This document shows, piece by piece, positions 1-64,000 of a DNA stretch of 64,000 nucleotides (the first letter of the stretch is position 1; every line of letters begins with the position of its first letter). Position numbers and translations under genes: made by a program. The DNA comes from Haloplanus sp. GDY1 (GTDB lineage Archaea > Halobacteriota > Halobacteria > Halobacteriales > Haloferacaceae). Where the stretch lies: assembly GCF_023703775.1 (NCBI RefSeq), contig NZ_CP098514.1, positions 2,267,998-2,331,997 on the forward strand. The letters are read 5' to 3'. The notes beneath the pieces are model-generated. The model searched no databases. It had not been told where the DNA came from and saw only the letters and a list, made by a program, of their open reading frames with translations.

Positions 1-474
1 GAGCTTGAGGTCCTCGTCGATGCCCGGCACCTGCAGGAAGTAGTGTTCGCCCTCGCCACTCCCCGAGACCTGCCACGCGGTGTCGGGAAGCGCCTCGATC
101 ACCTCGCGGAGGCGCTCGGGCGCGTCGGCGTCGAGGACGACGAGGTCGTTCCGACAGACAACACCGTAGCCGTGGCCGGCCTCCAGGTACGCCTCGAGGA
201 CGGGATCGCCCGGTGCGAACAGGTGCTCGTCGGTTCGGGGGCGTCGCGTGCCCTTCTCCCGGGGTTCTATCGGGACGAACATCTGGCCAAGCGTGTCGAG
301 CGGCGCGGGGATCTCGCTCGACCCGGGAGTTCGATCCGGGCGATCCGGAGCGTCAGTCGCGTCGCCGGCGTCAAGCGCAGCGTCACAGTCCGCACAGAGG
401 GCACTCCCACCGAAGGCCTCGGTCGCCGGCTCACCGCAGCGGAAACACTCCGCGACGGGAGCGTCGCGAGTCAC
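1..474 (-). CDS. Zinc-ribbon plus prim-pol (bifunctional DNA primase/polymerase N-terminal) domain protein, 3' end outside window
   Basis: The frame is open for 158 codons from a GTG at 474 and runs off the left edge, so the C-terminus is missing. Two CxxC pairs at residues 10/13 and 27/30 form a likely zinc ribbon. The rest resembles the prim-pol domain found in plasmid, viral and some chromosomal primases. It shows a P-rich basic loop near residues 68-80, a GYGVV turn followed by the probable metal-binding pair D115/D117 in VLDADAP, and a GSGEGEH segment with H144. Such domains synthesise primers or extend DNA. The gene lies just beyond the 3' end of tRNA-Gln on the same strand, a common place for integrated elements. 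An alternative is a resident chromosomal haloarchaeal protein of unknown role. The domain call is fairly firm; the function is inferred. Confidence 0.75.
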   Translation of the reverse strand, partial: MTRDAPVAECFRCGEPATEAFGGSALCADCDAALDAGDATDAPDRPDRTPGSSEIPAPLDTLGQMFVPIEPREKGTRRPRTDEHLFAPGDPVLEAYLEAGHGYGVVCRNDLVVLDADAPERLREVIEALPDTAWQVSGSGEGEHYFLQVPGIDEDLKL

Positions 475-521
475 GCCGACCCCCTCCCGGCGCGGTCGCT
501 AACCTGTCTGTTTCCGGAGCA

Positions 522-535
522 ATACCCTTGGGTAT
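522..535. repeat. Short inverted repeat upstream of the prim-pol gene
   Basis: A perfect 6-bp inverted repeat with a 2-bp centre (ATACCC-TT-GGGTAT) lies about 50 bp upstream of the GTG at 474 and about 65 bp beyond the tRNA 3' end. It could be an operator for the prim-pol gene or part of its promoter. Palindromes this short also occur by chance. Confidence 0.3.
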
Positions 536-598
536 CGAGTGGAGAATCGGCCGCAGAGACGCCGCGCTCAGGCGTTTGGATTATGTAAGAATTTTTAG

Positions 599-671
599 TA
601 GTCCCACCAGGATTCGAACCTGGGTCGAAGCCCCCAGAAGGCTTCAGGATTGGCCGCTACCCCATGGGACT
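599..671 (-). tRNA. tRNA-Gln (anticodon CUG)
   Basis: The minus strand folds into a complete 73-nt cloverleaf. The acceptor stem is AGTCCCA pairing with TGGGACT, followed by discriminator A. The D arm contains GGTAGCGG. The anticodon stem GAAGCC/GGCTTC encloses loop TTCTGGG with U33 and anticodon CTG, which reads CAG (Gln). The T arm is GGTTCGAATCC. CCA is not encoded and no intron is seen. The 3' end faces the prim-pol gene at the window edge. Confidence 0.95.
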
Positions 672-815
672 GGACGTATTCGGCCGGGACACCGCGCCCG
701 AAACCGTATCAGGCCATAGCCCCGAGTCGCATATGAGTGTTGCGAAGTCGCCGCGGGACGGGGGCGGGACGTCGGGGAACGCGCCCGCGAGCGTCGGGTC
801 GGGAGCGCGGGGCCG

Positions 816-1295
816 TCACTCCCGCCCGACCCCGAGCAGTCGAACCACGTGCGCGAAACTCAGCAGGTGATCGGCCCGGTCCAGGGAGCCGTCCCCCGGG
901 TCGAGCGCCGCCACCGCGTCGCCGACGCGGTCGTCGAGCGTCGCCGCGGCGTCCTCGCCGATCCACCCTCGGGCGCGGTAGCGGGCGATGGCCGCCCGGG
1001 TCTCCGCCTCGCCCGCCGTCCGCACGAGGTGGGCGATCCAGTCCCGGCCGATCCGCCGACCCTCCGGGACGTCCGGGAAGGTCGGGAGGTACGGGCGCTC
1101 GCCCACCGCCTCGGGGGCGACGCCGCCGACGGCGACGAGTCGCTCGCACTGCTCGTGGGAGGGTTCGTCCGGGGTCGCCGGGCGGTAGTCGGCGCCCTCC
1201 GGGCGCGGGAGGCTGACGCCCGCCTCGGCGTCGGCGTCCCCCAGGTCGGCGACGTCGCGGAGTTCCGACGGATCGTAGTCCGAGGGATCGAGCAC
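816..1295 (-). CDS. FlaD/FlaE (ArlD/E)-domain protein, stand-alone
   Basis: This 159-residue protein starts at GTG 1295. After an acidic N-terminus of about 65 residues, the rest matches the archaellar FlaD/FlaE C-terminal domain: RPYLPTFP, then a DWIAHLV segment, YRARGWIGE, a helix, and a final [18 protein letters not shown] block. In the archaellum motor such domains belong to the cytoplasmic complex linking chemotaxis to the ArlH/I/J motor. No other arl gene is nearby. The neighbour purO is divergent, so this is probably a dispersed paralogue. The fold assignment is good; a role in motility is inference. Confidence 0.75.
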
Positions 1296-1405
1296 GGCGG
1301 ACGGTGGGGGGCAGCGGTGAAGGCTCTTGTGGGCGGTCGACGCCCCCGGACCCGGGATCGGTGTGGACGGAAAGAGGTAGGTGGGAGGTGGGCGAACGGG
1401 CGGGT

Positions 1406-1978
1406 ATGTACGTCGGTCGCTTCGTCGTCGTCGGGCCGGGGATCGGCGCCTACCGCGTCTCCTCCCGGTCCTTCCCGAACCGTCGGATCGTCGAGCGCGA
1501 GGGAACGCTGACCGTCGCGCCCACGCCGGACGCGCCCGAGACGGACAACCCCTACGTCTCCTACAACTGCGTCCGCGAGAGCGAGGGGCGGGCGGTCCTC
1601 GGCAACGGCTCCCACGTCGACCCGGTGACGGAGAAACTCGACATGGGCTACCCGGCGCGGGACGCGCTGGCGACGGCGCTGCTCTCGCTCGACTACGAGA
1701 AGGACGACTACGACACCCCGCGGATCGCCGGCGTCGTCGAGGCGGGGACGGCGACGGTGGGGGTCGTCCGCCGGGACGCCCTGCTCGTCGAATCGGTGGC
1801 GGAGCCGACGCTGGTCGCCACCTACGAGGAAACCGAGCCACGGGCGTTCGAGTTCGCGGCGGCGGACGCCGCGGCGGCGGCCCGGGAGGCGTACGGCCTC
1901 GACTTCGAACACGCGATCTGTGCGGCGGGCGTCGCCGTCGACGGCGGGGTGGAGACGGCGGTGGTGAACGGCGACTAG
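1406..1978 (+). CDS. purO: IMP cyclohydrolase, archaeal PurO type
   Basis: This 190-residue protein begins [12 protein letters not shown] and contains the archaeal PurO hallmarks: an early [11 protein letters not shown] segment, NPYVSYNC, and a GNGSHVDP loop. PurO closes the ring of FAICAR to give IMP, the last step of purine synthesis, replacing the cyclohydrolase half of bacterial PurH. The length is typical. The ATG at 1406 is chosen because family members begin at this motif. An in-frame upstream extension is possible but would run through the divergent promoter region. The stop overlaps the stop of the convergent membrane-protein gene. Confidence 0.92.
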
Positions 1979-2388
1979 CCCCGCTCGCGGCGGCGGCGGG
2001 TCGCCGGCACCGGGCGGACGACGCCGAACAGCAGGCGGTTGGCCGCGAAGCCGATGCCGAGCCCGTAGAGGACCAGCGGGACGAGACCCATCGGACCCTC
2101 GCCGGCGGCCGTCGCCGCCCGGACGACGCCGAGCATGAGGAGCGCGGCGGCGGCGTACAGCAGGTAGAGACCGAGACGGCTGCGGTCCGACGCGGCCGTC
2201 AGGAGGGCCCAGCCGAGTGCCACCAGCGGGACGGGCCACCAGCCGGTCGCGGGACGGGCGACGACCGTCAGCAGCGACGCGGTGACGAACGTCGCACAGG
2301 CGATGCCGAGTTCCGTGCGGACGATCCGGCCGTCGAGGTCGGCGGCCGCGTCCGGGGAGGGGGAGGGAGCGGGACCTGGGGCGGTCAC
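1975..2388 (-). CDS. Small integral membrane protein, function unknown
   Basis: This 137-residue protein starts at GTG 2388. A short Pro/Ala-rich N-terminus precedes four hydrophobic stretches at roughly residues 28-45, 50-65, 72-92 and 102-122, and the protein ends in an Arg-rich tail RRRRERG. It has no motif I recognise. The coding end overlaps purO tail to tail, and the phosphoesterase gene is transcribed divergently from its 5' side. The start is uncertain because frames stay open upstream in this GC-rich DNA. Confidence 0.6.
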
Positions 2389-2466
2389 GGCGCCGGCTAC
2401 GACGGCGGCCGGCGTAAGCGTTGGGTCGAGGCAAGGCCTAACAGGCCACACGCGAAAGCGGGACCC

Positions 2467-3144
2467 ATGCGACTGGGCGTCATCTCGGACATCCACGGGA
2501 ATCGGGTCGCCCTCGACGCCGTCCTCGACGACCTGCCGACGGTGGACGGCCTCGTGTGTGCGGGCGACGTGGTCGGGTACAATCCCTGGCCGGCGGACTG
2601 CGTGGCGGCCGTCCGCGACCGGGGGATTCCGACGGTGATGGGGAACCACGACCGCGCCGTCGCCCGGGACACGGGGTTCCGGTTCAACGCGATGGCGGCC
2701 GCGGGCGTGGAGTACGCCCGGCGCCGACTCGACGCGGACGCCCTGTCGTGGCTGTCCGACCTCCCCGACGAGCGCCGCGTCGTCGACGGGCGGGTGAAAC
2801 TCGTCCACGGCCACCCCGACGACCCAGACCGGTACACCTACCCCGAGGAGTTCGCGGCGTCGATGCTGGACGACGAGGACCTCCTCGTCACGGGACACAC
2901 CCACGTGCAGGGCCACCGCGTCTTCGACGAGGGCGTCGTGATGAACCCGGGGAGCGTGGGGCAACCCCGGGACGGCGACCCACGGGCGGGCTACGCGGTG
3001 GTCGAACTCGGGGACGGCGCGGGCGGCGACGCGGTGACGGTCGACGAGCGTCGCGTCGAGTACGACGTGGACGCGGTCGTCGAGGCCGTGGCGGACGCGG
3101 GACTGCCGACGCGGATCGGGACCCGGCTTCGGGAGGGGCAGTAG
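2467..3144 (+). CDS. YfcE/MJ0936-type metallophosphoesterase
   Basis: This 225-residue calcineurin-like phosphoesterase shows all the metal-binding motifs in order: SDIHGN at 8-13, GDVVGYNPWP near 35-44, MGNHD near 60-64, HGHP near 118 and TGHTHVQ near 146. The family hydrolyses phosphodiesters or small phosphate esters with two divalent metals; the physiological substrate cannot be told from sequence. Start ATG 2467 places the first motif in the usual N-terminal position. The gene is monocistronic between a divergent membrane protein and convergent lysC. Confidence 0.85.
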   Translation: MRLGVISDIHGNRVALDAVLDDLPTVDGLVCAGDVVGYNPWPADCVAAVRDRGIPTVMGNHDRAVARDTGFRFNAMAAAGVEYARRRLDADALSWLSDLPDERRVVDGRVKLVHGHPDDPDRYTYPEEFAASMLDDEDLLVTGHTHVQGHRVFDEGVVMNPGSVGQPRDGDPRAGYAVVELGDGAGGDAVTVDERRVEYDVDAVVEAVADAGLPTRIGTRLREGQ

Positions 3145-3217
3145 ACCGCCGGCGTCGACGGTCGGGCGACGTCGACGGCGGGCACGCGACTCGCGGGGAT
3201 CCGCCACGGGCGCGCCG

Positions 3218-4399
3218 TCAGATCGTCTGTTCCTGCACGATTTCGAGGGTCTCCTCGCGGTCGTCCCACTCGACGAAGATGGCGACGGAGGTGGCCGAGG
3301 TGATGAGGTCGTGGATGTTGATGCCGGCCTCCGAAACCGGCTGGACGATGTCGAGGATGATGCCGGGGCGGTTCGGGAGTTCGCCGCCCGTGACCCGGAT
3401 CACCGCGAACTGTCGCTCGACCGTCACCGAGGAGAGGGTCTCGTCGTCGACCACCTGTTCGTGGAGGACGAACTCGGCGTCCTCGGCCAGGTCGCCGTTG
3501 ACGTAGAAGGTGACCGAGTCCATCCCGCTGGCGACGGCGTCGATGTTGATGTTCTCCTCGCGGAGCGACTGGGTGAGGTCGGCGAGGATGCCCGGCCGGT
3601 TCCGGAGCGCGCGGCCGGCGACGGTGATGCAGGCCAGCGGTTCGTCCTGCATGTCGATGAGGTTCTGGAACTGTCCCTCGATCTTCGTGCCGCCGGTCAG
3701 CAGGTCGCCGTGCTGGTAGTGGACGACCCGGACCGTCAGGTCCTCGTCCTTGTAGGAGAGGGCGCTCGGCGCGACCACCTCGGCGCCGCGAAAGGAGAGG
3801 TTCCGCAGTTCGTCGACGGTGATGTTGCCGACGTTGCGCGCGCCCTCGACGACCCGGGGATCGCCGGTCATGACGCCCTCGACGTCGGTGACGATGACCA
3901 CCTCGTCGGCGTCCATGAACTTCCCGAGCATCACGGCGGTGGTGTCGCTGCCGCCGCGGCCGAGCGTGGTCACCTTGCCGTCGATGGTCTGGGCGAGAAA
4001 GCCCGTGATGACGGGCACGACGTGATCGAGTTCGTCCGCGAGCGCCCGGGCGCGTCGCAGCGTCTCCTCGGCGTCGACCTCGCCGTACTCGTCGGTGATG
4101 ATCGGCCACGCCTCGGAGCCGGGTTCGACGAACGTCGCCTCGACGCCCCGGGAGGAGAGCGCCGCCTTCAGCATCCGGACGCTCGTTCGCTCCCCCATGC
4201 TGACGATCTCCGCGCGGTCGGTGTCCTCGGCCTCGAAGGTGATCTCCTCCAGGAGTTCGTCGGTCGTCGACCCCATCGCGCTCGCGACGATGGCGACCTC
4301 GTGACCCTCCTCGACGGCCTTCGCGACGGTGTCGGCCGCGCGCTCGATGCGGTCGCCGCTACCCAGCGAGGTGCCGCCGAACTTCGCCACTACGCGCAT
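3218..4399 (-). CDS. lysC: Aspartate kinase
   Basis: This 393-residue protein phosphorylates L-aspartate, the first step toward threonine, methionine and diaminopimelate/lysine. It begins MRVVAKFGGTSLGSGDRI, the aspartokinase nucleotide-binding signature. It also has the kinase motifs SMGERTS and GRGGSDTTA. It ends in two ACT domains (roughly residues 265-390), visible as two NRPGI-type repeats, which suggests allosteric control by an amino acid. The ATG at 4399 is selected because family members begin at this signature. It is divergent from the formate-dehydrogenase-like gene across about 155 bp. Confidence 0.93.
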   Translation of the reverse strand: MRVVAKFGGTSLGSGDRIERAADTVAKAVEEGHEVAIVASAMGSTTDELLEEITFEAEDTDRAEIVSMGERTSVRMLKAALSSRGVEATFVEPGSEAWPIITDEYGEVDAEETLRRARALADELDHVVPVITGFLAQTIDGKVTTLGRGGSDTTAVMLGKFMDADEVVIVTDVEGVMTGDPRVVEGARNVGNITVDELRNLSFRGAEVVAPSALSYKDEDLTVRVVHYQHGDLLTGGTKIEGQFQNLIDMQDEPLACITVAGRALRNRPGILADLTQSLREENINIDAVASGMDSVTFYVNGDLAEDAEFVLHEQVVDDETLSSVTVERQFAVIRVTGGELPNRPGIILDIVQPVSEAGINIHDLITSATSVAIFVEWDDREETLEIVQEQTI

Positions 4400-4554
4400 C
4401 GTGGGGCCTCCACGGGTTCCAACCGGTACGGGATCATGCGATGGGGTAGCGAGGTGGACGGTAATAACTGTGTTCACTCGCCCACGGGTCGGATTTCCGT
4501 CAGGAGCGTATTTGTGCGTTCGAGTCATTACGTTCACATGTAGGGAGATCAATC
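4400..4554. promoter_or_regulatory. Divergent promoter region between lysC and the formate-dehydrogenase-like gene
   Basis: This 155-bp spacer is more A+T rich than the flanking genes. For the rightward gene, TATTTG near 4509-4514 could serve as a TATA element, and GGGAG at about 4543-4547 is a good Shine-Dalgarno match 7 bp before ATG 4555. For lysC, the minus-strand TTATTA near 4461-4466 is the best TATA candidate. Confidence 0.45.
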
Positions 4555-6648
4555 ATGAGCGACACACCGGACGGAGTCGAGACGATCTGTCCGTACTGCG
4601 GAGTGGGATGTGGAATCAAAGTGACCGAGGACATGCGGTTCGCGCCGTGGGGTGAGGCGCCGGTCAACGAGGGCCGGATCTGCATCAAGGGTGGCGCGGC
4701 GACGGAGGTCGTCGATCACGAGGACCGACTGACCGACCCGCTGATCCGCGGGTCGGACGGCGAACTCCACGCGGCCACGTGGGACGAGGCGCTGGACTAC
4801 GTGGTCGCGGAGATGGAGCGGATCCGCGACGACCACGGCCCGGACGCGATGGGCTTTTTCGGCTGCTCGAAGGCGATGAACGAGGAGAACTACCTCCTCC
4901 AGAAACTCGCCCGTCGCTACGGGACGAACAACGTGGACAACTGCACGCGCATGTGTCACGCCTCGACGGTGTACGCCCTGCGTCGGAGCCTCGGCGCGGG
5001 CGCGATGACGAACAGCATGGCCGACCTCCGGGAGGCGGCGGACGTGCTCTGGATCCAGGGCGCCAACCCCGCCGAGCAACACCCGATCGCCAACAGCGTC
5101 TACTTCCGGCAGGCGGTGCTGGAGGGGGCGACCGTCGTCCAGGTCGACCCGCACGCGAACAAGACGACCCGAGCGTTCGACGTCGAGGGGACCGACCGGC
5201 ACATGCATCTCCAACTCGAACCGGGGACGGACATTCCCCTCCTGAACGTCGTCATCAAGACCGTACTGGAGAACGGGTGGGTCGACGAGGCGTTCGTCGA
5301 GGAGCGCACCGAGGGCTTCGAGCACCTGGAGGAGACGCTGGCGGACTTCGACAAAGCGGAAGCTGCCGCGGAGTGTGGCGTCCCCCTGGAGGACATCGAG
5401 CGTGCGGCCGAGGTGTACGCCACCGCCGACAACGCGGCCATCTTCACGGGCATGGGGATGAGCCAGCACACCTGCGGCGTCGACAACGTGCAAAACGAGA
5501 TCAACCTCGCTCTCATCACCGGGAACCTGGGCCGTCCGGGCACGGGCGTCAACCCCCTCCGCGGCCAGAACAACGTGCAGGGTACCTGTGACGTCGGCGC
5601 GATGCCGAACACGCTGCCCGGCTACCAGAACGTCGAGGACGAGGCGCTCCGCGCGGAGGTCGAGGCGGTCTGGGGGTTCGACGTCCCGCCGAACGCGGGG
5701 CTGACGAACGTGGAACTCTCCCACGAGGCCGGGCGGAGCGTCCACGGCCTGTACGTGATGGGCGAGAACCCGATCATGAGCGAACCGGACGCCAATCGGG
5801 TCGAGGAGCGGCTAGCGGACCTGGAGTTCCTGGTCGTCCAGGACGTCTTCCCGACGGACACGACGGCGTACGCCGACGTGGTCCTCCCCGCTACCTCGTG
5901 GGCGGAGCGCGGCGGCACCGTCGTCAACACCGACCGACGGGTCCAGCGCATGCGCGGGATCGGGACGGTCCACCCGAACACGCGACACGACCTCGACATC
6001 GTCGCCGACGTGGGGCGGCGGCTGTTCGGCACGGGCGCCGGCTTCGACTTCGAGGAGCCGGAGGCGGTGTTCGAGGAACTCCGGAAGGTCTGTCCCATCT
6101 TCGCCGGGATGACCTACGACCGCCTGGGCGAGACGGGGATCCACTGGCCCTGTCTCGAACCCGGCGACGAGGGCGACCCCTACCTCTATGAGGAGGAGTT
6201 CACGACGAAAAACGGCCTCGGCTACATCGAGGGCGTCCGCCACCAACCGCCGAAGGAAGTGCCCGACGACGAGTACCCGCTGATCCTCACGACGGCGCGG
6301 CTGATCGAACACTACAACACGGGGACGATGAGCCGGCGGTCGCCGACGCTGAATCGCCAACACCCCGAGAACTTCGTCGACGTCCACCCGGCGGACGCCG
6401 AGCGGTACGGGGTAGCCGACGGCGACCGGGTCACGCTCCGCTCGCGACGCGGCGAAATCGAGGTGCGGGCACAGGTCACCGAGGACATCAAGGAGGGGAC
6501 GGTGTGGACGACGCCACACTTCGCGGCGTCGTCGGCCAACCGCCTGACGAACGACGTGCTCGACGAGCGGGCGAAGATCCCGGAGTACAAGGCGGCTGCG
6601 GTGGCGCTCGAACCGACAGAGGGTGCGGAGGCGGCCGGGGACGACTGA
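4555..6648 (+). CDS. Formate dehydrogenase alpha subunit-like molybdopterin oxidoreductase
   Basis: This 697-residue protein has the short FdhF/NarB architecture. An N-terminal 4Fe-4S site is formed by C12, C15, C19 and C43. The molybdopterin domains follow, with C134 in the RMCHAS motif at the position of the metal-ligating (seleno)cysteine. The segment around GMSQHTCGVDN, NLGRPGTGVNPLRG and GQNNVQG is typical of formate dehydrogenases, and a C-terminal dinucleotide-binding domain (about 565-680) contains HYNTGTMSRR. It should oxidise formate to CO2 with bis-MGD Mo or W, passing electrons to an unidentified carrier. No beta or gamma subunit and no FdhD lie beside it. The start has a clear Shine-Dalgarno sequence. 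Other members of the superfamily cannot be fully excluded. Confidence 0.85.
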   Translation: MSDTPDGVETICPYCGVGCGIKVTEDMRFAPWGEAPVNEGRICIKGGAATEVVDHEDRLTDPLIRGSDGELHAATWDEALDYVVAEMERIRDDHGPDAMGFFGCSKAMNEENYLLQKLARRYGTNNVDNCTRMCHASTVYALRRSLGAGAMTNSMADLREAADVLWIQGANPAEQHPIANSVYFRQAVLEGATVVQVDPHANKTTRAFDVEGTDRHMHLQLEPGTDIPLLNVVIKTVLENGWVDEAFVEERTEGFEHLEETLADFDKAEAAAECGVPLEDIERAAEVYATADNAAIFTGMGMSQHTCGVDNVQNEINLALITGNLGRPGTGVNPLRGQNNVQGTCDVGAMPNTLPGYQNVEDEALRAEVEAVWGFDVPPNAGLTNVELSHEAGRSVHGLYVMGENPIMSEPDANRVEERLADLEFLVVQDVFPTDTTAYADVVLPATSWAERGGTVVNTDRRVQRMRGIGTVHPNTRHDLDIVADVGRRLFGTGAGFDFEEPEAVFEELRKVCPIFAGMTYDRLGETGIHWPCLEPGDEGDPYLYEEEFTTKNGLGYIEGVRHQPPKEVPDDEYPLILTTARLIEHYNTGTMSRRSPTLNRQHPENFVDVHPADAERYGVADGDRVTLRSRRGEIEVRAQVTEDIKEGTVWTTPHFAASSANRLTNDVLDERAKIPEYKAAAVALEPTEGAEAAGDD

Positions 6649-6729
6649 CGACCCCGGCGCCTCGACGCGGTGCTCCGTCGAGGGGGGCGCACGCGAGCGT
6701 TTAAGCGGCTCCCGCCGTTAGAGCGTGGC

Positions 6730-7158
6730 ATGGAAGTGCGCGACGCGGTGGAGGCCGACGCCGACGCGCTCTCGGCCATCGCGGACGTGCCGGCCGACGT
6801 GGTCCGCAACCTGATCCACGACCGGACGGTCCGGGTGGCGCTCCGCGACCCGACGGCCGCGGGCCCCAACGCCGACACCGACGACGAGGGGCGCGACGTG
6901 GCCGGGTTCGTCAGCTTCGACGTCCGGGACGGGACCGTCCACGTGACGCAGTTGGCGGGGACCGGACCGGCCTGCGAGCGACTGCTCGCCGAACCCGTCC
7001 GCTTCGCCACGGGCGAGGAAATGACGGTCGAACTGCTGGCGATCAGCGGCGACGACGCCATCCGAGAGGCGGCGGAGGCCGCCGGCTTCGAGCACGAGGG
7101 CTCGGGACCGACGTTCGACGGGAACCCGACCGTGCGCTACCGGCTCGACCCCGCCTGA
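6730..7158 (+). CDS. GNAT-like acetyltransferase-fold protein
   Basis: This 142-residue protein begins MEVRDAVEADADALSAIADVP, a typical GNAT start (VR.A...D...L..I). It then has central strands (AGFVSFDVRDGTVHVTQLAGTG) and a C-terminal AAEAAGFEHEG motif, the usual end of the fold. The acetyl-CoA loop (Q/RxxGxG/A) is poor, replaced by GTGPACERLL, so catalysis is not assured. It is convergent with polB. The acceptor substrate is unknown. Confidence 0.6.
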   Translation: MEVRDAVEADADALSAIADVPADVVRNLIHDRTVRVALRDPTAAGPNADTDDEGRDVAGFVSFDVRDGTVHVTQLAGTGPACERLLAEPVRFATGEEMTVELLAISGDDAIREAAEAAGFEHEGSGPTFDGNPTVRYRLDPA

Positions 7159-7170
7159 CTCGGGCGGATT

Positions 7171-7188
7171 CCGGTAACTGGTTACCGG
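7171..7188. repeat. Inverted repeat between convergent genes
   Basis: CCGGTAAC and GTTACCGG form perfect 8-bp arms around a 2-bp centre, 12 bp after the GNAT-like stop and before the polB stop. It may be a hairpin aiding 3'-end formation for one or both transcripts. There is no adjoining T tract. Confidence 0.4.
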
Positions 7189-7241
7189 TGGTTCGACGAG
7201 ACGATCCGGCGAACCGCCGGTACTGACGTAGGACAACCCGT

Positions 7242-7262
7242 ATCAGGCGACGTATCAGGCGA
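7242..7262. repeat. Tandem 11-bp direct repeat at the polB stop
   Basis: The sequence GTATCAGGCGA occurs twice, nearly back to back, around the polB termination codon (7255-7257). It is probably an incidental short duplication; no function is implied. Confidence 0.3.
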
Positions 7263-8868
7263 ACTTCCGGACCGTCAGGTCCAGGGTGTCCAGGTCGACG
7301 ATGGGCGCGAAGCCGACGTCGGGGTCGATGTTGACGCTCTCCTGGAAGGCGGTCTGTGCCTGCCAGCAGCCGCTGTTGACCGCGAGGACGTTGTGGTACT
7401 TGCCGTAGCCGAGTTTGTGGACGTGGCCGGTGTGGAAAATGTCGGGGACGTCCTCGACGACCAGGTAGTCCCGCTCCTCGGGGGCGAGTCGCATGTGGCC
7501 GCCGTACTTCGGCGCGACGTGGCGTTTCTTCAGCAGGTGGTACATCGCCCGGTGGGGGTGGTCGTAGCTCGCTTTCTCCTCCGGAAGTTCGGCGATCACC
7601 TCGTCGAGCGAGACGCCGTGATACATCAGCACCGAGACGCCCTCGACGGTGACCGTCGAGGGGTTGCCGACGATCCGCGCGTCGTGGGCACCCATGATGT
7701 CCCGGAGTTCCTCGTCGAAGCCCGGTTGGGGCTCCGCGAGGCGGACGGCGTCGTGGTTGCCCGGGATCATCACGATCTCCAGGTCGCCGGGCACCGACTT
7801 GAGGTGTTCCGAGAACCGCTCGTACTGGTCGTAGATGTCGACGATGTCGAGTTCCTCGTCCTGATCGGGGTAGACGCCCACCCCCTCGACCATGTCGCCC
7901 GCGATCAACAGGTACTCGACGGCCGACGCCTCCTCGGTGTGGAGCCAGTCGGCGAAGCGCTCCCAGGCCTCGGCCTCGAACTCCTGGCTCCCGACGTGGA
8001 TGTCGGAGACGAGCGCCGCCTGCACGTGCCGGTCGGCGGTCGACGGCCGGTACGTCCGGGGCACGTCCGGGAAGTGAAGCGAGTCGACGAAGGCGATGCC
8101 CGCGTCGTCCGAGAGCGTCCCCTCGACGGCGAGACACTCGTCGAGGAGGAGTTCGTCGACGAGGTCCGTGATCTCGCGGTCCTTCGTGACCATGAAGGGA
8201 AACGTCCCGGTCGTGTCCTCGAGTTCGACGATCCAGTGGCCGTTCGCCGAGGTGCGTATCTCGTCGACCAGCCCGATCATCGCCACGTCGCTGCCGCCCG
8301 GCATGTCGGCGATGGCGGTGGCCGGGCGGTGGTTCACCCGACCCCGGAGCTGCCCCGAGAGCTTCTCGTACCGGTCGCGAAACACCGAGACGAAGTCGGC
8401 GTACTCGCCGGTCCCGGTACTCCGGCCGGTCACGTCGCCGTCGACCTCCGGGGGCTCGGGTCGTCGCCCGGATTCACCCCCCTCCTCGGACCCCTTCGTT
8501 TCGACTGGAGAACCATTTTCCGTGATGGAACGAGACGTCGAATCGGGTGGAGTCGAAACGGTGGTGTCGGTCGTCTCGGCAGTCGGGGTGTCGGTCGTCT
8601 CGGCAGTCGGGGTCGCGTGGGACGCCGACGGCCCGGCGGACGCGGCGTCCGAGTCGTCGGCCGACGCCGACGGGTCGGCCGCGGCGAGCGCCGACCGGAC
8701 GTGGTCGGTCGTGAGACGGAGCGCGTCGTCGGGGGCCGTCTCGACGGCCGCGTCGAGGGCACTCGCCGGGTCGGTGGCGCCCGCGAGGAGCGTCACGGCC
8801 TCGCGCTCGGCGTTGTAGCCGCGACGGGCGAGTTCCCGGGCGATCCGTGCGGGCGTCTCGAGAGGCAC
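7255..8868 (-). CDS. polB: DNA polymerase D small subunit (DP1), proofreading exonuclease
   Basis: This 537-residue protein has an N-terminal helical domain (1-60). A low-complexity acidic, Thr/Ser-rich linker follows (about 65-155), including a repeated TPTAETTDT segment. An OB-fold region spans about 180-275, and a calcineurin-like phosphoesterase domain contains SDIHVGS (288-294), GDMVEG (324-329), GNHD (370-373) and GHVHKLG. PolD is the archaeal replicative polymerase; DP1 is the 3'-5' exonuclease partner of DP2, whose gene is at 55165-60273. The coding sequence contains an ORB-like element at codons 119-127. It sits 3 kb from the origin, with sec11 divergent across 99 bp. The gene is also called polD1. 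Confidence 0.95.
   Translation of the reverse strand: MPLETPARIARELARRGYNAEREAVTLLAGATDPASALDAAVETAPDDALRLTTDHVRSALAAADPSASADDSDAASAGPSASHATPTAETTDTPTAETTDTTVSTPPDSTSRSITENGSPVETKGSEEGGESGRRPEPPEVDGDVTGRSTGTGEYADFVSVFRDRYEKLSGQLRGRVNHRPATAIADMPGGSDVAMIGLVDEIRTSANGHWIVELEDTTGTFPFMVTKDREITDLVDELLLDECLAVEGTLSDDAGIAFVDSLHFPDVPRTYRPSTADRHVQAALVSDIHVGSQEFEAEAWERFADWLHTEEASAVEYLLIAGDMVEGVGVYPDQDEELDIVDIYDQYERFSEHLKSVPGDLEIVMIPGNHDAVRLAEPQPGFDEELRDIMGAHDARIVGNPSTVTVEGVSVLMYHGVSLDEVIAELPEEKASYDHPHRAMYHLLKKRHVAPKYGGHMRLAPEERDYLVVEDVPDIFHTGHVHKLGYGKYHNVLAVNSGCWQAQTAFQESVNIDPDVGFAPIVDLDTLDLTVRKFA
8489..8513 (-). other. ORB-like element inside the polB coding region
   Basis: The minus strand reads CTCCAGTCGAAACGAAGGGG, which matches the core shared by the origin ORB elements (YYGAAACGAAGGGG). 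It lies in the low-complexity linker of polB (residues VETKGSEE), where the protein sequence is poorly constrained. It is about 2.9 kb from the orc1-proximal ORB and could be an additional Orc1 binding site. Confidence 0.5.
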
Positions 8869-8967
8869 ACGGGACGCAGGACGGGCGCGGGCAAAAGGAT
8901 GCTGGAACGCCGGGCGGCGGACTCGAAGTCCAGAAGCTTCAACTCCGGTGACGGTAAACGTCGACCG

Positions 8968-9741
8968 ATGAGTGCCGACGACGGTCCCCGTCCACCCGAC
9001 GACTCAGCGGGCGACGGCGAACAGCGGGGGGAGACGGGACCGCTCCGGCGGGTGGTCACGGCGACCGGCGGCCCGCTGTTGGTGCTTCGCGAGACGGCGC
9101 TGTCCGTCGGCGCCGTCGTCGCCATCGGCGCCCTCCTCTTTGCCATCAGCGGCGTGTGGCCACCGATGGTCGCCGTCGAGAGCGGGAGCATGGAGCCCCA
9201 CATGCACAGGGGCGATCTGGTCTTCATCACCGACAACGGCCGGTTCGCACCCGACGCGGCCTACGACGGGACCGGCGTCGTCACCCGGGAGACGGCCCAG
9301 GAGACCGGGTACTGGAAGTTCGGCGCGCACGGGTCGGTGATCGTCTACGACAACCCGAGCGAACCCGGCCCGCCCGTGATCCATCGCGCCCAGTTCTGGG
9401 TCGAGGACGGGGAGAACTGGTACGACCGCGCCAACCCCGACTACATCTCGTCGAGCGGGTGCGACGAGATGCCGAACTGTCCCGCGCCGAACGCCGGGTT
9501 CGTGACCAAGGGCGACGCCAACGCCCAGTACGACCAGGTGAACAGCATCAGCGACGAACCGGTCAAGCCCGAGTGGATCGTCGGCGTCGCACGCGTCAGG
9601 ATCCCGTATCTCGGGTGGGTTCGCCTCGGCGTCTCGGGGGTCGTCCTCGACGCGTCGCCCGTCGTGGTCGAGTCACCGGAACCGGTGGCGTGGCCGGTGG
9701 GGAGCGGACCCGAACCGGCTTCGGGGGCCGCGGGGTCGTAG
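8968..9741 (+). CDS. sec11: Type I signal peptidase, Sec11 family
   Basis: This 257-residue membrane peptidase removes Sec signal peptides. A cytoplasmic acidic N-terminus (1-40) precedes a transmembrane segment at about 43-62. The catalytic Ser74 follows in ESGSMEPHM, then H139 (VIHRAQ) in place of the bacterial Lys, and D183 in TKGDANAQYD, the archaeal/ER Ser-His-Asp arrangement. The family's N-terminal membrane anchor is present. ATG 8968 is chosen because it gives the usual short cytoplasmic head; the frame is open further upstream. The gene is divergent from polB and convergent with orc1. Confidence 0.9.
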   Translation: MSADDGPRPPDDSAGDGEQRGETGPLRRVVTATGGPLLVLRETALSVGAVVAIGALLFAISGVWPPMVAVESGSMEPHMHRGDLVFITDNGRFAPDAAYDGTGVVTRETAQETGYWKFGAHGSVIVYDNPSEPGPPVIHRAQFWVEDGENWYDRANPDYISSSGCDEMPNCPAPNAGFVTKGDANAQYDQVNSISDEPVKPEWIVGVARVRIPYLGWVRLGVSGVVLDASPVVVESPEPVAWPVGSGPEPASGAAGS

Positions 9742-9752
9742 CGACGGGGTCG

Positions 9753-9803
9753 GTGACGGACCGCGAGGAGTGACGGACCGCGAGGGGTGACGGACCGCGG
9801 TCG
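9753..9803. repeat. Three tandem copies of a 17-bp repeat
   Basis: The unit GTGACGGACCGCGAGGA occurs at 9753-9769, 9770-9786 (one base changed) and 9787-9803 (last bases changed). The array lies in the 73-bp gap between the ends of sec11 and orc1, close to the origin. Its function is unknown. Confidence 0.7.
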
Positions 9804-9814
9804 GACGAGGCCGC

Positions 9815-11338
9815 TCAGTTGTCGAACCGCGCCTGGACGAACGGCTGGGCGTTCTCGATGTCGCCCAGTCGGGAGTCCGAGAGCAGGACCGCCTCGGTCT
9901 CCTCGACGGGAACCGAGAGGCTGATCTCCTTGGTTCGGCCGTACCGACCCTTGCTCACGACGACGGCGTTGACGATGCCGAGCATGTCGAGTTCGGAGAT
10001 GAGGTCGGTGACGCGCCGCTGGGTGAGGACGTCGGCGTCGATCTCCTCGCACAGGCGCTTGTAGATGTTGTACACCTCGCCGGTGTTGATGTTGTGGACG
10101 CCGTTTTTCTCAAGGAGGATGATGGCAAAGAGGACGATCTTCGACTGGGTGGGGAGGGTCCGAACCACCTCGATCACCCGGTCGAGTTCGATCTTGTCCT
10201 GGGCCTGTCGGACGTGGCTCTCCTCGACGGTGTCGGCCTGACCGCGCTCGGCGAGTTCGCCGGCCGTCCGGAGGAGATCGAGCGCCCGGCGGGCGTCGCC
10301 GTGTTCCTGTGCCGCGAAGGCGGCACAGAGCGGGATGACGTCCTCGGTGAGCGCGCCGTCCTCGAAGGCCACGTCGGCGCGGTGCTGGAGGATGTCGCGC
10401 AACTGGTTGGCGTCGTACGGCGGGAAGACGATCTCCTCTTCGCCCAGGCTCGACTTGACGCGGGGGTCGAGGAAGTCGGTGAACTTCAGGTCGTTCGAGA
10501 TGCCCATGATCGAGATGCGCGAGTTGTCGAGTTCCGAGTTCATCCGGGAGAGATTGTAGAGCGTGTCGTCGCCGGACTTCTCGACGAGTTTGTCGATCTC
10601 GTCGAGCATGATGACGACCACGCGCTCGTGGTAATCGACCGCCTCGAAGAAGGAGTTGTAGACGCGGTCGGTCGGCCACCCCGTCATCGGGACGGACTCC
10701 ATCTCCTCGCGGTCGGCCTCCAGGGAGTCGACCCGGTCGTCGATCCCGTCGACGGAGTCGAAGCCGGTGTCGTCGAGGGTCCGCTCGCCGTCCGCGACCG
10801 CCGACCGCAGTGCGGAGAGGTCGTCGATCCGGTCCTCGATGACGGTCCGGTTTTTCTCGATGAACTTGTTGGCGAGCTGGGCGAGGACGCGATACTGCGT
10901 GTCCGTCACCTCGCAGTTGATGTACTCGACCTCGCAGGGAACGTCGTACTTCTGGGAGGTGGACTCCAGTTCCTTGCTGACGAACTTCGCGCTCGCGGTC
11001 TTGCCGGTCCCGGTCTTCCCGTAGATGAGGATGTTCGACGGCGTGTCGCCCCGGAGCGCGGAGACGAGGATGGTCGCCATCTGGTTGATCTGCTCGTTCC
11101 GGTGGGGGAGTTCGTGAGGGGTGTAGGAGGGACGGAGGACCTCCTTGTTCTCGAAGATGGGATCCCCGGAGAGCAGGTCGTCGAACAGTCCCTGGCTGTC
11201 GTCCTCGTCGTCGAGCACGTCGTCGATGTCGACGTCGCGGGAAATGTCGGTCGTCCGGTCCCGGGGCGAAGCGTCCAGATCGCGCTCGTCGGGGTCGACG
11301 TCCGGGCGGTCGTCGGGAGATGAGTCGTTCGCGTCCAT
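9815..11338 (-). CDS. orc1: Orc1/Cdc6 replication initiator
   Basis: This 507-residue AAA+ protein binds ORB elements and starts replication at the adjacent origin. A long acidic, probably disordered N-terminus (1-60) precedes Walker A GKTGTGKT (107-114) and Walker B MLDEID (244-249). A strongly acidic insertion lies around 165-215 between them, and arginine-finger/sensor segments follow. The winged-helix DNA-binding domain occupies about 415-495 (NGVHNINTGEVYNIYKRL, TQRRVTDLISELDMLGIV). The start is ATG 11338: an in-frame upstream extension to 11533 would cross an ORB and encodes an atypical Arg/Trp-rich head, so it was rejected. Placement beside oriC is characteristic of haloarchaea. Confidence 0.95.
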   Translation of the reverse strand: MDANDSSPDDRPDVDPDERDLDASPRDRTTDISRDVDIDDVLDDEDDSQGLFDDLLSGDPIFENKEVLRPSYTPHELPHRNEQINQMATILVSALRGDTPSNILIYGKTGTGKTASAKFVSKELESTSQKYDVPCEVEYINCEVTDTQYRVLAQLANKFIEKNRTVIEDRIDDLSALRSAVADGERTLDDTGFDSVDGIDDRVDSLEADREEMESVPMTGWPTDRVYNSFFEAVDYHERVVVIMLDEIDKLVEKSGDDTLYNLSRMNSELDNSRISIMGISNDLKFTDFLDPRVKSSLGEEEIVFPPYDANQLRDILQHRADVAFEDGALTEDVIPLCAAFAAQEHGDARRALDLLRTAGELAERGQADTVEESHVRQAQDKIELDRVIEVVRTLPTQSKIVLFAIILLEKNGVHNINTGEVYNIYKRLCEEIDADVLTQRRVTDLISELDMLGIVNAVVVSKGRYGRTKEISLSVPVEETEAVLLSDSRLGDIENAQPFVQARFDN

Positions 11339-11344
11339 TCGATG

Positions 11345-11369
11345 AAACCCCGTCGTTTCGACTGGAAGA
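11345..11369 (-). other. ORB element 1 (orc1-proximal)
   Basis: The minus strand reads CTTCCAGTCGAAACGACGGGG, the archaeal origin recognition box consensus (TTCCAGT..GAAAC..A.GGGG) with one deviation in the GAAGGGG tail. It begins 7 bp upstream of the orc1 start codon, so it may also let Orc1 repress its own gene. Confidence 0.7.
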
Positions 11370-11704
11370 CGCGCGACGGAACCGGGATAACTCGGCTGCA
11401 TCCACCACCCCCGAGGCCCTCGGCGCGTCCAGATGATCCAGCGGAAATAGAGGAACAGGTGATAGAAAAACCTTCCCCCTCGGCGGCTGCGCCACCGAAA
11501 CGTCTCCGAAGGGACACGATCTGGGGTCACCACTCGCTCCGTGATCTCCCGACGTGGTGTCGATGCGATGTGGACGCGGTGCCGCCGCGACGTCGACTGG
11601 GGCGCCGCGACGTCGACGGGGGCGCCGACGCGGTGCCGATGCGGCGGCGGACCCCCGGCGTCGAGGTGTCCGCGGCGTTGCAGGCGAAGCGGCGGGGAGG
11701 GGAA

Positions 11705-11733
11705 CCCCCCCCACCCCTTCGTTTCGGGTGGAA
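11705..11733 (-). other. ORB element 2 (left flank of the unwinding region)
   Basis: The minus strand reads GTTCCACCCGAAACGAAGGG followed by a long G-run. It is in the opposite orientation to element 3 and delimits the A+T-rich core on its left. Confidence 0.8.
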
Positions 11734-11760
11734 CGGTGAGAAGGAGGGGTGGGGGGAGGG

Positions 11761-11860
11761 AGGCTACTAGTGGAGAAAGATATAAGACCTAGCAATGGAA
11801 ATGACATCCGTAAACCAGTAGAAACTCTCTTTTCAATGGCTTCGGCTGTGGATTCTAGGG
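11761..11860. other. Putative duplex unwinding element of oriC
   Basis: This A+T-rich stretch includes GATATAAGACC and AATGGAAATGACATCC and lies between inverted ORB elements 2 and 3. In characterised archaeal origins, DNA melts in this position. Confidence 0.7.
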
Positions 11861-11914
11861 ATCGAGGCCGGACTCCACCGCGGAGATCGCCATCGTCCCC
11901 GTGCCCATCGCCCT

Positions 11915-11941
11915 CTCCACTTGAAACGAAGGGGTGGGGGG
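11915..11941 (+). other. ORB element 3 (right flank of the unwinding region)
   Basis: The plus strand reads CTCCACTTGAAACGAAGGGG followed by TGGGGG. It shares GAAACGAAGGGGT with element 2 and is inverted relative to it, with its G-run pointing away from the A+T-rich core. Confidence 0.8.
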
Positions 11942-12148
11942 CAGGGACAGGGGGACCGCCGATCCCCGACGGCCGGGCCCGCCGACAGCCGGGCCCCTCG
12001 ACAGCCGGGCCGGTCCGTCCGGACATACGACACGACCGAAACGTGACACGACGGGCCGAGTTCCGGGGCGTTCCGGACTCGGTCCGCTCCCCACGGCCCG
12101 TCCGTACGCCGGACGCTACTGACAGGTCGGTTATGGTTGTCTGACGCA

Positions 12149-12158
12149 CACTTAAGTG
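12149..12158 (+). promoter_or_regulatory. Putative promoter of the origin-linked GTPase operon
   Basis: The palindrome CACTTAAGTG contains the only TATA-like hexamer near the operon start. A start site about 27 bp downstream would leave a leader of roughly 45 nt. That leader carries Shine-Dalgarno-like GGGAGG (near 12206) and GGGAGGAT (near 12215), just before ATG 12225. Confidence 0.4.
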
Positions 12159-12224
12159 AACGCGGCGACCTTCATCGCGCATACGCCCTCTCGCGGCGAT
12201 AGACGGGAGGTGCGGGAGGATAGG

Positions 12225-12866
12225 ATGGGACTGCTCACAGGACTCAGAGACAGCATCACACGCGTCACGGAACGACTGTTCTCGGCCAGCGACCCCAAGC
12301 GGATCGGGATCTACGGCCCCCCGAACGCGGGGAAGACGACGCTCGCGAACCGGATCGCCCGCGACTGGACGGGCGACGCCATCGGTCCGGAGAGTCACGT
12401 ACCCCACGAGACCCGTCGGGCGCGCCGGAAGGAGAACGTCGAAATCGAACGCAACGGTCGCACCGTCACCATCGACATCGTCGACACGCCCGGCGTCACC
12501 ACGAAGGTCGACTACAAGGAGTTCCTCGAACACGACATCGAGGAGGAGGACGCGGTCCGTCGCTCCCGCGAAGCCACCGAGGGGGTCGCCGAGGCGATGC
12601 ACTGGCTTCGCGAGGACGTCGACGGCGTCATCTACGTCCTCGACAGCACGGAGGATCCGTTCACCCAGGTGAACACGATGCTCATCGGGATCATCGAGAG
12701 CCAGGACCTCCCGGTGCTCATCTTCGCGAACAAGACCGACCTCGACGACGCCAACGTCAAGCGCATCGAGAACGCCTTCCCGCAACACGAGACGGTCCCC
12801 CTCTCGGCGCTCGAAGGCGACAACATGGACGAAGTGTACGACAAGATCGCGGAGTACTTCGGGTGA
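12225..12866 (+). CDS. Origin-associated Era-like GTPase (Oap operon)
   Basis: This 213-residue TRAFAC-class GTPase has G1 GPPNAGKT (31-38), G3 DTPG (87-90), G4 NKTD (169-172) and G5 SAL (194-196). A short amphipathic N-terminal helix (LLTGLRDSITRVTERLF) precedes the G domain. There is no KH or other RNA-binding domain, unlike bacterial Era. It is the first gene of a three-gene overlapping operon next to oriC; haloarchaeal annotations call these origin-associated proteins (Oap). The exact role is not established; a link to replication rests on position. The start at ATG 12225 is supported by a strong Shine-Dalgarno sequence, although an in-frame ATG exists 23 codons upstream. Confidence 0.88.
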   Translation: MGLLTGLRDSITRVTERLFSASDPKRIGIYGPPNAGKTTLANRIARDWTGDAIGPESHVPHETRRARRKENVEIERNGRTVTIDIVDTPGVTTKVDYKEFLEHDIEEEDAVRRSREATEGVAEAMHWLREDVDGVIYVLDSTEDPFTQVNTMLIGIIESQDLPVLIFANKTDLDDANVKRIENAFPQHETVPLSALEGDNMDEVYDKIAEYFG

Positions 12867-13261
12867 TGGAGATGCCTGAAGCCACTCCCGACGTCGACGA
12901 CGACGGCGTTCAGATCGACCTCATCAGCGGCGCGCGGATGGAGGACCTCGCGAGCATGGAGAAGATCCGGCTCATCCTCGACGGGGTCCGCGAGGGCAAC
13001 ATCGTCATCCTCGAGGAGGGGCTCACCCCCGACGAGGAGTCGAAGCTCATCGAGGTGACGATGACCGAGATCAGCCCCGACGAGTTCAACGGCATCGAAA
13101 TCGAGACGTACCCTCGATCCGAGACCGCGGACCGGAGCTTCCTCGACCGACTGATGGGTCGCGAGTCGACGAAGAAACTCACCGTCATCGGCCCGGCCAA
13201 CCAGATCCAGACGCTCCACAAGGACGAGAACCTCATCAGCGCGCTCGTCTCCCGAAAGTAA
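12866..13261 (+). CDS. DUF2073 family protein (Oap operon)
   Basis: This 131-residue protein contains the conserved archaeal DUF2073 pattern: VQIDLISGARME near the start, LDGVREGNIVILEEGLTPDEES in the middle, and KKLTVIGPANQIQTLHKDENLISALV at the end. The function is unknown. It is nearly always the gene after this GTPase in archaea, suggesting that the two products act together. The ATG at 12866 overlaps the GTPase stop (TGATG); a GTG one codon earlier is an alternative. The stop overlaps the next start as TAATG. Confidence 0.88.
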   Translation: MEMPEATPDVDDDGVQIDLISGARMEDLASMEKIRLILDGVREGNIVILEEGLTPDEESKLIEVTMTEISPDEFNGIEIETYPRSETADRSFLDRLMGRESTKKLTVIGPANQIQTLHKDENLISALVSRK

Positions 13262-13968
13262 TGCCCCACCAGTGTACGAACTGCGAGCGGACCTTCCCCG
13301 ACGGCTCCAAGGAGATGCTCTCGGGGTGTCCCGACTGCGGCGGGAACAAGTTCCAGTTCAAGCCGGACTCCGCGACGGAGACGCCGACCCTCGGCGACGA
13401 CGGGGGTAGCGACGACGCGGGGTCGAGTCCGAACGTCTCGCAGTCGGTCGACGCGCCGTCGGCGTCGACCGATCCGCCGTCGACGCCCGCCGATCCGCCC
13501 GCCGGATCACCGTCGACTCCCGCGGCGGACCCGCCCGTCGGCTCCGACTCCGACTCCGACTCGGATCCCGAGACGACCGCGGCCGACGCCACGGAGTCCC
13601 CCGGATCCGACGGCGACTTCATCGAGGCCGAGTCGGACCCCAGCGTCCTCGGGGAGGACACCGCCCAGGCGGACGCCCGCCGCGACGTGGTCACTCCCGA
13701 CGAACTCGACGACGCGTCCTCCTCCCCGCCCCCCGGATCCGACGACGCGGCACACGCCGTCCCCCCCGACTCGGCGGCCTCCCCGGGTATCGACGACCTC
13801 CGGGCGGAACTCAACGACCAGTTCGAGAGCATCAAGATCCTCGAACCCGGTCAGTACGAACTCAACCTGATGGAGCTGTACGACCGACAGGAGTGCATCA
13901 TCTCGCTGCAGGAGGACGGCCACTACGTCATCGAGGTGGCCGACACCTGGCGCGACGACGAGTCGTAG
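13261..13968 (+). CDS. Zn-ribbon protein OapC-like (Oap operon)
   Basis: This 235-residue protein has an N-terminal zinc ribbon with CTNC at 5-8 and CPDC at 23-26. A long disordered acidic Ser/Pro/Asp-rich middle (about 38-175) includes SDSDSDSD-type repeats. A conserved C-terminal module (about 178-230: IDDLRAELNDQFESIKILEPG, YELNLMELYDR) looks helical then beta. Third gene of the origin-linked operon, overlapping the DUF2073 gene by one base. The Zn ribbon may bind nucleic acid or protein, and the linker tethers it to the C-terminal domain. The function is inferred from position only. Confidence 0.85.
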   Translation: MPHQCTNCERTFPDGSKEMLSGCPDCGGNKFQFKPDSATETPTLGDDGGSDDAGSSPNVSQSVDAPSASTDPPSTPADPPAGSPSTPAADPPVGSDSDSDSDPETTAADATESPGSDGDFIEAESDPSVLGEDTAQADARRDVVTPDELDDASSSPPPGSDDAAHAVPPDSAASPGIDDLRAELNDQFESIKILEPGQYELNLMELYDRQECIISLQEDGHYVIEVADTWRDDES

Positions 13969-14110
13969 CGGTTCCACAGGATTCATCTCCCCCCGTCCCG
14001 CACCGTTCCCCGTCAGCGAGTGGCTCCGCCCGTCCCGCCCTTCCGCGTTCGCTTCCCGCTCCTCTTTCTCCCCATCTCCCACCTCTCGCCCCCACCCGTC
14101 ACTCGGTTTC

Positions 14111-14135
14111 GACCCCTTCCTTTCAACTCCAATTC
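14111..14135 (-). other. ORB-like element downstream of the Oap operon
   Basis: The minus strand reads GGAGTTGAAAGGAAGGGGTC. Fourteen of the 15 bases TTGAAACGAAGGGGT of origin ORB 3 are conserved. It is about 2.2 kb from the origin core and in the same orientation as ORBs 1 and 2. Confidence 0.45.
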
Positions 14136-14225
14136 ACCTCCAAACCTCATTCAAAACGCTTTCAAGTCGGACTCTCTGTGGAGGTGAAACGTCGGTCGTG
14201 CGCCGGAAAAGCGGCCCCTGTGCGG

Positions 14226-14293
14226 TTCACGGCTCGCTACCGCTCGCCGTTCCGCCACGGGGTCCCGTCCCCCGTGGTCACTCGGCCTCACCT
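14226..14293. repeat. Repeat copy A of a ~70-bp dispersed element
   Basis: It begins TTCACGGCTCGCTACCGCTC and continues GCCGTTCCGCCACG. These first 34 bases are identical to the reverse complement of 19426-19459, and the following 34 are about three-quarters identical, ending GGTCACTCGGCCTC. The other copy (19392-19459) is in inverted orientation. Confidence 0.75.
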
Positions 14294-14361
14294 GGTTCGA
14301 CGGGTCGCCGGCCGTCGGGGAGACTACAACGTTTATGGCGGCCCCGCTCCGACCCTCCCGT

Positions 14362-14451
14362 ATGAGTCAGGCGACGAAGATCGTGGTGGGAACGGTGGGT
14401 GTATCGGCGGTTCTCGCGGCCGCCCTCGTGGTCGGCATCCTGCTCGGCTGA
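14362..14451 (+). CDS. 29-residue hydrophobic microprotein
   Basis: The ORF starts at ATG 14362 and encodes MSQATKI followed by a single hydrophobic segment (VVGTVGVSAVLAAALVVGIL) and a final LG. It is a probable one-pass membrane peptide. Its TGA overlaps the next ATG (TGATG), so it is translationally coupled to the 263-residue protein. An upstream ACGTTTATGG near 14330 could carry the promoter. Being conserved as a leader to that gene would confirm it. I do not recognise a family. Confidence 0.6.
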   Translation: MSQATKIVVGTVGVSAVLAAALVVGILLG

Positions 14452-15242
14452 TGTTCGAGCGTCGATCGCTCCCCGAGGAACTGGACGCCGTCCGCGAGCG
14501 ACACGCACCCGACGCGCTCGTCCTCGACGCCGACGCCGACTTCGAGACGCTCCCCCCGGCGACCGCGGAGGATCTCGGCCTGCTGGTCGACGCCCTCGAT
14601 CCCGCGGCGTACCCCGCCGAGTGGGTGCCCGAGGACGCCCCCCGGCCCCTCCACCGCTACGCAGGCCCGGATTTCACCGTCGGCCTCCCGGGCGACGGGA
14701 CGGTGACGTGGACCCGCCAGACCGCCCCGCCGACCGTCCTCGCGAAGGCTCGCGCGGCGGGCACGCCCGACGACTTCCTCGATTTCCTGATCGCGGAGGC
14801 GCTCGTCCAGGTCGGCCTCGACGCCCCCGAGTCCTTCCTCCCGTTTTTCGGTGCGGCCTACCCGGACCTCGACGCGGCGGTCCCGCTCGACCCCGCGTCG
14901 GTCTATCAGATCGCGGCGGCCCTCTACGACGGTTGGCTCGGCCTGCGGACCCGGCCCGTCCTCTCCGACTGGGACGACGACCACCCCCGCCTCCATGGCG
15001 CGTGGGTCGACGCCGGCGAGGGGATCCGTGACCGCGTCGACGGCCTCCCCGGGGCGGTCGCCCGGGGCGAGACGGACTTCGCCGACGCGACGGAACTCGC
15101 CTGTTCGGCGATCAAGCACGGCCTCGACCTGCCCGCGCCCTTCGCCGCCCTCGATACGACGGCCTACGTCGACTACGGCCCCGAGTACGCCGTCCGGTGG
15201 GCGGCGACGACGTTCGAAAAACTCGACGAGCGCGACGGGTGA
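14451..15242 (+). CDS. Conserved haloarchaeal protein, unknown function (possibly DUF7089)
   Basis: This 263-residue soluble acidic protein starts at ATG 14451, which overlaps the stop of the preceding microprotein gene. No catalytic motif is visible. Conserved-looking blocks include RYAGPDFTVGLPGDGTVTWTRQT (about 64-86) and the helical DFLDFLIAEALVQVGL (about 105-120). From memory it fits a haloarchaeal family near the origin named DUF7089, but this is not verified. Confidence 0.7.
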   Translation: MFERRSLPEELDAVRERHAPDALVLDADADFETLPPATAEDLGLLVDALDPAAYPAEWVPEDAPRPLHRYAGPDFTVGLPGDGTVTWTRQTAPPTVLAKARAAGTPDDFLDFLIAEALVQVGLDAPESFLPFFGAAYPDLDAAVPLDPASVYQIAAALYDGWLGLRTRPVLSDWDDDHPRLHGAWVDAGEGIRDRVDGLPGAVARGETDFADATELACSAIKHGLDLPAPFAALDTTAYVDYGPEYAVRWAATTFEKLDERDG

Positions 15243-15299
15243 GCGGCGGGCCGGGATTCCCCCGTCGATCCGCCCGGCGTTTCGACCCCGGTCACCCGC

Positions 15300-15884
15300 T
15301 CAGGTCTCGAACGACGCGGTCACGTCGCCGTCGACGCCCAGGTCGAGCACCCCGTCGAACAGGTCCCGAAAGCGTGACAGCGTCTCCTCGTCGTGGACCT
15401 CCTTCGAGAGGTGGAACAGTCCGACAGCGTCGTACTCGACCAGCAGGTCGAGCAGCCGTTCCGTCGCCTGGTACACCCGCTCCTCGTCCGCGTAGTACGC
15501 CATCTCGGTGAGCGAGTCGACGCTCACCCGTCGCTTGCCGCCGTGGCTCTCCAGGAACGCCTCGGTCTTGTCGACGATGCCGTTCAGGTCGTCCGGCGAG
15601 GCGACGTAGTGGACGCGGTCCGAGGGGCGGCGGGAGTAGCCCCGCTCGACCGAGAGCGTATCGAGGATGTCCGCGCGCGACTCGTCGACGTCGTAGTGTT
15701 CGAGTTTCTGTTCCACTTCGCGGGCGGTGGTTCGGGTCGAGATGACGAGGAAGTTGTCCGTGTCGGTCTTCAGAAAGTCGGTGTCGATGCGGTCGGTCTC
15801 GCCGATGCTCGGGTGGAGCAAGAGCACACCCGTCCCGCCGGGAATCGTCTCCGGCGCGCCGTCGATGGCGAGCGTGTAATCCAT
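15300..15884 (-). CDS. Degenerate RecA/KaiC-like protein (possibly DUF7090)
   Basis: This 194-residue protein has the strand-helix pattern of the KaiC/RecA ATPase fold. It keeps LLLHPSIGETDRID where Walker A should be, with no GxxGxGKT, a Walker-B-like VSVDSLTEMAYY (about 120-131), and later EYDAVGLFHLSKEVHDEETL. ATP binding is therefore probably lost. Haloarchaea carry several such pseudo-ATPases, often with regulatory genes. The function is unknown. It is convergent with the preceding gene, with 57 bp between stops. Confidence 0.65.
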   Translation of the reverse strand: MDYTLAIDGAPETIPGGTGVLLLHPSIGETDRIDTDFLKTDTDNFLVISTRTTAREVEQKLEHYDVDESRADILDTLSVERGYSRRPSDRVHYVASPDDLNGIVDKTEAFLESHGGKRRVSVDSLTEMAYYADEERVYQATERLLDLLVEYDAVGLFHLSKEVHDEETLSRFRDLFDGVLDLGVDGDVTASFET

Positions 15885-15976
15885 ACCACTTCCACCGACT
15901 GGACGGACTTAACTTCTGCGAGGCGTCCGCTCGGGCCTCGACGCGGGAGGGCGCCGTGACCGCCCCGGTCGAACGA

Positions 15977-16420
15977 TCAGAACAGCGAGTCCGCCGTCGC
16001 GGCGCCGACGACGCTGAACACCGCGCCGACGCTGACGGCCTTGAGCGTCACCTCGACCGTCCGGACGGCGACGCCCCCGACCGTCGGCCCCGGGGGATCG
16101 CCCAGGAACGTCCCCGGCGCCCCGAACGCGAGTGCGAGCGCGACGACCGAGCAGTACGAGACGACGATCAGGGAGACGAACCGGAGCGGGACGCCCCCGA
16201 TCTCCGTTTCGCGCTCCGGGTCGCGGTCGTCGGCCTTGTAGAGCGCGCCGTATCCGATCCCGAGGACGATGCCGACGGTCGCGAGCGCCTGCACCCACGA
16301 CATGTTCGCGGCGAGCGTCCACACCTCCTCGGTGACGACGAACGGTCCCGCGAGGAGGAACCCGCCGACGATCTGCTGGGCGGTGTCCGTCAGTTTGAAC
16401 CGCCGACTCGCTCCGACCAT
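15977..16420 (-). CDS. DUF2391-type integral membrane protein
   Basis: This 147-residue protein has four hydrophobic segments at about 15-33, 43-60, 79-100 and 118-143. Its conserved-looking sequence resembles the DUF2391 family (TAQQIVGGFLLAGPFVVTEEVW near the start). No enzymatic motif is seen. It is transcribed divergently from the AI-2E-type transporter across 83 bp. Confidence 0.65.
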   Translation of the reverse strand: MVGASRRFKLTDTAQQIVGGFLLAGPFVVTEEVWTLAANMSWVQALATVGIVLGIGYGALYKADDRDPERETEIGGVPLRFVSLIVVSYCSVVALALAFGAPGTFLGDPPGPTVGGVAVRTVEVTLKAVSVGAVFSVVGAATADSLF

Positions 16421-16503
16421 ACCCCACCCTCGCGCTCCCGGTGTATAGGCGCGCCGCTCGATCCCGGGAAACGGTTTTCACCGCGCCAGTCGCAGGTGCC
16501 ACC

Positions 16504-17505
16504 GTGACGCTCCAGCGACGGTACGTCCTCGGGATCCTCGTCGCCGTGCTGGCGGTCGGAGCCGCTGCCCTCCTCGCGGACGTGCTCGCGACGGTCTTTT
16601 TCGCCGTCACCGTCGCGTACCTGCTCATCCCGCTCCGGGAGGAACTGACGGATCGCGGCCTCTCCTCGTGGCGGGCCAGCCTCGTCGCGACGATCACCGC
16701 CGCCGGCGCCGTCCTCGCGCTCGCGCTCCCGCTCGTGGTCGTCGTCGCCACCCGCCTCGACGCCGTCGTGACCTTCCTCCTGGGGCTCCCGCCGACGTTC
16801 ACCGTCGACGTCTACGGGTTCTCGGCGACGGTCACCCTCTCCGAGGCGCGGTCGGTCGCCGTCGCCTTCGGCCGTCGGCTCGCTCGCTCCTTCGCCGTCG
16901 CGGCGCCCGTCCTCGCGCTCAAACTGACGGTGTTCGTGATGGTGCTTTTCGCCCTCCTCTCGCGGACGGCAGACGCACACCGCGCGACCATCGCCGTCGT
17001 CCCGCCCGGCTACCGCGACGTCGTTCGGGCGCTGAGCCGCCGGACCCGCGCCACCCTCTTCGGCATCTACGTCCTCCAGGCGGCCACGGCCGTCGCCACC
17101 TTCGCCGTCGCCCTCGTGCTCTTTTTCCTGCTCGGCTACCCCTACTTCCTGACGCTCGCCGTCCTCTCGGCGGTCCTGCAGTTCCTCCCCGTCGTCGGCC
17201 CCTCGCTGCTCGTGGTCGTCCTCTCGGTCGCTCACCTGGGCGTCGGCGAACCGACCCGCGCGGCGCTGGTCTTCGTCACCGGGAGCGTCCTCGTGGCGTG
17301 GCTCCCCGACGTGGTCGTCCGGCCCCGCCTGGCCCGCGAGACGGCCGACCTGCCCGGCAGCCTCTACTTCGTCGGCTTCGTCGGCGGCCTCCTGACGGTG
17401 GGCACCGTCGGCATCATCGCGGGTCCGCTGGTCGTCGCGCTCGTCGTCGAGGCTGCCGAACTCCTCTCGGAGGAACTCAACGCCGTCCCCGTCGACGAGG
17501 ACTGA
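16504..17505 (+). CDS. AI-2E family (TerC-unrelated, PF01594-type) membrane transporter
   Basis: This 333-residue protein starts at GTG 16504. About eight transmembrane segments follow the AI-2E/PerM layout: two N-terminal pairs, a soluble stretch (about 95-140), then LFFLLGYPYFLTLAVLSAVLQFLPVVGPS and a final pair containing PGSLYFVGFVGGLLTVGTVGIIAGPL. Family members export small molecules or act in Na+/H+ exchange, so the substrate is not known. An upstream in-frame start exists, but the GTG immediately precedes the first hydrophobic segment. It is convergent with tssB, with 6 bp between stops. Confidence 0.82.
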   Translation: MTLQRRYVLGILVAVLAVGAAALLADVLATVFFAVTVAYLLIPLREELTDRGLSSWRASLVATITAAGAVLALALPLVVVVATRLDAVVTFLLGLPPTFTVDVYGFSATVTLSEARSVAVAFGRRLARSFAVAAPVLALKLTVFVMVLFALLSRTADAHRATIAVVPPGYRDVVRALSRRTRATLFGIYVLQAATAVATFAVALVLFFLLGYPYFLTLAVLSAVLQFLPVVGPSLLVVVLSVAHLGVGEPTRAALVFVTGSVLVAWLPDVVVRPRLARETADLPGSLYFVGFVGGLLTVGTVGIIAGPLVVALVVEAAELLSEELNAVPVDED

Positions 17506-17511
17506 CGGGGA

Positions 17512-18300
17512 TCACGGGCCGTCGTCCGCGCCGGCCTCCAGGGGCCCGCCCCGCTCTTTCCACTCCGTGAGGCTCCCCTCGTAGAAGTCGACGTCGCCGT
17601 ACCCCAGATGCCGGAGGACGACGTACGTGTGGCTGATGCGCCGGGCCGTGTTGCAGTAGAGGACGATCCGTCGGTCGGGCGTGATCCCCCGGTCGGCGAG
17701 GAGCGATTCCAGTTCGGACCGGGGTTTCAGCCCTCGGGTCTCCTCGTCGACCAGTTCCCGCCAGTCGAGCTGCACCGCGCCCGGGAGGTGACTCTCCTCG
17801 TACTCCCACGCCTCGCGGGTGTCGACGATCACCGCCTCGGAGTCGAGCGCGTCCCGCACCGTCTCGAAGTCGACCAGCGGCGACGACTCGGGGTCGCGGA
17901 CCTCGTAGGTCGTCGGCGTCACGTCCGCCTCGGCCGTCGTCGTCCCGTGTCCCCGACTCCACGCGCTGAAGTCGCCGTCGAGCAGGTGGAGGTCGCGGTG
18001 GCCGTACAGCAGCGCCGTCACCAGGAACCGGGCCGCGAAGACCCCGTGTTCGTCGTCGTAGGCCACCAGCCGGTCGTCGGCGGCGATTCCCGCCTCCGAC
18101 AGCAGCTCCGCCCACCGCTCCGCCCCGGGGAGCATCCCCTCGTCGTCCGCCTCGCTCCGGAACGTCTCGAAGGGGACGTTGACCGCGCCGGGCACGTGAC
18201 CGATGCCGTCGAACTCCCAGGCGTCGCGCACGTCGACCACGCGCACCTCGTCGCGGTGGGCCGCGAGCCAGTCGATGGATACCACGATGTCCTCGTCCAT
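17512..18300 (-). CDS. tssB: Sulfurtransferase with tandem rhodanese domains
   Basis: This 262-residue protein has two rhodanese domains, the first (about 1-120) inactive and the second (about 135-255) carrying the catalytic Cys in YCNTARRISHTY. It is expected to transfer sulfane sulfur from thiosulfate or a persulfide. The active-site loop CNTARR differs from the CRIGER loop of the neighbouring divergent tssA, implying a different acceptor. The start at ATG 18300 fits the family N-terminus (VVSIDWLAAH). The symbol follows haloarchaeal naming and is less certain than the function. Confidence 0.85.
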   Translation of the reverse strand: MDEDIVVSIDWLAAHRDEVRVVDVRDAWEFDGIGHVPGAVNVPFETFRSEADDEGMLPGAERWAELLSEAGIAADDRLVAYDDEHGVFAARFLVTALLYGHRDLHLLDGDFSAWSRGHGTTTAEADVTPTTYEVRDPESSPLVDFETVRDALDSEAVIVDTREAWEYEESHLPGAVQLDWRELVDEETRGLKPRSELESLLADRGITPDRRIVLYCNTARRISHTYVVLRHLGYGDVDFYEGSLTEWKERGGPLEAGADDGP

Positions 18301-18509
18301 GCCCGGGGCTGGGGGCCCGTCGGATTTAGTGACGGCGTTTCCGCGGTTCGCGCGCCCGTCGCTCTTCGTGGCAATGTTTGCCGGAACGTCGCGCCGTCGC
18401 ACCGACGGTTCGGGGCCGATCCGGGCCGGCGAACGGTTCGTCCCCGGAAGCTGTGGCAATTCTTTCCGGTTCAGGTGAGGAATGGCCGTGTCTGCCCGTT
18501 GTGTGAGGG

Positions 18510-18515
18510 TTATAG
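18510..18515 (+). promoter_or_regulatory. Likely TATA box of tssA
   Basis: TTATAG lies 27-32 bp before ATG 18542, predicting a leaderless or very short-leader transcript, as is common in haloarchaea. Confidence 0.45.
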
Positions 18516-18541
18516 GGGAGGGTGACGTAGGTGGGATCGCC

Positions 18542-19408
18542 ATGTCAGATTCAGCGTACGCGAAGGACGTTCTCGTCTCGGCGGACTGGGTGGAAGACCA
18601 CCTCGACGACTTCCAGAGCGACGACCCCGACTATCGACTCGTGGAGGTCGACGTGGACACCGAGGCGTACGACGACGCCCACGCTCCGGGTGCCATCGGC
18701 TTCAACTGGGAGACCCAGCTGCAGGACCAGACCACCCGCGACATCCTCTCGAAGGGCGACTTCGAGGCGCTGCTGGGTGGCCACGGCATCTCGGAGGACT
18801 CCACCGTCGTGCTGTACGGTGACAACTCCAACTGGTTCGCGGCCTACACCTACTGGCAGTTCAAGTACTACGGCCACGACGACGTGCGCCTGATGGACGG
18901 CGGCCGGGACTACTGGCTCGACAACGACTACCCGCTCACGGAGGAGGTGCCGGAGTTCCCCGCCGTCGACTACGAGGCCTCCGGTCCCCGCGAGAGCATC
19001 CGCGCGTACCGCGAGGACGTCGAGAACGCCATCGAGCGCGGCCTGCCGCTGGTCGACGTGCGAAGCCCCGAGGAGTTCCGCGGCGAGATCCTCGCGCCCC
19101 CGGGACTGCAGGAGACCGCCCAGCGCGGCGGCCACATCCCCGGCGCGCGGAACATCTCGTGGGCCGCGGTGACGAACGACGACGGCACGTTCAAGACCCG
19201 CGAGGAGATCGAGGACCTGTACGCCGAGGAGGGCATCGACGGCGAGGGGACGACCGTCGCGTACTGCCGGATCGGCGAGCGCTCCTCGGTCGCCTGGTTC
19301 GCGCTCCACGAACTCCTCGGCTACGAGGACACCATCAACTACGACGGCTCGTGGACCGAGTGGGGGAACCTCGTGGGCGCCCCGGTAGAGAAAGGCGAGG
19401 CCGAGTGA
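18542..19408 (+). CDS. tssA: Thiosulfate sulfurtransferase (rhodanese)
   Basis: This 288-residue tandem-rhodanese protein is highly characteristic of haloarchaeal TssA: DVLVSADWVEDHLDDF start, NWETQLQDQT, YGDNSNWFAAYTYWQFKYYGH, then the active loop YCRIGERSS in the C-terminal domain (about 235-243) and a WTEWGNLVGAP end. The CR-G-R loop is typical of thiosulfate:cyanide sulfurtransferases. It is divergent from tssB across 241 bp. The last ~17 bp lie in one copy of a dispersed repeat. Confidence 0.93.
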   Translation: MSDSAYAKDVLVSADWVEDHLDDFQSDDPDYRLVEVDVDTEAYDDAHAPGAIGFNWETQLQDQTTRDILSKGDFEALLGGHGISEDSTVVLYGDNSNWFAAYTYWQFKYYGHDDVRLMDGGRDYWLDNDYPLTEEVPEFPAVDYEASGPRESIRAYREDVENAIERGLPLVDVRSPEEFRGEILAPPGLQETAQRGGHIPGARNISWAAVTNDDGTFKTREEIEDLYAEEGIDGEGTTVAYCRIGERSSVAWFALHELLGYEDTINYDGSWTEWGNLVGAPVEKGEAE

Positions 19409-19459
19409 CCGCAGGGAACGAGGCCTCGTGGCGGAACGGCGAGCGGTAGCGAGCCGTGA
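19392..19459. repeat. Repeat copy B of a ~70-bp dispersed element
   Basis: This is the reverse-complement counterpart of 14226-14293. Bases 19426-19459 match 34 of 34. The remainder (19392-19425) overlaps the tssA stop codon and is about three-quarters identical. It may be a haloarchaeal intergenic repeat located at gene ends. Confidence 0.75.
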
Positions 19460-19564
19460 AGCGGGCGAGGCCGACGACTAGTCGACCTCGAATCGACCTC
19501 GAATCGGCCCTCCCGAACCCCGCGGCCGCCGGTCCGAACGACCGTTCTTTTCGATCCGGCGCGC

Positions 19565-20440
19565 TCACCCGCCGCGCTCGACGCTCGATTTCAGCAGCGC
19601 CGCGTGGGTCAGGAGGTAGTCCCGCTCCCCGACGAACCGGACCACCGACTCGGGGAGGGCGCCGGCGTCGAGCGTCACCGCCTCCGTGGGATTCCGCCGG
19701 TCCAGCAGTTCGTCGATCACCGACCGCACTCCGGCGTCGACGCCCCCGACGTCGAACGTCGGCGCCGACGCCCCGTCGATCGGATCCAGGTCGAGCACGT
19801 ACCAGGCCGTCTCGCTGAAGAAGGCGGCGTCGGTTCGCTGGAGTTCGTGGCCCCGATAGACGGTCCCGTCGACGCGGAAGTAGCCCCCGAGGAAGAACCG
19901 TCGCGCCCACGCCCCGCGTTCCGTCTCGGGGTAGAACCGCGCGCGATCCGAGACGGCCGCCCGGACGAGTCGTCGCCGGTCCTCGGGGAGGTTCGAGACG
20001 GGCGTCACCGTCGCGTCCGCCGGCGGCGTCGCCTCCCGCGCGTCGGCGAGGTAGCGATACCGCGGCCCGCCGGTCGCCCGCACCGCGTACGAGCCGGCGA
20101 CGTCGGACTCGTCGGCGGCCACCCGTGCCCGGCGAAACAGCACGAACGGGGCGTCGGGCGAGGACACCCGCGCCGGCGCGTCGACCCGGAGCGGACCGTC
20201 GCCCGCCGCGGCCTCGCGGATCCACGCCTTCAGGTTCGGCGGGTACACGCCGATCCGGTCGCCCTCGTCGGCGTTCGCGACGGGGACCGGGTCGAATCGG
20301 AGGCGCGCCGGATCGGGTGCGGCCGTCGCCGTGTCGGTCGAGGGATCGGGCGTCGAGGAGGAACTGCTGCCACACCCTGCGAGGCCGGCCAGCAACGGGC
20401 CGACCCCCGCGAGGATGCGACGGCGCGACGGGCGGGGCAT
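19565..20440 (-). CDS. Secreted lipoprotein, unknown function
   Basis: This 291-residue protein has a Tat-like signal (PSRRRILAGVGPLLAGLAGC) with the lipobox Cys at residue 23. A Ser/Thr/Pro/Asp tether (24-45) precedes the mature domain. This is typical of haloarchaeal lipoproteins exported folded by Tat and anchored on the outer face of the membrane. The mature part has no motif I recognise. No operon partner is evident; the 5' end faces the end of an NmrA-like gene. Confidence 0.75.
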   Translation of the reverse strand: MPRPSRRRILAGVGPLLAGLAGCGSSSSSTPDPSTDTATAAPDPARLRFDPVPVANADEGDRIGVYPPNLKAWIREAAAGDGPLRVDAPARVSSPDAPFVLFRRARVAADESDVAGSYAVRATGGPRYRYLADAREATPPADATVTPVSNLPEDRRRLVRAAVSDRARFYPETERGAWARRFFLGGYFRVDGTVYRGHELQRTDAAFFSETAWYVLDLDPIDGASAPTFDVGGVDAGVRSVIDELLDRRNPTEAVTLDAGALPESVVRFVGERDYLLTHAALLKSSVERGG

Positions 20441-20519
20441 ACCTCCTCCAACTCGCCGCGGGGATAAGTGTCTTCAGAAGGGTCAGCCGAGCGTTTCGGT
20501 CACCGCATCCGGGTGGCCG

Positions 20520-21401
20520 TCACCGCGTCGCGGCGGGCGCCGGGTGCCAGTGGTCGCTCGCGTCGAGGTACGCCGGGAGGTCCGTGAGATCGATGCCGTA
20601 TCGTGCGGACAGGTCCTCGATGTCGGCGTCGTATCCGACCGCGTTGAACCACGCGAACATGTCGGCCATCTCGTCGCCGGCCTCGGCGCGGTAGTCCTCG
20701 ACGTCGACGTGGATCGGCTCCACGTCGGTCCCGAGGTGATCGGCGAAGACGCCGGCCATCGATTCGAGCGTCCGGTCGTCGCCCGCGAGTTCGATCACCT
20801 CGCCGACGAACCGCTCGGGGTCCCCGAAGGCCGCGGCCGCGATCCGTCCGATGTCGTCCGCGTCGACCAACTGGAGCGTGACGCCCGCGGCGAGGGGCAT
20901 GGGGAGCCGGCCCGCCCGGATCTCGTCGGTCGGGGTCCGGTCGAAGTTCTGCATGAAGAACACGGGCCGAACGATCGTCGCGTCGATCCCGAGGCCGTCG
21001 ATGTGGCGTTCGATCCCGTATTTCGACTCGAAGTGGGCCAGCCCGGTGTCGCGGTCGGCGCCCCCGACGGAGGAGAACACGAGGTGGTCGACCCCCGCCT
21101 CGGCGGCGGCCGTCGCCATCGTCTCCCCCTGCCGTCGCTCCGCGGCCGTCCCGTCCTCGAAGAAGGTGGTGACGAGGAAGACGCCGTCCATCCCCGCACA
21201 GCACTCGGCCATCCGCTCGGCGTCGGTCAGGTCGCCCTCGAGGACGGTGACGCCGCGCTCCGCGAGGGCTCGCGCGCCCGCCCCGTCGGCGTCGCGCGTC
21301 AGCCCGTACACCTCCCACTCCCCGTACGCGCCCGACGTCAGGTGGTCGACGACGGCACCGCCCTGCTGTCCGGTCGCGCCCGTGACGAGAATCTTCGACA
21401 T
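20520..21401 (-). CDS. NmrA-like NAD(P)-binding oxidoreductase/sensor
   Basis: This 293-residue atypical short-chain dehydrogenase begins MSKILVTGATGQQGGAVVDHL, the NmrA-type nucleotide motif (GATGxxGG). It continues with VLEGDLTD, a VFLVTTFFEDG strand, HLVFSSVGGADRDTG and FESKYGIERHI. The classical YxxxK appears shifted or lost, as in NmrA/HSCARG proteins that sense NADP redox state rather than catalyse. The physiological target is unknown. The start at ATG 21401 gives the canonical N-terminus. It is divergent from the next gene. Confidence 0.85.
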   Translation of the reverse strand: MSKILVTGATGQQGGAVVDHLTSGAYGEWEVYGLTRDADGAGARALAERGVTVLEGDLTDAERMAECCAGMDGVFLVTTFFEDGTAAERRQGETMATAAAEAGVDHLVFSSVGGADRDTGLAHFESKYGIERHIDGLGIDATIVRPVFFMQNFDRTPTDEIRAGRLPMPLAAGVTLQLVDADDIGRIAAAAFGDPERFVGEVIELAGDDRTLESMAGVFADHLGTDVEPIHVDVEDYRAEAGDEMADMFAWFNAVGYDADIEDLSARYGIDLTDLPAYLDASDHWHPAPAATR

Positions 21402-21506
21402 AGCAAACGTGTAAACGGCTTCACAGGACATAACCTCGTATGGAGGCGTGATAGCACGCGCTCGCCTCCCGATGCATACAAACCGGGGCCTCACGTACCG
21501 CGAGCC

Positions 21507-22130
21507 ATGGACGAAACGACGCTCGTCGACACCGTGACCGACGACCTGGAGACGGAACTCTCCCGACTCGGCTCCTCGAAGTGGCTGTACGCCCTGACCG
21601 GCGGCGAGATGACCGGCGACGCGGTTCGCGCCGCCGCGGCCGCCGACGCCGACGCCGCGGCCGAGCGGTTCGAGACGTGGGCGGCCGACGCCGAGGGCGA
21701 GGGCGAAGCGGAGGCCGCGACGCTCTTCGAGTCCCTCGCGACGACGGCGGCCGACCGACGCGAGGCGGTCGACGCCGACCCCGCCGACGCCGACCGGCGG
21801 ACCCACGGGACGCTCGCGGGTCTCGACGGGACCGCGTCCCGCCTCGGCGGGGCGCTCGGCTACGCCCTCGTGACCGACCGGACGCTCGGCCAGATGGTCG
21901 GCTTCTTCGTCGGCGACGCCGACCCCTCGACGGCCGACACCTTCCGTGACCTCCGGAGCGAGGCCGCCGCCGACCGCGACCGGATCGTCGCCACGCTCGA
22001 TTCGGCCCTCGACGGCGGGGACGACTGGGACCGCGCCCGGAGCGCCGCGACGGCCGTCGTCGAGGCCGCCTACGAGGAGTACGTCGAGACGCTTCAGTCG
22101 ATGGGGATCGAGCCGAAGAACGTCTGTTGA
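21507..22130 (+). CDS. Haloarchaeal helical protein, rubrerythrin-like
   Basis: This 207-residue, almost entirely helical and acidic protein begins DETTLVDTVTDDLETELSRLGSSKWLYALTGGEMT. It continues with Ala-rich helices and TLGQMVGFFVGDADPSTADTFRDLR. The pattern recalls haloarchaeal proteins annotated rubrerythrin-family, which have a four-helix ferritin-like fold. The full set of ExxH di-iron motifs is not visible here, so an iron enzyme is doubtful. A Shine-Dalgarno sequence is not obvious. The TATA-poor upstream is shared with the divergent NmrA-like gene. Confidence 0.55.
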   Translation: MDETTLVDTVTDDLETELSRLGSSKWLYALTGGEMTGDAVRAAAAADADAAAERFETWAADAEGEGEAEAATLFESLATTAADRREAVDADPADADRRTHGTLAGLDGTASRLGGALGYALVTDRTLGQMVGFFVGDADPSTADTFRDLRSEAAADRDRIVATLDSALDGGDDWDRARSAATAVVEAAYEEYVETLQSMGIEPKNVC

Positions 22131-22206
22131 GGAATCTCCACCCGAAGCGTGGGGGTTCGTGAACGGTTCTCACATCCCCGTCCCTTCTCACGCCCGCCGT
22201 CCCCGC

Positions 22207-22476
22207 TCACACCCCGTCGAGGGTCTCGCGGTACTCGCTGATCGCGTCCATCGCCGCCTCGACGTGGGCCGCCGCCTCGCCCTCCGTCGCCGCCGCGAGT
22301 TCGCGTAGGGCGTTCGTGTGTCTGGCGAGGCGCCCGTGGTCCGTCTCCGACTCCCGCGTCGCCAGCGTGGCCAGTTGGTCCGCCTGGTATTCGAGCCGGT
22401 CCTTCGCGTCGCCGTCGGTCAGTTCCGCCGCGGCCGACAGTTCGTCGCTCGCTCGCTGGAGTTGGGGTCGCGTCAT
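22207..22476 (-). CDS. Small helical haloarchaeal protein (possibly DUF7553)
   Basis: This 89-residue protein starts at ATG 22476 (TRPQLQRASDELSAAAELTDG). It is predicted to form two or three amphipathic helices with LEYQADQLATLATRE and RHTNALRELAAATEGE. Proteins like this are widespread in haloarchaea and uncharacterised. The family name is from memory. It is divergent from the SLC13 permease across 83 bp. Confidence 0.65.
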   Translation of the reverse strand: MTRPQLQRASDELSAAAELTDGDAKDRLEYQADQLATLATRESETDHGRLARHTNALRELAAATEGEAAAHVEAAMDAISEYRETLDGV

Positions 22477-22559
22477 GGTCGGCGCTACGCCCCCGGGGAT
22501 CAAGTTCCTGTCCCTGTCGACCTCCACCTATATTTTCGCTCCCCGCGGAGTGGGAGGCG

Positions 22560-24416
22560 ATGGTCCCGACACCGCTCCCGACCGGCACCCTGCTGGTGTT
22601 CGGCCTCGTGTTCGTCGCCCTCCTCCTCTTCGTCACCGAGCGCATCCCGAACGACACCACGGCGCTTGCCGTCCTCGTCTCGCTCGCGGTTCTCGAACCG
22701 TGGACGCGGGTGGGGCCGGCAGACGCCATCTCGGGGTTCGCCAGCCCGGCGACGCTCACCGTCGTCGCGATGTACATGCTGAGCGAGGGGATCCAGCGCA
22801 CGGGCCTCGTCTCCCGACTCGGTGCGACGCTTGGGCGGATCACCGGCGGCGACGAGCGACGCCTCCTCGGGGCGACGGTGGGGACGACCGGACTCGCCGC
22901 CGGCGTCGTCAACAACACCCCAATCGTCGCGGTGTTCATCCCGATGATCACGGATCTGGCCGACCGCTACGGCCTCTCGCCGTCGAAACTCCTCCTCCCG
23001 CTCTCCTACGCGGCCATGCTCGGCGGCACCCTGACGCTCGTCGGCACGGCGACGAACATCCTCGCGAGCGACCTCTCCCGGCAACTGCTCGGCCACCCGC
23101 TCTCGATGTTCGAGTTCACGAAGCTCGGCGTCGTCGTCTTCCTCGTCGGCGTCGCGTACCTGCTCACGGTCGGCCGGTGGCTCACGCCCGCCCGGATCGA
23201 CCCCGCGTCGGACCTGACCGAGACGTTCGACCTGGAGAACCACCTCGTCCGCCTCGTCGTTCGGGAGTCGTCCCCCCTGATCGACGCCACCGCCGAGGCG
23301 GCCGACGCGGAACTCGCGGCCGCCGGGCACGACGTCGACATCCTCCAGATCGAACGCGACGGCGAGTCGTACCTCGCGACGACGAGCGACCAGCGACTCC
23401 GGGCCGGCGACCTGCTCACCGTCCGCACCTCCCTGCAGACCGCGAACCGCGTGGCCGGGGAGTTCGGCCTCCGGCACCGCCACCGCGACGAGGTGACCGA
23501 GGACGACCTCTCGGAGACGCCCCACCGGGGGACGCTCGCCGAGGTGGTGATCCCGCCCGAGTCGCGGTTCGTCGGCAGGCGAATCGGCGACTCCGCGCTG
23601 GACGAGCGGTTCGACACGACGGTGCTCGCCCTCCGTCGCGGCGACGAGCTGACGCGTGACGGCCTCGACGCGGTCGAACTCCGCGCCGGCGATACGCTCC
23701 TGCTCCAGACGACGGCCGGCGCCATCGCCTACCTCGCGGACCGGGACGAGGTGGTCGTCACCCGCGAGGCCGAGGATCCGCCGAGCCTCGACGCTCCCCA
23801 GCGAGCCGAGGCCGCCGACCCGCTCGATCCCCGGACGCCGGTCGCCGTCGCCATCCTGCTCGGCGTCGTCGCCGTGGCCGCACTCGACTGGCTCCCCATC
23901 GTCATCGCCGCGCTCGGGGGCGTCGTGGCCATGATCGTCACCGGCTGTCTCCGCCCGACCGACGCCTACGACGCCGTCAGCTGGAACGTGATCTTCCTGC
24001 TCGCCGGCATTCTGCCGCTCGGCCTCGCGATGCAGCGCACCGGCGGCGACGCTGTGCTCGCGGGCGTGCTGGTCGCGAGCGACGCCCTCCTCCCCGCGCT
24101 CGGCGTCCTCGCGCTCGTCTACGTCGTCACCGCCGCCCTCGCGAACCTCATCACGCCCGTCGCGAGCGTCGTGTTGATGATCCCCGTCGCCGTCGACACC
24201 GCCGCCCGCATCGGCGCGACCCGCCTCACCTTCCTGCTCGCCGTCATGTTCGCGGGGTCGACGGCGTTCGTCACGCCCGTCGGCTACCAGACGAACCTGA
24301 TGGTCTACGGCCCCGGCGGCTACCGGTTCACCGACTACCTCCGTGTCGGCGGGCCGCTGCAGGCCCTCGTGGCCGTCGTCACGACGCTCGGGCTGGCCGT
24401 CTTCTGGGGCGTGTAG
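22560..24416 (+). CDS. SLC13 family permease with two TrkA-C domains
   Basis: This 618-residue transporter of the DASS/ArsB-NhaD superfamily carries NNTPIVAVFIPMI (about 120-132) and SYAAMLGGTLTLVGTATN (about 149-166) in its first half. Two cytosolic TrkA-C (RCK-C) regulatory domains follow at about 222-300 and 316-400 (LRAGDLLTVRTS, LRAGDTLLLQTT). A second membrane half includes SWNVIFLLAGILPLG and ends GYQTNLMVYGPGGYRFTDY. Likely substrates are sulfate, dicarboxylates or other anions with Na+. The TrkA-C domains may sense a nucleotide ligand. It is followed by uvrB after 38 bp. Confidence 0.88.
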   Translation: MVPTPLPTGTLLVFGLVFVALLLFVTERIPNDTTALAVLVSLAVLEPWTRVGPADAISGFASPATLTVVAMYMLSEGIQRTGLVSRLGATLGRITGGDERRLLGATVGTTGLAAGVVNNTPIVAVFIPMITDLADRYGLSPSKLLLPLSYAAMLGGTLTLVGTATNILASDLSRQLLGHPLSMFEFTKLGVVVFLVGVAYLLTVGRWLTPARIDPASDLTETFDLENHLVRLVVRESSPLIDATAEAADAELAAAGHDVDILQIERDGESYLATTSDQRLRAGDLLTVRTSLQTANRVAGEFGLRHRHRDEVTEDDLSETPHRGTLAEVVIPPESRFVGRRIGDSALDERFDTTVLALRRGDELTRDGLDAVELRAGDTLLLQTTAGAIAYLADRDEVVVTREAEDPPSLDAPQRAEAADPLDPRTPVAVAILLGVVAVAALDWLPIVIAALGGVVAMIVTGCLRPTDAYDAVSWNVIFLLAGILPLGLAMQRTGGDAVLAGVLVASDALLPALGVLALVYVVTAALANLITPVASVVLMIPVAVDTAARIGATRLTFLLAVMFAGSTAFVTPVGYQTNLMVYGPGGYRFTDYLRVGGPLQALVAVVTTLGLAVFWGV

Positions 24417-24454
24417 CCGAGCGACCCAAGTAGTCGCGGCCCCAACCGACGGGC

Positions 24455-26506
<2,052 letters not shown>

Positions 26507-26622
26507 CCCGCCCGGCGCGTCCCCTCGCGCCACGCGTGGCCTTAAGGAGTATCTATGTCCTTATATCATCCATACTCACCAATGTTTATTATCCAGGGGT
26601 CACGAACTATCAGGTGGTACCG

Positions 26623-26781
26623 ATGAGTCACGAAACCGATCCCCGCCTTCGTGGAGAAGGGCGACCGACTCCCGAGGGCCCGGCGTCGCAGGGTCTCTTC
26701 GGCCGTCTCACCACGTATCTCGCCGAGTGGCCGCGGCGCTATATCGAGATGCAGGTCGAAGCGCTCGATCCGAAGGAGTAA
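26623..26781 (+). CDS. 52-residue small protein downstream of uvrB
   Basis: The ORF MSHETDPRLRGEGRPTPE... to EALDPKE has a polar N-terminal half and an amphipathic C-terminal half (GLFGRLTTYLAEWPRRYIEMQVEAL). ATG 26623 is preceded by GGTGG (26613-26617), and TTTATT near 26585-26590 is a possible TATA box. The upstream 100 bp (26535-26612) is unusually A+T rich for this genome. I recognise no family. Conservation in relatives would decide whether it is real. Confidence 0.5.
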   Translation: MSHETDPRLRGEGRPTPEGPASQGLFGRLTTYLAEWPRRYIEMQVEALDPKE

Positions 26782-26834
26782 GCGACCAGCGACTCGCGTC
26801 TTCTCGCGTCGTCAGCCGCCGCCGCGTCGATCCG

Positions 26835-27914
26835 TCATCCCAGCCCCGCCGCCATCAGGAACAGCGCCACCGCGATGGTTCCGAACAGGCCGGCGACGAA
26901 CCGCTTGATCGTCCGGGTGCTGAGCGCGTTGGAGACGTAGGGAGCGATCTGTCCGCCCGTCACCGTCGCCGGGACGGTGAACGCGACCATGTTCCAGGGC
27001 GTCGACGCGAGCGACAGGGAGTGCCCGCCGACGAACCCCCCGCCGAAGACGTGGACGAGCGACGCCAGGATGGCCGTCAGCGCGACGACGATGTGGTTCG
27101 TCCCGATGGCCACCCGAACCGGAACCTTGGTCCCGAGCATCGAGATGATGCCCAGTTCGCCGATGCCGAAGCCCGCGAGTCCCTGGAAGGTGCCGCCGAT
27201 GCTGTAGTTCGCGGCCCGCCGCAGGTAGCCCCCGCGGGTGTAGGTGTAGTCGTCGCCGTCGCGGTCGACGCGGGTGACGGTCCCGTCGTCGGCCGTCTCG
27301 ACCCCCGCCGGCCCGAGTTTCCCCCTGTCGTTCGGCAGTTCCGCCCCGGTTTCGGCCGTCCCGCCGTCCGCCGCGGCGTCGTCGTCGTCCCCGCCGTGGT
27401 CGAGGTTGGTCCTGAAGAGGAGGTACGCCGCGGACAGCAGGGCGATTCCGAGCAGCGCGTGAAAGACCGGTTCGGGGATGATGAAAGAGAGCAGCGCTCC
27501 GCCGACGACGAAGGGGATCGCCCCACCGACGAGCGACAGCGCCAGTCGGCGGTCGACGAGGCCGTACTGGATGAACGCGACGGACGAACTCGACAGGCCG
27601 AAGGCCTCGCTGATCAGCCCGACCTTCACGATGGTCTCGGGCTCGAGCGGGGCGGCGAACAGCGGGAAGATGAAGATGAGGAAGGGCACGAAGATGGCCG
27701 ACCCGCTGATGCCGACGGTGTTCACGATGGTCGCCCCCAGCAGGAAGGCGGGGAACAGCCACCAGAACTCCAGCCAGTAGTCCGTGCCGGCGTCGCTCGG
27801 CGCGGGCGCCGCGAAGAAGACGGCGGCGACGAAAATCACCGGCGCCGCGAAGACGAACACGTGTTGATACTTCAGGAACCACTTCTGGACGCGGCTGTAT
27901 GACGAGGCACTCAT
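26835..27914 (-). CDS. TauE/SafE-type sulfite/anion exporter
   Basis: This 359-residue integral membrane protein has eight or nine hydrophobic segments arranged in two halves. The halves are separated by an acidic cytosolic loop (about 170-235) rich in Asp and Gly. The family hallmark segments TVGISGSAIFVPFL (about 66-79) and QGLAGFGIGELGIISML (in the second half) are present. The family exports sulfite, sulfoacetate or takes up related sulfonates; the substrate here is unknown. A 63-codon ORF ends 14 bp upstream and may share its transcript. Confidence 0.85.
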   Translation of the reverse strand: MSASSYSRVQKWFLKYQHVFVFAAPVIFVAAVFFAAPAPSDAGTDYWLEFWWLFPAFLLGATIVNTVGISGSAIFVPFLIFIFPLFAAPLEPETIVKVGLISEAFGLSSSSVAFIQYGLVDRRLALSLVGGAIPFVVGGALLSFIIPEPVFHALLGIALLSAAYLLFRTNLDHGGDDDDAAADGGTAETGAELPNDRGKLGPAGVETADDGTVTRVDRDGDDYTYTRGGYLRRAANYSIGGTFQGLAGFGIGELGIISMLGTKVPVRVAIGTNHIVVALTAILASLVHVFGGGFVGGHSLSLASTPWNMVAFTVPATVTGGQIAPYVSNALSTRTIKRFVAGLFGTIAVALFLMAAGLG

Positions 27915-28238
27915 TGGCGCAGTCAGGATCAGTAGTGGGTGGCCGTGACGCTCGTTCGTGGTCGGTCGTGCGACGACGCAGGGCCGGAGACGGGGTCGTT
28001 CGAACCGCCACGCGGTGCCACGACTCTCCCCCGCGGATCGGTCACGCCCATCCGGCGTCCGTCCCCGTGCGAACCGACCGTGCCAGTGTGCAACACGCCA
28101 GCAGCCGCGTCACGACTCATTCTCGAACCCTCGTAGCGTGGTGTGTGTAAAAAGCCTTGAGGTTCGTCGTCGCCGTGCGTCGCGGCCCCACGCGGGGCCG
28201 CCACCACCCTTTTGCCCGCGCCCCTCCCACGAGTAGCC
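27915..28238. other. Intergenic region between the TauE/SafE gene and a small membrane protein
   Basis: This 324-bp stretch contains a possible 63-codon leader ORF on the minus strand (27929-28120) and a TATA-like TTTTTAC on that strand at 28147-28153. Its right end (28180-28215) has inverted CCCCACGCGGGG, a small hairpin. Otherwise I see nothing. Confidence 0.5.
27929..28120 (-). CDS. Possible 63-residue leader peptide upstream of the TauE/SafE gene
   Basis: The ORF begins MSRDAAAGVLHTGTVGSHGD and ends SVTATHY. It is polar, Gly/Arg-rich and has no recognised domain. Its ATG lies 30 bp from a TATA-like TTTTTAC, the spacing expected for a leaderless haloarchaeal mRNA, and its stop is 14 bp before the exporter start. 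Third-position GC looks lower than in neighbouring genes, so it may be non-coding leader instead. Confidence 0.3.
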   Translation of the reverse strand: MSRDAAAGVLHTGTVGSHGDGRRMGVTDPRGRVVAPRGGSNDPVSGPASSHDRPRTSVTATHY

Positions 28239-28427
28239 ATGAACCGCGCCTCGCTCGACGTCGAGGACCTGCTGAAACTGGTCCTCGTGCTGGTCGTCGT
28301 CTGGCTGGCACTCGAAATCCTCGGCTCGGTACTCGACCTCTTCACCAGCCTGCTCGGCGTCTTCCGGCCGGTGATCGGACTGCTCGTCGTCGTCCTCATC
28401 GTCCTCTGGCTCCTCGACCGGATCTGA
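28239..28427 (+). CDS. Two-helix small membrane protein (possibly DUF7554)
   Basis: This 62-residue protein starts at ATG 28239. After the short MNRASLDVED head it contains two hydrophobic helices (about 11-30 and 38-59) and ends LLDRI. The 2'-5' RNA-ligase-like gene starts one base after its stop, so the pair is likely co-transcribed. No function is known. The family number is from memory. Confidence 0.7.
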   Translation: MNRASLDVEDLLKLVLVLVVVWLALEILGSVLDLFTSLLGVFRPVIGLLVVVLIVLWLLDRI

Positions 28428-28428
28428 C

Positions 28429-28938
28429 GTGTACAGCCTCAACGTGCCGGTCCCCGGGGCGGTCGAACGCCTCGCGGCCGACCTCCACCCGAACCTGTCC
28501 GGGTTCGACCGGATCCGCGACCGTCACTCCCTGGTCTGCAAGCGCTTCGAGGCCGACGAGGCCGACCTGCACCGCCTGCGCGAACGCCTCCGCACCGCGC
28601 TCTCGCCCACGCCGGCGTTCGAGGCGCGGATCACCGGAATCGACGCCTTCGAGACGCCCACGCACGGCCCCGGCCCGGTCGTCTACCTCGCCGTCGAGAG
28701 CCCCGGACTCCGCGACCTGCACTCGCGGCTGGTCGAGGCGTTCGGCGCCGTCGACGACGACCTGGAGGGGCCGGCCTACGTCCCCCACGTCACTCTCGCG
28801 CGCGACGGTCCCGCCGACGCCGTCGCGCGCCTGCGCGAAACCGACATCGACCCCGTCACGTGGACGGTGTCGGAACTCCACCTCTGGAGCCGCGCCCGCC
28901 GCGAGACGGTCCGGAGCGTCCCGCTCCCGCGCTCCTAG
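28429..28938 (+). CDS. 2'-5' RNA ligase / LigT-like (2H phosphoesterase) protein
   Basis: This 169-residue protein has the 2H-fold. The second HxTx motif is intact (PHVTLAR, about residue 118), but the first is RHSLVCKRF (about 32), which lacks the conserved Thr. Catalysis as a cyclic phosphodiesterase may therefore be altered. The start is GTG 28429. The stop overlaps that of the convergent P450 gene. Family members act on 2',3'-cyclic ends of tRNA fragments. Confidence 0.7.
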   Translation: MYSLNVPVPGAVERLAADLHPNLSGFDRIRDRHSLVCKRFEADEADLHRLRERLRTALSPTPAFEARITGIDAFETPTHGPGPVVYLAVESPGLRDLHSRLVEAFGAVDDDLEGPAYVPHVTLARDGPADAVARLRETDIDPVTWTVSELHLWSRARRETVRSVPLPRS

Positions 28939-30278
28939 CGCTCGCGCACCCGCATCGGCAGCCCGTCTTCGGGATGCATCGTCAGCGACCCCCGGAGGTC
29001 GATGGGGTCGTCGCGGTCGTACTCCAGTCGGTACTCCCGACCCACGACCGCGAGGACGAGTTTCGCCTCCAGCAGCGAGAACTGCTTGCCGATACAGCCC
29101 CGCGGCCCGCCGCCGAAGGGGAAGTGCGCGAACCGGGGGCGGTCGGCCCGTCGCTCCCGGGTCCACCGGTCGGGGTCGAACCGCTCGGGCTCCGCCCACC
29201 ACCGCGGGGAGCGGTGGACGGCCCACTGCGGGAGCATGATCGCCGACCCCTCGGGGATCCGGTACCCCCCGAGTTTCACGTCGACCCGGGGCTCGCGGAA
29301 GGTGACGTAGACGGGGGGATAGAGCCGCATCGTCTCCTGGAGGACCCGGTCCAGATACGTCAACTCGCGGGCGTCGGCGAACGTCGGCGGGCCGTCGAGG
29401 ACCGCGTCCAGTTCCCCGTGGACGCGGCGCTCGGCCTCGGGGTGTCGCGAGAGCAGGTAGAACGCGTAGGTGAGGGTCAGCGCCGTCGTGTCGTGGCCCG
29501 CGAGCAGCATCGTCACCACCTCGTCGCGCAACTGCTCGTCGGTCTGTTCGCCCCGTTCCTGCGCCCGCAGGAGGATCGACAGCAGGTCCATCGGCGGGTC
29601 GTCGGCGTCGCTCCCCTCCGTCCCCCGGCGCTCGGCGACGACGTCCGCGACCACCTCCTCCAGTCGCTCGACGGCGGCCTCGTACGCCCGGTTCTCGCGG
29701 GTCGGTAGCCAGTCCGGCGTGACGAACCGGACGGGGTCGGGTTCGAACCGCGCCCCCAGCGGTTCGAGGTTCTCCTGGATCGTCCGCACCCGCGCCTCGC
29801 CGAGGTCGACCCCCAGCATGGCGTCGGCGATGATCCTCACCGTCAGCCGCGCCATCTCGGATTCGAGGTCGAGACGCTGGCCCGCCGACCACTCCCCGAC
29901 CGCCTCGGCCGCGTGCCGCGTCATCGCCTCCGCGATTCTCGACAGCCGCGACATGTCGAACGCGGGGTTGGCGAGGTCGCGCTGTCGCCGCCACCGCTCC
30001 CCCTCGCTCAGGAGCAACCCGTCGCCGAGGAGGCGTCCGAGCGCGTCGTCCTGGAACGCCGGCTTCCGGTATTTCCCGTGGTCGCCCACGAGGACCCGTT
30101 CGACGTCGGCCGGGTTCGTGACGATGTACGTCTCCAGCGGGCCGAGTTCCACCTCGACCACGTCGCCGTAGGCCGACTCACACGCCGACAGGAACGCGAA
30201 GGGATCGCGGGCGTACTGCCTGCTGTTGCCGAAGACTGGCTCTCCGCGGGGACCGGGCGGCCGTGACTGCTGGCGCAT
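28935..30278 (-). CDS. Cytochrome P450 monooxygenase
   Basis: This 447-residue soluble P450 has an I-helix oxygen-binding motif AGHDTTA, the K-helix ETMR (ExxR) and the PERFDPDRW segment. The heme-binding loop FPFGGGPRGCIGKQF has the thiolate ligand C395. There is no membrane anchor. It is closest in style to the CYP102/CYP174-like archaeal and bacterial soluble P450s. The substrate is unknown (fatty acids, carotenoids or terpenoids are guesses), and redox partners are not adjacent. The start at ATG 30278 is the family-like RPPGPRGEP N-terminus. Confidence 0.93.
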   Translation of the reverse strand: MRQQSRPPGPRGEPVFGNSRQYARDPFAFLSACESAYGDVVEVELGPLETYIVTNPADVERVLVGDHGKYRKPAFQDDALGRLLGDGLLLSEGERWRRQRDLANPAFDMSRLSRIAEAMTRHAAEAVGEWSAGQRLDLESEMARLTVRIIADAMLGVDLGEARVRTIQENLEPLGARFEPDPVRFVTPDWLPTRENRAYEAAVERLEEVVADVVAERRGTEGSDADDPPMDLLSILLRAQERGEQTDEQLRDEVVTMLLAGHDTTALTLTYAFYLLSRHPEAERRVHGELDAVLDGPPTFADARELTYLDRVLQETMRLYPPVYVTFREPRVDVKLGGYRIPEGSAIMLPQWAVHRSPRWWAEPERFDPDRWTRERRADRPRFAHFPFGGGPRGCIGKQFSLLEAKLVLAVVGREYRLEYDRDDPIDLRGSLTMHPEDGLPMRVRER

Positions 30279-30334
30279 CGAGGGGGGTTAGGAAGGGACC
30301 GGCATAAGCGCACGGCCCGGTACGGGCGCCGGAC

Positions 30335-30934
30335 CTACCCCCCGGACTCCGCGACGAGCCAGTAGTCGTACGGCCGGTCCGTGTAGGCTTCGAGCGAGAG
30401 CGTCACCTCGTGGCGCCCCGCGGGGCGCCCGGACGCCACCCTGACGCGCTTGCCGCTCGCGCCCCGAACGCCGGTCGCCGCCGTCCCGTTCGGGTACGTC
30501 GCCGTCACGTCGGTGACGAGCAGGGCGTGTCCGGCGTCGAACCGACCGGGGGCGGCGATCCGGCCGAGCGAGCGGCCGTCGTCGAGTTCGGTGAGGTCCA
30601 CGGTGACCGGCTCCGAGCGCCGACACTCGCCGCTCGGCGGGGCGATGGGCGTGATCGTCGGCTCGTACGGCCCGGAGAACGTCCCACGCCAGCACGGCCC
30701 CATGTCTTCGGAGCGTTCGACGAAGACCACCTGCAGGGTCACGGTCACCGACTCGACGTTCTCGGGCACCGTGCCCGCGCGGACGACGTACTCGACGCCG
30801 ACCGGCGAGGGGGTCGGCGTGGCCGTCGATGTCGGCGTCGGCGTGGTCGTCGGCGATGCCTCGGGGGCCAGTCCCACACAGCCGGCGAGGACCAGCGAGA
30901 GGGCGAGGGCGAGGACGGGAACGCCGCGTCGCAT
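30335..30934 (-). CDS. Secreted lipoprotein, unknown function
   Basis: This 199-residue protein begins MRRGVPVLALALSLVLAGC, a signal with lipobox Cys at residue 19. A Thr/Pro-rich tether (about 25-45) precedes a beta-rich mature domain with two Cys (in GPCWRGTF and GECRRSE) that could form a disulfide. The pattern indicates a protein anchored on the outer face of the membrane. The start at ATG 30934 is chosen because it gives a clean signal peptide. Confidence 0.7.
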   Translation of the reverse strand: MRRGVPVLALALSLVLAGCVGLAPEASPTTTPTPTSTATPTPSPVGVEYVVRAGTVPENVESVTVTLQVVFVERSEDMGPCWRGTFSGPYEPTITPIAPPSGECRRSEPVTVDLTELDDGRSLGRIAAPGRFDAGHALLVTDVTATYPNGTAATGVRGASGKRVRVASGRPAGRHEVTLSLEAYTDRPYDYWLVAESGG

Positions 30935-31006
30935 ATCCGACCCCTGTGGGTTCGCTCGCAAATGTTTTGCGGCCCCGACTCGGGTATCGAAGACGCGAGT
31001 GACCCC

Positions 31007-33169
31007 TCACGGCGACGGCGGATCGCCGTCGTAGGCGTCCAGGTCGGCGAAGAAGTTCAGCGTCGCGAACTTCAGTTTCTCGGGCGCCACGTCGATGAGT
31101 TCGTCCCGCTCCTCCGGCGGGAACGAGTCGCGGACGCCGTACTTCCCCATGTCGCGCCCGGCGCGCGTGTAGCGCTTGTCCAGCAGGACGCGCACGCCGT
31201 AGTCGTCCGGCGAGCGGATCACCCGCCCGAGGGCCTGTCGGGTCTTCCGGATCGTCGGAATCTCGACGGCGTAGCGCCACCCCGCGTCCCGCCGGTCGTC
31301 GTAGACCCGGTCGTAGGCGTCCTGGACGGCCTCCAGCCGCTCCGAGAGGCTGGGGTAGGGAACCCCGACGACGACGACGGCCCGCGCGTCGTCGCCGTCG
31401 AAGCTCACCCCCTCGCCGAGGGTCCCCCACAGCGACGTGAAGAGGGCGGCGCCGTCGTCGGCGACGAACCGCGCTCGGAGGTCCTCCGTCGGTGTCCCCG
31501 CCTCGTCGAGGTAGGCGTTCGGGGCGTCGAGCAGGTCGTGGTACCGCTCGGCCTCGCCGTAGGAGGGGAAAAACAGGAGGACGTTCCCGGGCGTCATCCG
31601 GACCACGTCGTCGAGCGTCTCGGCCACCGTCGCCTGCGTCTCGGGGTCGTCGCGGTCGCTCGCGAACAGCGCCGGCCCCTCGACGGCGAAGGTCCGCCGG
31701 CGCTCCTCGGGGTACTCAAGCCCGTAGGCGAGCGTCACCGGGTCCGACAGGCCGAGGACGTCCCCGAGGACGTCGAACGGGCGGAGCGTCGCGCTCATCA
31801 GCACGCTCGCGGCCACCTCCTCGAACAGCCCCTCGGTCACCTGCCGGGGGATCGCGGTGTAGAGTTCCGCCCGGCCGTACACCTCGTCGGTGCCCGCGTC
31901 GCGGCGCACCGCGGCCATGGGGTGCCGGCCGAGGTCGGCCCCCTCGCCCATCCAGTCGGCGATGAAGCCCGCCGCCTGCAGGGTCGCGGACTCCTTTCGG
32001 GTCGTCGTCTCGCCCCGGCGGTAGGCCTCCTCGTACGCCTCGTCGAGGCTCTCGCCCACCTGCCGCGCGAGGTCGATTTCGGCGTCGATCCCCCCGCCCT
32101 CGTAGGCGTCGAGGAAGGCGAGGGTGAGGTCGTCCCGCCGGTCCTCGTTGGCGATGCCGAGTTCGTGCCACTCCTCGCCGACCTGTTCGCGTTCGCCGAA
32201 GCCGAGGGCGTCGTCGACCGCGGTCTCCAGCCCCGACCGGAACGCCTCGACGACGTTTCTCGCCCGCCCGGCCCGCGAGTCGTCGGCGTCCGCCAGTTCC
32301 GAGAGCGCCCCCTCCAGCGTGCGCGCCGAGAGCGTCCGCGTGGCGTGGTCCCGCGCCGCCGACTCGACGTTGTGAGCCTCGTCGAAGACGGTGATCACCT
32401 CGGCGGGCTCCCGCCCGAGCCACCGGAAGAAGTGCTCGCGGATCGACGGATCGAGCAGGTGGTGGTAGTTACAGACCGCGAGGTCGATCCCCTCCATCCC
32501 CTCCTTGAGGAGTTCGTAGCCACAGAGCCCCCGCTCGTCGGCGTAGGCGTAGATCTCCTCCGGGGTTCGGACGCCCTCGAACAGCCAGTCGTGGAAGTCG
32601 TCGGTGTCGCGGGTGAGGTTCGCGCGGTAGTGCTCGCAGACGTTGGCCGACTCCAGGTCCTCGATTTCCTCCGCCAGTCCGTCGAGTTCGTCGAGGACGG
32701 CCGAGCGGGCCTCGGCGGCCTCCTCCTCCCCGGCCCGGGCGTCGTCGAGGAGCGCCTCGCTTCGCTCGGCGAGTTCCCGGCGGTCCCGCTCGGCCTCGAC
32801 CAGCGACCGGGTCGTCTCCTTGAGGCTCCGGCACTCCTCGTAGCCCACGTCGAGGTGGCACATCGAGGCCTTGCCCTTGAACACCACCGCCCGGATGGGC
32901 TCCTCGGCCGCGATGGCGCGGGCGTCCTCGACGAACTGGCGCATCTGCTGGTGGACGTTCGTCGTGATGACGACCGTTCGGTCCTCCTCACGGGCGTGGG
33001 CGAGCGCCGGCACCAGGGCGGACAGCGTCTTGCCCGTCCCGGGGGCGCCCTCCATCAGCACGTCCTGACCGCGAGCGAGCGCGTTGGCGATCCGGTCCAT
33101 CGCCTCGCGCTGGTTCGGATACGGCGACTCGTACGGAAAGAACCGCTCGTGTCCCGCCCTGTCTGCCAC
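31007..33169 (-). CDS. XPD/Rad3-type (DinG superfamily) Fe-S DNA helicase
   Basis: This 720-residue SF2 5'-3' helicase has Walker A GAPGTGKT (41-48) and the 4Fe-4S cysteines C104, C113, C178 and C216 between motifs I and II. The DEAH box is at 263-266, and later motifs include GTLGEGVSFDGD and QALGRVIRSPDDYGVRVLLD. A coiled-coil-like acidic/basic stretch (about 118-172) interrupts the Fe-S domain. It is expected to act in DNA repair, translocating on ssDNA 5'-3'. The start is ATG 33169. It is one of probably several Rad3-like paralogues in haloarchaea. Confidence 0.92.
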   Translation of the reverse strand: MADRAGHERFFPYESPYPNQREAMDRIANALARGQDVLMEGAPGTGKTLSALVPALAHAREEDRTVVITTNVHQQMRQFVEDARAIAAEEPIRAVVFKGKASMCHLDVGYEECRSLKETTRSLVEAERDRRELAERSEALLDDARAGEEEAAEARSAVLDELDGLAEEIEDLESANVCEHYRANLTRDTDDFHDWLFEGVRTPEEIYAYADERGLCGYELLKEGMEGIDLAVCNYHHLLDPSIREHFFRWLGREPAEVITVFDEAHNVESAARDHATRTLSARTLEGALSELADADDSRAGRARNVVEAFRSGLETAVDDALGFGEREQVGEEWHELGIANEDRRDDLTLAFLDAYEGGGIDAEIDLARQVGESLDEAYEEAYRRGETTTRKESATLQAAGFIADWMGEGADLGRHPMAAVRRDAGTDEVYGRAELYTAIPRQVTEGLFEEVAASVLMSATLRPFDVLGDVLGLSDPVTLAYGLEYPEERRRTFAVEGPALFASDRDDPETQATVAETLDDVVRMTPGNVLLFFPSYGEAERYHDLLDAPNAYLDEAGTPTEDLRARFVADDGAALFTSLWGTLGEGVSFDGDDARAVVVVGVPYPSLSERLEAVQDAYDRVYDDRRDAGWRYAVEIPTIRKTRQALGRVIRSPDDYGVRVLLDKRYTRAGRDMGKYGVRDSFPPEERDELIDVAPEKLKFATLNFFADLDAYDGDPPSP

Positions 33170-33209
33170 GGGAGAGACTTGCGCGTGCCGGGATTAAAAC
33201 CCTCGGCAG

Positions 33210-33680
33210 TCACACGCCCTCGGTCGCGACGTAGACGGCCCCGAGGACCGCGCCGTAGACGACGTGCCACAGCAGCGACGGGGGCGCGAAGTTGGGGAAC
33301 GGCGGCGACGCCGGCGACCCCACCGCGCCCAGCCAGAGGGGCATGAGCAGCGCCGCGAGGCCGATCCACGTCGCGACCCCCCACGCGATCCCGAGGCCGA
33401 CGATCCGCACCGGTTCTTCGACCGCCGCCGCCCCGACCAGCGCCGCGAAGACCACGCCCAGCACCGCCCCGTGGGAGACGTGGACGACCATCCCCAGGCC
33501 GGGGTTCGGCGGCGGCGCCAGCCCGTACAGCGAGGGGATCGCCACCGCCAGCGTCGGCGGGTTCATCGCCAGGACGAGCGCGCCCATCACCAGCGCCCCC
33601 CCGATCCCGCCGAGGACGCCCGCCCGCCAGTTGCCGCTCCGGACTCCGGTGTCGTCGGTCGTGTCGGTTATCGTCGCCAT
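33210..33680 (-). CDS. Integral membrane protein (possibly DUF6789)
   Basis: This 156-residue protein has four transmembrane segments at about 18-40, 60-85, 88-110 and 130-152, with His residues near the membrane (VVHVSHGAVLG and LLWHVVYGAVLG). This internal similarity suggests duplication of a two-helix unit. Similar haloarchaeal proteins are sometimes misnamed histidine kinase because of these His residues; no kinase domain is present. The start is ATG 33680. Confidence 0.6.
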   Translation of the reverse strand: MATITDTTDDTGVRSGNWRAGVLGGIGGALVMGALVLAMNPPTLAVAIPSLYGLAPPPNPGLGMVVHVSHGAVLGVVFAALVGAAAVEEPVRIVGLGIAWGVATWIGLAALLMPLWLGAVGSPASPPFPNFAPPSLLWHVVYGAVLGAVYVATEGV

Positions 33681-33834
33681 ACACGACGCCGACGCGCTCC
33701 GGGGAGAACCCCCTTCGGGAGTCGGGCGCCGCCCACACACCGCCCCGAAAGGATAATGAACTGTCACGTCGTCCGGTAGTTGCGTTCGGGTGTCGTGCGC
33801 TGGCGACGCACGACCGCTTCCGTCGGCAGTCCGC

Positions 33835-34734
33835 CTACGTCAGCAGTTCGACCAGCAGCCCCGCCTGTGCGTGCAGGCGGTTCTCGGCCTGCTGCCAGAC
33901 GATCGCGCGGTCGCTCTCGACGACGTCGTCGGTGATCTCCTCGCCGCGGTGGGCGGGCAGACAGTGCATCACCGCGGCGTCGGTCCCCGCGAGGAGGTCG
34001 GCGTTCACCTGGTAGCCCTCGAACGCCGCCAGTTTCTCCTCGCGTTCGTCTTCCTCGCCCATCGACACCCAGACGTCGGTGTAGACGACGTCCGCGTCGG
34101 CGACGGCGTCGCCGGGATCCTCGACGACGGTCGGCGCGCGCCCGAGTTCGGCCGCGCGGTCCATCACCGCCCCGTCGACGCCGTAGGTCGGCGGGGTCGA
34201 AACCGTCACGTCCAGGTCCGCGAGCGCCGCCCCGAGGACGAACGACTGGGCGACGTTGTTGCCGTCGCCCACCCACGCGACGGTCACGTCGTCGAACCCG
34301 CCGAACCGCTCGCGGATCGTCAGGAGGTCCGCGAGCGTCTGGCAGGGGTGGGCGTCGTCGGTCAGCCCGTTGATGACCGGCACGTCGGCGTACTCGGCCA
34401 GTTCCTCGGCGTCCGCGTGGTCGAACAGCCGCGCCATGATGGCGTCGGCGTAGCCCGCGAGCGCGCGGGCGGTGTCCTTCACCGGCTCCCCGCGGCCGAG
34501 GTGGATGTCGTCCGGACCGAGGAAGATGGCGTGACCGCCGAGGCGCGTCATCGCCGTCTCGAAGGAGGTGCGGGTGCGCGTGCTCGGCTTCTCGAACACC
34601 ATCGCGAGCGTCTGCCGGGGCAGGTCGGTGTCGTCCTCGCCGGCCTTGATCGCCGCCGCGCGGTCCAGTACCGCCGCCAGTTCCGCGGCCGTGAGGTCGT
34701 CCACGTCCAGCAGGTCGGTCGTCTCGACGCTCAC
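33835..34734 (-). CDS. argF: Ornithine carbamoyltransferase
   Basis: This 299-residue enzyme makes citrulline from ornithine and carbamoyl phosphate. It has the carbamoyl-phosphate loop STRTRTS (51-57), the HPCQTLADL motif (about 130-138), the ornithine-binding SMGEE region and the catalytic HCLPAHRG near 258-265. It is the last gene of the overlapping minus-strand arg operon, with its start overlapping the argE stop by 4 bp. Confidence 0.95.
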   Translation of the reverse strand: MSVETTDLLDVDDLTAAELAAVLDRAAAIKAGEDDTDLPRQTLAMVFEKPSTRTRTSFETAMTRLGGHAIFLGPDDIHLGRGEPVKDTARALAGYADAIMARLFDHADAEELAEYADVPVINGLTDDAHPCQTLADLLTIRERFGGFDDVTVAWVGDGNNVAQSFVLGAALADLDVTVSTPPTYGVDGAVMDRAAELGRAPTVVEDPGDAVADADVVYTDVWVSMGEEDEREEKLAAFEGYQVNADLLAGTDAAVMHCLPAHRGEEITDDVVESDRAIVWQQAENRLHAQAGLLVELLT

Positions 34735-35801
34735 GCGTCCACCTCCGTCAGGCGCTCACAGACGTCGATCAGCACGTCGATGGAGCGGTCGTACTCCGCG
34801 AGGCGGAGGTGTTCGTCGGGCGCGTGATCCAGGTCCGAGTCGCCGGGGCCGTAGGTGACCATCGGACAGTCCCACGCCGAGGCGAAGACGTTCATGTCGG
34901 CCGTCCCCGTCTTGCGGAGGAGCCGCGGATCGCCGCCCGCCTCCCGGATGGCCGCGCGGAACGCCCGCGCGACGGGCGTCCGCGGGCTCTCCATCACCGG
35001 GGGGACGTGGTCGTACCAGTGGACGGTGCCGATGTCGAGTTGGCCGTCGGCGATCTCGCGCACGTCGTCGACGGTGTACTTCGGCGGAACCCTGAGCTGT
35101 ACCTCCATCGTCGCCTCGACGGAGAGCCCGTCGACGCTGGTCCCGCCCTCGAACGAGGTGGGTTTGCAGGTGACCCGCTCGAAGACGGGCAGGTACTCGT
35201 CGGGGTCGAACTCCTCTTCGACCCGGGACCACCAGTCCATCGCGTCCTGGATGGCGTTGTTCTCCGGGCGGGAGGTGTGGCCCGACTCGCTGGTGGCGAC
35301 GTACGTCCCCGCCAGCAGGCCGCGGTAGCCGAGCGTGATGCCCGTCCACCCGCTCGGCTCGCCGTTGACGACCGCGCCGGGTTCCGCGCGGTCGCTCTCG
35401 ATCACGTGGCGCGCGCCCCGGGAGTCGACCTCCTCGCCGACGACGCCGAGGAAGCTCACGCCCGTCGCCACCGCGGCGACGGCCATCGCCGCGAGCGGCC
35501 CGGTCGCGTCGACGCTGCCGCGCCCCCACAGTTCGCGGTCCTCGCCCTCGCCCTCGATCTCCACCGGGATGTCGCCCGGCACCGTGTCGATGTGGGAGGT
35601 CAGGAGGACGTCGTCGTTCGCCGGCGCGTGGACGTTGCCCACCTCGTCGATCCACACGTCGCGGTCGTGGGCCTCGAAGAAGTCCACCAGCCGCCGGGCC
35701 GCCGCCGCCTCCTCGCCCGATGGCGAGGGGATGGAGACGAGGTCGACCAGCAGCCGCTGGGCGTCGGTCAACTCCGCCGCCGCCGACTCGCTCACCGTCA
35801 C
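34731..35801 (-). CDS. argE: [LysW]-ornithine/lysine hydrolase (M20 family)
   Basis: This 356-residue M20 metallopeptidase has metal ligands H70 and D72 in SHIDTVPG, VVGEEVDSRG with the catalytic Glu, and a final YGPGDSDLDHAPDEH. In the LysW pathway it releases ornithine (and/or lysine) from the carrier protein LysW; the gene is also named lysK. The overlaps with argD and argF (4 bp each) indicate tight co-translation. Confidence 0.9.
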   Translation of the reverse strand: MTVSESAAAELTDAQRLLVDLVSIPSPSGEEAAAARRLVDFFEAHDRDVWIDEVGNVHAPANDDVLLTSHIDTVPGDIPVEIEGEGEDRELWGRGSVDATGPLAAMAVAAVATGVSFLGVVGEEVDSRGARHVIESDRAEPGAVVNGEPSGWTGITLGYRGLLAGTYVATSESGHTSRPENNAIQDAMDWWSRVEEEFDPDEYLPVFERVTCKPTSFEGGTSVDGLSVEATMEVQLRVPPKYTVDDVREIADGQLDIGTVHWYDHVPPVMESPRTPVARAFRAAIREAGGDPRLLRKTGTADMNVFASAWDCPMVTYGPGDSDLDHAPDEHLRLAEYDRSIDVLIDVCERLTEVDA

Positions 35802-36919
35802 AGTACCGCCTCCAGCGCGTCGACGAAGCGGTCGGCGTGGCTCTCCTCGACGATCAGCGGCGGCAACAGGCGCAGGACCGTCCGCCCAGCCGGGAGCGCG
35901 AGGATCCCCTCCTCCAGCGCCAGGTCGCGGAGCAGGCGGTTCGACCCCCGCTTCACCTCGACGCCGATCATCAGCCCCCGTCCCCGCACGTCGCGGATCG
36001 GGAGGTCGGCCGCCTCGAGCTCCTCCATCAGGTAGCTCCCCACGTCGGCGGCGTGGGTCGGGAGGTCCTCCTCGACGACGACGTCGAGGGTGGCGTTGGC
36101 CGCGGCACAGACCACCGGCCCCCCGCTGAACGTCGACCCGTGTTCGGGGTCGGCGTCGGCGATCCAGTCCGCACAGACCGCCGCGCCCAGCGGCAGGCCG
36201 CTGGCGATCCCCTTCGCCGTCGTGAGGATGTCCGGCTCGACCTCGGCGCGCTCGCAGGCCCAGAGCGTCCCCGTCCGGCCGACGCCGGTCTGGATCTCGT
36301 CGAAGACCAGCGCCGCGCCCGCCTCCTCGGTCACCTCGCGCGCCCGGCGCAGGTACGTCGGATCCGCGGGGTGGATGCCGCCCTCGCCCTGGATGGGTTC
36401 GAGGAAGACCGCCGCGGTCTCCTCGTCGACCGCGTCGGCGAGTTCCTCGGCGTCGCCGTAGGAGACGAACTCCACGTCACCCGCGAGCGGTTCGAACGGC
36501 GCCTTGTACTTGTCCTTCCACGTCATCGCGAGGGCGCCGAGGGTGCGGCCGTGGAACCCCCGGCGGGTGGCGACGATCTTCGACCGCCCGGTGGCGTTGC
36601 GCGCGAACTTCATCGCCGCCTCGTTGGCCTCCGTGCCGGAGTTACACAGCCAGACGTTGTCGAGGCCGGGCGGCGACACCGCCGCCAGCTTCTCGTACAG
36701 TTCCGTCCGCGCCGCGACCGGGTAGGACGCCTGGACGTACAGCAGGTCCTCGGCCTGCGACCGCACGGCGTCGACGACCCGCGGGTGACAGTGGCCCACG
36801 GACGCGACGGCGTAACTCGCGCCGAAGTCCAGGTACTCGGTGCCGTCGTCGGCGTAGAGGGTGACCCCCTCGCCGCGTTCGATGCCGATCGGTTTCTCCG
36901 AGAAGACGAACCCGCTCAT
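35798..36919 (-). CDS. argD: Acetylornithine/[LysW]-aminoadipate semialdehyde aminotransferase
   Basis: This 373-residue class-III PLP aminotransferase has K236 as the Schiff-base lysine in TTAKGIASG, VFDEIQTGVGRTG (206-217) and NSGTEANEAA (93-102). It aminates the semialdehyde carried on LysW in arginine (and possibly lysine) synthesis; the gene is also named lysJ. It shares 4-bp overlaps with argB and argE. Confidence 0.93.
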   Translation of the reverse strand: MSGFVFSEKPIGIERGEGVTLYADDGTEYLDFGASYAVASVGHCHPRVVDAVRSQAEDLLYVQASYPVAARTELYEKLAAVSPPGLDNVWLCNSGTEANEAAMKFARNATGRSKIVATRRGFHGRTLGALAMTWKDKYKAPFEPLAGDVEFVSYGDAEELADAVDEETAAVFLEPIQGEGGIHPADPTYLRRAREVTEEAGAALVFDEIQTGVGRTGTLWACERAEVEPDILTTAKGIASGLPLGAAVCADWIADADPEHGSTFSGGPVVCAAANATLDVVVEEDLPTHAADVGSYLMEELEAADLPIRDVRGRGLMIGVEVKRGSNRLLRDLALEEGILALPAGRTVLRLLPPLIVEESHADRFVDALEAVL

Positions 36920-37740
36920 GTGTCCTCCAGTGCGCTCGCGTGAACGTGTGTTCCGCCGCTCCCGAGCGCCCCCGTCACGGGCGCGTCGGCGTTGGCGTCG
37001 GCGACGACCACCTCGGGCGACCCCGACTCCAGGGCCTCCGTCGCGGCCATCACCTTCTTCCTCATGAACCCCTCCGCGGCGTCGGTCAGCGCGTCGTACT
37101 CCGCGGGGGTAGTCACCGATTCGATCAGCGTCGCCGGATCCTCCGGATCCGCGTACACCCCGGCCACGTCGGTGAGGACGACCAGCCGCGCGCCGAGGGC
37201 GCCCGCGACGGCCGCGGCCGCCCGGTCGGCGTCCGTGTTGACCGGCACGCCGTCGTCGGCGAGCATCGGCGGCCCGGTGACGGGCGTGTAGCCGTCCGCC
37301 AGCAGCGTCTCCAGCAATTCGGCGTTGACCGACTCGATCCTCCCCGAGTGGTCGCCGCGCTTGATCTTCTTCTTGCCGTCCTCGACCACCCGCACCGCGG
37401 ACTTCCGCGCGCCCGTGACGAGGCCGCCGTCGACCCCCGAGAGGCCGACGGCGTCGACGCCCGCCTCGCGGAACGCGGCCACGAGGTCGGTGTTCACCTT
37501 CCCCATCGCCATCGTGAACGCCTCCATCGTCGCCTCGTCGGTGAACCGGCCGACGACGCCGTCCGGCGTCTCGACGTACGTGGGGTCGATGTCGAGGCGG
37601 GAAAGCAGGTCGTCGACCGCCGTCGACCCGCCGTGGACGACGACGACGGGTTCGCCCGACGCGACGAGGTCCGCGACGTCGCCGACGGCGCCGGCCGGAT
37701 CGACCGCCTTCGCGCCGCCGATCTTGACCACGACCGTCAT
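36916..37740 (-). CDS. argB: [LysW]-glutamate/aminoadipate kinase
   Basis: This 274-residue amino-acid kinase has KIGGAK near the N-terminus, HGGSTAVDDL and LTDVAGVYADPEDPATLIE, as in N-acetylglutamate kinase relatives (LysZ). It phosphorylates the gamma-carboxylate of LysW-bound glutamate. ATG 37740 overlaps the argC stop by one base. Confidence 0.93.
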   Translation of the reverse strand: MTVVVKIGGAKAVDPAGAVGDVADLVASGEPVVVVHGGSTAVDDLLSRLDIDPTYVETPDGVVGRFTDEATMEAFTMAMGKVNTDLVAAFREAGVDAVGLSGVDGGLVTGARKSAVRVVEDGKKKIKRGDHSGRIESVNAELLETLLADGYTPVTGPPMLADDGVPVNTDADRAAAAVAGALGARLVVLTDVAGVYADPEDPATLIESVTTPAEYDALTDAAEGFMRKKVMAATEALESGSPEVVVADANADAPVTGALGSGGTHVHASALEDT

Positions 37741-38777
37741 TACGGCGCCCCCACGGGGTGGAGTCCCTGGAACTCCAGGCCGGCCGTCTCCTCGATGCCG
37801 AGCGCGACGTTCGCGGCGTGGACCGCCTGCCCGGCCGACCCCTTCATCATGTTGTCGATGGCCGAGAAGACCACGAGCCGGCGGTTCCCGGGATCGAGTT
37901 CGAAGCCCACTTCGCCGTAGTTGGTGCCCGCCACCGCCTTCGGTTCGGGGTAGCGGTAGACGCCGCCACCGCCGGCGACGGTGCGCATGAAGGGTTCGTC
38001 GCCGTAGCTCTCGCGGTAGGCGCCCCACAGTTCCTTCTTCTTCACCGGCCCGTCCGGGAAGACGTGACAGGTCGCGGCGGCGCCGCGGGTCATGTCCACC
38101 GCGTGGACGGTGAAGGAGACGGAGAGCCCCAGGAACTCCTCGATTTCGGCCTCGTGGCGGTGGCCCGTCGGGGCGTACGGGCGGACGATCCCCGACCGCT
38201 CGGGGTGCGAGGAGGCCGCGCCGCCGCCGGCGCCCCCCTCCGAGGAGCCCACCTTCACGTCGACGACGACCCGCTCGTCGCCCGCGAGGATCCCGGCGTC
38301 GAACAGGGGCTTCAACCCCAGGATGGTCGCCGTCGCGTTGCAGCCGCCGGAGGCGATCAGGTCCGCGCCGGCGAGGCTCTCGCGGTTGAGCTCCGGCAGG
38401 GCGTACTCCGCCTCGGCGAGCAGTTCGGGCCGCTCGTGGCCGTCGTACCACTCGTCGTACTGCTCCTCGCTCCCGAGCCGGAAGTCCGCGCTCAGGTCGA
38501 CCACCGTGTCGGCCGCGTCCCGGAAGTCGTCGATGCGCTCCATCGAGACGCCGTGGGGCGTCGCCGCGAACAGCACGTCCACGGACTCGAGGTCCGTCGG
38601 CGAGGTGAAACGGAGGTCCATCCCGCGGAGGTTGGGGTGTTGGTGGCCCACCGTCTTGCGCTCGTAGCTCCGACTCGTCGCCTGGGCCACCTCGAACTCC
38701 GGGTGGCCGTCGAGCAGCCGGAGGAGTTCGCCGCCGGCGAAGCCGCTGGCGCCGACGACGCTCGCGGCGTGGGTCAC
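37740..38777 (-). CDS. argC: [LysW]-glutamyl/aminoadipyl phosphate reductase
   Basis: This 345-residue N-acetyl-gamma-glutamyl-phosphate reductase family protein has a GASGFAGGELLRLL nucleotide fold (9-22) and the catalytic Cys146 in SGGCNATA. It also has the family segments KVGSSEGGAGGG and a C-terminal DNMMKGSAGQAVHAANVALG. It reduces the acyl phosphate on LysW with NADPH; the gene is also named lysY. It overlaps argX by 4 bp. Confidence 0.94.
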   Translation of the reverse strand: MTHAASVVGASGFAGGELLRLLDGHPEFEVAQATSRSYERKTVGHQHPNLRGMDLRFTSPTDLESVDVLFAATPHGVSMERIDDFRDAADTVVDLSADFRLGSEEQYDEWYDGHERPELLAEAEYALPELNRESLAGADLIASGGCNATATILGLKPLFDAGILAGDERVVVDVKVGSSEGGAGGGAASSHPERSGIVRPYAPTGHRHEAEIEEFLGLSVSFTVHAVDMTRGAAATCHVFPDGPVKKKELWGAYRESYGDEPFMRTVAGGGGVYRYPEPKAVAGTNYGEVGFELDPGNRRLVVFSAIDNMMKGSAGQAVHAANVALGIEETAGLEFQGLHPVGAP

Positions 38778-39634
38778 GCCGTCGCCTCCTGTGCCGCCTT
38801 GGTCTCCAGCCAGTCGACGATGGTCGCGGGCACGTCGAAGTCGACACAGGAGTCGAGCGCCTTGAACTCCACCGTGTGGTTCACCTCGTGGACGGTGTAG
38901 GAGTCGCCCGTCTCCATCAGGTCGACGCCGAGCAACCCGCCGCCGACGGCGTCGGAGGCGCGTTTCACCAGGTCCGCCACCTCGTCGGTCACCTCGAACT
39001 CGTTCACCTCGCCGCCCTTCGCCGCGTTGGTGAGCCAGTGGTCGGAACTGCGCGTCATCGCCGCGACCGGTTCGCCGTCGGTGGCGACGACGCGGATGTC
39101 GCGCCCGGGCTTCTCGACGAACTCCTGGATGTAGAACACCTTGTGCTCGTAGTGGCCGAGGGTGGCCTTGTGTTCGAGGATGGCCTCGGCGGCGCTCCGG
39201 GAGTCCACCTTGGCCATCAGCCGCCCCCAGGAGCCGATGACCGGCTTGAGGACGCAGGGGTAGCCGAAGGCCTCGATGGATTCGAGGGCGCTGTCGGTCG
39301 TGAAGGCCACGTCGGTGTTCGGCGTCGGCACGCCCGCGTCCTCCAGCACGAGGCTGTTTTTCACCTTGTCCGCACAGAGTTCGGCGGTGTCGGCCGCGTT
39401 GATCACGGGCACGCCGTAGGCGTCGAGGAAGCGCGTCACGTAGCGGCTCCGACTCGTCGCCAGACAGCGGTCGACCGCGATGTCGACGTCGTCGAACGCC
39501 TCGGGCGCCTCGCCGATGTTGAACTGCTCCTTCCGGACGTCGATTTTCGTCACCTCGTGGTCGCGGTCCCGGAGTTCCGAGAGCAGGAGCTTCTCGTCCC
39601 GCCGGATCCGCGAGTACAGCAGTCCGACGTGCAT
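38774..39634 (-). CDS. argX: Glutamate--LysW ligase (ATP-grasp)
   Basis: This 286-residue ATP-grasp ligase of the RimK/LysX family has CVLKPVIGSWGRLMAKV (ATP-binding loop), YIQEFVEKPGRDIRV and an EVNHTVEFKALD end with metal ligands. It attaches glutamate (or aminoadipate) to the C-terminus of the carrier LysW. Notably, no lysW gene is next to it. The ATG at 39634 overlaps the argG stop as TGATG. Confidence 0.9.
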   Translation of the reverse strand: MHVGLLYSRIRRDEKLLLSELRDRDHEVTKIDVRKEQFNIGEAPEAFDDVDIAVDRCLATSRSRYVTRFLDAYGVPVINAADTAELCADKVKNSLVLEDAGVPTPNTDVAFTTDSALESIEAFGYPCVLKPVIGSWGRLMAKVDSRSAAEAILEHKATLGHYEHKVFYIQEFVEKPGRDIRVVATDGEPVAAMTRSSDHWLTNAAKGGEVNEFEVTDEVADLVKRASDAVGGGLLGVDLMETGDSYTVHEVNHTVEFKALDSCVDFDVPATIVDWLETKAAQEATA

Positions 39635-40866
39635 CACTCCTCGCTCCAGTCCGCGCCGTCGGTCACCGCTTCGGTCCCGTCGCCTTTCGCTTCCGCGAGC
39701 ACCTTCGCCGCCAGACGCTCCTGGAAGCCGTGGTACTTCGCGACGCCCGTCGCGTCGGCCTGCGTAATCGACCCCACGTCCTCCGTGTTGAAGGAGGCGA
39801 AGGATTCGTCGTAGACGGCGTACTCGCTGTCGCGGCCGACCGGGCGGGCCTGTCCGCCCTCGAACCGGATCGTCACGGTGCCGGTGACGCGGGTCTGGGT
39901 CGCGTCGATGAAGCCCTCCAGAGCCTCCATCAGGGGCGCGTCGACCAGCCCCTCGTAGCCCTTCTGGGACCACTCGTCGTCGACGCGCCGCTTGAAGTCG
40001 CGCTCCTCTTTCGTCAGGACGAGGCTCTCCAGCGTCTCGTGGGCGTTCAGGAGCGTCGTCGCCGCCGGATGCTCGTAGTTCTCGCGCACCTTCAGCCCGA
40101 GCATCCGATCCTCCATCATGTCCGTCCGCCCGACGCCGTACTCCCCGGCCACCTCGTTGAGGTGTTCGATGAGCGCGATGGGCTCCATCGCCTCGCCGTC
40201 GACGGCGACGGGGTAGCCGTTCTCGAAGGTGATCTCGACCTCCTCGCTGTCGCCCGACGGCGAGCGCGTCCAGTCGTAGATCTCCTCGCCCGGCACGTGC
40301 CCCGGCTGCTCCAGATCGCCGCCCTCGATGGAGCGACTCCAGAGGTTCGTGTCGATGCTCCAGACGCCCTCGTTGCCGCCCTCCACCGGGAGTTGCTTCT
40401 CGGCGGCGTACTCCATCTCCCACTCGCGGGTGAGGCCGAGTTCGCGCACGGGCGCGATCACGTCGAGGTCGGAGGCGCGCCAGACCGCCTCGAAGCGCAA
40501 CTGATCGTTGCCCTTGCCCGTACAGCCGTGGGCGACGGCGTCGCAGTCGTTCTCCCGTGCCACGTCGAGGATGGCCTCGGCGATGACCGGGCGCGCGAGC
40601 GCCGTCCCGAGCGGATAGCCCTGATACGTGGCGTTCGCCCGGACCGACTCCAGACACTGCGACGCGAACTCCGCCTTGGCGTCGACGACGTAGTGTTCCA
40701 GATCCAGCGCCTCGGCCGTCTCCTCGGCCTCGGCGAACTCCGCGTCGGGCTGGCCGACGTCGACCGTGACGCCGACGACCTCGTCGTACCCCCACTCCTC
40801 CTCGAGGAGCGGGACGCATACTGTCGTGTCGAGTCCGCCGGAGAACGCGAGTGCAACACGTGTCAT
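39634..40866 (-). CDS. argG: Argininosuccinate synthase
   Basis: This 410-residue enzyme condenses citrulline and aspartate with ATP. It has the P-loop SGGLDTTVC (9-17), the HGCTGKGNDQLRFE motif and the EGGNEGVWSIDTNLWSRSIEGGDLE block typical of ArgG. It is first in the seven-gene operon. The promoter candidate (TATAA at 40893-40898) is ~30 bp upstream, suggesting a leaderless transcript. ArgH, the next enzyme, is not in the operon. Confidence 0.96.
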   Translation of the reverse strand: MTRVALAFSGGLDTTVCVPLLEEEWGYDEVVGVTVDVGQPDAEFAEAEETAEALDLEHYVVDAKAEFASQCLESVRANATYQGYPLGTALARPVIAEAILDVARENDCDAVAHGCTGKGNDQLRFEAVWRASDLDVIAPVRELGLTREWEMEYAAEKQLPVEGGNEGVWSIDTNLWSRSIEGGDLEQPGHVPGEEIYDWTRSPSGDSEEVEITFENGYPVAVDGEAMEPIALIEHLNEVAGEYGVGRTDMMEDRMLGLKVRENYEHPAATTLLNAHETLESLVLTKEERDFKRRVDDEWSQKGYEGLVDAPLMEALEGFIDATQTRVTGTVTIRFEGGQARPVGRDSEYAVYDESFASFNTEDVGSITQADATGVAKYHGFQERLAAKVLAEAKGDGTEAVTDGADWSEE

Positions 40867-40890
40867 TACCGGCGACTTCGCCCTTCTCGG

Positions 40891-40900
40891 ACTTATATTC
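40891..40900 (-). promoter_or_regulatory. Promoter of the arg operon
   Basis: The minus strand reads GAATATAAGT, centred about 30 bp upstream of the argG ATG, and is preceded by A+T-rich AATAATAAAAGC. This is the haloarchaeal TATA spacing for a leaderless transcript. Confidence 0.55.
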
Positions 40901-41136
40901 TACGCTTTTATTATTGAAATTAAATGCGAAACGGGACGCTCACGGACACGATCGCTGGGGGGTCGGGAAACACGGGACTGGAGGAGTGGAGTGGGTGGGC
41001 CTAACGGCCCAGTCGTCGCGGTCGACGGACCGCGGACGTCGGGCGGACGAGTTCGGACGAGGGGGTCACCGTCCGGTCCATTGTCGGATTACAGCCCGTC
41101 TCGATACAAATATCTTGCGAACGGCGTCCGCGGAGG

Positions 41137-41235
41137 TTACTCTTCCTCTTCCTCTTCCTCTTCTTCCTCCTCGTCCGCTGGCGTGAACCGCTTGTACACC
41201 GTCCCGCCGGTGAACCGTCGCTCGTCGTCGGGCAT
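41137..41235 (-). CDS. 32-residue microprotein with poly-Glu tail
   Basis: The ORF starts at ATG 41235 and encodes MPDDERRFTGGTVYKRFTPAD followed by 11 consecutive Glu. The Glu codons form a GAA/GAG microsatellite-like array (41140-41172). The N-terminal part looks conserved-like (polar and basic, TGGTVYKRF). No domain is recognised. The neighbours are an unrelated membrane-protein gene downstream and the arg operon, across a 270-bp spacer. Confidence 0.55.
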   Translation of the reverse strand: MPDDERRFTGGTVYKRFTPADEEEEEEEEEEE

Positions 41236-41309
41236 GCTACTGGAGACGTCGCCGGAGGATATAGCTCTATTGTCGGGTTCTCGGCCGAACGGGGGCGGCG
41301 ACCGACGGC

Positions 41310-41921
41310 TCACGCCCGGCGCGGACGGGAGAGGGGAGCGAGTTCCCGGGTGATTCCGGCGAGTACGACGAGCAGGACCGTCGCGAACGGCACCCACAGC
41401 GCCGGGAGGAACACGGCGACGACGCCGACGGACAGCGAGGCGATTCCGTAGACGATAGCGAGGATGGTCGCCGTGATGAACGCTCCCTGTCGCCGGTTCG
41501 CGCGCTGGTTCGCGTCGATCCAGTCCGCGTACCCCGCCAGGAGGTTCCGGTGGAGCGTGATCCGGAACGCCTCGTCGTCGACGCCCTCGTCCAGAATCCA
41601 GCGGATGTCGTCCGAGCCGATGCCGACGTGGTACTCGCCGGTGGCGTAGGTGACGGCCGCCGCCGCCATCGCCCCGACGAGGCAGGCCACGCCGGCCAGC
41701 GTGAACCCGTTGAGCAAGTCGGCGGCCGCCGTCTCCCCACCGTCGAGGACCAGCGAGAACACGCTCAACAGCAGGCCGACCAGGACGGTGACCACCTGGA
41801 ACAGCTGGATCGCCTTCCCGTCGACGTTGTCGATGGTCGAGAGCTGTTCGTCGAGGAAGCGCCGCGCCTCCGCCAGACTCGTTTCGAGCCCCGCCAGCGT
41901 CTCCGCGTCGTCGGTTGCCAT
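41310..41921 (-). CDS. Integral membrane protein, unknown function
   Basis: This 203-residue protein has a helical N-terminus (1-38, with ETSLAEARRFLDEQLSTIDN) and four transmembrane segments at about 40-60, 70-92, 147-165 and 168-190. The soluble loop (about 95-140) between segments 2 and 3 contains GIGSDDIRWILDEGVDDEAFRITL. It resembles the widespread haloarchaeal small membrane proteins without known role. Confidence 0.65.
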   Translation of the reverse strand: MATDDAETLAGLETSLAEARRFLDEQLSTIDNVDGKAIQLFQVVTVLVGLLLSVFSLVLDGGETAAADLLNGFTLAGVACLVGAMAAAAVTYATGEYHVGIGSDDIRWILDEGVDDEAFRITLHRNLLAGYADWIDANQRANRRQGAFITATILAIVYGIASLSVGVVAVFLPALWVPFATVLLVVLAGITRELAPLSRPRRA

Positions 41922-42035
41922 ACCCGATCCGACGTCGGCGGCGGCGATAAGCCTCGCTGCGCGACTCGTCGGGCGTCTCGGAAGCCACCAACGATTCTCG
42001 CCGCGACCGTCCGGCGAGAATCTACGGACTGCCTC

Positions 42036-42857
42036 TCACTCGGTCGGCACCGCCGGATCGTCGCGGACCGCCCCGCCGGAGGAGCGGGCGGTGCCCGCCG
42101 CCCGCAGGGCGTCCGTCACCCGATCCCGTACCGAGACCACGTCGCCGACCACGGTGACGGCCGGGGGATCGATCCCCACCTCCCGGGCGCGCTCCGTGAT
42201 CGAATCGAGCGTCCCCGTGACCGCGAACTCCTCCGGACGGGAGGCGCGCTCGATCATCGCGACGGGCGTGTCGGCGTCGACGCCACCCGCCCGGAGCGCC
42301 GCCACGTTGTCGGGCAGGCGCCCCACGCCCATCAGGATCACCAGCGTCCCGCCCGCGGTGACCGTCCGCGCGAGGGCGTCCCAGTCGAGGGCGCTGTCGG
42401 CCTTGGTCGGGTCCTCGTGGCCCGTCACGACCGTCAGGCTGGAGGCGTGGTCGCGGTGGGTCGCCGGCACGCCCGCCAGCCCCGGCCCCGCCACGGCGCT
42501 CGTGACGCCCGGGACGACCTCGACGGGAATCCCCGCCGCCGCGAGGTGTTCGGCCTCCTCGCCGCCGCGGCCGAACACGCAGGGGTCGCCGCTCTTGAGT
42601 CGCACTAGGTCCTCGCCGGCGCTCGCCCGCCTGACCATCACGCGGTTGATCTCCGCCTGCGTCGTCCGCTCGCCGTCGCCCCGCTTGCCCACGTCGATCC
42701 GCTCGACCGACGACGGCGCCAGGTCCCGGATCGCCTCGGGCACCAGCGAGTCGTACAGCACGGCGTCGGCCTCGTCGAGCAGGCGCCGGGCCTTCACCGT
42801 CACGAGTTCGGGGTCGCCCGGTCCCGCGCCGACGAGAGACACCGTTCCGGGCCGCAT
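42036..42857 (-). CDS. cobA: Uroporphyrinogen-III C-methyltransferase
   Basis: This 273-residue SAM-dependent methylase converts uroporphyrinogen III to precorrin-2, the entry to siroheme and cobalamin. It has LVGAGPGDPELVTVKA (8-23) at the start, DAVLYDSLVPE, the GGEEAEHLAAAGIPVEVVPGVTSA block and the C-terminal VVGDVV. It lies 32 bp downstream of a small gene that follows nirA in the same direction. Precorrin-2 is needed for the siroheme of NirA, so co-regulation makes biochemical sense. The gene is also named sumT. Confidence 0.93.
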   Translation of the reverse strand: MRPGTVSLVGAGPGDPELVTVKARRLLDEADAVLYDSLVPEAIRDLAPSSVERIDVGKRGDGERTTQAEINRVMVRRASAGEDLVRLKSGDPCVFGRGGEEAEHLAAAGIPVEVVPGVTSAVAGPGLAGVPATHRDHASSLTVVTGHEDPTKADSALDWDALARTVTAGGTLVILMGVGRLPDNVAALRAGGVDADTPVAMIERASRPEEFAVTGTLDSITERAREVGIDPPAVTVVGDVVSVRDRVTDALRAAGTARSSGGAVRDDPAVPTE

Positions 42858-42889
42858 CTACCGGTCCCCCCGTGGCCGCGCCGCGCCGG

Positions 42890-43192
42890 TCACCGGCCCC
42901 GCCCCCCGGGAACCTCGTCGCCGGCCTCGGCGCTCGCGGCGTGACGCTCCAGTGCCGCGGCGAGGCCGCGGGCCTGTTCGGGCGACAGCGTCAGGTGGTC
43001 GGCGTGGGGCGCGACGTGATCGAGATCCGCGCCGTCGAACTCCAGTCGGAGCCTGACCGTCCCCGGCGCCTCCTCCGGGCGGTCGACGTCGACGACGGCC
43101 GCCGACTCGTCGCTCCAGTCGGGGCCGACGGCCCGCCCGGAGACGAAGTCGAAGGTCGTGTACGCGTTCACGTCGAGTAGTCTGATGGGCAT
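42890..43192 (-). CDS. Small haloarchaeal protein (DUF6360-like) in the nitrite assimilation cluster
   Basis: This 100-residue protein begins MPIRLLDVNAYTTFDFVSG. It has a beta-rich body (TVRLRLEFDGADLDHVAPHADHLTLSP) and an amphipathic C-terminal helix. It starts just 3 bp beyond the nirA stop, so the two are probably co-transcribed. Similar proteins occur across haloarchaea; the function is unknown. The family name is from memory. Confidence 0.7.
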   Translation of the reverse strand: MPIRLLDVNAYTTFDFVSGRAVGPDWSDESAAVVDVDRPEEAPGTVRLRLEFDGADLDHVAPHADHLTLSPEQARGLAAALERHAASAEAGDEVPGGRGR

Positions 43193-43195
43193 GGC

Positions 43196-45001
43196 TCAGT
43201 CCGAGGAGATGGGGACGTCGTCGACGGTGGTCGGCGCCGGGCTCTCCCCCTCCGCGAAGGGGTACCACGACTGCTTGGCGTCGTGCATGTAGGGGTCCTC
43301 GTAGTCCGTCTCCTCGGGTTCACAGAGGTCGACGATGGGTTCCGTGCCGAACGCCTCGACCCACTCGCGGAACGTCTGGCCCTCCTCGCGGTGGGCCGAG
43401 AACGCGCCGATCAGGCTGCGGATGGCGCCGGGTACCTCGTCGGCGGGCACGCGCTGGCTCACCCACTCGACGAAGCCCGGGTGGGGGCCGAGCCCCCCGC
43501 CGACGCCCACGTCCAGTGCCTCGACGATCTCGCCGTCCTTCTGGGCGCGCATCCCCTGCAACCCGATGTCGGCGGTGTAGGCGTGCCCGCAGTCGGCCGT
43601 ACAGCCCGAGTAGTGGATCTTGATCGTCTCCACGTCGTCGGGGACCTCGACGTTCTCGTTGAGCCAGCGCAGCGTCCGCGTCAGCCGCAACTTCGTCTCG
43701 GTCAGCGCCAGCCCGCAGAACTCGGTGCCGGTACACGCCATCCCGCCCCGCTCGAACGGCGTCGGCTCGGGACGGTGGGTCGAAAGCAGCGGTTCGTCGA
43801 GGAGCACGTCCACCGACTCCTCGTCGACGTCCATGACGAGCGGGTTCTGCCGGCGGGTGAGCCTGATCTCGCCGGAGCCGTACGCCTCCGCGAGGTCGGC
43901 CAGCGCGATGGTCTCCCGGGCCGTCAGCCGTCCGACGGGCACCGAGAGGCCGACGTAGTAGTCGCCGCTGGGCTGCTCGTGGACGCCCACGTGGTCGTGC
44001 TTGCCCGCCTCGGGCGGCCTGCCCGCGTTGTACGTGTACTCCTCGCGGAAGTTCCGACCCCGGCGGTGGAGGTCGACGTCGACGTACTCCGCCTGGAGCA
44101 GGTCCCGGATCGCCTCCGTCCCCTCCTCGTCGACGAAGAACCGACTGCGGTTCTGCTGGCGGTTGTCCCGGCGGCCGTGTTCGTGGTACAGTTCCACGAA
44201 CCCGCGGACCACGTGGTAGGCGTTCTCCCGCCGGACGAAGACGTCGAGGTCGCGGGCGCGGCGCGGTTCGCGTCCCCCGAGACCGCCGCCGATCCGGACG
44301 TTGAACCCCGTGACGACCTCGCCGTCGATCTCCTTCTCGGCGGGTTCGAGTCCGATGCCGTTGATCGCGTCCTGGGCACACCCCTCGCGGCAGCCCGTGA
44401 CGCTGATGTTGAACTTCCGGGGCATGTTGGCGAGGGCGTCGTCGCCACGGAGGTCCTCCTGGAGGCGCTCCAGCAGGTCGCTCGTCTCGATCAACTGCGC
44501 TTCGTCCTTCCCGGCGACCGGACAGCCGACGATGTTGCGCATCGTGTCGCCGCCCGACGACCGGGTCGTCACGCCGACGGACTCCAGCTTCTCCCAGATG
44601 GCGGGCACGTCCTCCAGGTTGATCCAGTGGAGCTGGATCGACTGCCGGGTCGTCAGGTCGATCCACGCGTCGCCGAACTCGGGGTTGTCGACCGGTCCCG
44701 TGGCGTACTCCCGGGCCACCTCGCCGATGGCCCGGAGCTGTTCGGCGGTCAGCTGCCCGTTCGCGTTCGTCAGGCGCATCATGAAGTAGCTCTCCTGCCC
44801 GTCACGCTGGTGGAAGACCCCCCAGAACTTGAACCGCGAGAACCACTTGTCCCGCTCCTCCTCGGGGATGGACTCCCACCCCTCCTCGGCGAACTCGACG
44901 AGTTTCTCGCGAACCTCGTCGCCGTACATCCCCTCTTTCCACGTCTCCTTCTCGTTACTCACCGCGACCACCTCGGTTCGGTGTCCGTCCATCTTTTCCA
45001 T
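43196..45001 (-). CDS. nirA: Ferredoxin-dependent nitrite reductase (siroheme, assimilatory)
   Basis: This 601-residue siroheme/4Fe-4S enzyme reduces nitrite to ammonium using ferredoxin. The four Fe-S cysteines are in ACTGTEFCG and SGCTADCG in the second half, with the internal repeat typical of the family (GNPEFGDAWIDLT and the GCPVAGKDEA region in the first half). Sulfite reductase is the chief alternative; neighbouring FNT channel and precorrin-2 synthase favour nitrite. Start ATG 45001 gives MEKMDGHRTEVVAVSN; ATG 44992 is also possible. It is also called nasD in Haloferax. Confidence 0.9.
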   Translation of the reverse strand: MEKMDGHRTEVVAVSNEKETWKEGMYGDEVREKLVEFAEEGWESIPEEERDKWFSRFKFWGVFHQRDGQESYFMMRLTNANGQLTAEQLRAIGEVAREYATGPVDNPEFGDAWIDLTTRQSIQLHWINLEDVPAIWEKLESVGVTTRSSGGDTMRNIVGCPVAGKDEAQLIETSDLLERLQEDLRGDDALANMPRKFNISVTGCREGCAQDAINGIGLEPAEKEIDGEVVTGFNVRIGGGLGGREPRRARDLDVFVRRENAYHVVRGFVELYHEHGRRDNRQQNRSRFFVDEEGTEAIRDLLQAEYVDVDLHRRGRNFREEYTYNAGRPPEAGKHDHVGVHEQPSGDYYVGLSVPVGRLTARETIALADLAEAYGSGEIRLTRRQNPLVMDVDEESVDVLLDEPLLSTHRPEPTPFERGGMACTGTEFCGLALTETKLRLTRTLRWLNENVEVPDDVETIKIHYSGCTADCGHAYTADIGLQGMRAQKDGEIVEALDVGVGGGLGPHPGFVEWVSQRVPADEVPGAIRSLIGAFSAHREEGQTFREWVEAFGTEPIVDLCEPEETDYEDPYMHDAKQSWYPFAEGESPAPTTVDDVPISSD

Positions 45002-45258
45002 CGATCTGCCCAGTACGTTCAACGTTTGGCATACGAGAGTTACTGTTGATAGCGAAGTAAAAGCATATCCGTTTACAAACGGGTATTTCATCTCGTCTCT
45101 GTCGATAGTCGTCCGGTTTATTATGGAATACCCCGTGTATAAGGTTGTAATACGTTCACGAAATCCCCGTTCGATGGACGTTCGTCCACCTATTTCCGGT
45201 CGTCGTCGGGGTCGCGCCGCCGGCCCGCCCCGCGCGAGCGCCGGGCGGCGCGCGCCGC
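45002..45258. other. Intergenic region between the FNT channel and nirA
   Basis: This 257-bp A+T-rich spacer on the minus strand holds a palindrome (45069-45082) and several TATA-like hexamers (for example TTTATTATG at 45116-45124). No ORF of interest is seen. nirA therefore probably has its own promoter rather than depending only on read-through from the channel gene. Confidence 0.45.
45069..45082. promoter_or_regulatory. Putative operator upstream of nirA
   Basis: CCGTTTACAAACGG is a perfect 6-bp inverted repeat around AC, about 68 bp upstream of the nirA start in a notably A+T-rich spacer (45020-45160). It could bind a nitrogen-responsive regulator; no experimental basis is available here. 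Confidence 0.35.
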
Positions 45259-46086
45259 TCAGTCGTCGTCGGCGCTACTGAAGTTCGGCGTCGCGGGCGA
45301 CCCGCTCGGCAGCTCCAGCTTGTACGACTCGTTGATGTACCAGTACGCCGCACCCATCATGACGACGCCGGCGAAGGCGTTGCCGACGGTGACGATGGAG
45401 ATGTTGTAGAGCCACCCGCCCCAGGAGACGGCCGCCGTCGAATGTGGCAGGAGGTTCGCGAGCGTCAGCACGGTCATGTTGGCGACGCTGTGTTCGAAGC
45501 CCGCGCCGATGAACGCCAGCAGGCACCACCACACCATCACGAGTTTGGCGACGGCGTTCTCCAGCCGGAAGTTGCACCACACCGCCAGCACCACCAGCCA
45601 GTTGCAGAACACCGCCTGAATGAACAGTTCCAGCGGCGTGAGCGTCATCTTGGTCGCCCCCACCGACGCGACGAGCGTCGAGTCGGCGAAGACGCCGCCG
45701 TAGGCCGCCATCCCGGCCACCAGCACCGACCCGAAGAGGTTGCCGATCCACGAGTAGGTCCAGACCCGCCCGAGGTCGAACCAGTCCGTCGCCCCCTCCA
45801 GCGCGCCGACGCCCATGATCATCGCGTTGCCGGTGAACAGCTCCGACCCGGCGATGAGGACGAGGCTGAGCGCCAGCCCGAAGGTGGCGGCCATCACGAT
45901 GCCCGTGAGCGGTTCGAACGGCGTCCCCAGCAGCGAGGTGCCGAAGACGAACACCAGCACGATGGCCAGCCCGATGTACGCCCCCGCCATCGCGGCGTGG
46001 ATCAGGTACGCCGGCAGCCGCTTGTCGATCAGTTCCACCTGTGCCGCCGCGGCGTCCGCGATGTCGGCGAGTTCGTCGTCGTACAT
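45259..46086 (-). CDS. Formate/nitrite transporter (FNT) family channel
   Basis: This 275-residue pentameric-channel protein has six transmembrane segments and FNT hallmarks: FGLALSLVLIAGSELFTGNAMI (about 70-92), GNLFGSVL and FCNWLVVLAVWCN (about 160-173), followed by AFIGAGFEHSVANMT (about 191-205). Gene context next to nirA suggests nitrite import (NirC-like); formate is a family alternative, and a formate-dehydrogenase-like gene lies far away. The start is ATG 46086. The upstream 170 bp is A+T rich. Confidence 0.88.
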   Translation of the reverse strand: MYDDELADIADAAAAQVELIDKRLPAYLIHAAMAGAYIGLAIVLVFVFGTSLLGTPFEPLTGIVMAATFGLALSLVLIAGSELFTGNAMIMGVGALEGATDWFDLGRVWTYSWIGNLFGSVLVAGMAAYGGVFADSTLVASVGATKMTLTPLELFIQAVFCNWLVVLAVWCNFRLENAVAKLVMVWWCLLAFIGAGFEHSVANMTVLTLANLLPHSTAAVSWGGWLYNISIVTVGNAFAGVVMMGAAYWYINESYKLELPSGSPATPNFSSADDD

Positions 46087-46301
46087 CTCAGACGCTCCCC
46101 GCGATCCGCCCGCGCTGCCCGTCCGTCACCGATTCTCTCCGGAATGTGGCCGATTCGGCTTCCGAATCCGAAGCAACTACCTGTTTGTTCATCTGTGTGT
46201 GGTTCTGGAAACCGAACGTCTACATTTAACTCTGTCCATTCCACATATTATCTTTTCTAAGGCATATAATGGCGTACTCGCGCTCGGCCGCGGGCCGACG
46301 C

Positions 46302-46892
46302 CTACCCGACGAGCCGGAGGACGGCCCAGATGCCGACTGCGGCGACCGGCGGGATGGTGAGGTTGTCGTCGATCACGTACCCCCCGATCACGGGCGTGTA
46401 GCCGTCGGCGAGGGTGGCGCCGGCGCCGCCGACGGCCGCGGCGAGAAGCGCCGTCGGGAGCGCGACGTGGGCCGCCAGCACGAGCGCCGCGAGCGAGAAA
46501 CAGACCGCGAACATGGCCGCGAGGACGCCGACGCGTTTGGCCCGCCCCGCCTCGTTCGTGCCGAGGAGGCCGCTCACCGGGTCGCCGACGGTGAGCATGA
46601 GCATCCCGGGGACCGCGATCCGGGGATCGAAGACCCACGCCACGGCGGTCATGCTGAACATGTAGAGCGCGTAGCCGGCGACGTTGTCGCGTTCGTACTC
46701 CCGGGTGAGCGCCTCGTAGACGGCCCAGTCGAGGCCGACGAGGAGCCTGACCGCCTCCAGCACCCCGGCGACGACGGAGCCGACGACGAGGAGGAGGCCC
46801 AGCGTCCGCCACTCGACGAGATCGAGCAGGTAGAGCGCCGGCAACCCGGTGCCGCTGGCGTGGACGGCCCGTCGCCGGAGCTCGCCGCCCAT
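46302..46892 (-). CDS. Dolichol kinase-like (CTP-dependent polyprenol kinase) membrane protein
   Basis: This 196-residue membrane protein has six or seven hydrophobic segments. The conserved motif GDPVSGLLGTNEAGR (near 108-122) and later GGAGATLADGYTPVIGGYVIDDNLTIPP resemble the SEC59/dolichol-kinase and CTP-transferase superfamily. In archaea such enzymes phosphorylate dolichol for N-glycosylation or act in lipid recycling. The start is ATG 46892, 2 bp beyond the glyS stop region; it is likely co-transcribed with glyS. Confidence 0.75.
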   Translation of the reverse strand: MGGELRRRAVHASGTGLPALYLLDLVEWRTLGLLLVVGSVVAGVLEAVRLLVGLDWAVYEALTREYERDNVAGYALYMFSMTAVAWVFDPRIAVPGMLMLTVGDPVSGLLGTNEAGRAKRVGVLAAMFAVCFSLAALVLAAHVALPTALLAAAVGGAGATLADGYTPVIGGYVIDDNLTIPPVAAVGIWAVLRLVG

Positions 46893-46894
46893 CG

Positions 46895-48712
46895 TCAGGA
46901 GCGCGTGACGTCGGTCTCGACGCGGTCGTACGCTTCGAGCAGGTCCTCGAAGCCGCCGCCGGTCTCGAGCACCGCCTCCAGCCCCTCGGCGAGTTCGTCG
47001 ACCGGGACGCGGACCTGTGCCGTGGTGTCCCGGTCGCGGACCGTCACCGTCGCCGGGTCCGCCTCGACGCTCTCGTGGTCGACGGTCACCGAGAGCGGGG
47101 TGCCCACCTCGTCCTGTCGGCGGTAGCGCCGCCCGATGTTGCCGGAGTCGTCGTGGGTGACCGACAGCCCCGCGGCGCGCAGGTCGGCGACGACGTCGTC
47201 GGCCAGCGCCTCCAGCGCCGCGTCGCTCACCAGCGGGAAGACGGCCACGTCGGTCGGCGCCACCTCCGGCGACAGCGAGAGGTAGGTCCGCTCCTCGCCG
47301 TCGATCAGGTCCTCGTCGTAGCCGTGCGCGATGAGGGTGTAGACCGTGCGGTCGACGCCGAAGGACGGCTCGACCACGTGCGGCGTGACGTGTTCGCCGG
47401 CCTCGGTCCGCTCCTCGATCCGGAAGTTGGCCACGTCGGCGTCGACGGTCACGTCCTCGCCGTCGACGGTGACGGTCACCGCGTCGCTCTCGAAGGCCGA
47501 CGGGTCGCGCTCCGCCAGGTCGCGGAGGGCCTCGGCCACCTCGCCGGCCCGCCCGCCGAACTCCGGCCCGAGGACGCTCATGTCGGGGTCGGCGACCGCC
47601 CGCTCGACGGTCCGGGCCTCGTCGTACTGCTCGAAGACGGTGAAGTCGTCGTCGCTGTGTTCGGCGTGTTTCGAGAGGTCGTAGTCGCCGCGGTAGGCGA
47701 AGCCGGCGATCTCGATCCAGTCGCCCGCCGTCGGGTCCGCGAGGTCGTCGGCCGCCCCGCTCACCTCGCTCTCCGCGTCCCAGCAGTCCGCGGCGTAGTG
47801 CGCGCGCTCCCCGGGGAGGTGCTGGCGGAACCGGAACCGGTCGCCGTCGACGCCGATCCGGTCGTACCACTCCCGGGCGACGCCGAGGTAGTAGGCCACC
47901 CAGTCGCTGGCGACGACGCCCTCCTCGACCGCCTCGGCGACCGTGCGCTCGACGTAGCCGCCCTCGGGATCCTCCTGCTCGTCGGCGGGATAGAGCCGGA
48001 GGGTGACGTCCGCCACGCGGGAGAGCGGCGGTTCGTCCCCGTCCGGGTGGACGAACTGCTCCAGTTCCGCCTGCGTGAACTCGCGGGTGCGGACGATGCC
48101 CTTCCGGGGACTGATCTCGTTGCGGTAGGCGCGGCCGATCTGCGTGATCCCGAACGGGAGCTTGTTGCGGGCGTACTCCTTCAGTCGGGGGAACTCGACG
48201 AAGATGCCCTGGGCCGTCTCGGGGCGGAGGTAGCCCGGCTGCCCCGATCCGGGGCCGATGGCCGTCTCGAACATGAGGTTGAACTCCTCGACCGACCGGC
48301 CGGCGAGGGGCGCGCCACAGGAGGGACAGGCGATCTCGTACGTCCCGATCAGCTCCTCCACCTCGGGGATCGGCAGGCTCTCGGCCTCCTCGACGTCGGT
48401 CGCGTCCTCGATCAGGTGGTCGGCGCGGTGGCTCTCGCCGCACTCCCCACACTCGACGAGCATGTCGTCGAAGCCGTCGAGGTGGCCGGAGGCCTCGAAG
48501 ACGGGTTCCGGGGCGACCGTCGGCGCCTCGATCTCGTCGTTGCCCTCGCGGACCGTGAAGCGGTCGCGCCACGCCGCCTCGACGTTGCGCTTGAGGGCGG
48601 CCCCCTCGGGACCGAAGGTGTAGAAGCCGGCGACGCCGCCGTAAGCCTCGTTCGCGCCGAAGAAGAAGCCGCGTCGCTTCGCGAGTTCGGTGATGGCGCG
48701 GGCGTCGCTCAT
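46895..48712 (-). CDS. glyS: Glycyl-tRNA synthetase
   Basis: This 605-residue class IIa synthetase charges tRNA-Gly. It has the N-terminal catalytic start KRRGFFFGANEAYGGVAGFYTFGPEG, a Zn-like insertion (CGECGESH...CPSCGAPL), motif 2 area RPETAQGIFVEFPRL and GRAYRNEISPRKGIVRTREFTQAE, and an anticodon-binding C-terminal domain. It is the archaeal/eukaryal alpha2 type. The start at ATG 48712 overlaps the CBS-protein stop by 4 bp. Confidence 0.95.
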   Translation of the reverse strand: MSDARAITELAKRRGFFFGANEAYGGVAGFYTFGPEGAALKRNVEAAWRDRFTVREGNDEIEAPTVAPEPVFEASGHLDGFDDMLVECGECGESHRADHLIEDATDVEEAESLPIPEVEELIGTYEIACPSCGAPLAGRSVEEFNLMFETAIGPGSGQPGYLRPETAQGIFVEFPRLKEYARNKLPFGITQIGRAYRNEISPRKGIVRTREFTQAELEQFVHPDGDEPPLSRVADVTLRLYPADEQEDPEGGYVERTVAEAVEEGVVASDWVAYYLGVAREWYDRIGVDGDRFRFRQHLPGERAHYAADCWDAESEVSGAADDLADPTAGDWIEIAGFAYRGDYDLSKHAEHSDDDFTVFEQYDEARTVERAVADPDMSVLGPEFGGRAGEVAEALRDLAERDPSAFESDAVTVTVDGEDVTVDADVANFRIEERTEAGEHVTPHVVEPSFGVDRTVYTLIAHGYDEDLIDGEERTYLSLSPEVAPTDVAVFPLVSDAALEALADDVVADLRAAGLSVTHDDSGNIGRRYRRQDEVGTPLSVTVDHESVEADPATVTVRDRDTTAQVRVPVDELAEGLEAVLETGGGFEDLLEAYDRVETDVTRS

Positions 48713-49557
48713 ATGCCCTCCAGCAGGTCGACGTCCCGGACGATGCCCGTAAGCGACCCGCCGTCGACCAGCGGCACCTGTTCGATGTCGTTCGAGAGCA
48801 GGAGGCGGGCGACCTCCTTGGCCGTCTTGCTCCCGGAGACCGTCACCAGATCCTCGGTCATGAACGTGCTGACGGGTTCGCGCGGAATCTCGACGTTCCG
48901 GGTGGGGTAGTAGCGGTTGCCGACGGCCTTGATCCCCTCCCACATCCACTCGTCGTCCTGGTTGGCGATGCTCTCGCCGGTGTCGTCCTCGCCCTCGACG
49001 ACGCGGGCCACCTCGATGATGTCCACCTCCGTGAGCATCCCCGTCATCTCGCCCTCGTCGTCGAGGACGACCGCGTAGGGGACGTTCGCGTAGTTGATCT
49101 CCCGCTCCGCGACCGGCAGCGGCGTCTCGCGGTAGACGGTGTTCACGTCGCGGGTCGCCAGCGCCTCGACCGCCGTCTCGCCGTCGACGTCGCCCCGGGC
49201 GATGGCCCGGATCACGTCGGTCACGGTGAGCATGCCGTCGAGGCCGTCGCCGTCGACGACGGGGATCCGGCGGGCCCCCTCCGCGACCATCGTGTGAGCC
49301 ACCTCCACGAGGTCGGCCCCCGCCGTCGTCGTCGGCACCTCCCGCATCAGGAGGGCCAGTTGATCCTCGTCGGGGTTCTCGATGAGGTCGTCCCGCGAGA
49401 CCAGACCGCGGTACGCTTCGCCGTCGTCCGTCGGCTTGACGACGGGAACCGAGGAGAAGCCCCGCTCCTGCAGATATTCGAGGGCGTCGTCCCGGGTTCC
49501 CGGGAGGTCGACGGTCACGACGTCCGCGCGGGGCGTCATCGCGTCGGCTACGTGCAT
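48709..49557 (-). CDS. Protein with four CBS domains
   Basis: This 282-residue protein consists of two CBS pairs (Bateman modules). Repeats are visible at VSRDD, VTDVI, TEVDI and VRDVD, the ends of each of the four CBS units. CBS pairs bind adenosine nucleotides or SAM. There is no enzyme domain, so it is probably a sensor or regulator. The 4-bp overlap with glyS suggests joint expression. The start at ATG 49557 gives the typical MHVADAMTPR N-terminus. Confidence 0.88.
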   Translation of the reverse strand: MHVADAMTPRADVVTVDLPGTRDDALEYLQERGFSSVPVVKPTDDGEAYRGLVSRDDLIENPDEDQLALLMREVPTTTAGADLVEVAHTMVAEGARRIPVVDGDGLDGMLTVTDVIRAIARGDVDGETAVEALATRDVNTVYRETPLPVAEREINYANVPYAVVLDDEGEMTGMLTEVDIIEVARVVEGEDDTGESIANQDDEWMWEGIKAVGNRYYPTRNVEIPREPVSTFMTEDLVTVSGSKTAKEVARLLLSNDIEQVPLVDGGSLTGIVRDVDLLEGI

Positions 49558-49670
49558 GCTCCCCGTTCCGCCGCCCACCCTCTAATACTCTGCGAACACC
49601 GACTCGCCGTCGGATCGACGGGCGTCCCGCCCACCCGCGCCACCGCTATCCCCTCGCCGTCATATCGACG

Positions 49671-49680
49671 TATTTATATG
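49671..49680 (+). promoter_or_regulatory. TATA box of the 54-residue protein gene
   Basis: TATTTATATG is centred 28 bp upstream of ATG 49703, the expected spacing for a leaderless haloarchaeal transcript. It is one of the clearest promoters in the window. Confidence 0.65.
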
Positions 49681-49702
49681 AGATTGTCACTACGTACCAT
49701 AC

Positions 49703-49867
49703 ATGGCGCCCGACGTGACGACGGCAGGGGGGAAGGGTTCGGAAGTCATGGCCGCGGTCGACGAGGGTCCAGGGCTCCCGGAGTTCGTCATCGCCGACAT
49801 TTCCCGGGACGACGCCTGGCTCTCCGTCCCGCTGACCGACGCGACGGGCCTCGACGACTGGCGGTAG
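49703..49867 (+). CDS. 54-residue haloarchaeal small protein (possibly DUF7556)
   Basis: The ORF MAPDVTTAGG... to ...TGLDDWR includes the haloarchaea-typical core EVMAAVDEGP and EFVIADISRDDAWLSVP. There is a strong TATA box upstream (49671-49680) and no Shine-Dalgarno sequence, consistent with leaderless translation. The divergent neighbour is the CBS gene and a sulfatase-like gene follows 58 bp downstream. Function unknown. The family number is from memory. Confidence 0.72.
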   Translation: MAPDVTTAGGKGSEVMAAVDEGPGLPEFVIADISRDDAWLSVPLTDATGLDDWR

Positions 49868-49925
49868 TCGCGGCCCTCCGCGACGATCCGCGGGCTTTAT
49901 TCGCTCGACCCACGCACGAGCAGAC

Positions 49926-51473
49926 ATGTCGAGCGACGCCCCCGGGAACGTCCTCTTCGTCGTCATGGACACGGTTCGGGCGGATCACCTGACACCCTAC
50001 GGCTACGACCGGCCGACGACGCCCGGTCTGGCCGACTTCGCCGACGAGGCCACCGTCTTCGAGGAGGCGGTGGCGCCCGCTCCCTGGACCCTTCCCGTTC
50101 ACGCCTCCCTCTTTACCGGTCTCTACCCCAGCCAGCACGGCGCCGACCAGGAGAACCCCTATCTGGAGGGCGCCACCACCCTCGCCGAGACGCTGTCGGC
50201 GGCCGGCTACGACACCGCGTGTTACTCCTCGAACGCCTGGATCACGCCCTACACCCACCTCACCGACGGCTTCGACCACCAGGACAACTTCTTCGAGGTG
50301 ATGCCCGGCGACCTGCTCTCCGGTCCCCTCGCCCGCGCGTGGAAGACGATGAACGACAGCGACCGGCTGCGCGCCGTCGCCGACAAACTCGTCTCCCTCG
50401 GCAACGTCGCCCACGAGTACCTCGCGGGCGGCGAGGGGGCCGACTCCAAGACGCCCGCCGTGATCGACCGCACCCAGGAGTTCGTCGCCGACTCCGAGGA
50501 CTGGTTCGCCTTCGTCAACCTGATGGACGCCCACCTCCCCTACCACCCGCCCGACGAGTTCGCCGCGGAGTTCGCCCCCGGCGTCGACTCGACCGCCGTC
50601 TGCCAGAACTCCAAGGAGTACAACTCCGGCGCCCGCGACATCGACGCCGACGAGTGGGCCGACATCCGGAACCTCTACGACGCCGAAATCGCCCACATCG
50701 ACGCCCAGCTCACCCGCCTGTTCGACTGGCTGAAGGACCGTGGCGAGTGGGAGGACACCGCGGTCGTCGTCTGTGCGGACCACGGCGAACTCCACGGCGA
50801 ACACGACCTCTACGGCCACGAGTTCTGCCTCTACGACCCGCTGGTGAACGTCCCGCTCATGGTCAAACACCCGGCCCTCGACGCCGACCGCCGGACGGAC
50901 ACCGTCGAACTCGTCGACCTGTACCACACCGTCCTCGACGCGCTGGGCGTCGAGGGCGGCGACCCCGCGGCCGCCGGCGACACGGCCGTCGCCCGCGATC
51001 CCACCCGTTCCCTGCTGGCCGACGACTACCGCGCCTTCGACGACGCGGCCGATCCGGACCCCGGACAGGCGGCCGCCCCCGGCGGCGAGTTCGGCTTCGT
51101 CGAGTACTCCCGGCCGGTGGTCGAACTCAAGCAACTGGAGGAGAAGGCCGCCGACGCCGGCATCGAGATCCCCGAGGACTCCCGGTTCTACGCCCGGATG
51201 CGGGCCGCCCGCCGCCCCGACGCGAAGTACGTCCGGATCGACCGGATCGACGACGAGGCCTACCGCCTCGACGCCGATCCCGGCGAGACGACGAACGTCG
51301 CGGGCGACGCCGACCCCGCCGTCGAGGCGACGGAGCGGACCCTCGCGGACTTCGAGTCGAGGGTCGGCGGCGCGTGGACCGGCGCCGACGACGCCGACGT
51401 GACCGACGACGCCGTCGCCGACATGGACGACGAGGCCCAGGAGCGCCTGCGCGACCTGGGCTATCTGGAGTGA
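49926..51473 (+). CDS. Sulfatase-superfamily hydrolase (alkaline phosphatase fold), non-classical active site
   Basis: This 515-residue protein has the sulfatase/phosphodiesterase fold: NVLFVVMDTVRADHLTPYGY (10-29) with metal-binding D, then APWTLPVHASLFTG (about 52-65) at the formylglycine position, VVVCADHGELHGEHDLYGH near 280, and YVRIDRIDDEAY near the C-terminus. The site has Thr or Trp instead of Cys/Ser, so classical sulfatase maturation cannot occur. A phosphoester or other transfer role is possible. There is no signal peptide, so it is probably cytosolic. The C-terminal tail (DADVTDDAVADMDDEAQERLRDLGYLE) is acidic. Confidence 0.75.
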   Translation: MSSDAPGNVLFVVMDTVRADHLTPYGYDRPTTPGLADFADEATVFEEAVAPAPWTLPVHASLFTGLYPSQHGADQENPYLEGATTLAETLSAAGYDTACYSSNAWITPYTHLTDGFDHQDNFFEVMPGDLLSGPLARAWKTMNDSDRLRAVADKLVSLGNVAHEYLAGGEGADSKTPAVIDRTQEFVADSEDWFAFVNLMDAHLPYHPPDEFAAEFAPGVDSTAVCQNSKEYNSGARDIDADEWADIRNLYDAEIAHIDAQLTRLFDWLKDRGEWEDTAVVVCADHGELHGEHDLYGHEFCLYDPLVNVPLMVKHPALDADRRTDTVELVDLYHTVLDALGVEGGDPAAAGDTAVARDPTRSLLADDYRAFDDAADPDPGQAAAPGGEFGFVEYSRPVVELKQLEEKAADAGIEIPEDSRFYARMRAARRPDAKYVRIDRIDDEAYRLDADPGETTNVAGDADPAVEATERTLADFESRVGGAWTGADDADVTDDAVADMDDEAQERLRDLGYLE

Positions 51474-51512
51474 CGACCGGTCCGTCTCGCGGCGACGGCT
51501 TGCGACCGTCGA

Positions 51513-53693
51513 TCAGCCGTCCGCGTCCGCGAGCCGTCGCACCGCCGTGCTCGCCGCGTCGCTCACGTCGGGGTCCGGGTCGAGGCGGAGATCGCGCAGG
51601 CGCGATTCGGCCTCCGTCCCCGCGATCAGTTCCGGTCGCTCGCCGGCGACGTCAGCCAGTCCGCGGGCCGCGTTCGCGACCCGCTCCGCGTCGTCGGCGT
51701 CGAGTCGGTCCGCCAGCGTCGCCACGTCGTCCGCGTCGACGTCGGCCACCGACGCCACGTCCAGGTGATCGGTCACGTCGAACGCCGGTTCGGGCTCCGG
51801 GTCGCCGTCCACCCCCGCCGCTTCGCTCCCCGCGGGGTCGTCGGCCGAGCCGTCCGCCCCCGGCCGTTCCGGCGGCTCGTCCGCGGGCGGTTCGCCCGGC
51901 GGTCGGTCCGACGGCCGCCCGCCGGGACCCGAGGCGGGCGTTCCCCGTCCCGCGGCGTGGCCGGCCGTCTCCGGGGCCGATTCGGCGGGCTGTCCCGCGG
52001 TCCGGGGGTCACTCCGGCGGCCGGCCTGTGGGTCGCCGGGAGCGCCGGCGCCGGTTCCACCGGTGCCCTCGCCGCGCCCGGCGGTCGCCGCGCCGGCGTC
52101 GCCCGCCGACGCGCGGTCCTCGGCGGTCGCCGACTCGGCGGCCTCCGTCGCCGTGACGCCGCTGATCGCCATCGCGAGTCCGAGGACGGCGACGACGACC
52201 AGCGATCCGGCGAAGGGGACGGGAAGCGGAATCGAGAGCGGGAACGGGACCGGTGCCGGGACCGGGAGGTGGGTCGACGCGACGCCGAGCGACACGGGGT
52301 CCGACCGCACGGCCGCCGCCGTCACGTCGGGGGCGGCGGTCGTCGCGGCTGGCGTCGACGGCGCGGCGGTGGTCGCCGCCGCCGTCGTCGCCCGCGCCTC
52401 GGTCGTCGTCGTCGCCGCCTCGCCGCCCGTATCCAGCGTCAGCGTCCCCTCGTGTTCCCGTCCGTCGGCGTCGACGGCGCGAACGACGACGGTCGTCTCC
52501 CCTTCGGCGGTCGGGAGGCGCGCCCGGACGGGGACCCGGTCGGTCACCTCGCCCTCGTGGACGGTGGCCGTCGAGAGCGTCGAGCCGTCCGGCCCCACCG
52601 TCTCGACGACGACTCGCGTGACCCGCCCGTCGGTGACCGTCCCCGAGACGGCGACGGAGTCACCCCGGACCTGCGTGGCCTCGCGGTCGATGCTGATGGT
52701 CGGGACCAGGTGTCCCCGGTAGTCCAGCGGGACGTCCCACGTCCGGGTGTTGCCGGCCACGTCCGTGGCGATGAGCGTGATCTCCTGGGCGCCGTCGCTC
52801 ACCCGCGTCGAGAACTCGAAGTCGGCCGCGATGCGCTCCGGGTTGGGCTCGTTCGACGTCTCGGTCAGCACGGACTTCCGTCCGCTTCCCGTGCGGACGC
52901 CGAGGCTCTCGACCTTGACGTTGTCGCTGACGACGCCCGCGACTTCGAGCGTGCTCCCGCTTCGCTCGAACCGGTCGATGTCGATCGACGGTCGCGTGTC
53001 GTCGACCACGTTCACGGTGATGTCGTGGGTGGCGCGCTGACCGTGGACGTCGATCAGTTCGACCCGCAGGGAGTTTTCCCCCAGTCCGAACAGGATGGGC
53101 CGGGAGAAGTTCTCGCCCGGATCCTCGATGCGGTAGGTGGTTCGGTCACGACTCGTCTGGCCGGCGAACTTCCACTCGTAGTTCCGCTCGATCCGCACCA
53201 TCTGCACGCCGCTCCGGTCGTACAGTTCGCCCGCGATCCGCGTGTCCGCCTCCTCGATGGTCACGGTATCCGACGGCCTCGTGCGATCGGTGGTGAACGG
53301 CGACGTGTAACTCACCTCCGGGGCGTCCGAGTCCATCACCACCGTCGCCGTCCGCGTCGTCGTTCCCGATCCCTCCGCGACGACGGTCACCTCGTGTTCG
53401 CCGTCGTCGAGGTCGACCGTGGGCGACTCGGAGAACGACTCCGACCCGGGCTGGAACGAGTGGCGGGTCTCGCCGTCGACCCTGACCTCGACCGATTCGA
53501 TCGTCGCGTCGCCGGACGCCTCGATGCCGATCCGTGGATCGTCGGTGACGGTGATCGATTCGCCGCCCTGGACGGACGTTCCGTCCACCGTGACGCTGAG
53601 ACTCGGAGCGGCCGCGACGGTCGGCGCGACCCCCGAGACGACGAGCAACACGATCACCGCGGCTACGACGCGTCCCCGTATGCGTCTCCCCAT
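51513..53693 (-). CDS. Large exported membrane-anchored protein with Ig-like/beta repeats
   Basis: This 726-residue protein has a signal peptide (about 1-28, RGRVVAAVIVLLVVSGVAPTVAAA). Repeated beta-sandwich-like domains (about 30-420) resemble bacterial Ig-like folds (VDGTSVQGGESITVTDD..., DLDDGEHEVTVVAEGSG, DGAQEITLIATDVAGNTR). A Thr/Ala/Pro linker follows (about 430-470). A proline-alternating segment (HLPVPAPVPFPLSIPLPVPF) leads to a transmembrane helix (about 500-520). Finally there is a cytosolic acidic, Gly/Pro-rich linker and an Asp-rich helical-repeat C-terminus (about 650-726). The function is unknown; a cell-surface/cytosol connector is inferred. Confidence 0.75.
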   Translation of the reverse strand: MGRRIRGRVVAAVIVLLVVSGVAPTVAAAPSLSVTVDGTSVQGGESITVTDDPRIGIEASGDATIESVEVRVDGETRHSFQPGSESFSESPTVDLDDGEHEVTVVAEGSGTTTRTATVVMDSDAPEVSYTSPFTTDRTRPSDTVTIEEADTRIAGELYDRSGVQMVRIERNYEWKFAGQTSRDRTTYRIEDPGENFSRPILFGLGENSLRVELIDVHGQRATHDITVNVVDDTRPSIDIDRFERSGSTLEVAGVVSDNVKVESLGVRTGSGRKSVLTETSNEPNPERIAADFEFSTRVSDGAQEITLIATDVAGNTRTWDVPLDYRGHLVPTISIDREATQVRGDSVAVSGTVTDGRVTRVVVETVGPDGSTLSTATVHEGEVTDRVPVRARLPTAEGETTVVVRAVDADGREHEGTLTLDTGGEAATTTTEARATTAAATTAAPSTPAATTAAPDVTAAAVRSDPVSLGVASTHLPVPAPVPFPLSIPLPVPFAGSLVVVAVLGLAMAISGVTATEAAESATAEDRASAGDAGAATAGRGEGTGGTGAGAPGDPQAGRRSDPRTAGQPAESAPETAGHAAGRGTPASGPGGRPSDRPPGEPPADEPPERPGADGSADDPAGSEAAGVDGDPEPEPAFDVTDHLDVASVADVDADDVATLADRLDADDAERVANAARGLADVAGERPELIAGTEAESRLRDLRLDPDPDVSDAASTAVRRLADADG

Positions 53694-53767
53694 ACCATAC
53701 GGGTGTAGAACCGACTACACTAAGTGTTCCGGACGGGGAGAAACCCGCGGACTCCTCCGCGGTGACC

Positions 53768-54055
53768 CTAGTCCTCCGTCCAGTAGTAGAGGTCCTCCCG
53801 CGGCGCGTCACAGTCCGGACACGCCTCTGGCATGTCGTCGATGTCGCCGACGGCACCACATCGCGAACACCGCCACACCAGTTCCGCCTCCCCGAACTCG
53901 TGGCCGGCGCGTTCGTGTTCGATGGACAGCGCCTCGATCCCCTCCCGCGTCGTGACGAAGAAGCCGTCCTCGTCGAAGCCGCGGATCGTCCCAAGCGCCG
54001 TCCCCTCGCTGTCGTACACCGTCCGTCCGACGGTGAGGTCGCTCTCTCCACCCAT
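53768..54055 (-). CDS. Rubredoxin-like zinc-ribbon protein (DUF7130-like)
   Basis: This 95-residue protein starts at ATG 54055. The N-terminal half (3-60) looks like a PRC-barrel-like beta domain (DLTVGRTVYDSEGTALGTIRGFDEDGFFVTT). The C-terminal half has two cysteine pairs: WRCSRCGAVG (62-65) and ACPDCDAP (78-81). This is a rubredoxin-like knuckle binding zinc or iron. It is a common haloarchaeal protein without known partner. The DUF number is from memory. Confidence 0.75.
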   Translation of the reverse strand: MGGESDLTVGRTVYDSEGTALGTIRGFDEDGFFVTTREGIEALSIEHERAGHEFGEAELVWRCSRCGAVGDIDDMPEACPDCDAPREDLYYWTED

Positions 54056-54195
54056 ACCCGACCTTCGGGCTCGGGCGGATTAATGGTTACTCGGCTGATT
54101 GGTGGCCCCGCGGGGAGTCCGGCCCGTCGTCGGTGCGGCGCGGGAGGGTCGGAGCGATCCGCAACCTCTTTTCTCCTACCGGCGGATCCGAGGGT

Positions 54196-55149
54196 ATGAG
54201 ACTCACCGATCGCGACGTCGTGATCACGGGCGGCGCCGGACTCATCGGCACCCACCTCGCGGAGACGCTCGTCCCCGACAACCGCGTCGTCGTCGCCGAC
54301 GACCTCTCGAAGGGGAGCGCCGAGTACGTGCCGGACGACGCCGAACTCGTCCGCGCCGACGTGACCGACCGGGACGACGTCGCCGACGTCATCACCCCCG
54401 ACGTCGACGTCGTCTTCCACCTCGCGGCGTACACGGACACGAACCACGACCGCCCCCGACAACTGTTCGAGGAGAACGCCGCGATGACCTACAACGTCCT
54501 CGAACGGATGGACGAGGTCGGGGTCTCGAACCTCGCCTTTACCTCCTCCTCGACGGTCTACGGCGAGGCCCCGCGGCCGACGCCCGAGGATTACGCCCCG
54601 CTCGAACCCATCTCGGTGTACGGGGCCGCGAAACTCGCCGACGAGGCGCTCCTCTCGACGTACGCCCACTCCCACGGCATGACGGTCTGGTGTTTCAGGT
54701 TCGCCAACATCGTCGGCCCGCACCAGCGTGGTAACGTCATCCCCGACTTCGTCGAGAAACTCGTCGCGGATCCGGACACCCTCGAGATCCTCGGCGACGG
54801 CCGCCAGGAGAAGTCCTACCTCCACGTCGAGGAGTGCGTCGACGCCATCCGACACGTCGTCGAGCACGCGGACGACGACCTGAACGTCTACAACCTGGGG
54901 ACGCGGACGACCACCTCGGTCACCCGCATCGCCGACATCGTCGCCGAGCGGATGGGGCTCGATCCGGTCTACGAGTTCACCGGCGGCGACCGCGGGTGGA
55001 CGGGCGACGTCCCCAAGATGCGACTCTCCGTCGAGAAGCTGTCCGCGCTGGGGTGGGACCCCGACCTGTCGAGCGACGAGGCCGTTCGGCGCGCGACCGA
55101 CCAGCTGGTCGCCGAAATCGCTGGCGGCGACGCCGGCGCGGACGCGTGA
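54196..55149 (+). CDS. NAD-dependent sugar-nucleotide epimerase/dehydratase
   Basis: This 317-residue extended SDR begins MRLTDRDVVITGGAGLIGTHLAETL with GxxGxxG. It continues with DVTDRDDV, FHLAAYTDT, the catalytic SSSTVYGEA Ser/Thr and YGAAKLADE (YxxxK), then FRFANIVGPHQRGNVIPDFVEKL and the RQEKSYLHVEECVDAI sugar-binding segment. Family members convert UDP-glucose/galactose or form UDP-sugars for surface glycans; substrate not resolved. ATG 54196 is chosen as the canonical N-terminus. It is convergent with polC, with 15 bp between stops. Confidence 0.9.
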   Translation: MRLTDRDVVITGGAGLIGTHLAETLVPDNRVVVADDLSKGSAEYVPDDAELVRADVTDRDDVADVITPDVDVVFHLAAYTDTNHDRPRQLFEENAAMTYNVLERMDEVGVSNLAFTSSSTVYGEAPRPTPEDYAPLEPISVYGAAKLADEALLSTYAHSHGMTVWCFRFANIVGPHQRGNVIPDFVEKLVADPDTLEILGDGRQEKSYLHVEECVDAIRHVVEHADDDLNVYNLGTRTTTSVTRIADIVAERMGLDPVYEFTGGDRGWTGDVPKMRLSVEKLSALGWDPDLSSDEAVRRATDQLVAEIAGGDAGADA

Positions 55150-55164
55150 GCGCCGCCCCGCCGC

Positions 55165-58100
55165 TCACATGAAGTCGTCGAGCCGCGACGGCTTGTTCCG
55201 GTCGTTCTCGAAGACGCTCTCGAGGCTCTTCTCGAGCACTTCCAGCCGCTGTTTCGTGTACGGCCGACAGTCGAACTCCTCGGCCACCTCGATGGCGGTG
55301 TCCATGTACTTGTTCACCGACCCCTCGTGGACGGTGAGGTTGACCCGGCCGCCACACTCCCGGCAGTCCCCCGACAGCGGCATCCGCCGGTAGGACGTCC
55401 CGCAGTCCAGACACCGCGTCTCCTGCCGGGAGAACGCCCGGAGGTTCCCGATCAGGTCCGGGAGGAAGTGGTACTCGATGACCCGCTCGGCCACGTCCGT
55501 CTCGTCCACCGCGCGGAGCTTCCGCGCCAGGTTCAACTGGGCGTCCATCTTCTCCATCATCGACCCCAGCGTCTTGTACGCCGAGAGGTCCGGTCCCAGC
55601 GCGATGTTCGAGGTGTCGTGGGTGTGGTCGAAGCCGTGGTACTCCGACTCCGTCCCCAGCGACGCCTCCGCGATTTCGACGTCCACCGCCTCCGGGTCGG
55701 CCATCTCGCGGGTCGCCTCGTAGAACTCCTGTGGATACTCCCGCACCACGTCCATGTTGTGTGCCTCGTCGTCGATCTCCGTGGGGTCGATGCGGGAGGA
55801 CATGACGAGGGGGGCGTCCATCGAGTTGTGGGCGTACAGCCAGTTCGCGGTGAAGATGGGTTCGCCGCCGACCTGAAGATCGTAGAGGTGGCCCTCGTAA
55901 TCGACTTCTTCGACGCTCTGCACCCGAAGATACGAGAGATCCCCGTCGACGAGCGGCCGAAGGTCGTCGAGCCGCGTCTTCGCGGCTGCCGGCAGATCAC
56001 GGTTCTCCAGCGCCGTGATCGTCTCCCGAAGTTTCTCCAACGAGACGTTCTCGCGGCGTTTGAGGTACTTCGGAATCAGTTGCGTGACCCCCTCAATGTC
56101 CATCTCGCGGATCTCCATCAGGGCGTCCGGGATCGTGACGACGAGACTCTCCGAATGGTACGGTTCATCGCCGCCGAGAACCCTACGGAGCGGGTTGTCG
56201 GTCGCACCACCGGAGACCGTGACCGTGTAGATGTCCTGTCCGTTCCCGGTTCGCTCCGTCGTGACCGAAACGTTGGCCACGATCCCGAGTCGGTGGAGCA
56301 GGAACACGAGACCGTCCTTGACCTCCTCGCTGGTCGAGTGGAAGGCTATCGTCGTGGCGTTGTCGTCCGTCTTCTCGCTTCCATCCCCAGCGATGAACCC
56401 CCGAAGGAACGCCAGTACGACCTCCCGTGGCGCTCGACGAATGCAATCGGGGATCAGCTTCTCGCTGGAGTCGTACGACTCGGCGTCGACGAATCCGAGG
56501 TCGTAGAGCACGTCGCGGAAGACCGCGGGAAGCCGGATCTCGTACGCCCGGTTCGACCACCTGATCGAGGGGTCGTTACCCAGCGTCGATTCGACGTGCG
56601 AACGCGCTCGTTCGATGATCTCCTCGTCGCCGTTGTAGATCGCTGGATACGTACTCGACAGCGTCCCCTCGGCGACGAACAGGCCGAGGAGCCACGCGAA
56701 CTCCTCGTCGACCCCGATCTCGCGGTCGATTCCGGTTTCGGACCCCGGTAATCCGACAGTCACGTCGTCCGGAACGCCCTCGAAGCCACCCGAATCGAGG
56801 ATGCGTTCGAACCGTTCGTAGCCGATCTTGCGCTTGGCGAGGCGGTACGACAGCCCCCGCATGAACTCGCCGTGGGCGTCGCTTCCGTGTTCCGTCGACT
56901 CCCAGACCGTCCGGAGCAAATCCTCCACGTGGTCGTCGATGAAGACGTACGGATCGTCGACCGCCTCGACGACGTCGACCGTCGTCTCGACCGGGTCGAT
57001 ATCGAGTTGTCGGGGTGCCAGAACGAGATCACCTTCCTCCAGATCCGCGCCGGCGACCTCCTCGATTCCGTCGTCGTAACGGAAGAGACTGTGATCGGCG
57101 GTGATGTCCAGAGACCGACCGAACTGCGTCTCGACCCGGAGCAGCGTCTCGTCCTCGGCGGCGGGATACCGGATCGCCTTCTCGATGGGGGCGAGCGACG
57201 ATCGATGGTCGTCGTCGAAGACGTACGTCTGCCAGCCTTCCGAGAGACACGGCTTCTTCCGGAACTTGCCCTCACGCACGACCTCGCCGTCGAGTTCCTC
57301 CCAGAACGACTCGACGGTCAGGAATCGAACGTCGCCCTCGGGCGAGACCGCGACGAGCCGCGAGTCGTCGGCGACGCTCCCGCCCCGCTGGTCGGGCAGG
57401 AACTCCCGACTGAAGTTGAGCAACCCGTCCATGAGGAGCATGACGCAGTCCTCGTCGCCGTCGCAGTTCCGCCGCTTCGCCGCGTGGAAGTACGGGTGCG
57501 CGTAGCCCACCGACGCCGACGTGAACCCGACCACCCGCCCCACCACCGCGGCGGAGGTGTGTGGCGCCATCCCGAAGACGAGTTCGCCCACCAGGTCCTC
57601 GCGCTCGTCCACCTCGTAGAACGCGGGCAGGTCGTAGAACTCCGTCAACAGGTCGTCGACGAAGTCCGCCGTCTGCAGGAGGTGTTCGGCCGCGCCGTCC
57701 GAGAGGACGATGTCCTGCACCTTGAGTTCGACCAGTTGGTCGTCGAACCGGAGGGGGTCGCCGTCGACGTCCGTCTCGTAGCCGAGTTCGCGGAAGTCCG
57801 CGGCCGTGACGTCGAGTTCCTCGGGGCGGACCGCCGTCACCGGCAGGTCCGTCATGTCGTAGCGGACCGTGCCGTCCTTGAACGCGCTGACGCCGTGTTT
57901 GGCCCGCAACACGCCCTTCTCCATCGGCTCGGGCGTCTTGTTCGCGGAGGTGAGCCCCTTGACACCCTTGAGGATGTCGAACGCCGACTCCCGCTCGCCG
58001 ACGGCGTCCAGCGCCTCCCGGTAGCGCTCGCCGACGTCGAGCCGTCGTCGCTCGACGCTGGTCACGTCCCGATCACAGCGCTCGCAGTGGACCCGCCCCG

Positions 58101-60273
58101 ACTCGTCCGGGTCCACGGGGCGCCCACAGGAGTCACACTCGTAGACCGGTTCGGTGTGGCTCCCGCAGTCGGGACAGCCCGTCCGGTGGGTGGTCGTCCC
58201 GCAGTCGGGACACGCCCGTCGGCCCACCTCGACGCTCACGACGCCCTTCCCCTCGTCGGTGCGGGCGCTGGCCGCGGCGCCCACGTCCCGCTGACTCCCG
58301 CCGGCCTCGCCGATGGGAAAGAGCGTGTGGACCGCGGGCGAGAGGTCGCGCCGCTCCGACTTCTCCGGGCGACCCATCCGGTTGCCGATGCGGGTGGGCG
58401 CCCGCTCCCGCACGGTGAACGGCGCCACCTCGTCGACCGCGCGAACCGCGTTGTCGCCGTCGCCGTACTCCCGGGCCGCCGTCGAGAGGTCCGCGACCGA
58501 CCACGTCCGGTCGAGGTCCGGCGTCAGCCCGAGCGACCGGGCGAGCGGCCGCCAGTCCGGAATCCTGACCCCCTCGTCGGTCGCGACGTGTTCGACGAGG
58601 AGGGATTCGAGCGTCCGTCGGATCCCCTCGGTTCGCTCAATCAGGAGGACGTCCTCGTGGTCTCCGTCGCTCCCGCGGACGACCCCGCGGCCGCCGTCGC
58701 TCTCGACGGCGACGGGGTCGCCCTCCGCGACCGCCGCGGCCAGCGTGTCCACCGCCGCGACGCTCACGTCGTGCCAGAGGTAGGTGTAGGCGGGGTGGAG
58801 CGGGCAGTCGTACTCGGTCGCCCACTCGATCGCCTCGGCGGCCGTCGGCTCCGCGAGGTCGACCCGCGGGTCGTCCCGGAGCGCCTGCACGTCCGCACCG
58901 CTCCCCTCGAACTCCCGAATCCACCACTCGAACGTGTAGGAGGCGGGTGCGAGGGCGTGGTTGTTCTCGACGAACTCGCCGTAGTTGACGAGGTACTCGC
59001 CGAGGTCGAGGATGGCCTCGACGCCGTTGCGGATCTCCAGGGCCTCCGCGGGGTCGTCGATGCGGCGGACCTCGCCGTTCGCCAGGCGGACGGTTGGTCC
59101 CTCGATGGTGTCGACGGGGACCACCCCGGCCGCCTTCCCCGGGCGCTCGGTCTTGATCTGCGTCCCCGTCGCGAGGAAGTCGTCGACGAGGTGCATCGTG
59201 GCGGGGTGGACGCCGGCCGTCGCGAACCCGTGGTTCCGGGCGCGGCCGTACCGCAGGCGGAAGCCCCCGGACTCCGAGGGGTGGCCGAACACCGGCCGCC
59301 CGGCGATCAGGTCCCGCAGGTACTTGCCGGACGGATCGACCCGCGGCGGTCCCGTCTCGTCCGTCCCGTCCGGATCGTCCGGATCGTCGTCGGCCTCCGC
59401 GTCGGCGTCGGCCTCGTCCACCTCGTCGTCCTCCCCGATGGTGCCGTCGATGAGGTCCTGGAGCCACGGCCACTCCACTTCCTCCAGGTCGCGGGTGTAG
59501 CGCTGGATCTTCGGCGCCTTCAGCGCGATGCCCTCCGCGAGGACGAGACACATCCCCCCGCGGGCGGCGTTGGTGTCGACCCGCTCCAGGTCGCGAAAGC
59601 CCGACACCTCCTCGTCGCCCGTCGCCTCCCCGTCCAGCATGATCGGCATGTGCTCCGCGATGAACTTCGTCTCCTCGTCCTTGGGCGTGTACTGCAGTCC
59701 CGTCTCGGAGTCGTAGAGGTCGATCTCCTCGGCGTAGCGCTCGATCTCGTCGTCGCGGGGTTTGAACTCCTCGATGCCGAGCAGCGAGCGGGCGTAGTCC
59801 GCGACCAGCACCGAGAGCGCCTGTGCCGTGCCGCCGGCCGAGCGGATCGGCCCCGCGTAGTAGACGTTGACGAACCGGGTGCCGTCGTCGTTGTCCAGCA
59901 CCTCGACGCGGTCGATCCCCTCGATGGGCGCGGCGACGACCCCCTCCGTCAGGAGGGCGACGGCCGTCCGCACCGCGCCCTCGATCTTCCCGGCGTCGGT
60001 CTCGTAGTCGCCGACCTCGCCCTCGACGAAGTCGGTGACGAGCGCCAGCGCGGCCTCCTCGCGGCTCATCTTCCCGTCGAGTTCGCGGACCCGCTCGGCG
60101 ACGCCGTCGATGCCGAGGATGTTCTCGACCCGGTCGGCCATGTCGCGCGCGACCGGAATCTCGACCTCGGGTTCGGGGTCGACCCCCCGCCGCTTGGCCC
60201 GCTCCGCCAGGTCGAACGCCTCGTCGAGGCGGTGTTCCATCCGCTCGAAGTAGCGCTCGTCGTCCGGCGTCAC
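55165..60273 (-). CDS. polC: DNA polymerase D large subunit (DP2) precursor with intein
   Basis: This 1702-residue precursor contains a 518-residue intein (residues 966-1483), leaving a spliced DP2 of about 1184 residues. DP2 is the catalytic subunit of archaeal PolD. N-terminal part includes RSAGGTAQALSVLVADY and the GRARNHGFATAGVHP block. Zinc-finger cysteines occur at about 58050-58215 (CPDCGTTTHRTGCPDCG, CDSCGRP, CERCD). The catalytic region FVFGMAPHTSAAVVGRV...YFHAAKRRNCDGDED leads into FLPDQRGG, where the intein is inserted, then SMDAPLVMSSRIDP, DEAHNMD. A C-terminal zinc finger (CLDCG...CRECGG) follows. GTG 60273 overlaps the PPC-protein stop as GTGA. The gene is also called polD2. Confidence 0.96.
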   Translation of the reverse strand: MTPDDERYFERMEHRLDEAFDLAERAKRRGVDPEPEVEIPVARDMADRVENILGIDGVAERVRELDGKMSREEAALALVTDFVEGEVGDYETDAGKIEGAVRTAVALLTEGVVAAPIEGIDRVEVLDNDDGTRFVNVYYAGPIRSAGGTAQALSVLVADYARSLLGIEEFKPRDDEIERYAEEIDLYDSETGLQYTPKDEETKFIAEHMPIMLDGEATGDEEVSGFRDLERVDTNAARGGMCLVLAEGIALKAPKIQRYTRDLEEVEWPWLQDLIDGTIGEDDEVDEADADAEADDDPDDPDGTDETGPPRVDPSGKYLRDLIAGRPVFGHPSESGGFRLRYGRARNHGFATAGVHPATMHLVDDFLATGTQIKTERPGKAAGVVPVDTIEGPTVRLANGEVRRIDDPAEALEIRNGVEAILDLGEYLVNYGEFVENNHALAPASYTFEWWIREFEGSGADVQALRDDPRVDLAEPTAAEAIEWATEYDCPLHPAYTYLWHDVSVAAVDTLAAAVAEGDPVAVESDGGRGVVRGSDGDHEDVLLIERTEGIRRTLESLLVEHVATDEGVRIPDWRPLARSLGLTPDLDRTWSVADLSTAAREYGDGDNAVRAVDEVAPFTVRERAPTRIGNRMGRPEKSERRDLSPAVHTLFPIGEAGGSQRDVGAAASARTDEGKGVVSVEVGRRACPDCGTTTHRTGCPDCGSHTEPVYECDSCGRPVDPDESGRVHCERCDRDVTSVERRRLDVGERYREALDAVGERESAFDILKGVKGLTSANKTPEPMEKGVLRAKHGVSAFKDGTVRYDMTDLPVTAVRPEELDVTAADFRELGYETDVDGDPLRFDDQLVELKVQDIVLSDGAAEHLLQTADFVDDLLTEFYDLPAFYEVDEREDLVGELVFGMAPHTSAAVVGRVVGFTSASVGYAHPYFHAAKRRNCDGDEDCVMLLMDGLLNFSREFLPDQRGGSVADDSRLVAVSPEGDVRFLTVESFWEELDGEVVREGKFRKKPCLSEGWQTYVFDDDHRSSLAPIEKAIRYPAAEDETLLRVETQFGRSLDITADHSLFRYDDGIEEVAGADLEEGDLVLAPRQLDIDPVETTVDVVEAVDDPYVFIDDHVEDLLRTVWESTEHGSDAHGEFMRGLSYRLAKRKIGYERFERILDSGGFEGVPDDVTVGLPGSETGIDREIGVDEEFAWLLGLFVAEGTLSSTYPAIYNGDEEIIERARSHVESTLGNDPSIRWSNRAYEIRLPAVFRDVLYDLGFVDAESYDSSEKLIPDCIRRAPREVVLAFLRGFIAGDGSEKTDDNATTIAFHSTSEEVKDGLVFLLHRLGIVANVSVTTERTGNGQDIYTVTVSGGATDNPLRRVLGGDEPYHSESLVVTIPDALMEIREMDIEGVTQLIPKYLKRRENVSLEKLRETITALENRDLPAAAKTRLDDLRPLVDGDLSYLRVQSVEEVDYEGHLYDLQVGGEPIFTANWLYAHNSMDAPLVMSSRIDPTEIDDEAHNMDVVREYPQEFYEATREMADPEAVDVEIAEASLGTESEYHGFDHTHDTSNIALGPDLSAYKTLGSMMEKMDAQLNLARKLRAVDETDVAERVIEYHFLPDLIGNLRAFSRQETRCLDCGTSYRRMPLSGDCRECGGRVNLTVHEGSVNKYMDTAIEVAEEFDCRPYTKQRLEVLEKSLESVFENDRNKPSRLDDFM
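55825..57378 (-). mobile_element. Intein with LAGLIDADG homing endonuclease in polC
   Basis: This in-frame element of 518 codons lies after QRGG and before SMDAPLV, the metal-binding active-site region where PolD inteins are known. The first residue is Ser (SVADDSRLVAV) rather than Cys. Block B is DITADHSLF (T-x-x-H). Two LAGLIDADG motifs are LLGLFVAEG (around 56667-56695) and LRGFIAGDG (around 56386-56413). The end is WLYAHN followed by extein Ser (HN/S). Base composition appears lower in GC than the flanking extein, consistent with acquisition by homing. Confidence 0.93.
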
Positions 60274-60665
60274 GGTTCCTCGGCCCCGCGTTGCTCGAAG
60301 GCCCGGAGGTACAGCCATCCCTCGACGGCGTCGGCGGCGTTGAGGTAGCCGCCGACCGCCTGCCCGCTCGGCCGCGTGAGGACGGCGTAGGGGCGGGCCT
60401 CCGGCTCCCCGCCCCCGTCGACCGCCCGCACTTCGCCCGTGCAGGCCGCGACCGACAGCGTCTCGTCGAACCGCACCGCGCGATGCTCGTCGGCGTCCGG
60501 GTCGTAGTGCCACACGTCCGCGTCCCGAACCGTGCCCGCGCCGGTGAACCACGCCGCGTCGACCCCCTCGTCGGCGGCGACGGCCTCGATGGCCCCCCGC
60601 CAGTCGTCGCCCTCCTCGACGGCGACGCGGTACTCCGCGCTCACGGCGAGTTCACGAGCGTCCAT
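60270..60665 (-). CDS. PPC/DUF296 domain protein
   Basis: This 131-residue protein fits the PPC (DUF296) fold: YRVAVEEGDDWRGAIEAVAADEGVDAAWFTGAGTVRDADV at the start and TRPSGQAVGGYL near the end. The family occurs in plant AT-hook proteins and as bacterial and archaeal single-domain trimers of unknown role. No AT-hook is present. Its stop overlaps the GTG of polC, so the two are translationally coupled. This conserved link to the replicative polymerase may be meaningful. Confidence 0.8.
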   Translation of the reverse strand: MDARELAVSAEYRVAVEEGDDWRGAIEAVAADEGVDAAWFTGAGTVRDADVWHYDPDADEHRAVRFDETLSVAACTGEVRAVDGGGEPEARPYAVLTRPSGQAVGGYLNAADAVEGWLYLRAFEQRGAEEP

Positions 60666-60775
60666 AGACGCGACACGGTCGGCCCCGGATTAAACCTTAC
60701 TCGGTTCGCCGACCGCCGGGCGGGGCGGCGCCGCGGCTGATCGAGCGGCAAGAAAACACCGCGGCGAACTGGACG

Positions 60776-61153
60776 TTAGAACGGGGCCTGCGGGCCTTCG
60801 TCGCGACCGTCGCCGTCGTCGCTCGTCTCGCCGGGGAACGAGGGCTCCATGCCGCCGCCGTGGCCGCCCTCGCCGCCCATGCCCTCCATGCCGGTGTCGG
60901 CGTGGACCTTCGTGATCTCGGGGATCTCCTTGACCATCCGGCTCTTGATCGCCTGGATCGTCATGGGGGAGATGCCACAGCCGGAACAGGCGCCGCCGAG
61001 CTGGATGCTCACCTCGCCGCTCTCGGCGTCGATGTTCTGGATGGCCGCGCTGCCGCCGTGCATCTGGATCTGCGGGAAGTTCCGCCGCAGGAAGTTGGTG
61101 ATGCGCTCGCGGAGGTCGTCCTCGCCGTCGGCGTCCTGAGCGTCGGTACTCAT
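60776..61153 (-). CDS. NifU C-terminal-like Fe-S scaffold protein
   Basis: This 125-residue protein has a NifU-like domain (about 10-85) with IQMHGGSAAIQNID and the cluster-binding CSGC (56-59). A Gly/Met/His-rich tail (MEGMGGEGGHGGGMEP) follows. It should assemble or carry 4Fe-4S clusters. ATG 61153 is preceded by the conserved small gene. No suf genes are nearby. Confidence 0.88.
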   Translation of the reverse strand: MSTDAQDADGEDDLRERITNFLRRNFPQIQMHGGSAAIQNIDAESGEVSIQLGGACSGCGISPMTIQAIKSRMVKEIPEITKVHADTGMEGMGGEGGHGGGMEPSFPGETSDDGDGRDEGPQAPF

Positions 61154-61178
61154 GCGCGGGGCTTGGATTCCGACGGGC

Positions 61179-61514
61179 TTAGGCCTTTGGTTCGTCCCGC
61201 TCGTCGAGGCCGAACACCGCCCGGAGTTCCGCCCGGATCTCCTCGACGTACCGCGAGAGCGTCGCCTCCAGTTTCTCGTCGTCCACCACCACGGCGGTCA
61301 CCCGGTCGGTCGGGTTCTCGGGGAGTTCGATCCGGAACTCGCCGTCCTCGTAGAACGGTTCGGACTCGTTGAGCACCTGCTGGTCGATGGCGTGGACCAG
61401 TTCCGAGTCGAACCGGTCGTTCATCGTCTCGAAGGCGTTCTTGTACGCCCGCTGGAGCTCGGTGAAGTAGTTGGCGTACTTGTCCTCGAACTTCTCGGGG
61501 TCGAACTCGGCCAT
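61179..61514 (-). CDS. Small conserved haloarchaeal protein (DUF5783-like)
   Basis: This 111-residue soluble acidic protein begins MAEFDPEKFEDKYANYFTELQRAYKNAFE. It continues with DSELVHAIDQQVLNESEPFYEDGEFRIELP and ends in an amphipathic helix (LEATLSRYVEEIRAELRAVFG). Function unknown. It lies 25 bp upstream of the NifU-like gene in the same direction. The family name is from memory. Confidence 0.72.
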   Translation of the reverse strand: MAEFDPEKFEDKYANYFTELQRAYKNAFETMNDRFDSELVHAIDQQVLNESEPFYEDGEFRIELPENPTDRVTAVVVDDEKLEATLSRYVEEIRAELRAVFGLDERDEPKA

Positions 61515-61557
61515 GCGCGCCCTTGCGCCGGCGCGGGCAAAAGTCGGACGGTCGCCG

Positions 61558-62490
61558 TCAGGCCTCGAACAGCCCCGTCGAGAGGTACCGCTCACCCGTG
61601 TCGGGGAGGATCACCACCGTCGTCTCCGCCGGGTGGTCGGCGGCGTACGCCGTCGCCGCCGCCAGGGCCGCCCCCGAGGAGACGCCGACGAGCAGTCCCG
61701 CCTCGCGGCCGAGGCGGCGGGCGGCCTCCCGCGCCTCCGCGGCCGTCACCGCCCGCACCTCGTCGATCAGGGCCGTCCGCAACACGTCGGGCCGGAACCC
61801 CGGCCCGATGCCCTGGATGTCGTGGCCGTCCGAACACACCGCCGAGACGGTCGGCGACGACGCGGGTTCGACGGCGACGGCCGTCACCTCGATCCCCCGC
61901 TCCTCGAAGTGTTCCGCGACCCCCGTGATGGTGCCCCCGGTGCCGACGCCCGCGACGACGGCGTCGACGTCGCCGCCGGTCGCCCGTTCGATCTCCGGGC
62001 CCGTCGTCTCCCGGTGAGCCCGCGGGTTCGCCGCGTTCTCGAACTGCCGGGCGAGGACGGCGTCGTCCGCCGCCGCCAGTTCCTCGGCCCGGCGGTTCGC
62101 GCCGCCCATCCCCTCCTCGGCCGGCGTCACCTCCAGGTCCGCGCCGAGGGCCGCGAGGACCGTCCGCCGCTCCTCGGACATCGACTCCGGCATCGCGAGG
62201 GTGCAGTCGTACCCCCGGGCGGCCGCCACCGCCGCCAGCCCGATGCCCGTGTTGCCGCTGGTGGCCTCCACCACCGTCCCGCCCGGCGGCAGGTCGCCCG
62301 CCCGCTCCGCGGCGTCGATCATCGCCCGCGCGATGCGATCCTTGACCGAGTAGGGGTTGGCCGCCTCCACCTTCCCGAGCAGGTTGTCGGCGAAGCCGTC
62401 GAGGCGGACCAGCGGCGTGTCGCCGATCAACCCCTCGACGGAGTCGACCACGTCCGGGCCACGCCGCTCGGCCGTCGTGGAGTCGCTCAT
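61558..62490 (-). CDS. cysK: Cysteine synthase A (O-acetylserine sulfhydrylase)
   Basis: This 310-residue fold-type II PLP enzyme forms cysteine from O-acetylserine and sulfide. K50 in NPYSVKDRI is the Schiff-base Lys. EATSGNTGIGLA (75-86) binds substrate carboxylate and GVGTGGTITGV binds the PLP phosphate. The C-terminus has GVSSGAALAAA. Cystathionine beta-synthase and other paralogues are less likely given length and motifs. It is separated from the small gene by 43 bp. Confidence 0.93.
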   Translation of the reverse strand: MSDSTTAERRGPDVVDSVEGLIGDTPLVRLDGFADNLLGKVEAANPYSVKDRIARAMIDAAERAGDLPPGGTVVEATSGNTGIGLAAVAAARGYDCTLAMPESMSEERRTVLAALGADLEVTPAEEGMGGANRRAEELAAADDAVLARQFENAANPRAHRETTGPEIERATGGDVDAVVAGVGTGGTITGVAEHFEERGIEVTAVAVEPASSPTVSAVCSDGHDIQGIGPGFRPDVLRTALIDEVRAVTAAEAREAARRLGREAGLLVGVSSGAALAAATAYAADHPAETTVVILPDTGERYLSTGLFEA

Positions 62491-62540
62491 GGACGCGGCT
62501 ACCCCGCCGCCACCGGTAAGCGTTGACCCGAACCGGTTCG

Positions 62541-64000
62541 CTACCCGAGTTGCTCGCCGACGATCCGATCCGCCTCGGCCACGAACGCCTCGCGCTCGGC
62601 GGCGGGGATGGTCGCCCCCGCGGCCACGTCGTGCCCGCCGCCGTCGCCGCCGACGGCCCGCGCCGCCTCCCGCATGACCGCCGAGAGGTCGAGCCCCCGC
62701 CGGACCAGCGCGTGTGAGCCGCGGGCTGACACCTTCACCTCCCCGCCCCCGCTCTCGCTCCCCTCACCGCTCCCCGCCACGCTCGCGAAGGCGACGATGG
62801 GCAGGTCACGGCGCACGCCGTCCGCGCCGAGGGCCATCCCCGCGACGATGCCGACGATGGTCTCCCGGATCCGCGTGCCCGCGTCGAACCACTGGACGTG
62901 CTCCTCGACGGTCACGCCCTCCGACTTCACGAGTTCCAGCCCCTCAGAGAGGTTCTTGCGGTGGTTGCGCAGGAGCGTCCGGGCGCGCTGCAGGGCCTCG
63001 CCCCTGTCGCCCAGACACACCGCGAGCCCGACGTCCGCGCGCTCGTAGCGAGCCGTCGCGTTCAGCAGGGTGGAGAACTCGCTCACGTCGCGCAGTTCCG
63101 TCCCCTCCGCCTCGGCGGTGAGCGTGTAGGTCGTCCCGATCAGGTCGTTCACCCGGTCGGCCGGGACGCCGCTCGCCACCGCGCGCTTGAGCAGGGCGCT
63201 CGCCACCGTCCGCCGGTCGTCGTCGGTGAGGTCGACCCATCGCTTCCACCCGCCGCCACCGGCGTCGCCGGTCGCCCCGGGCGTCCCCGACGCATCGCCG
63301 TCGACACGGAGGTCGGCGTCCAGTTCCGAGAGGAAGGACACCGCGCCGGCCTCGTCGCCGGTGATCCCCGGGATCCGCACGTCGCTCGCGTACTGAAGCA
63401 GTTTCGGGAGCGGGCGGGTCTGCCGGCCGTACATCGCGAGGTCCGTCCCCTCCGCGAGGACGCCCGCCTCGATGCCCTCGGCGACGACGCCCTCGTTGGC
63501 GCCGGTGAGGCCGTCGACCCCGCCCTGCATGTCGCCGACGGCGCCGACGACGGCCAGCGCCGCCAGGTCGCGGTTGTCGACGCCCTCCGGTTCGAGGGCG
63601 CGCGCGAGGACGTACGCCGCGCCGGCCCCCGAGAGTTCGCTCGCGCCGTCGAGCCCCACGAGCAGCGGGTTGCAGTGGTACTCGACCTCCGCGTCCGCCG
63701 GCTGGTGGTGGTCGGCGATCACGGGGGTGAAGGCGTCGTCGTACTCGGTGACGACGTCGAGTTGGCCGCTCCCGAAGTCGGTGAACAGGACGGTGTCGTA
63801 GTCGGTCGCCGCGATGGAGCGGATCGCGTCCTCGTCGAGCTGTTTCTCGAACACCGTCTCGAAGGGGATCCCCGCGCGTTCCAGCGCCGTGGCGGCGACG
63901 GCGGCGCTCGTCAGGCCGTCGGCGTCGATGTGGGAGGCGAGCAGGACGGCGTCGGCCGCCCGGAGGCGGTCGGCACACCTCGCCGCCCGCTCCGCGAGTT
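62541..64000 (-). CDS. DHH-family RecJ-like exonuclease, 5' end outside window
   Basis: The open frame extends beyond the right edge, so the N-terminus is missing. Motif I reads SHIDADGLTSA (around 63898-63930), followed by FTDFGSGQLD (motif II) and DHHQP (motif III, about 63694-63708). AVVGAVGDMQGG is motif IV. The C-terminal DHHA1-like domain ends with SARGSHALVRRGLDL and GGGHDVAAGATIP. Archaeal RecJ/GAN homologues act in repair or with the CMG-like helicase. Haloarchaea have several paralogues; which one this is cannot be told. Confidence 0.88.
   Translation of the reverse strand, partial: LAERAARCADRLRAADAVLLASHIDADGLTSAAVAATALERAGIPFETVFEKQLDEDAIRSIAATDYDTVLFTDFGSGQLDVVTEYDDAFTPVIADHHQPADAEVEYHCNPLLVGLDGASELSGAGAAYVLARALEPEGVDNRDLAALAVVGAVGDMQGGVDGLTGANEGVVAEGIEAGVLAEGTDLAMYGRQTRPLPKLLQYASDVRIPGITGDEAGAVSFLSELDADLRVDGDASGTPGATGDAGGGGWKRWVDLTDDDRRTVASALLKRAVASGVPADRVNDLIGTTYTLTAEAEGTELRDVSEFSTLLNATARYERADVGLAVCLGDRGEALQRARTLLRNHRKNLSEGLELVKSEGVTVEEHVQWFDAGTRIRETIVGIVAGMALGADGVRRDLPIVAFASVAGSGEGSESGGGEVKVSARGSHALVRRGLDLSAVMREAARAVGGDGGGHDVAAGATIPAAEREAFVAEADRIVGEQLG

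Follow-up and report, generated by a model that had tools for sequence, protein, structure and literature searches.

The window, the whole 64,000-nucleotide stretch of DNA analysed here, corresponds to C1:2267998-2331997 of the 3.4 Mb genome of the haloarchaeon Haloplanus sp. GDY1. It contains an arginine cluster of seven genes in the order argG-argX-argC-argB-argD-argE-argF, in which successive neighbours overlap by 1-4 nt (Table 1). The gene content given in the earlier note held throughout, as all seven genes lie at the positions claimed and score above the cut-offs of their models, argD barely so; the ArgB scan was run with a query carrying 5 extra N-side residues. The ArgX translation contains the GSWGR motif. 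A block resembling the promoter-like block upstream of argG was recognized by eye in all seven of the Haloplanus genomes inspected for it (of 12).

Table 1. Features of the arginine cluster in window coordinates, and the two genes located elsewhere in the genome in C1 coordinates.
Feature	Position	Strand	Evidence or remark
arg cluster, seven genes	33835..40866	-	
Putative promoter-like block GAATATAAGT, upstream of argG	40891..40900	-	by eye
argG, argininosuccinate synthase, 410 aa	39634..40866	-	NF010392, 648 bits (cut-off 512)
argG/argX junction, TGATG	39632..39636	-	stop and start have the A in common
argX (LysX family), glutamate-[LysW] ligase, 286 aa from ATG	38774..39634	-	TIGR02144, 293 bits (cut-off 275.6)
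argC	37740..38777	-	TIGR01850, 347 bits (cut-off 233.6)
argB, LysW-dependent-type kinase	36916..37740	-	NF010661, 467 bits (cut-off 251)
argD	35798..36919	-	TIGR00707, 411.0 bits (cut-off 410.05)
argE/lysK-type [LysW] hydrolase	34731..35801	-	NF003367, 521 bits (cut-off 363)
argF, ornithine carbamoyltransferase	33835..34734	-	NF001986, 409 bits (cut-off 306)
argH, 420 aa	C1:827130-828389		TIGR00838, 282.7 bits (equivalog cut-off 279.5); model match C1:827169-828260
lysW, 54 aa, four Cys, EDWGE	C1:362600-362734 (PF21344 match)		TIGR01206, 67.2 bits (cut-off 53.2); domain model NF041070, 59.4 bits (below cut-off 75)

In the LysW pathway, ArgX couples glutamate to the C-terminal Glu of LysW, and ArgB, ArgC, ArgD and ArgE lead from there to ornithine. 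ArgF, ArgG and ArgH catalyze the final steps to arginine. Whole-genome profile searches for argH (TIGR00838) and LysW (PF21344) gave no match inside the window, in agreement with the absence of both genes reported in the earlier note. The TGATG overlap claimed between argG and argX is also real, and the junction sits at the position that argH and lysW occupy in relatives. The start-stop overlap by which the gap was suggested to have been resealed is not general in the genus: 4 of 12 Haloplanus genomes have TGATG, the other eight having a 2-nt gap followed by ATG or GTG. We considered the argG tail upstream of the junction as a lysW remnant and rejected it, a similar TEAVTDG tail being found in G332, where argH persists; the tail belongs to argG itself.

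A survey of 30 relatives, including 12 genomes of Haloplanus with our own among them, placed this gene order in context. All of lysW, argH and argX are present in 29 of the 30, the remaining genome (G024, 81% complete) having none of them. In every one of the 12 Haloplanus genomes argG stands directly before argX, with lysW and argH apart. Among 17 genomes of other genera, lysW adjoins argX in 16 (the exception is G020) and argH lies inside the cluster in 14, not in G025 or G027, with G014 ending at a contig edge. A family sample of 109 genomes comprised 10 Haloplanus, 98 others with matches and one genome without a match (G445, 73% complete). There, all 98 non-Haloplanus genomes with matches have a lysW no more than 303 bp away from argX; in the 10 Haloplanus genomes it lies more than 0.58 Mb from argX (eight) or on a different contig (two). 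The closest ArgX outside Haloplanus in this sample, at 89% identity, belongs to G431, which a tree of ArgG and ArgX places as the sister genus of Haloplanus with support of 100/99, although the deep forks of that family tree are not resolved. G431 keeps an intact argG-argH-lysW-argX-argC order with a native-type argH. The earlier note had set a shared ancestral order against a deletion, and each has its part: the gap is ancestral for the genus, because all 12 Haloplanus genomes have it, and the intact order in G431 together with lysW beside argX in 98 of 98 family genomes places the loss on the Haloplanus stem. The removal of argH and lysW from the cluster is thus a derived loss.

Both genes were recovered by the search of the remaining genome that the earlier note had proposed. 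LysW has a single genome match. The argH model has three, one above the cut-off and two below it at 72 and 26 bits (C1:72620 and C1:770363). The genome therefore holds the full LysW-dependent set (argW, X, B, C, D, E, F, G and H), and the arginine pathway is complete since argH and lysW are both present elsewhere. The two loci are conserved across the genus: a copG-like gene lies within 1.3 kb 3' of argH in 12/12 Haloplanus genomes, and at least one of the same three small genes lies upstream of lysW in 12/12. The neighbouring genes are putatively named copG, nnrS, acyP and pip; the copG-like and pip-like proteins had no NCBIfam match. By eye, argH and lysW each have a conserved promoter-like block of their own in all 12 genomes, AACCCTTTAGTAC-like and CGAAAGGCATCCTTCAAGT-like, respectively, and the solitary argH is presumably expressed.

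The solitary argH is not the gene that other haloarchaea carry. Its product contains the segments SRNDQ, GYTH and TGSSIMPQK.NPD, invariant in 12 aligned rows, which we take to be catalytic segments of argininosuccinate lyase, and it matches lyases of solved structure, 2e9f with 189 bits. The TIGR00838 cut-off is passed by 11 of 12 Haloplanus ArgH proteins (G011 is slightly below at 276.2 bits). Scores in the genus range from 276 to 287 bits; the 17 other genomes have best matches of 425-543 bits. Within Haloplanus the ArgH proteins are at least 87% identical. When the Haloplanus protein was searched against 391 genomes of the class (387 matched), only the eight Haloplanus genomes, all of those present, scored above 800 bits; the next match had 198 bits at 35% identity. 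The C-terminal model ASL_C2 (PF14698) has no match in the ArgH of two Haloplanus, four nanohaloarchaea, Parabacteroides, Bernardetia and Xanthomonas, and it matches the one native haloarchaeal ArgH tested, those of Paraclostridium and Azospirillum, and a paralogue in G008. ASL_C2 is common in ArgH, yet it is missing from annotated bacterial short-type ArgH as well. The base composition of the gene (GC 0.654, GC3 0.938) has no foreign look.

The simplest account would be that the native argH and lysW were shifted by a rearrangement and the junction closed behind them. Both functions do exist elsewhere in the genome, the LysW of Haloplanus is of the four-cysteine type usual in haloarchaea, and trees of so short a protein are compatible with such a move. 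Yet the Haloplanus ArgH is 32-38% identical to other, native haloarchaeal ArgH among the matches listed from the 391 class genomes, it lacks the ASL_C2 match that the tested native ArgH shows, and the argH tree speaks against the move, as does the cluster LysW of G431, which is from a different set (see below). Simple relocation is therefore highly improbable. The TIGR00838 search of our genome gave no native-type argH match above the cut-off, and with a gene tree that conflicts with the species relations and a native copy that is absent, argH follows the pattern of xenologous displacement. As in known cases of this kind and of symbiont-host transfer, a foreign gene replaces a native essential one whose own copy is gone. 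On sequence evidence the Haloplanus ArgH is a xenologue. A second ArgH-like gene in G008 was examined as a native relic and rejected, being 39% identical to native ArgH, situated between MFS-like and TRAP-transporter-like genes, and on a long branch.

The nearest relatives of this ArgH are found in Nanohaloarchaeota, which are ectosymbionts of haloarchaea. A scan of named genomes, limited in reach by the two peptide patterns it used, found 10 loci, of which two belong to Haloplanus, four to Nanohaloarchaeota (55-60% identity) and four to Proteobacteria (43-44%). Of the 28 genomes from the nanohaloarchaeal phylum, five carry the gene. In a maximum likelihood tree, for which uneven letter make-up of the nanohaloarchaeal rows and long branches of G414, Xanthomonas and the G008 paralogue were flagged, Haloplanus groups with four nanohaloarchaeal rows at 100/99 and then with the fifth, G414, at 98/92. 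Beyond G414 come the ArgH of Bacteroidota and gammaproteobacteria, including Xanthomonas, and native haloarchaeal ArgH is far off. The ArgH of Haloplanus is thus a short-type argininosuccinate lyase of the nanohaloarchaeal clade, now standing alone. It resembles that of Nanosalina J07AB43, Nanosalinarum J07AB56, QJJ-9 and NHA25 in identity, clade, acid-rich make-up and the lack of an ASL_C2 match; three of the four nanohaloarchaeal proteins scanned also exceed the TIGR00838 cut-off (L099 reaches 271.4 bits). The settings of the gene differ. In the four close nanohaloarchaeal loci (L098-L101) argH overlaps or abuts an upstream argG, and argS follows in L098, L099 and L101 and not in L100 (QJJ-9), which makes 3 of 5 nanohaloarchaeal loci overall, whereas in Haloplanus argH is alone with the copG-like gene 3' of it. 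In G414, whose ArgH is 39% identical to that of Haloplanus, argG and argH are about 1 kb apart, and argS-like matches on both sides are weak (28-29%).

The ArgH identity between Haloplanus and nanohaloarchaea, 55-60%, overlaps that among nanohaloarchaea (58-63%); for ArgG, by contrast, the corresponding values are 41-46% and 71-78%. As Haloplanus ArgG is at least 70% identical to most haloarchaeal ArgG examined, its sequence gives argG no nanohaloarchaeal character. Nesting of Haloplanus inside the nanohaloarchaeal ArgH clade is weak, with 88/60 and 72/54 in two trees. The tree in which the four close nanohaloarchaeal rows are constrained to group is worse by 0.36 log units (AU p 0.452), and constraining all five gives an AU p of 0.0645.

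Because this nesting is not significant, and because Bacteroidota, Xanthomonas and other gammaproteobacterial ArgH lie in the wider clade, Haloplanus and Nanohaloarchaeota might each have acquired an argH of the short type from some unsampled halophile, such as one of Bacteroidota or gammaproteobacterial type. The ArgH of Bacteroidota and Xanthomonas is similar in its 36-41% identity, its lack of an ASL_C2 match and a TIGR00838 match ending near position 390, but it forms a separate sister clade and is less acidic; mean acidic fractions are 0.186 in Haloplanus, 0.185 in nanohaloarchaea, 0.128 in Bacteroidota and 0.172 in native ArgH. The pattern-limited genome scan, moreover, yielded only Haloplanus, Nanohaloarchaeota and Proteobacteria at 43-44%, and the Haloplanus ArgH is close to nanohaloarchaeon-to-nanohaloarchaeon distances, so that we regard a third-party donor as unlikely. 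Among plasmid records, all 271 ArgH matches were below 60%, the best five of the 271 being at 37-40%, and one pattern-limited scan of viral contigs gave no relative that would indicate a viral carrier.

A transfer of argH from the Haloplanus stem to Nanohaloarchaeota would agree with the flow from Halobacteria to Nanohaloarchaeota reported in the accessible text of PMC9765267. Against it, divergence among the four nanohaloarchaea with the close ArgH amounts to 22-29% for ArgG and about 40% for ArgH, and because of this divergence and their common argG-argH arrangement they look older, an argument that faster nanohaloarchaeal evolution would weaken. G431, despite its 89% identical ArgX, does not have this argH, which implies that Haloplanus acquired it after the split from G431. 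We consider the reverse direction improbable. A nanohaloarchaeal donor is favoured, not proved. It is consistent with the tree, with the arrangement of the genes, with how far each protein has diverged and with the acid-rich make-up common to both groups, although an unsampled donor to both may instead be responsible.

For lysW the evidence is of another kind. The Haloplanus LysW has two CxxC zinc pairs and the C-terminal EDWGE in 12/12 genomes. The cluster LysW of G431 has no cysteine at all, and the same is true of those of G016, G444, G332, G140, G174 and G144 and of the second LysW copy in G026, which is from a different family. Candidates for this type, defined by a match starting at model position 4 or later, were found in 38 of the 109 family genomes, and since all 31 further candidates checked are cysteine-free, so is LysW in 38 of 109; in a contrast set of nine genomes, eight had a LysW with four cysteines, the ninth being unparsed. 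The cysteine-free set separates at 100/96 in a LysW tree flagged for few columns and long branches, and at 96/99 when the columns around the cysteines are left out. The cluster LysW of G431 falls inside this set and that of Haloplanus outside it, although in the reduced tree Haloplanus is joined to the set at 25/0, which supports neither side. Because the G431 cluster LysW belongs to the cysteine-free set, the Haloplanus lysW is, with moderate confidence, likelier a surviving second copy than the relocated cluster gene. As the deep forks of the family tree are unsettled, 54 residues give little resolution in LysW trees and the node in the reduced tree has 25/0, an old four-Cys copy may instead have relocated. 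A solitary four-Cys LysW occurs in G431 as well, and we rejected it as an orthologue of the Haloplanus gene; it groups with G023 (86-87%) and has different neighbours. The cysteine-free proteins raise the question whether the carrier needs zinc at all. The available text of PMC10433800 describes ArgW with its cysteines and does not mention a cysteine-free variant, and we found no report of one in the literature, covered in part, on LysW zinc and cysteine, haloarchaeal LysW and Haloferax ArgW.

The earlier note had left open whether the genes moved elsewhere or were replaced. Both are elsewhere, and replacement fits better than a plain move, with ArgH a xenologue and LysW outside the G431 cluster set, the latter to a moderate degree. 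We believe it probable that, on the Haloplanus stem, non-orthologous copies took the place of the cluster argH and lysW, the argH copy being of nanohaloarchaeal lineage, and that the cluster genes were then deleted. The ancestral cluster, running argG-argH-lysW-argX-argC onward, would still have been present at the split from G431. After the split, copies elsewhere would have taken over, with argH coming from a nanohaloarchaeon or from an unsampled lineage closely related to one, and the solitary four-Cys LysW probably replacing a cluster LysW that, judged by G431, lacked the zinc cysteines; the old genes between argG and argX would then have been lost, in this presumed order of events.

The further reading, that an ectosymbiont lineage gave an essential gene to the ancestor of its host genus and permanently displaced the native gene against the usual host-to-symbiont flow, is one toward which we lean only slightly. 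Its direction is opposite to that reported for Nanohaloarchaeota in the text seen of PMC9765267 and PMC10266531. If it is true, a fixed essential gene of Haloplanus is a record of former close contact with nanohaloarchaea, symbiont-to-host transfer becomes testable with more nanohaloarchaeal genomes, and genes missing from a conserved operon may have been replaced rather than lost. No report of the argH replacement was found in the literature on nanohaloarchaeal gene transfer, DPANN argH and Haloplanus arginine biosynthesis, of which the coverage was partial and included few subscription papers. According to the accessible part of PMC8407392, ArgG and ArgH occur among DPANN only in Altiarchaeota and Micrarchaeota, and nanohaloarchaea are treated there as disputed members of DPANN.

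Otherwise, the Haloplanus pathway would run as in other haloarchaea, with a foreign ArgH at the last step. As far as the available text on the ArgW/LysW pathway of Natrinema gari J7-2 (PMC10433800) and Haloferax volcanii (HVO_0046/0047, PMC8305020) goes, Haloplanus likewise has argX, argC, argB, argD, argE, argF and argG, a four-Cys LysW with an EDWGE tail and an ArgX with GSWGR, and it differs in having argH and lysW outside the cluster and an argH of a different lineage. A hint of contact between the two groups comes from a CRISPR spacer of a nanohaloarchaeon, which, in the portion of PMC10266531 available, matches a Haloplanus plasmid at 91%.

A LysW without zinc cysteines is encoded next to argX in 38 of the 109 family genomes; DPxTG-like and SPxTG-like stretches take the place of the CxxC pairs in this carrier protein, while the EDWGE tail is retained. 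The haloarchaeal genome G444 has an arginine cluster with this form of LysW and, in addition, a second lysW–argX pair, which is followed by an argD-like gene. In the window, a possible small protein would end C-terminally in eleven consecutive glutamates.

In G020, which belongs to another family, argG–argH–argX–argC is intact, but the lysW gene is solitary, at a distance of about 16 kb; its departure from the cluster is an event separate from that in Haloplanus. The solitary lysW of G431, the sister genus of Haloplanus, is abutted by an nnrS-like gene (52%). An nnrS-like gene also lies near the majority of Haloplanus argH loci, and this recurrence may be chance.

The second ArgH-like lyase of G008 is flanked by TRAP-like and MFS-like transporter genes and perhaps has a catabolic role. 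The Nanosalina J07AB43 contig carries both an upstream argS-like fragment and a full argS 3' of argH.

Features in the window and in fetched loci (L) of compared genomes (G)
Feature	Position	Strand	Remark
Cysteine-free LysW	L125:7203-7385	+	also at L036, L120-L122, L124, L129, L131-L161
Second lysW–argX pair, G444	L128:5444-7791	-	ArgX 66%
Possible 32-aa protein	window 41137-41235	-	read from sequence
Solitary lysW, G020	L130:6477-6641	+	
Solitary lysW and adjoining nnrS-like gene, G431	L126:5744-7257	-	
Second ArgH-like lyase, G008	L055:1399-2913	-	504 aa, 356 bits
argS-like fragment, Nanosalina J07AB43	L098:89-754		54%
Full argS, Nanosalina J07AB43	L098:6438-8255		after argH
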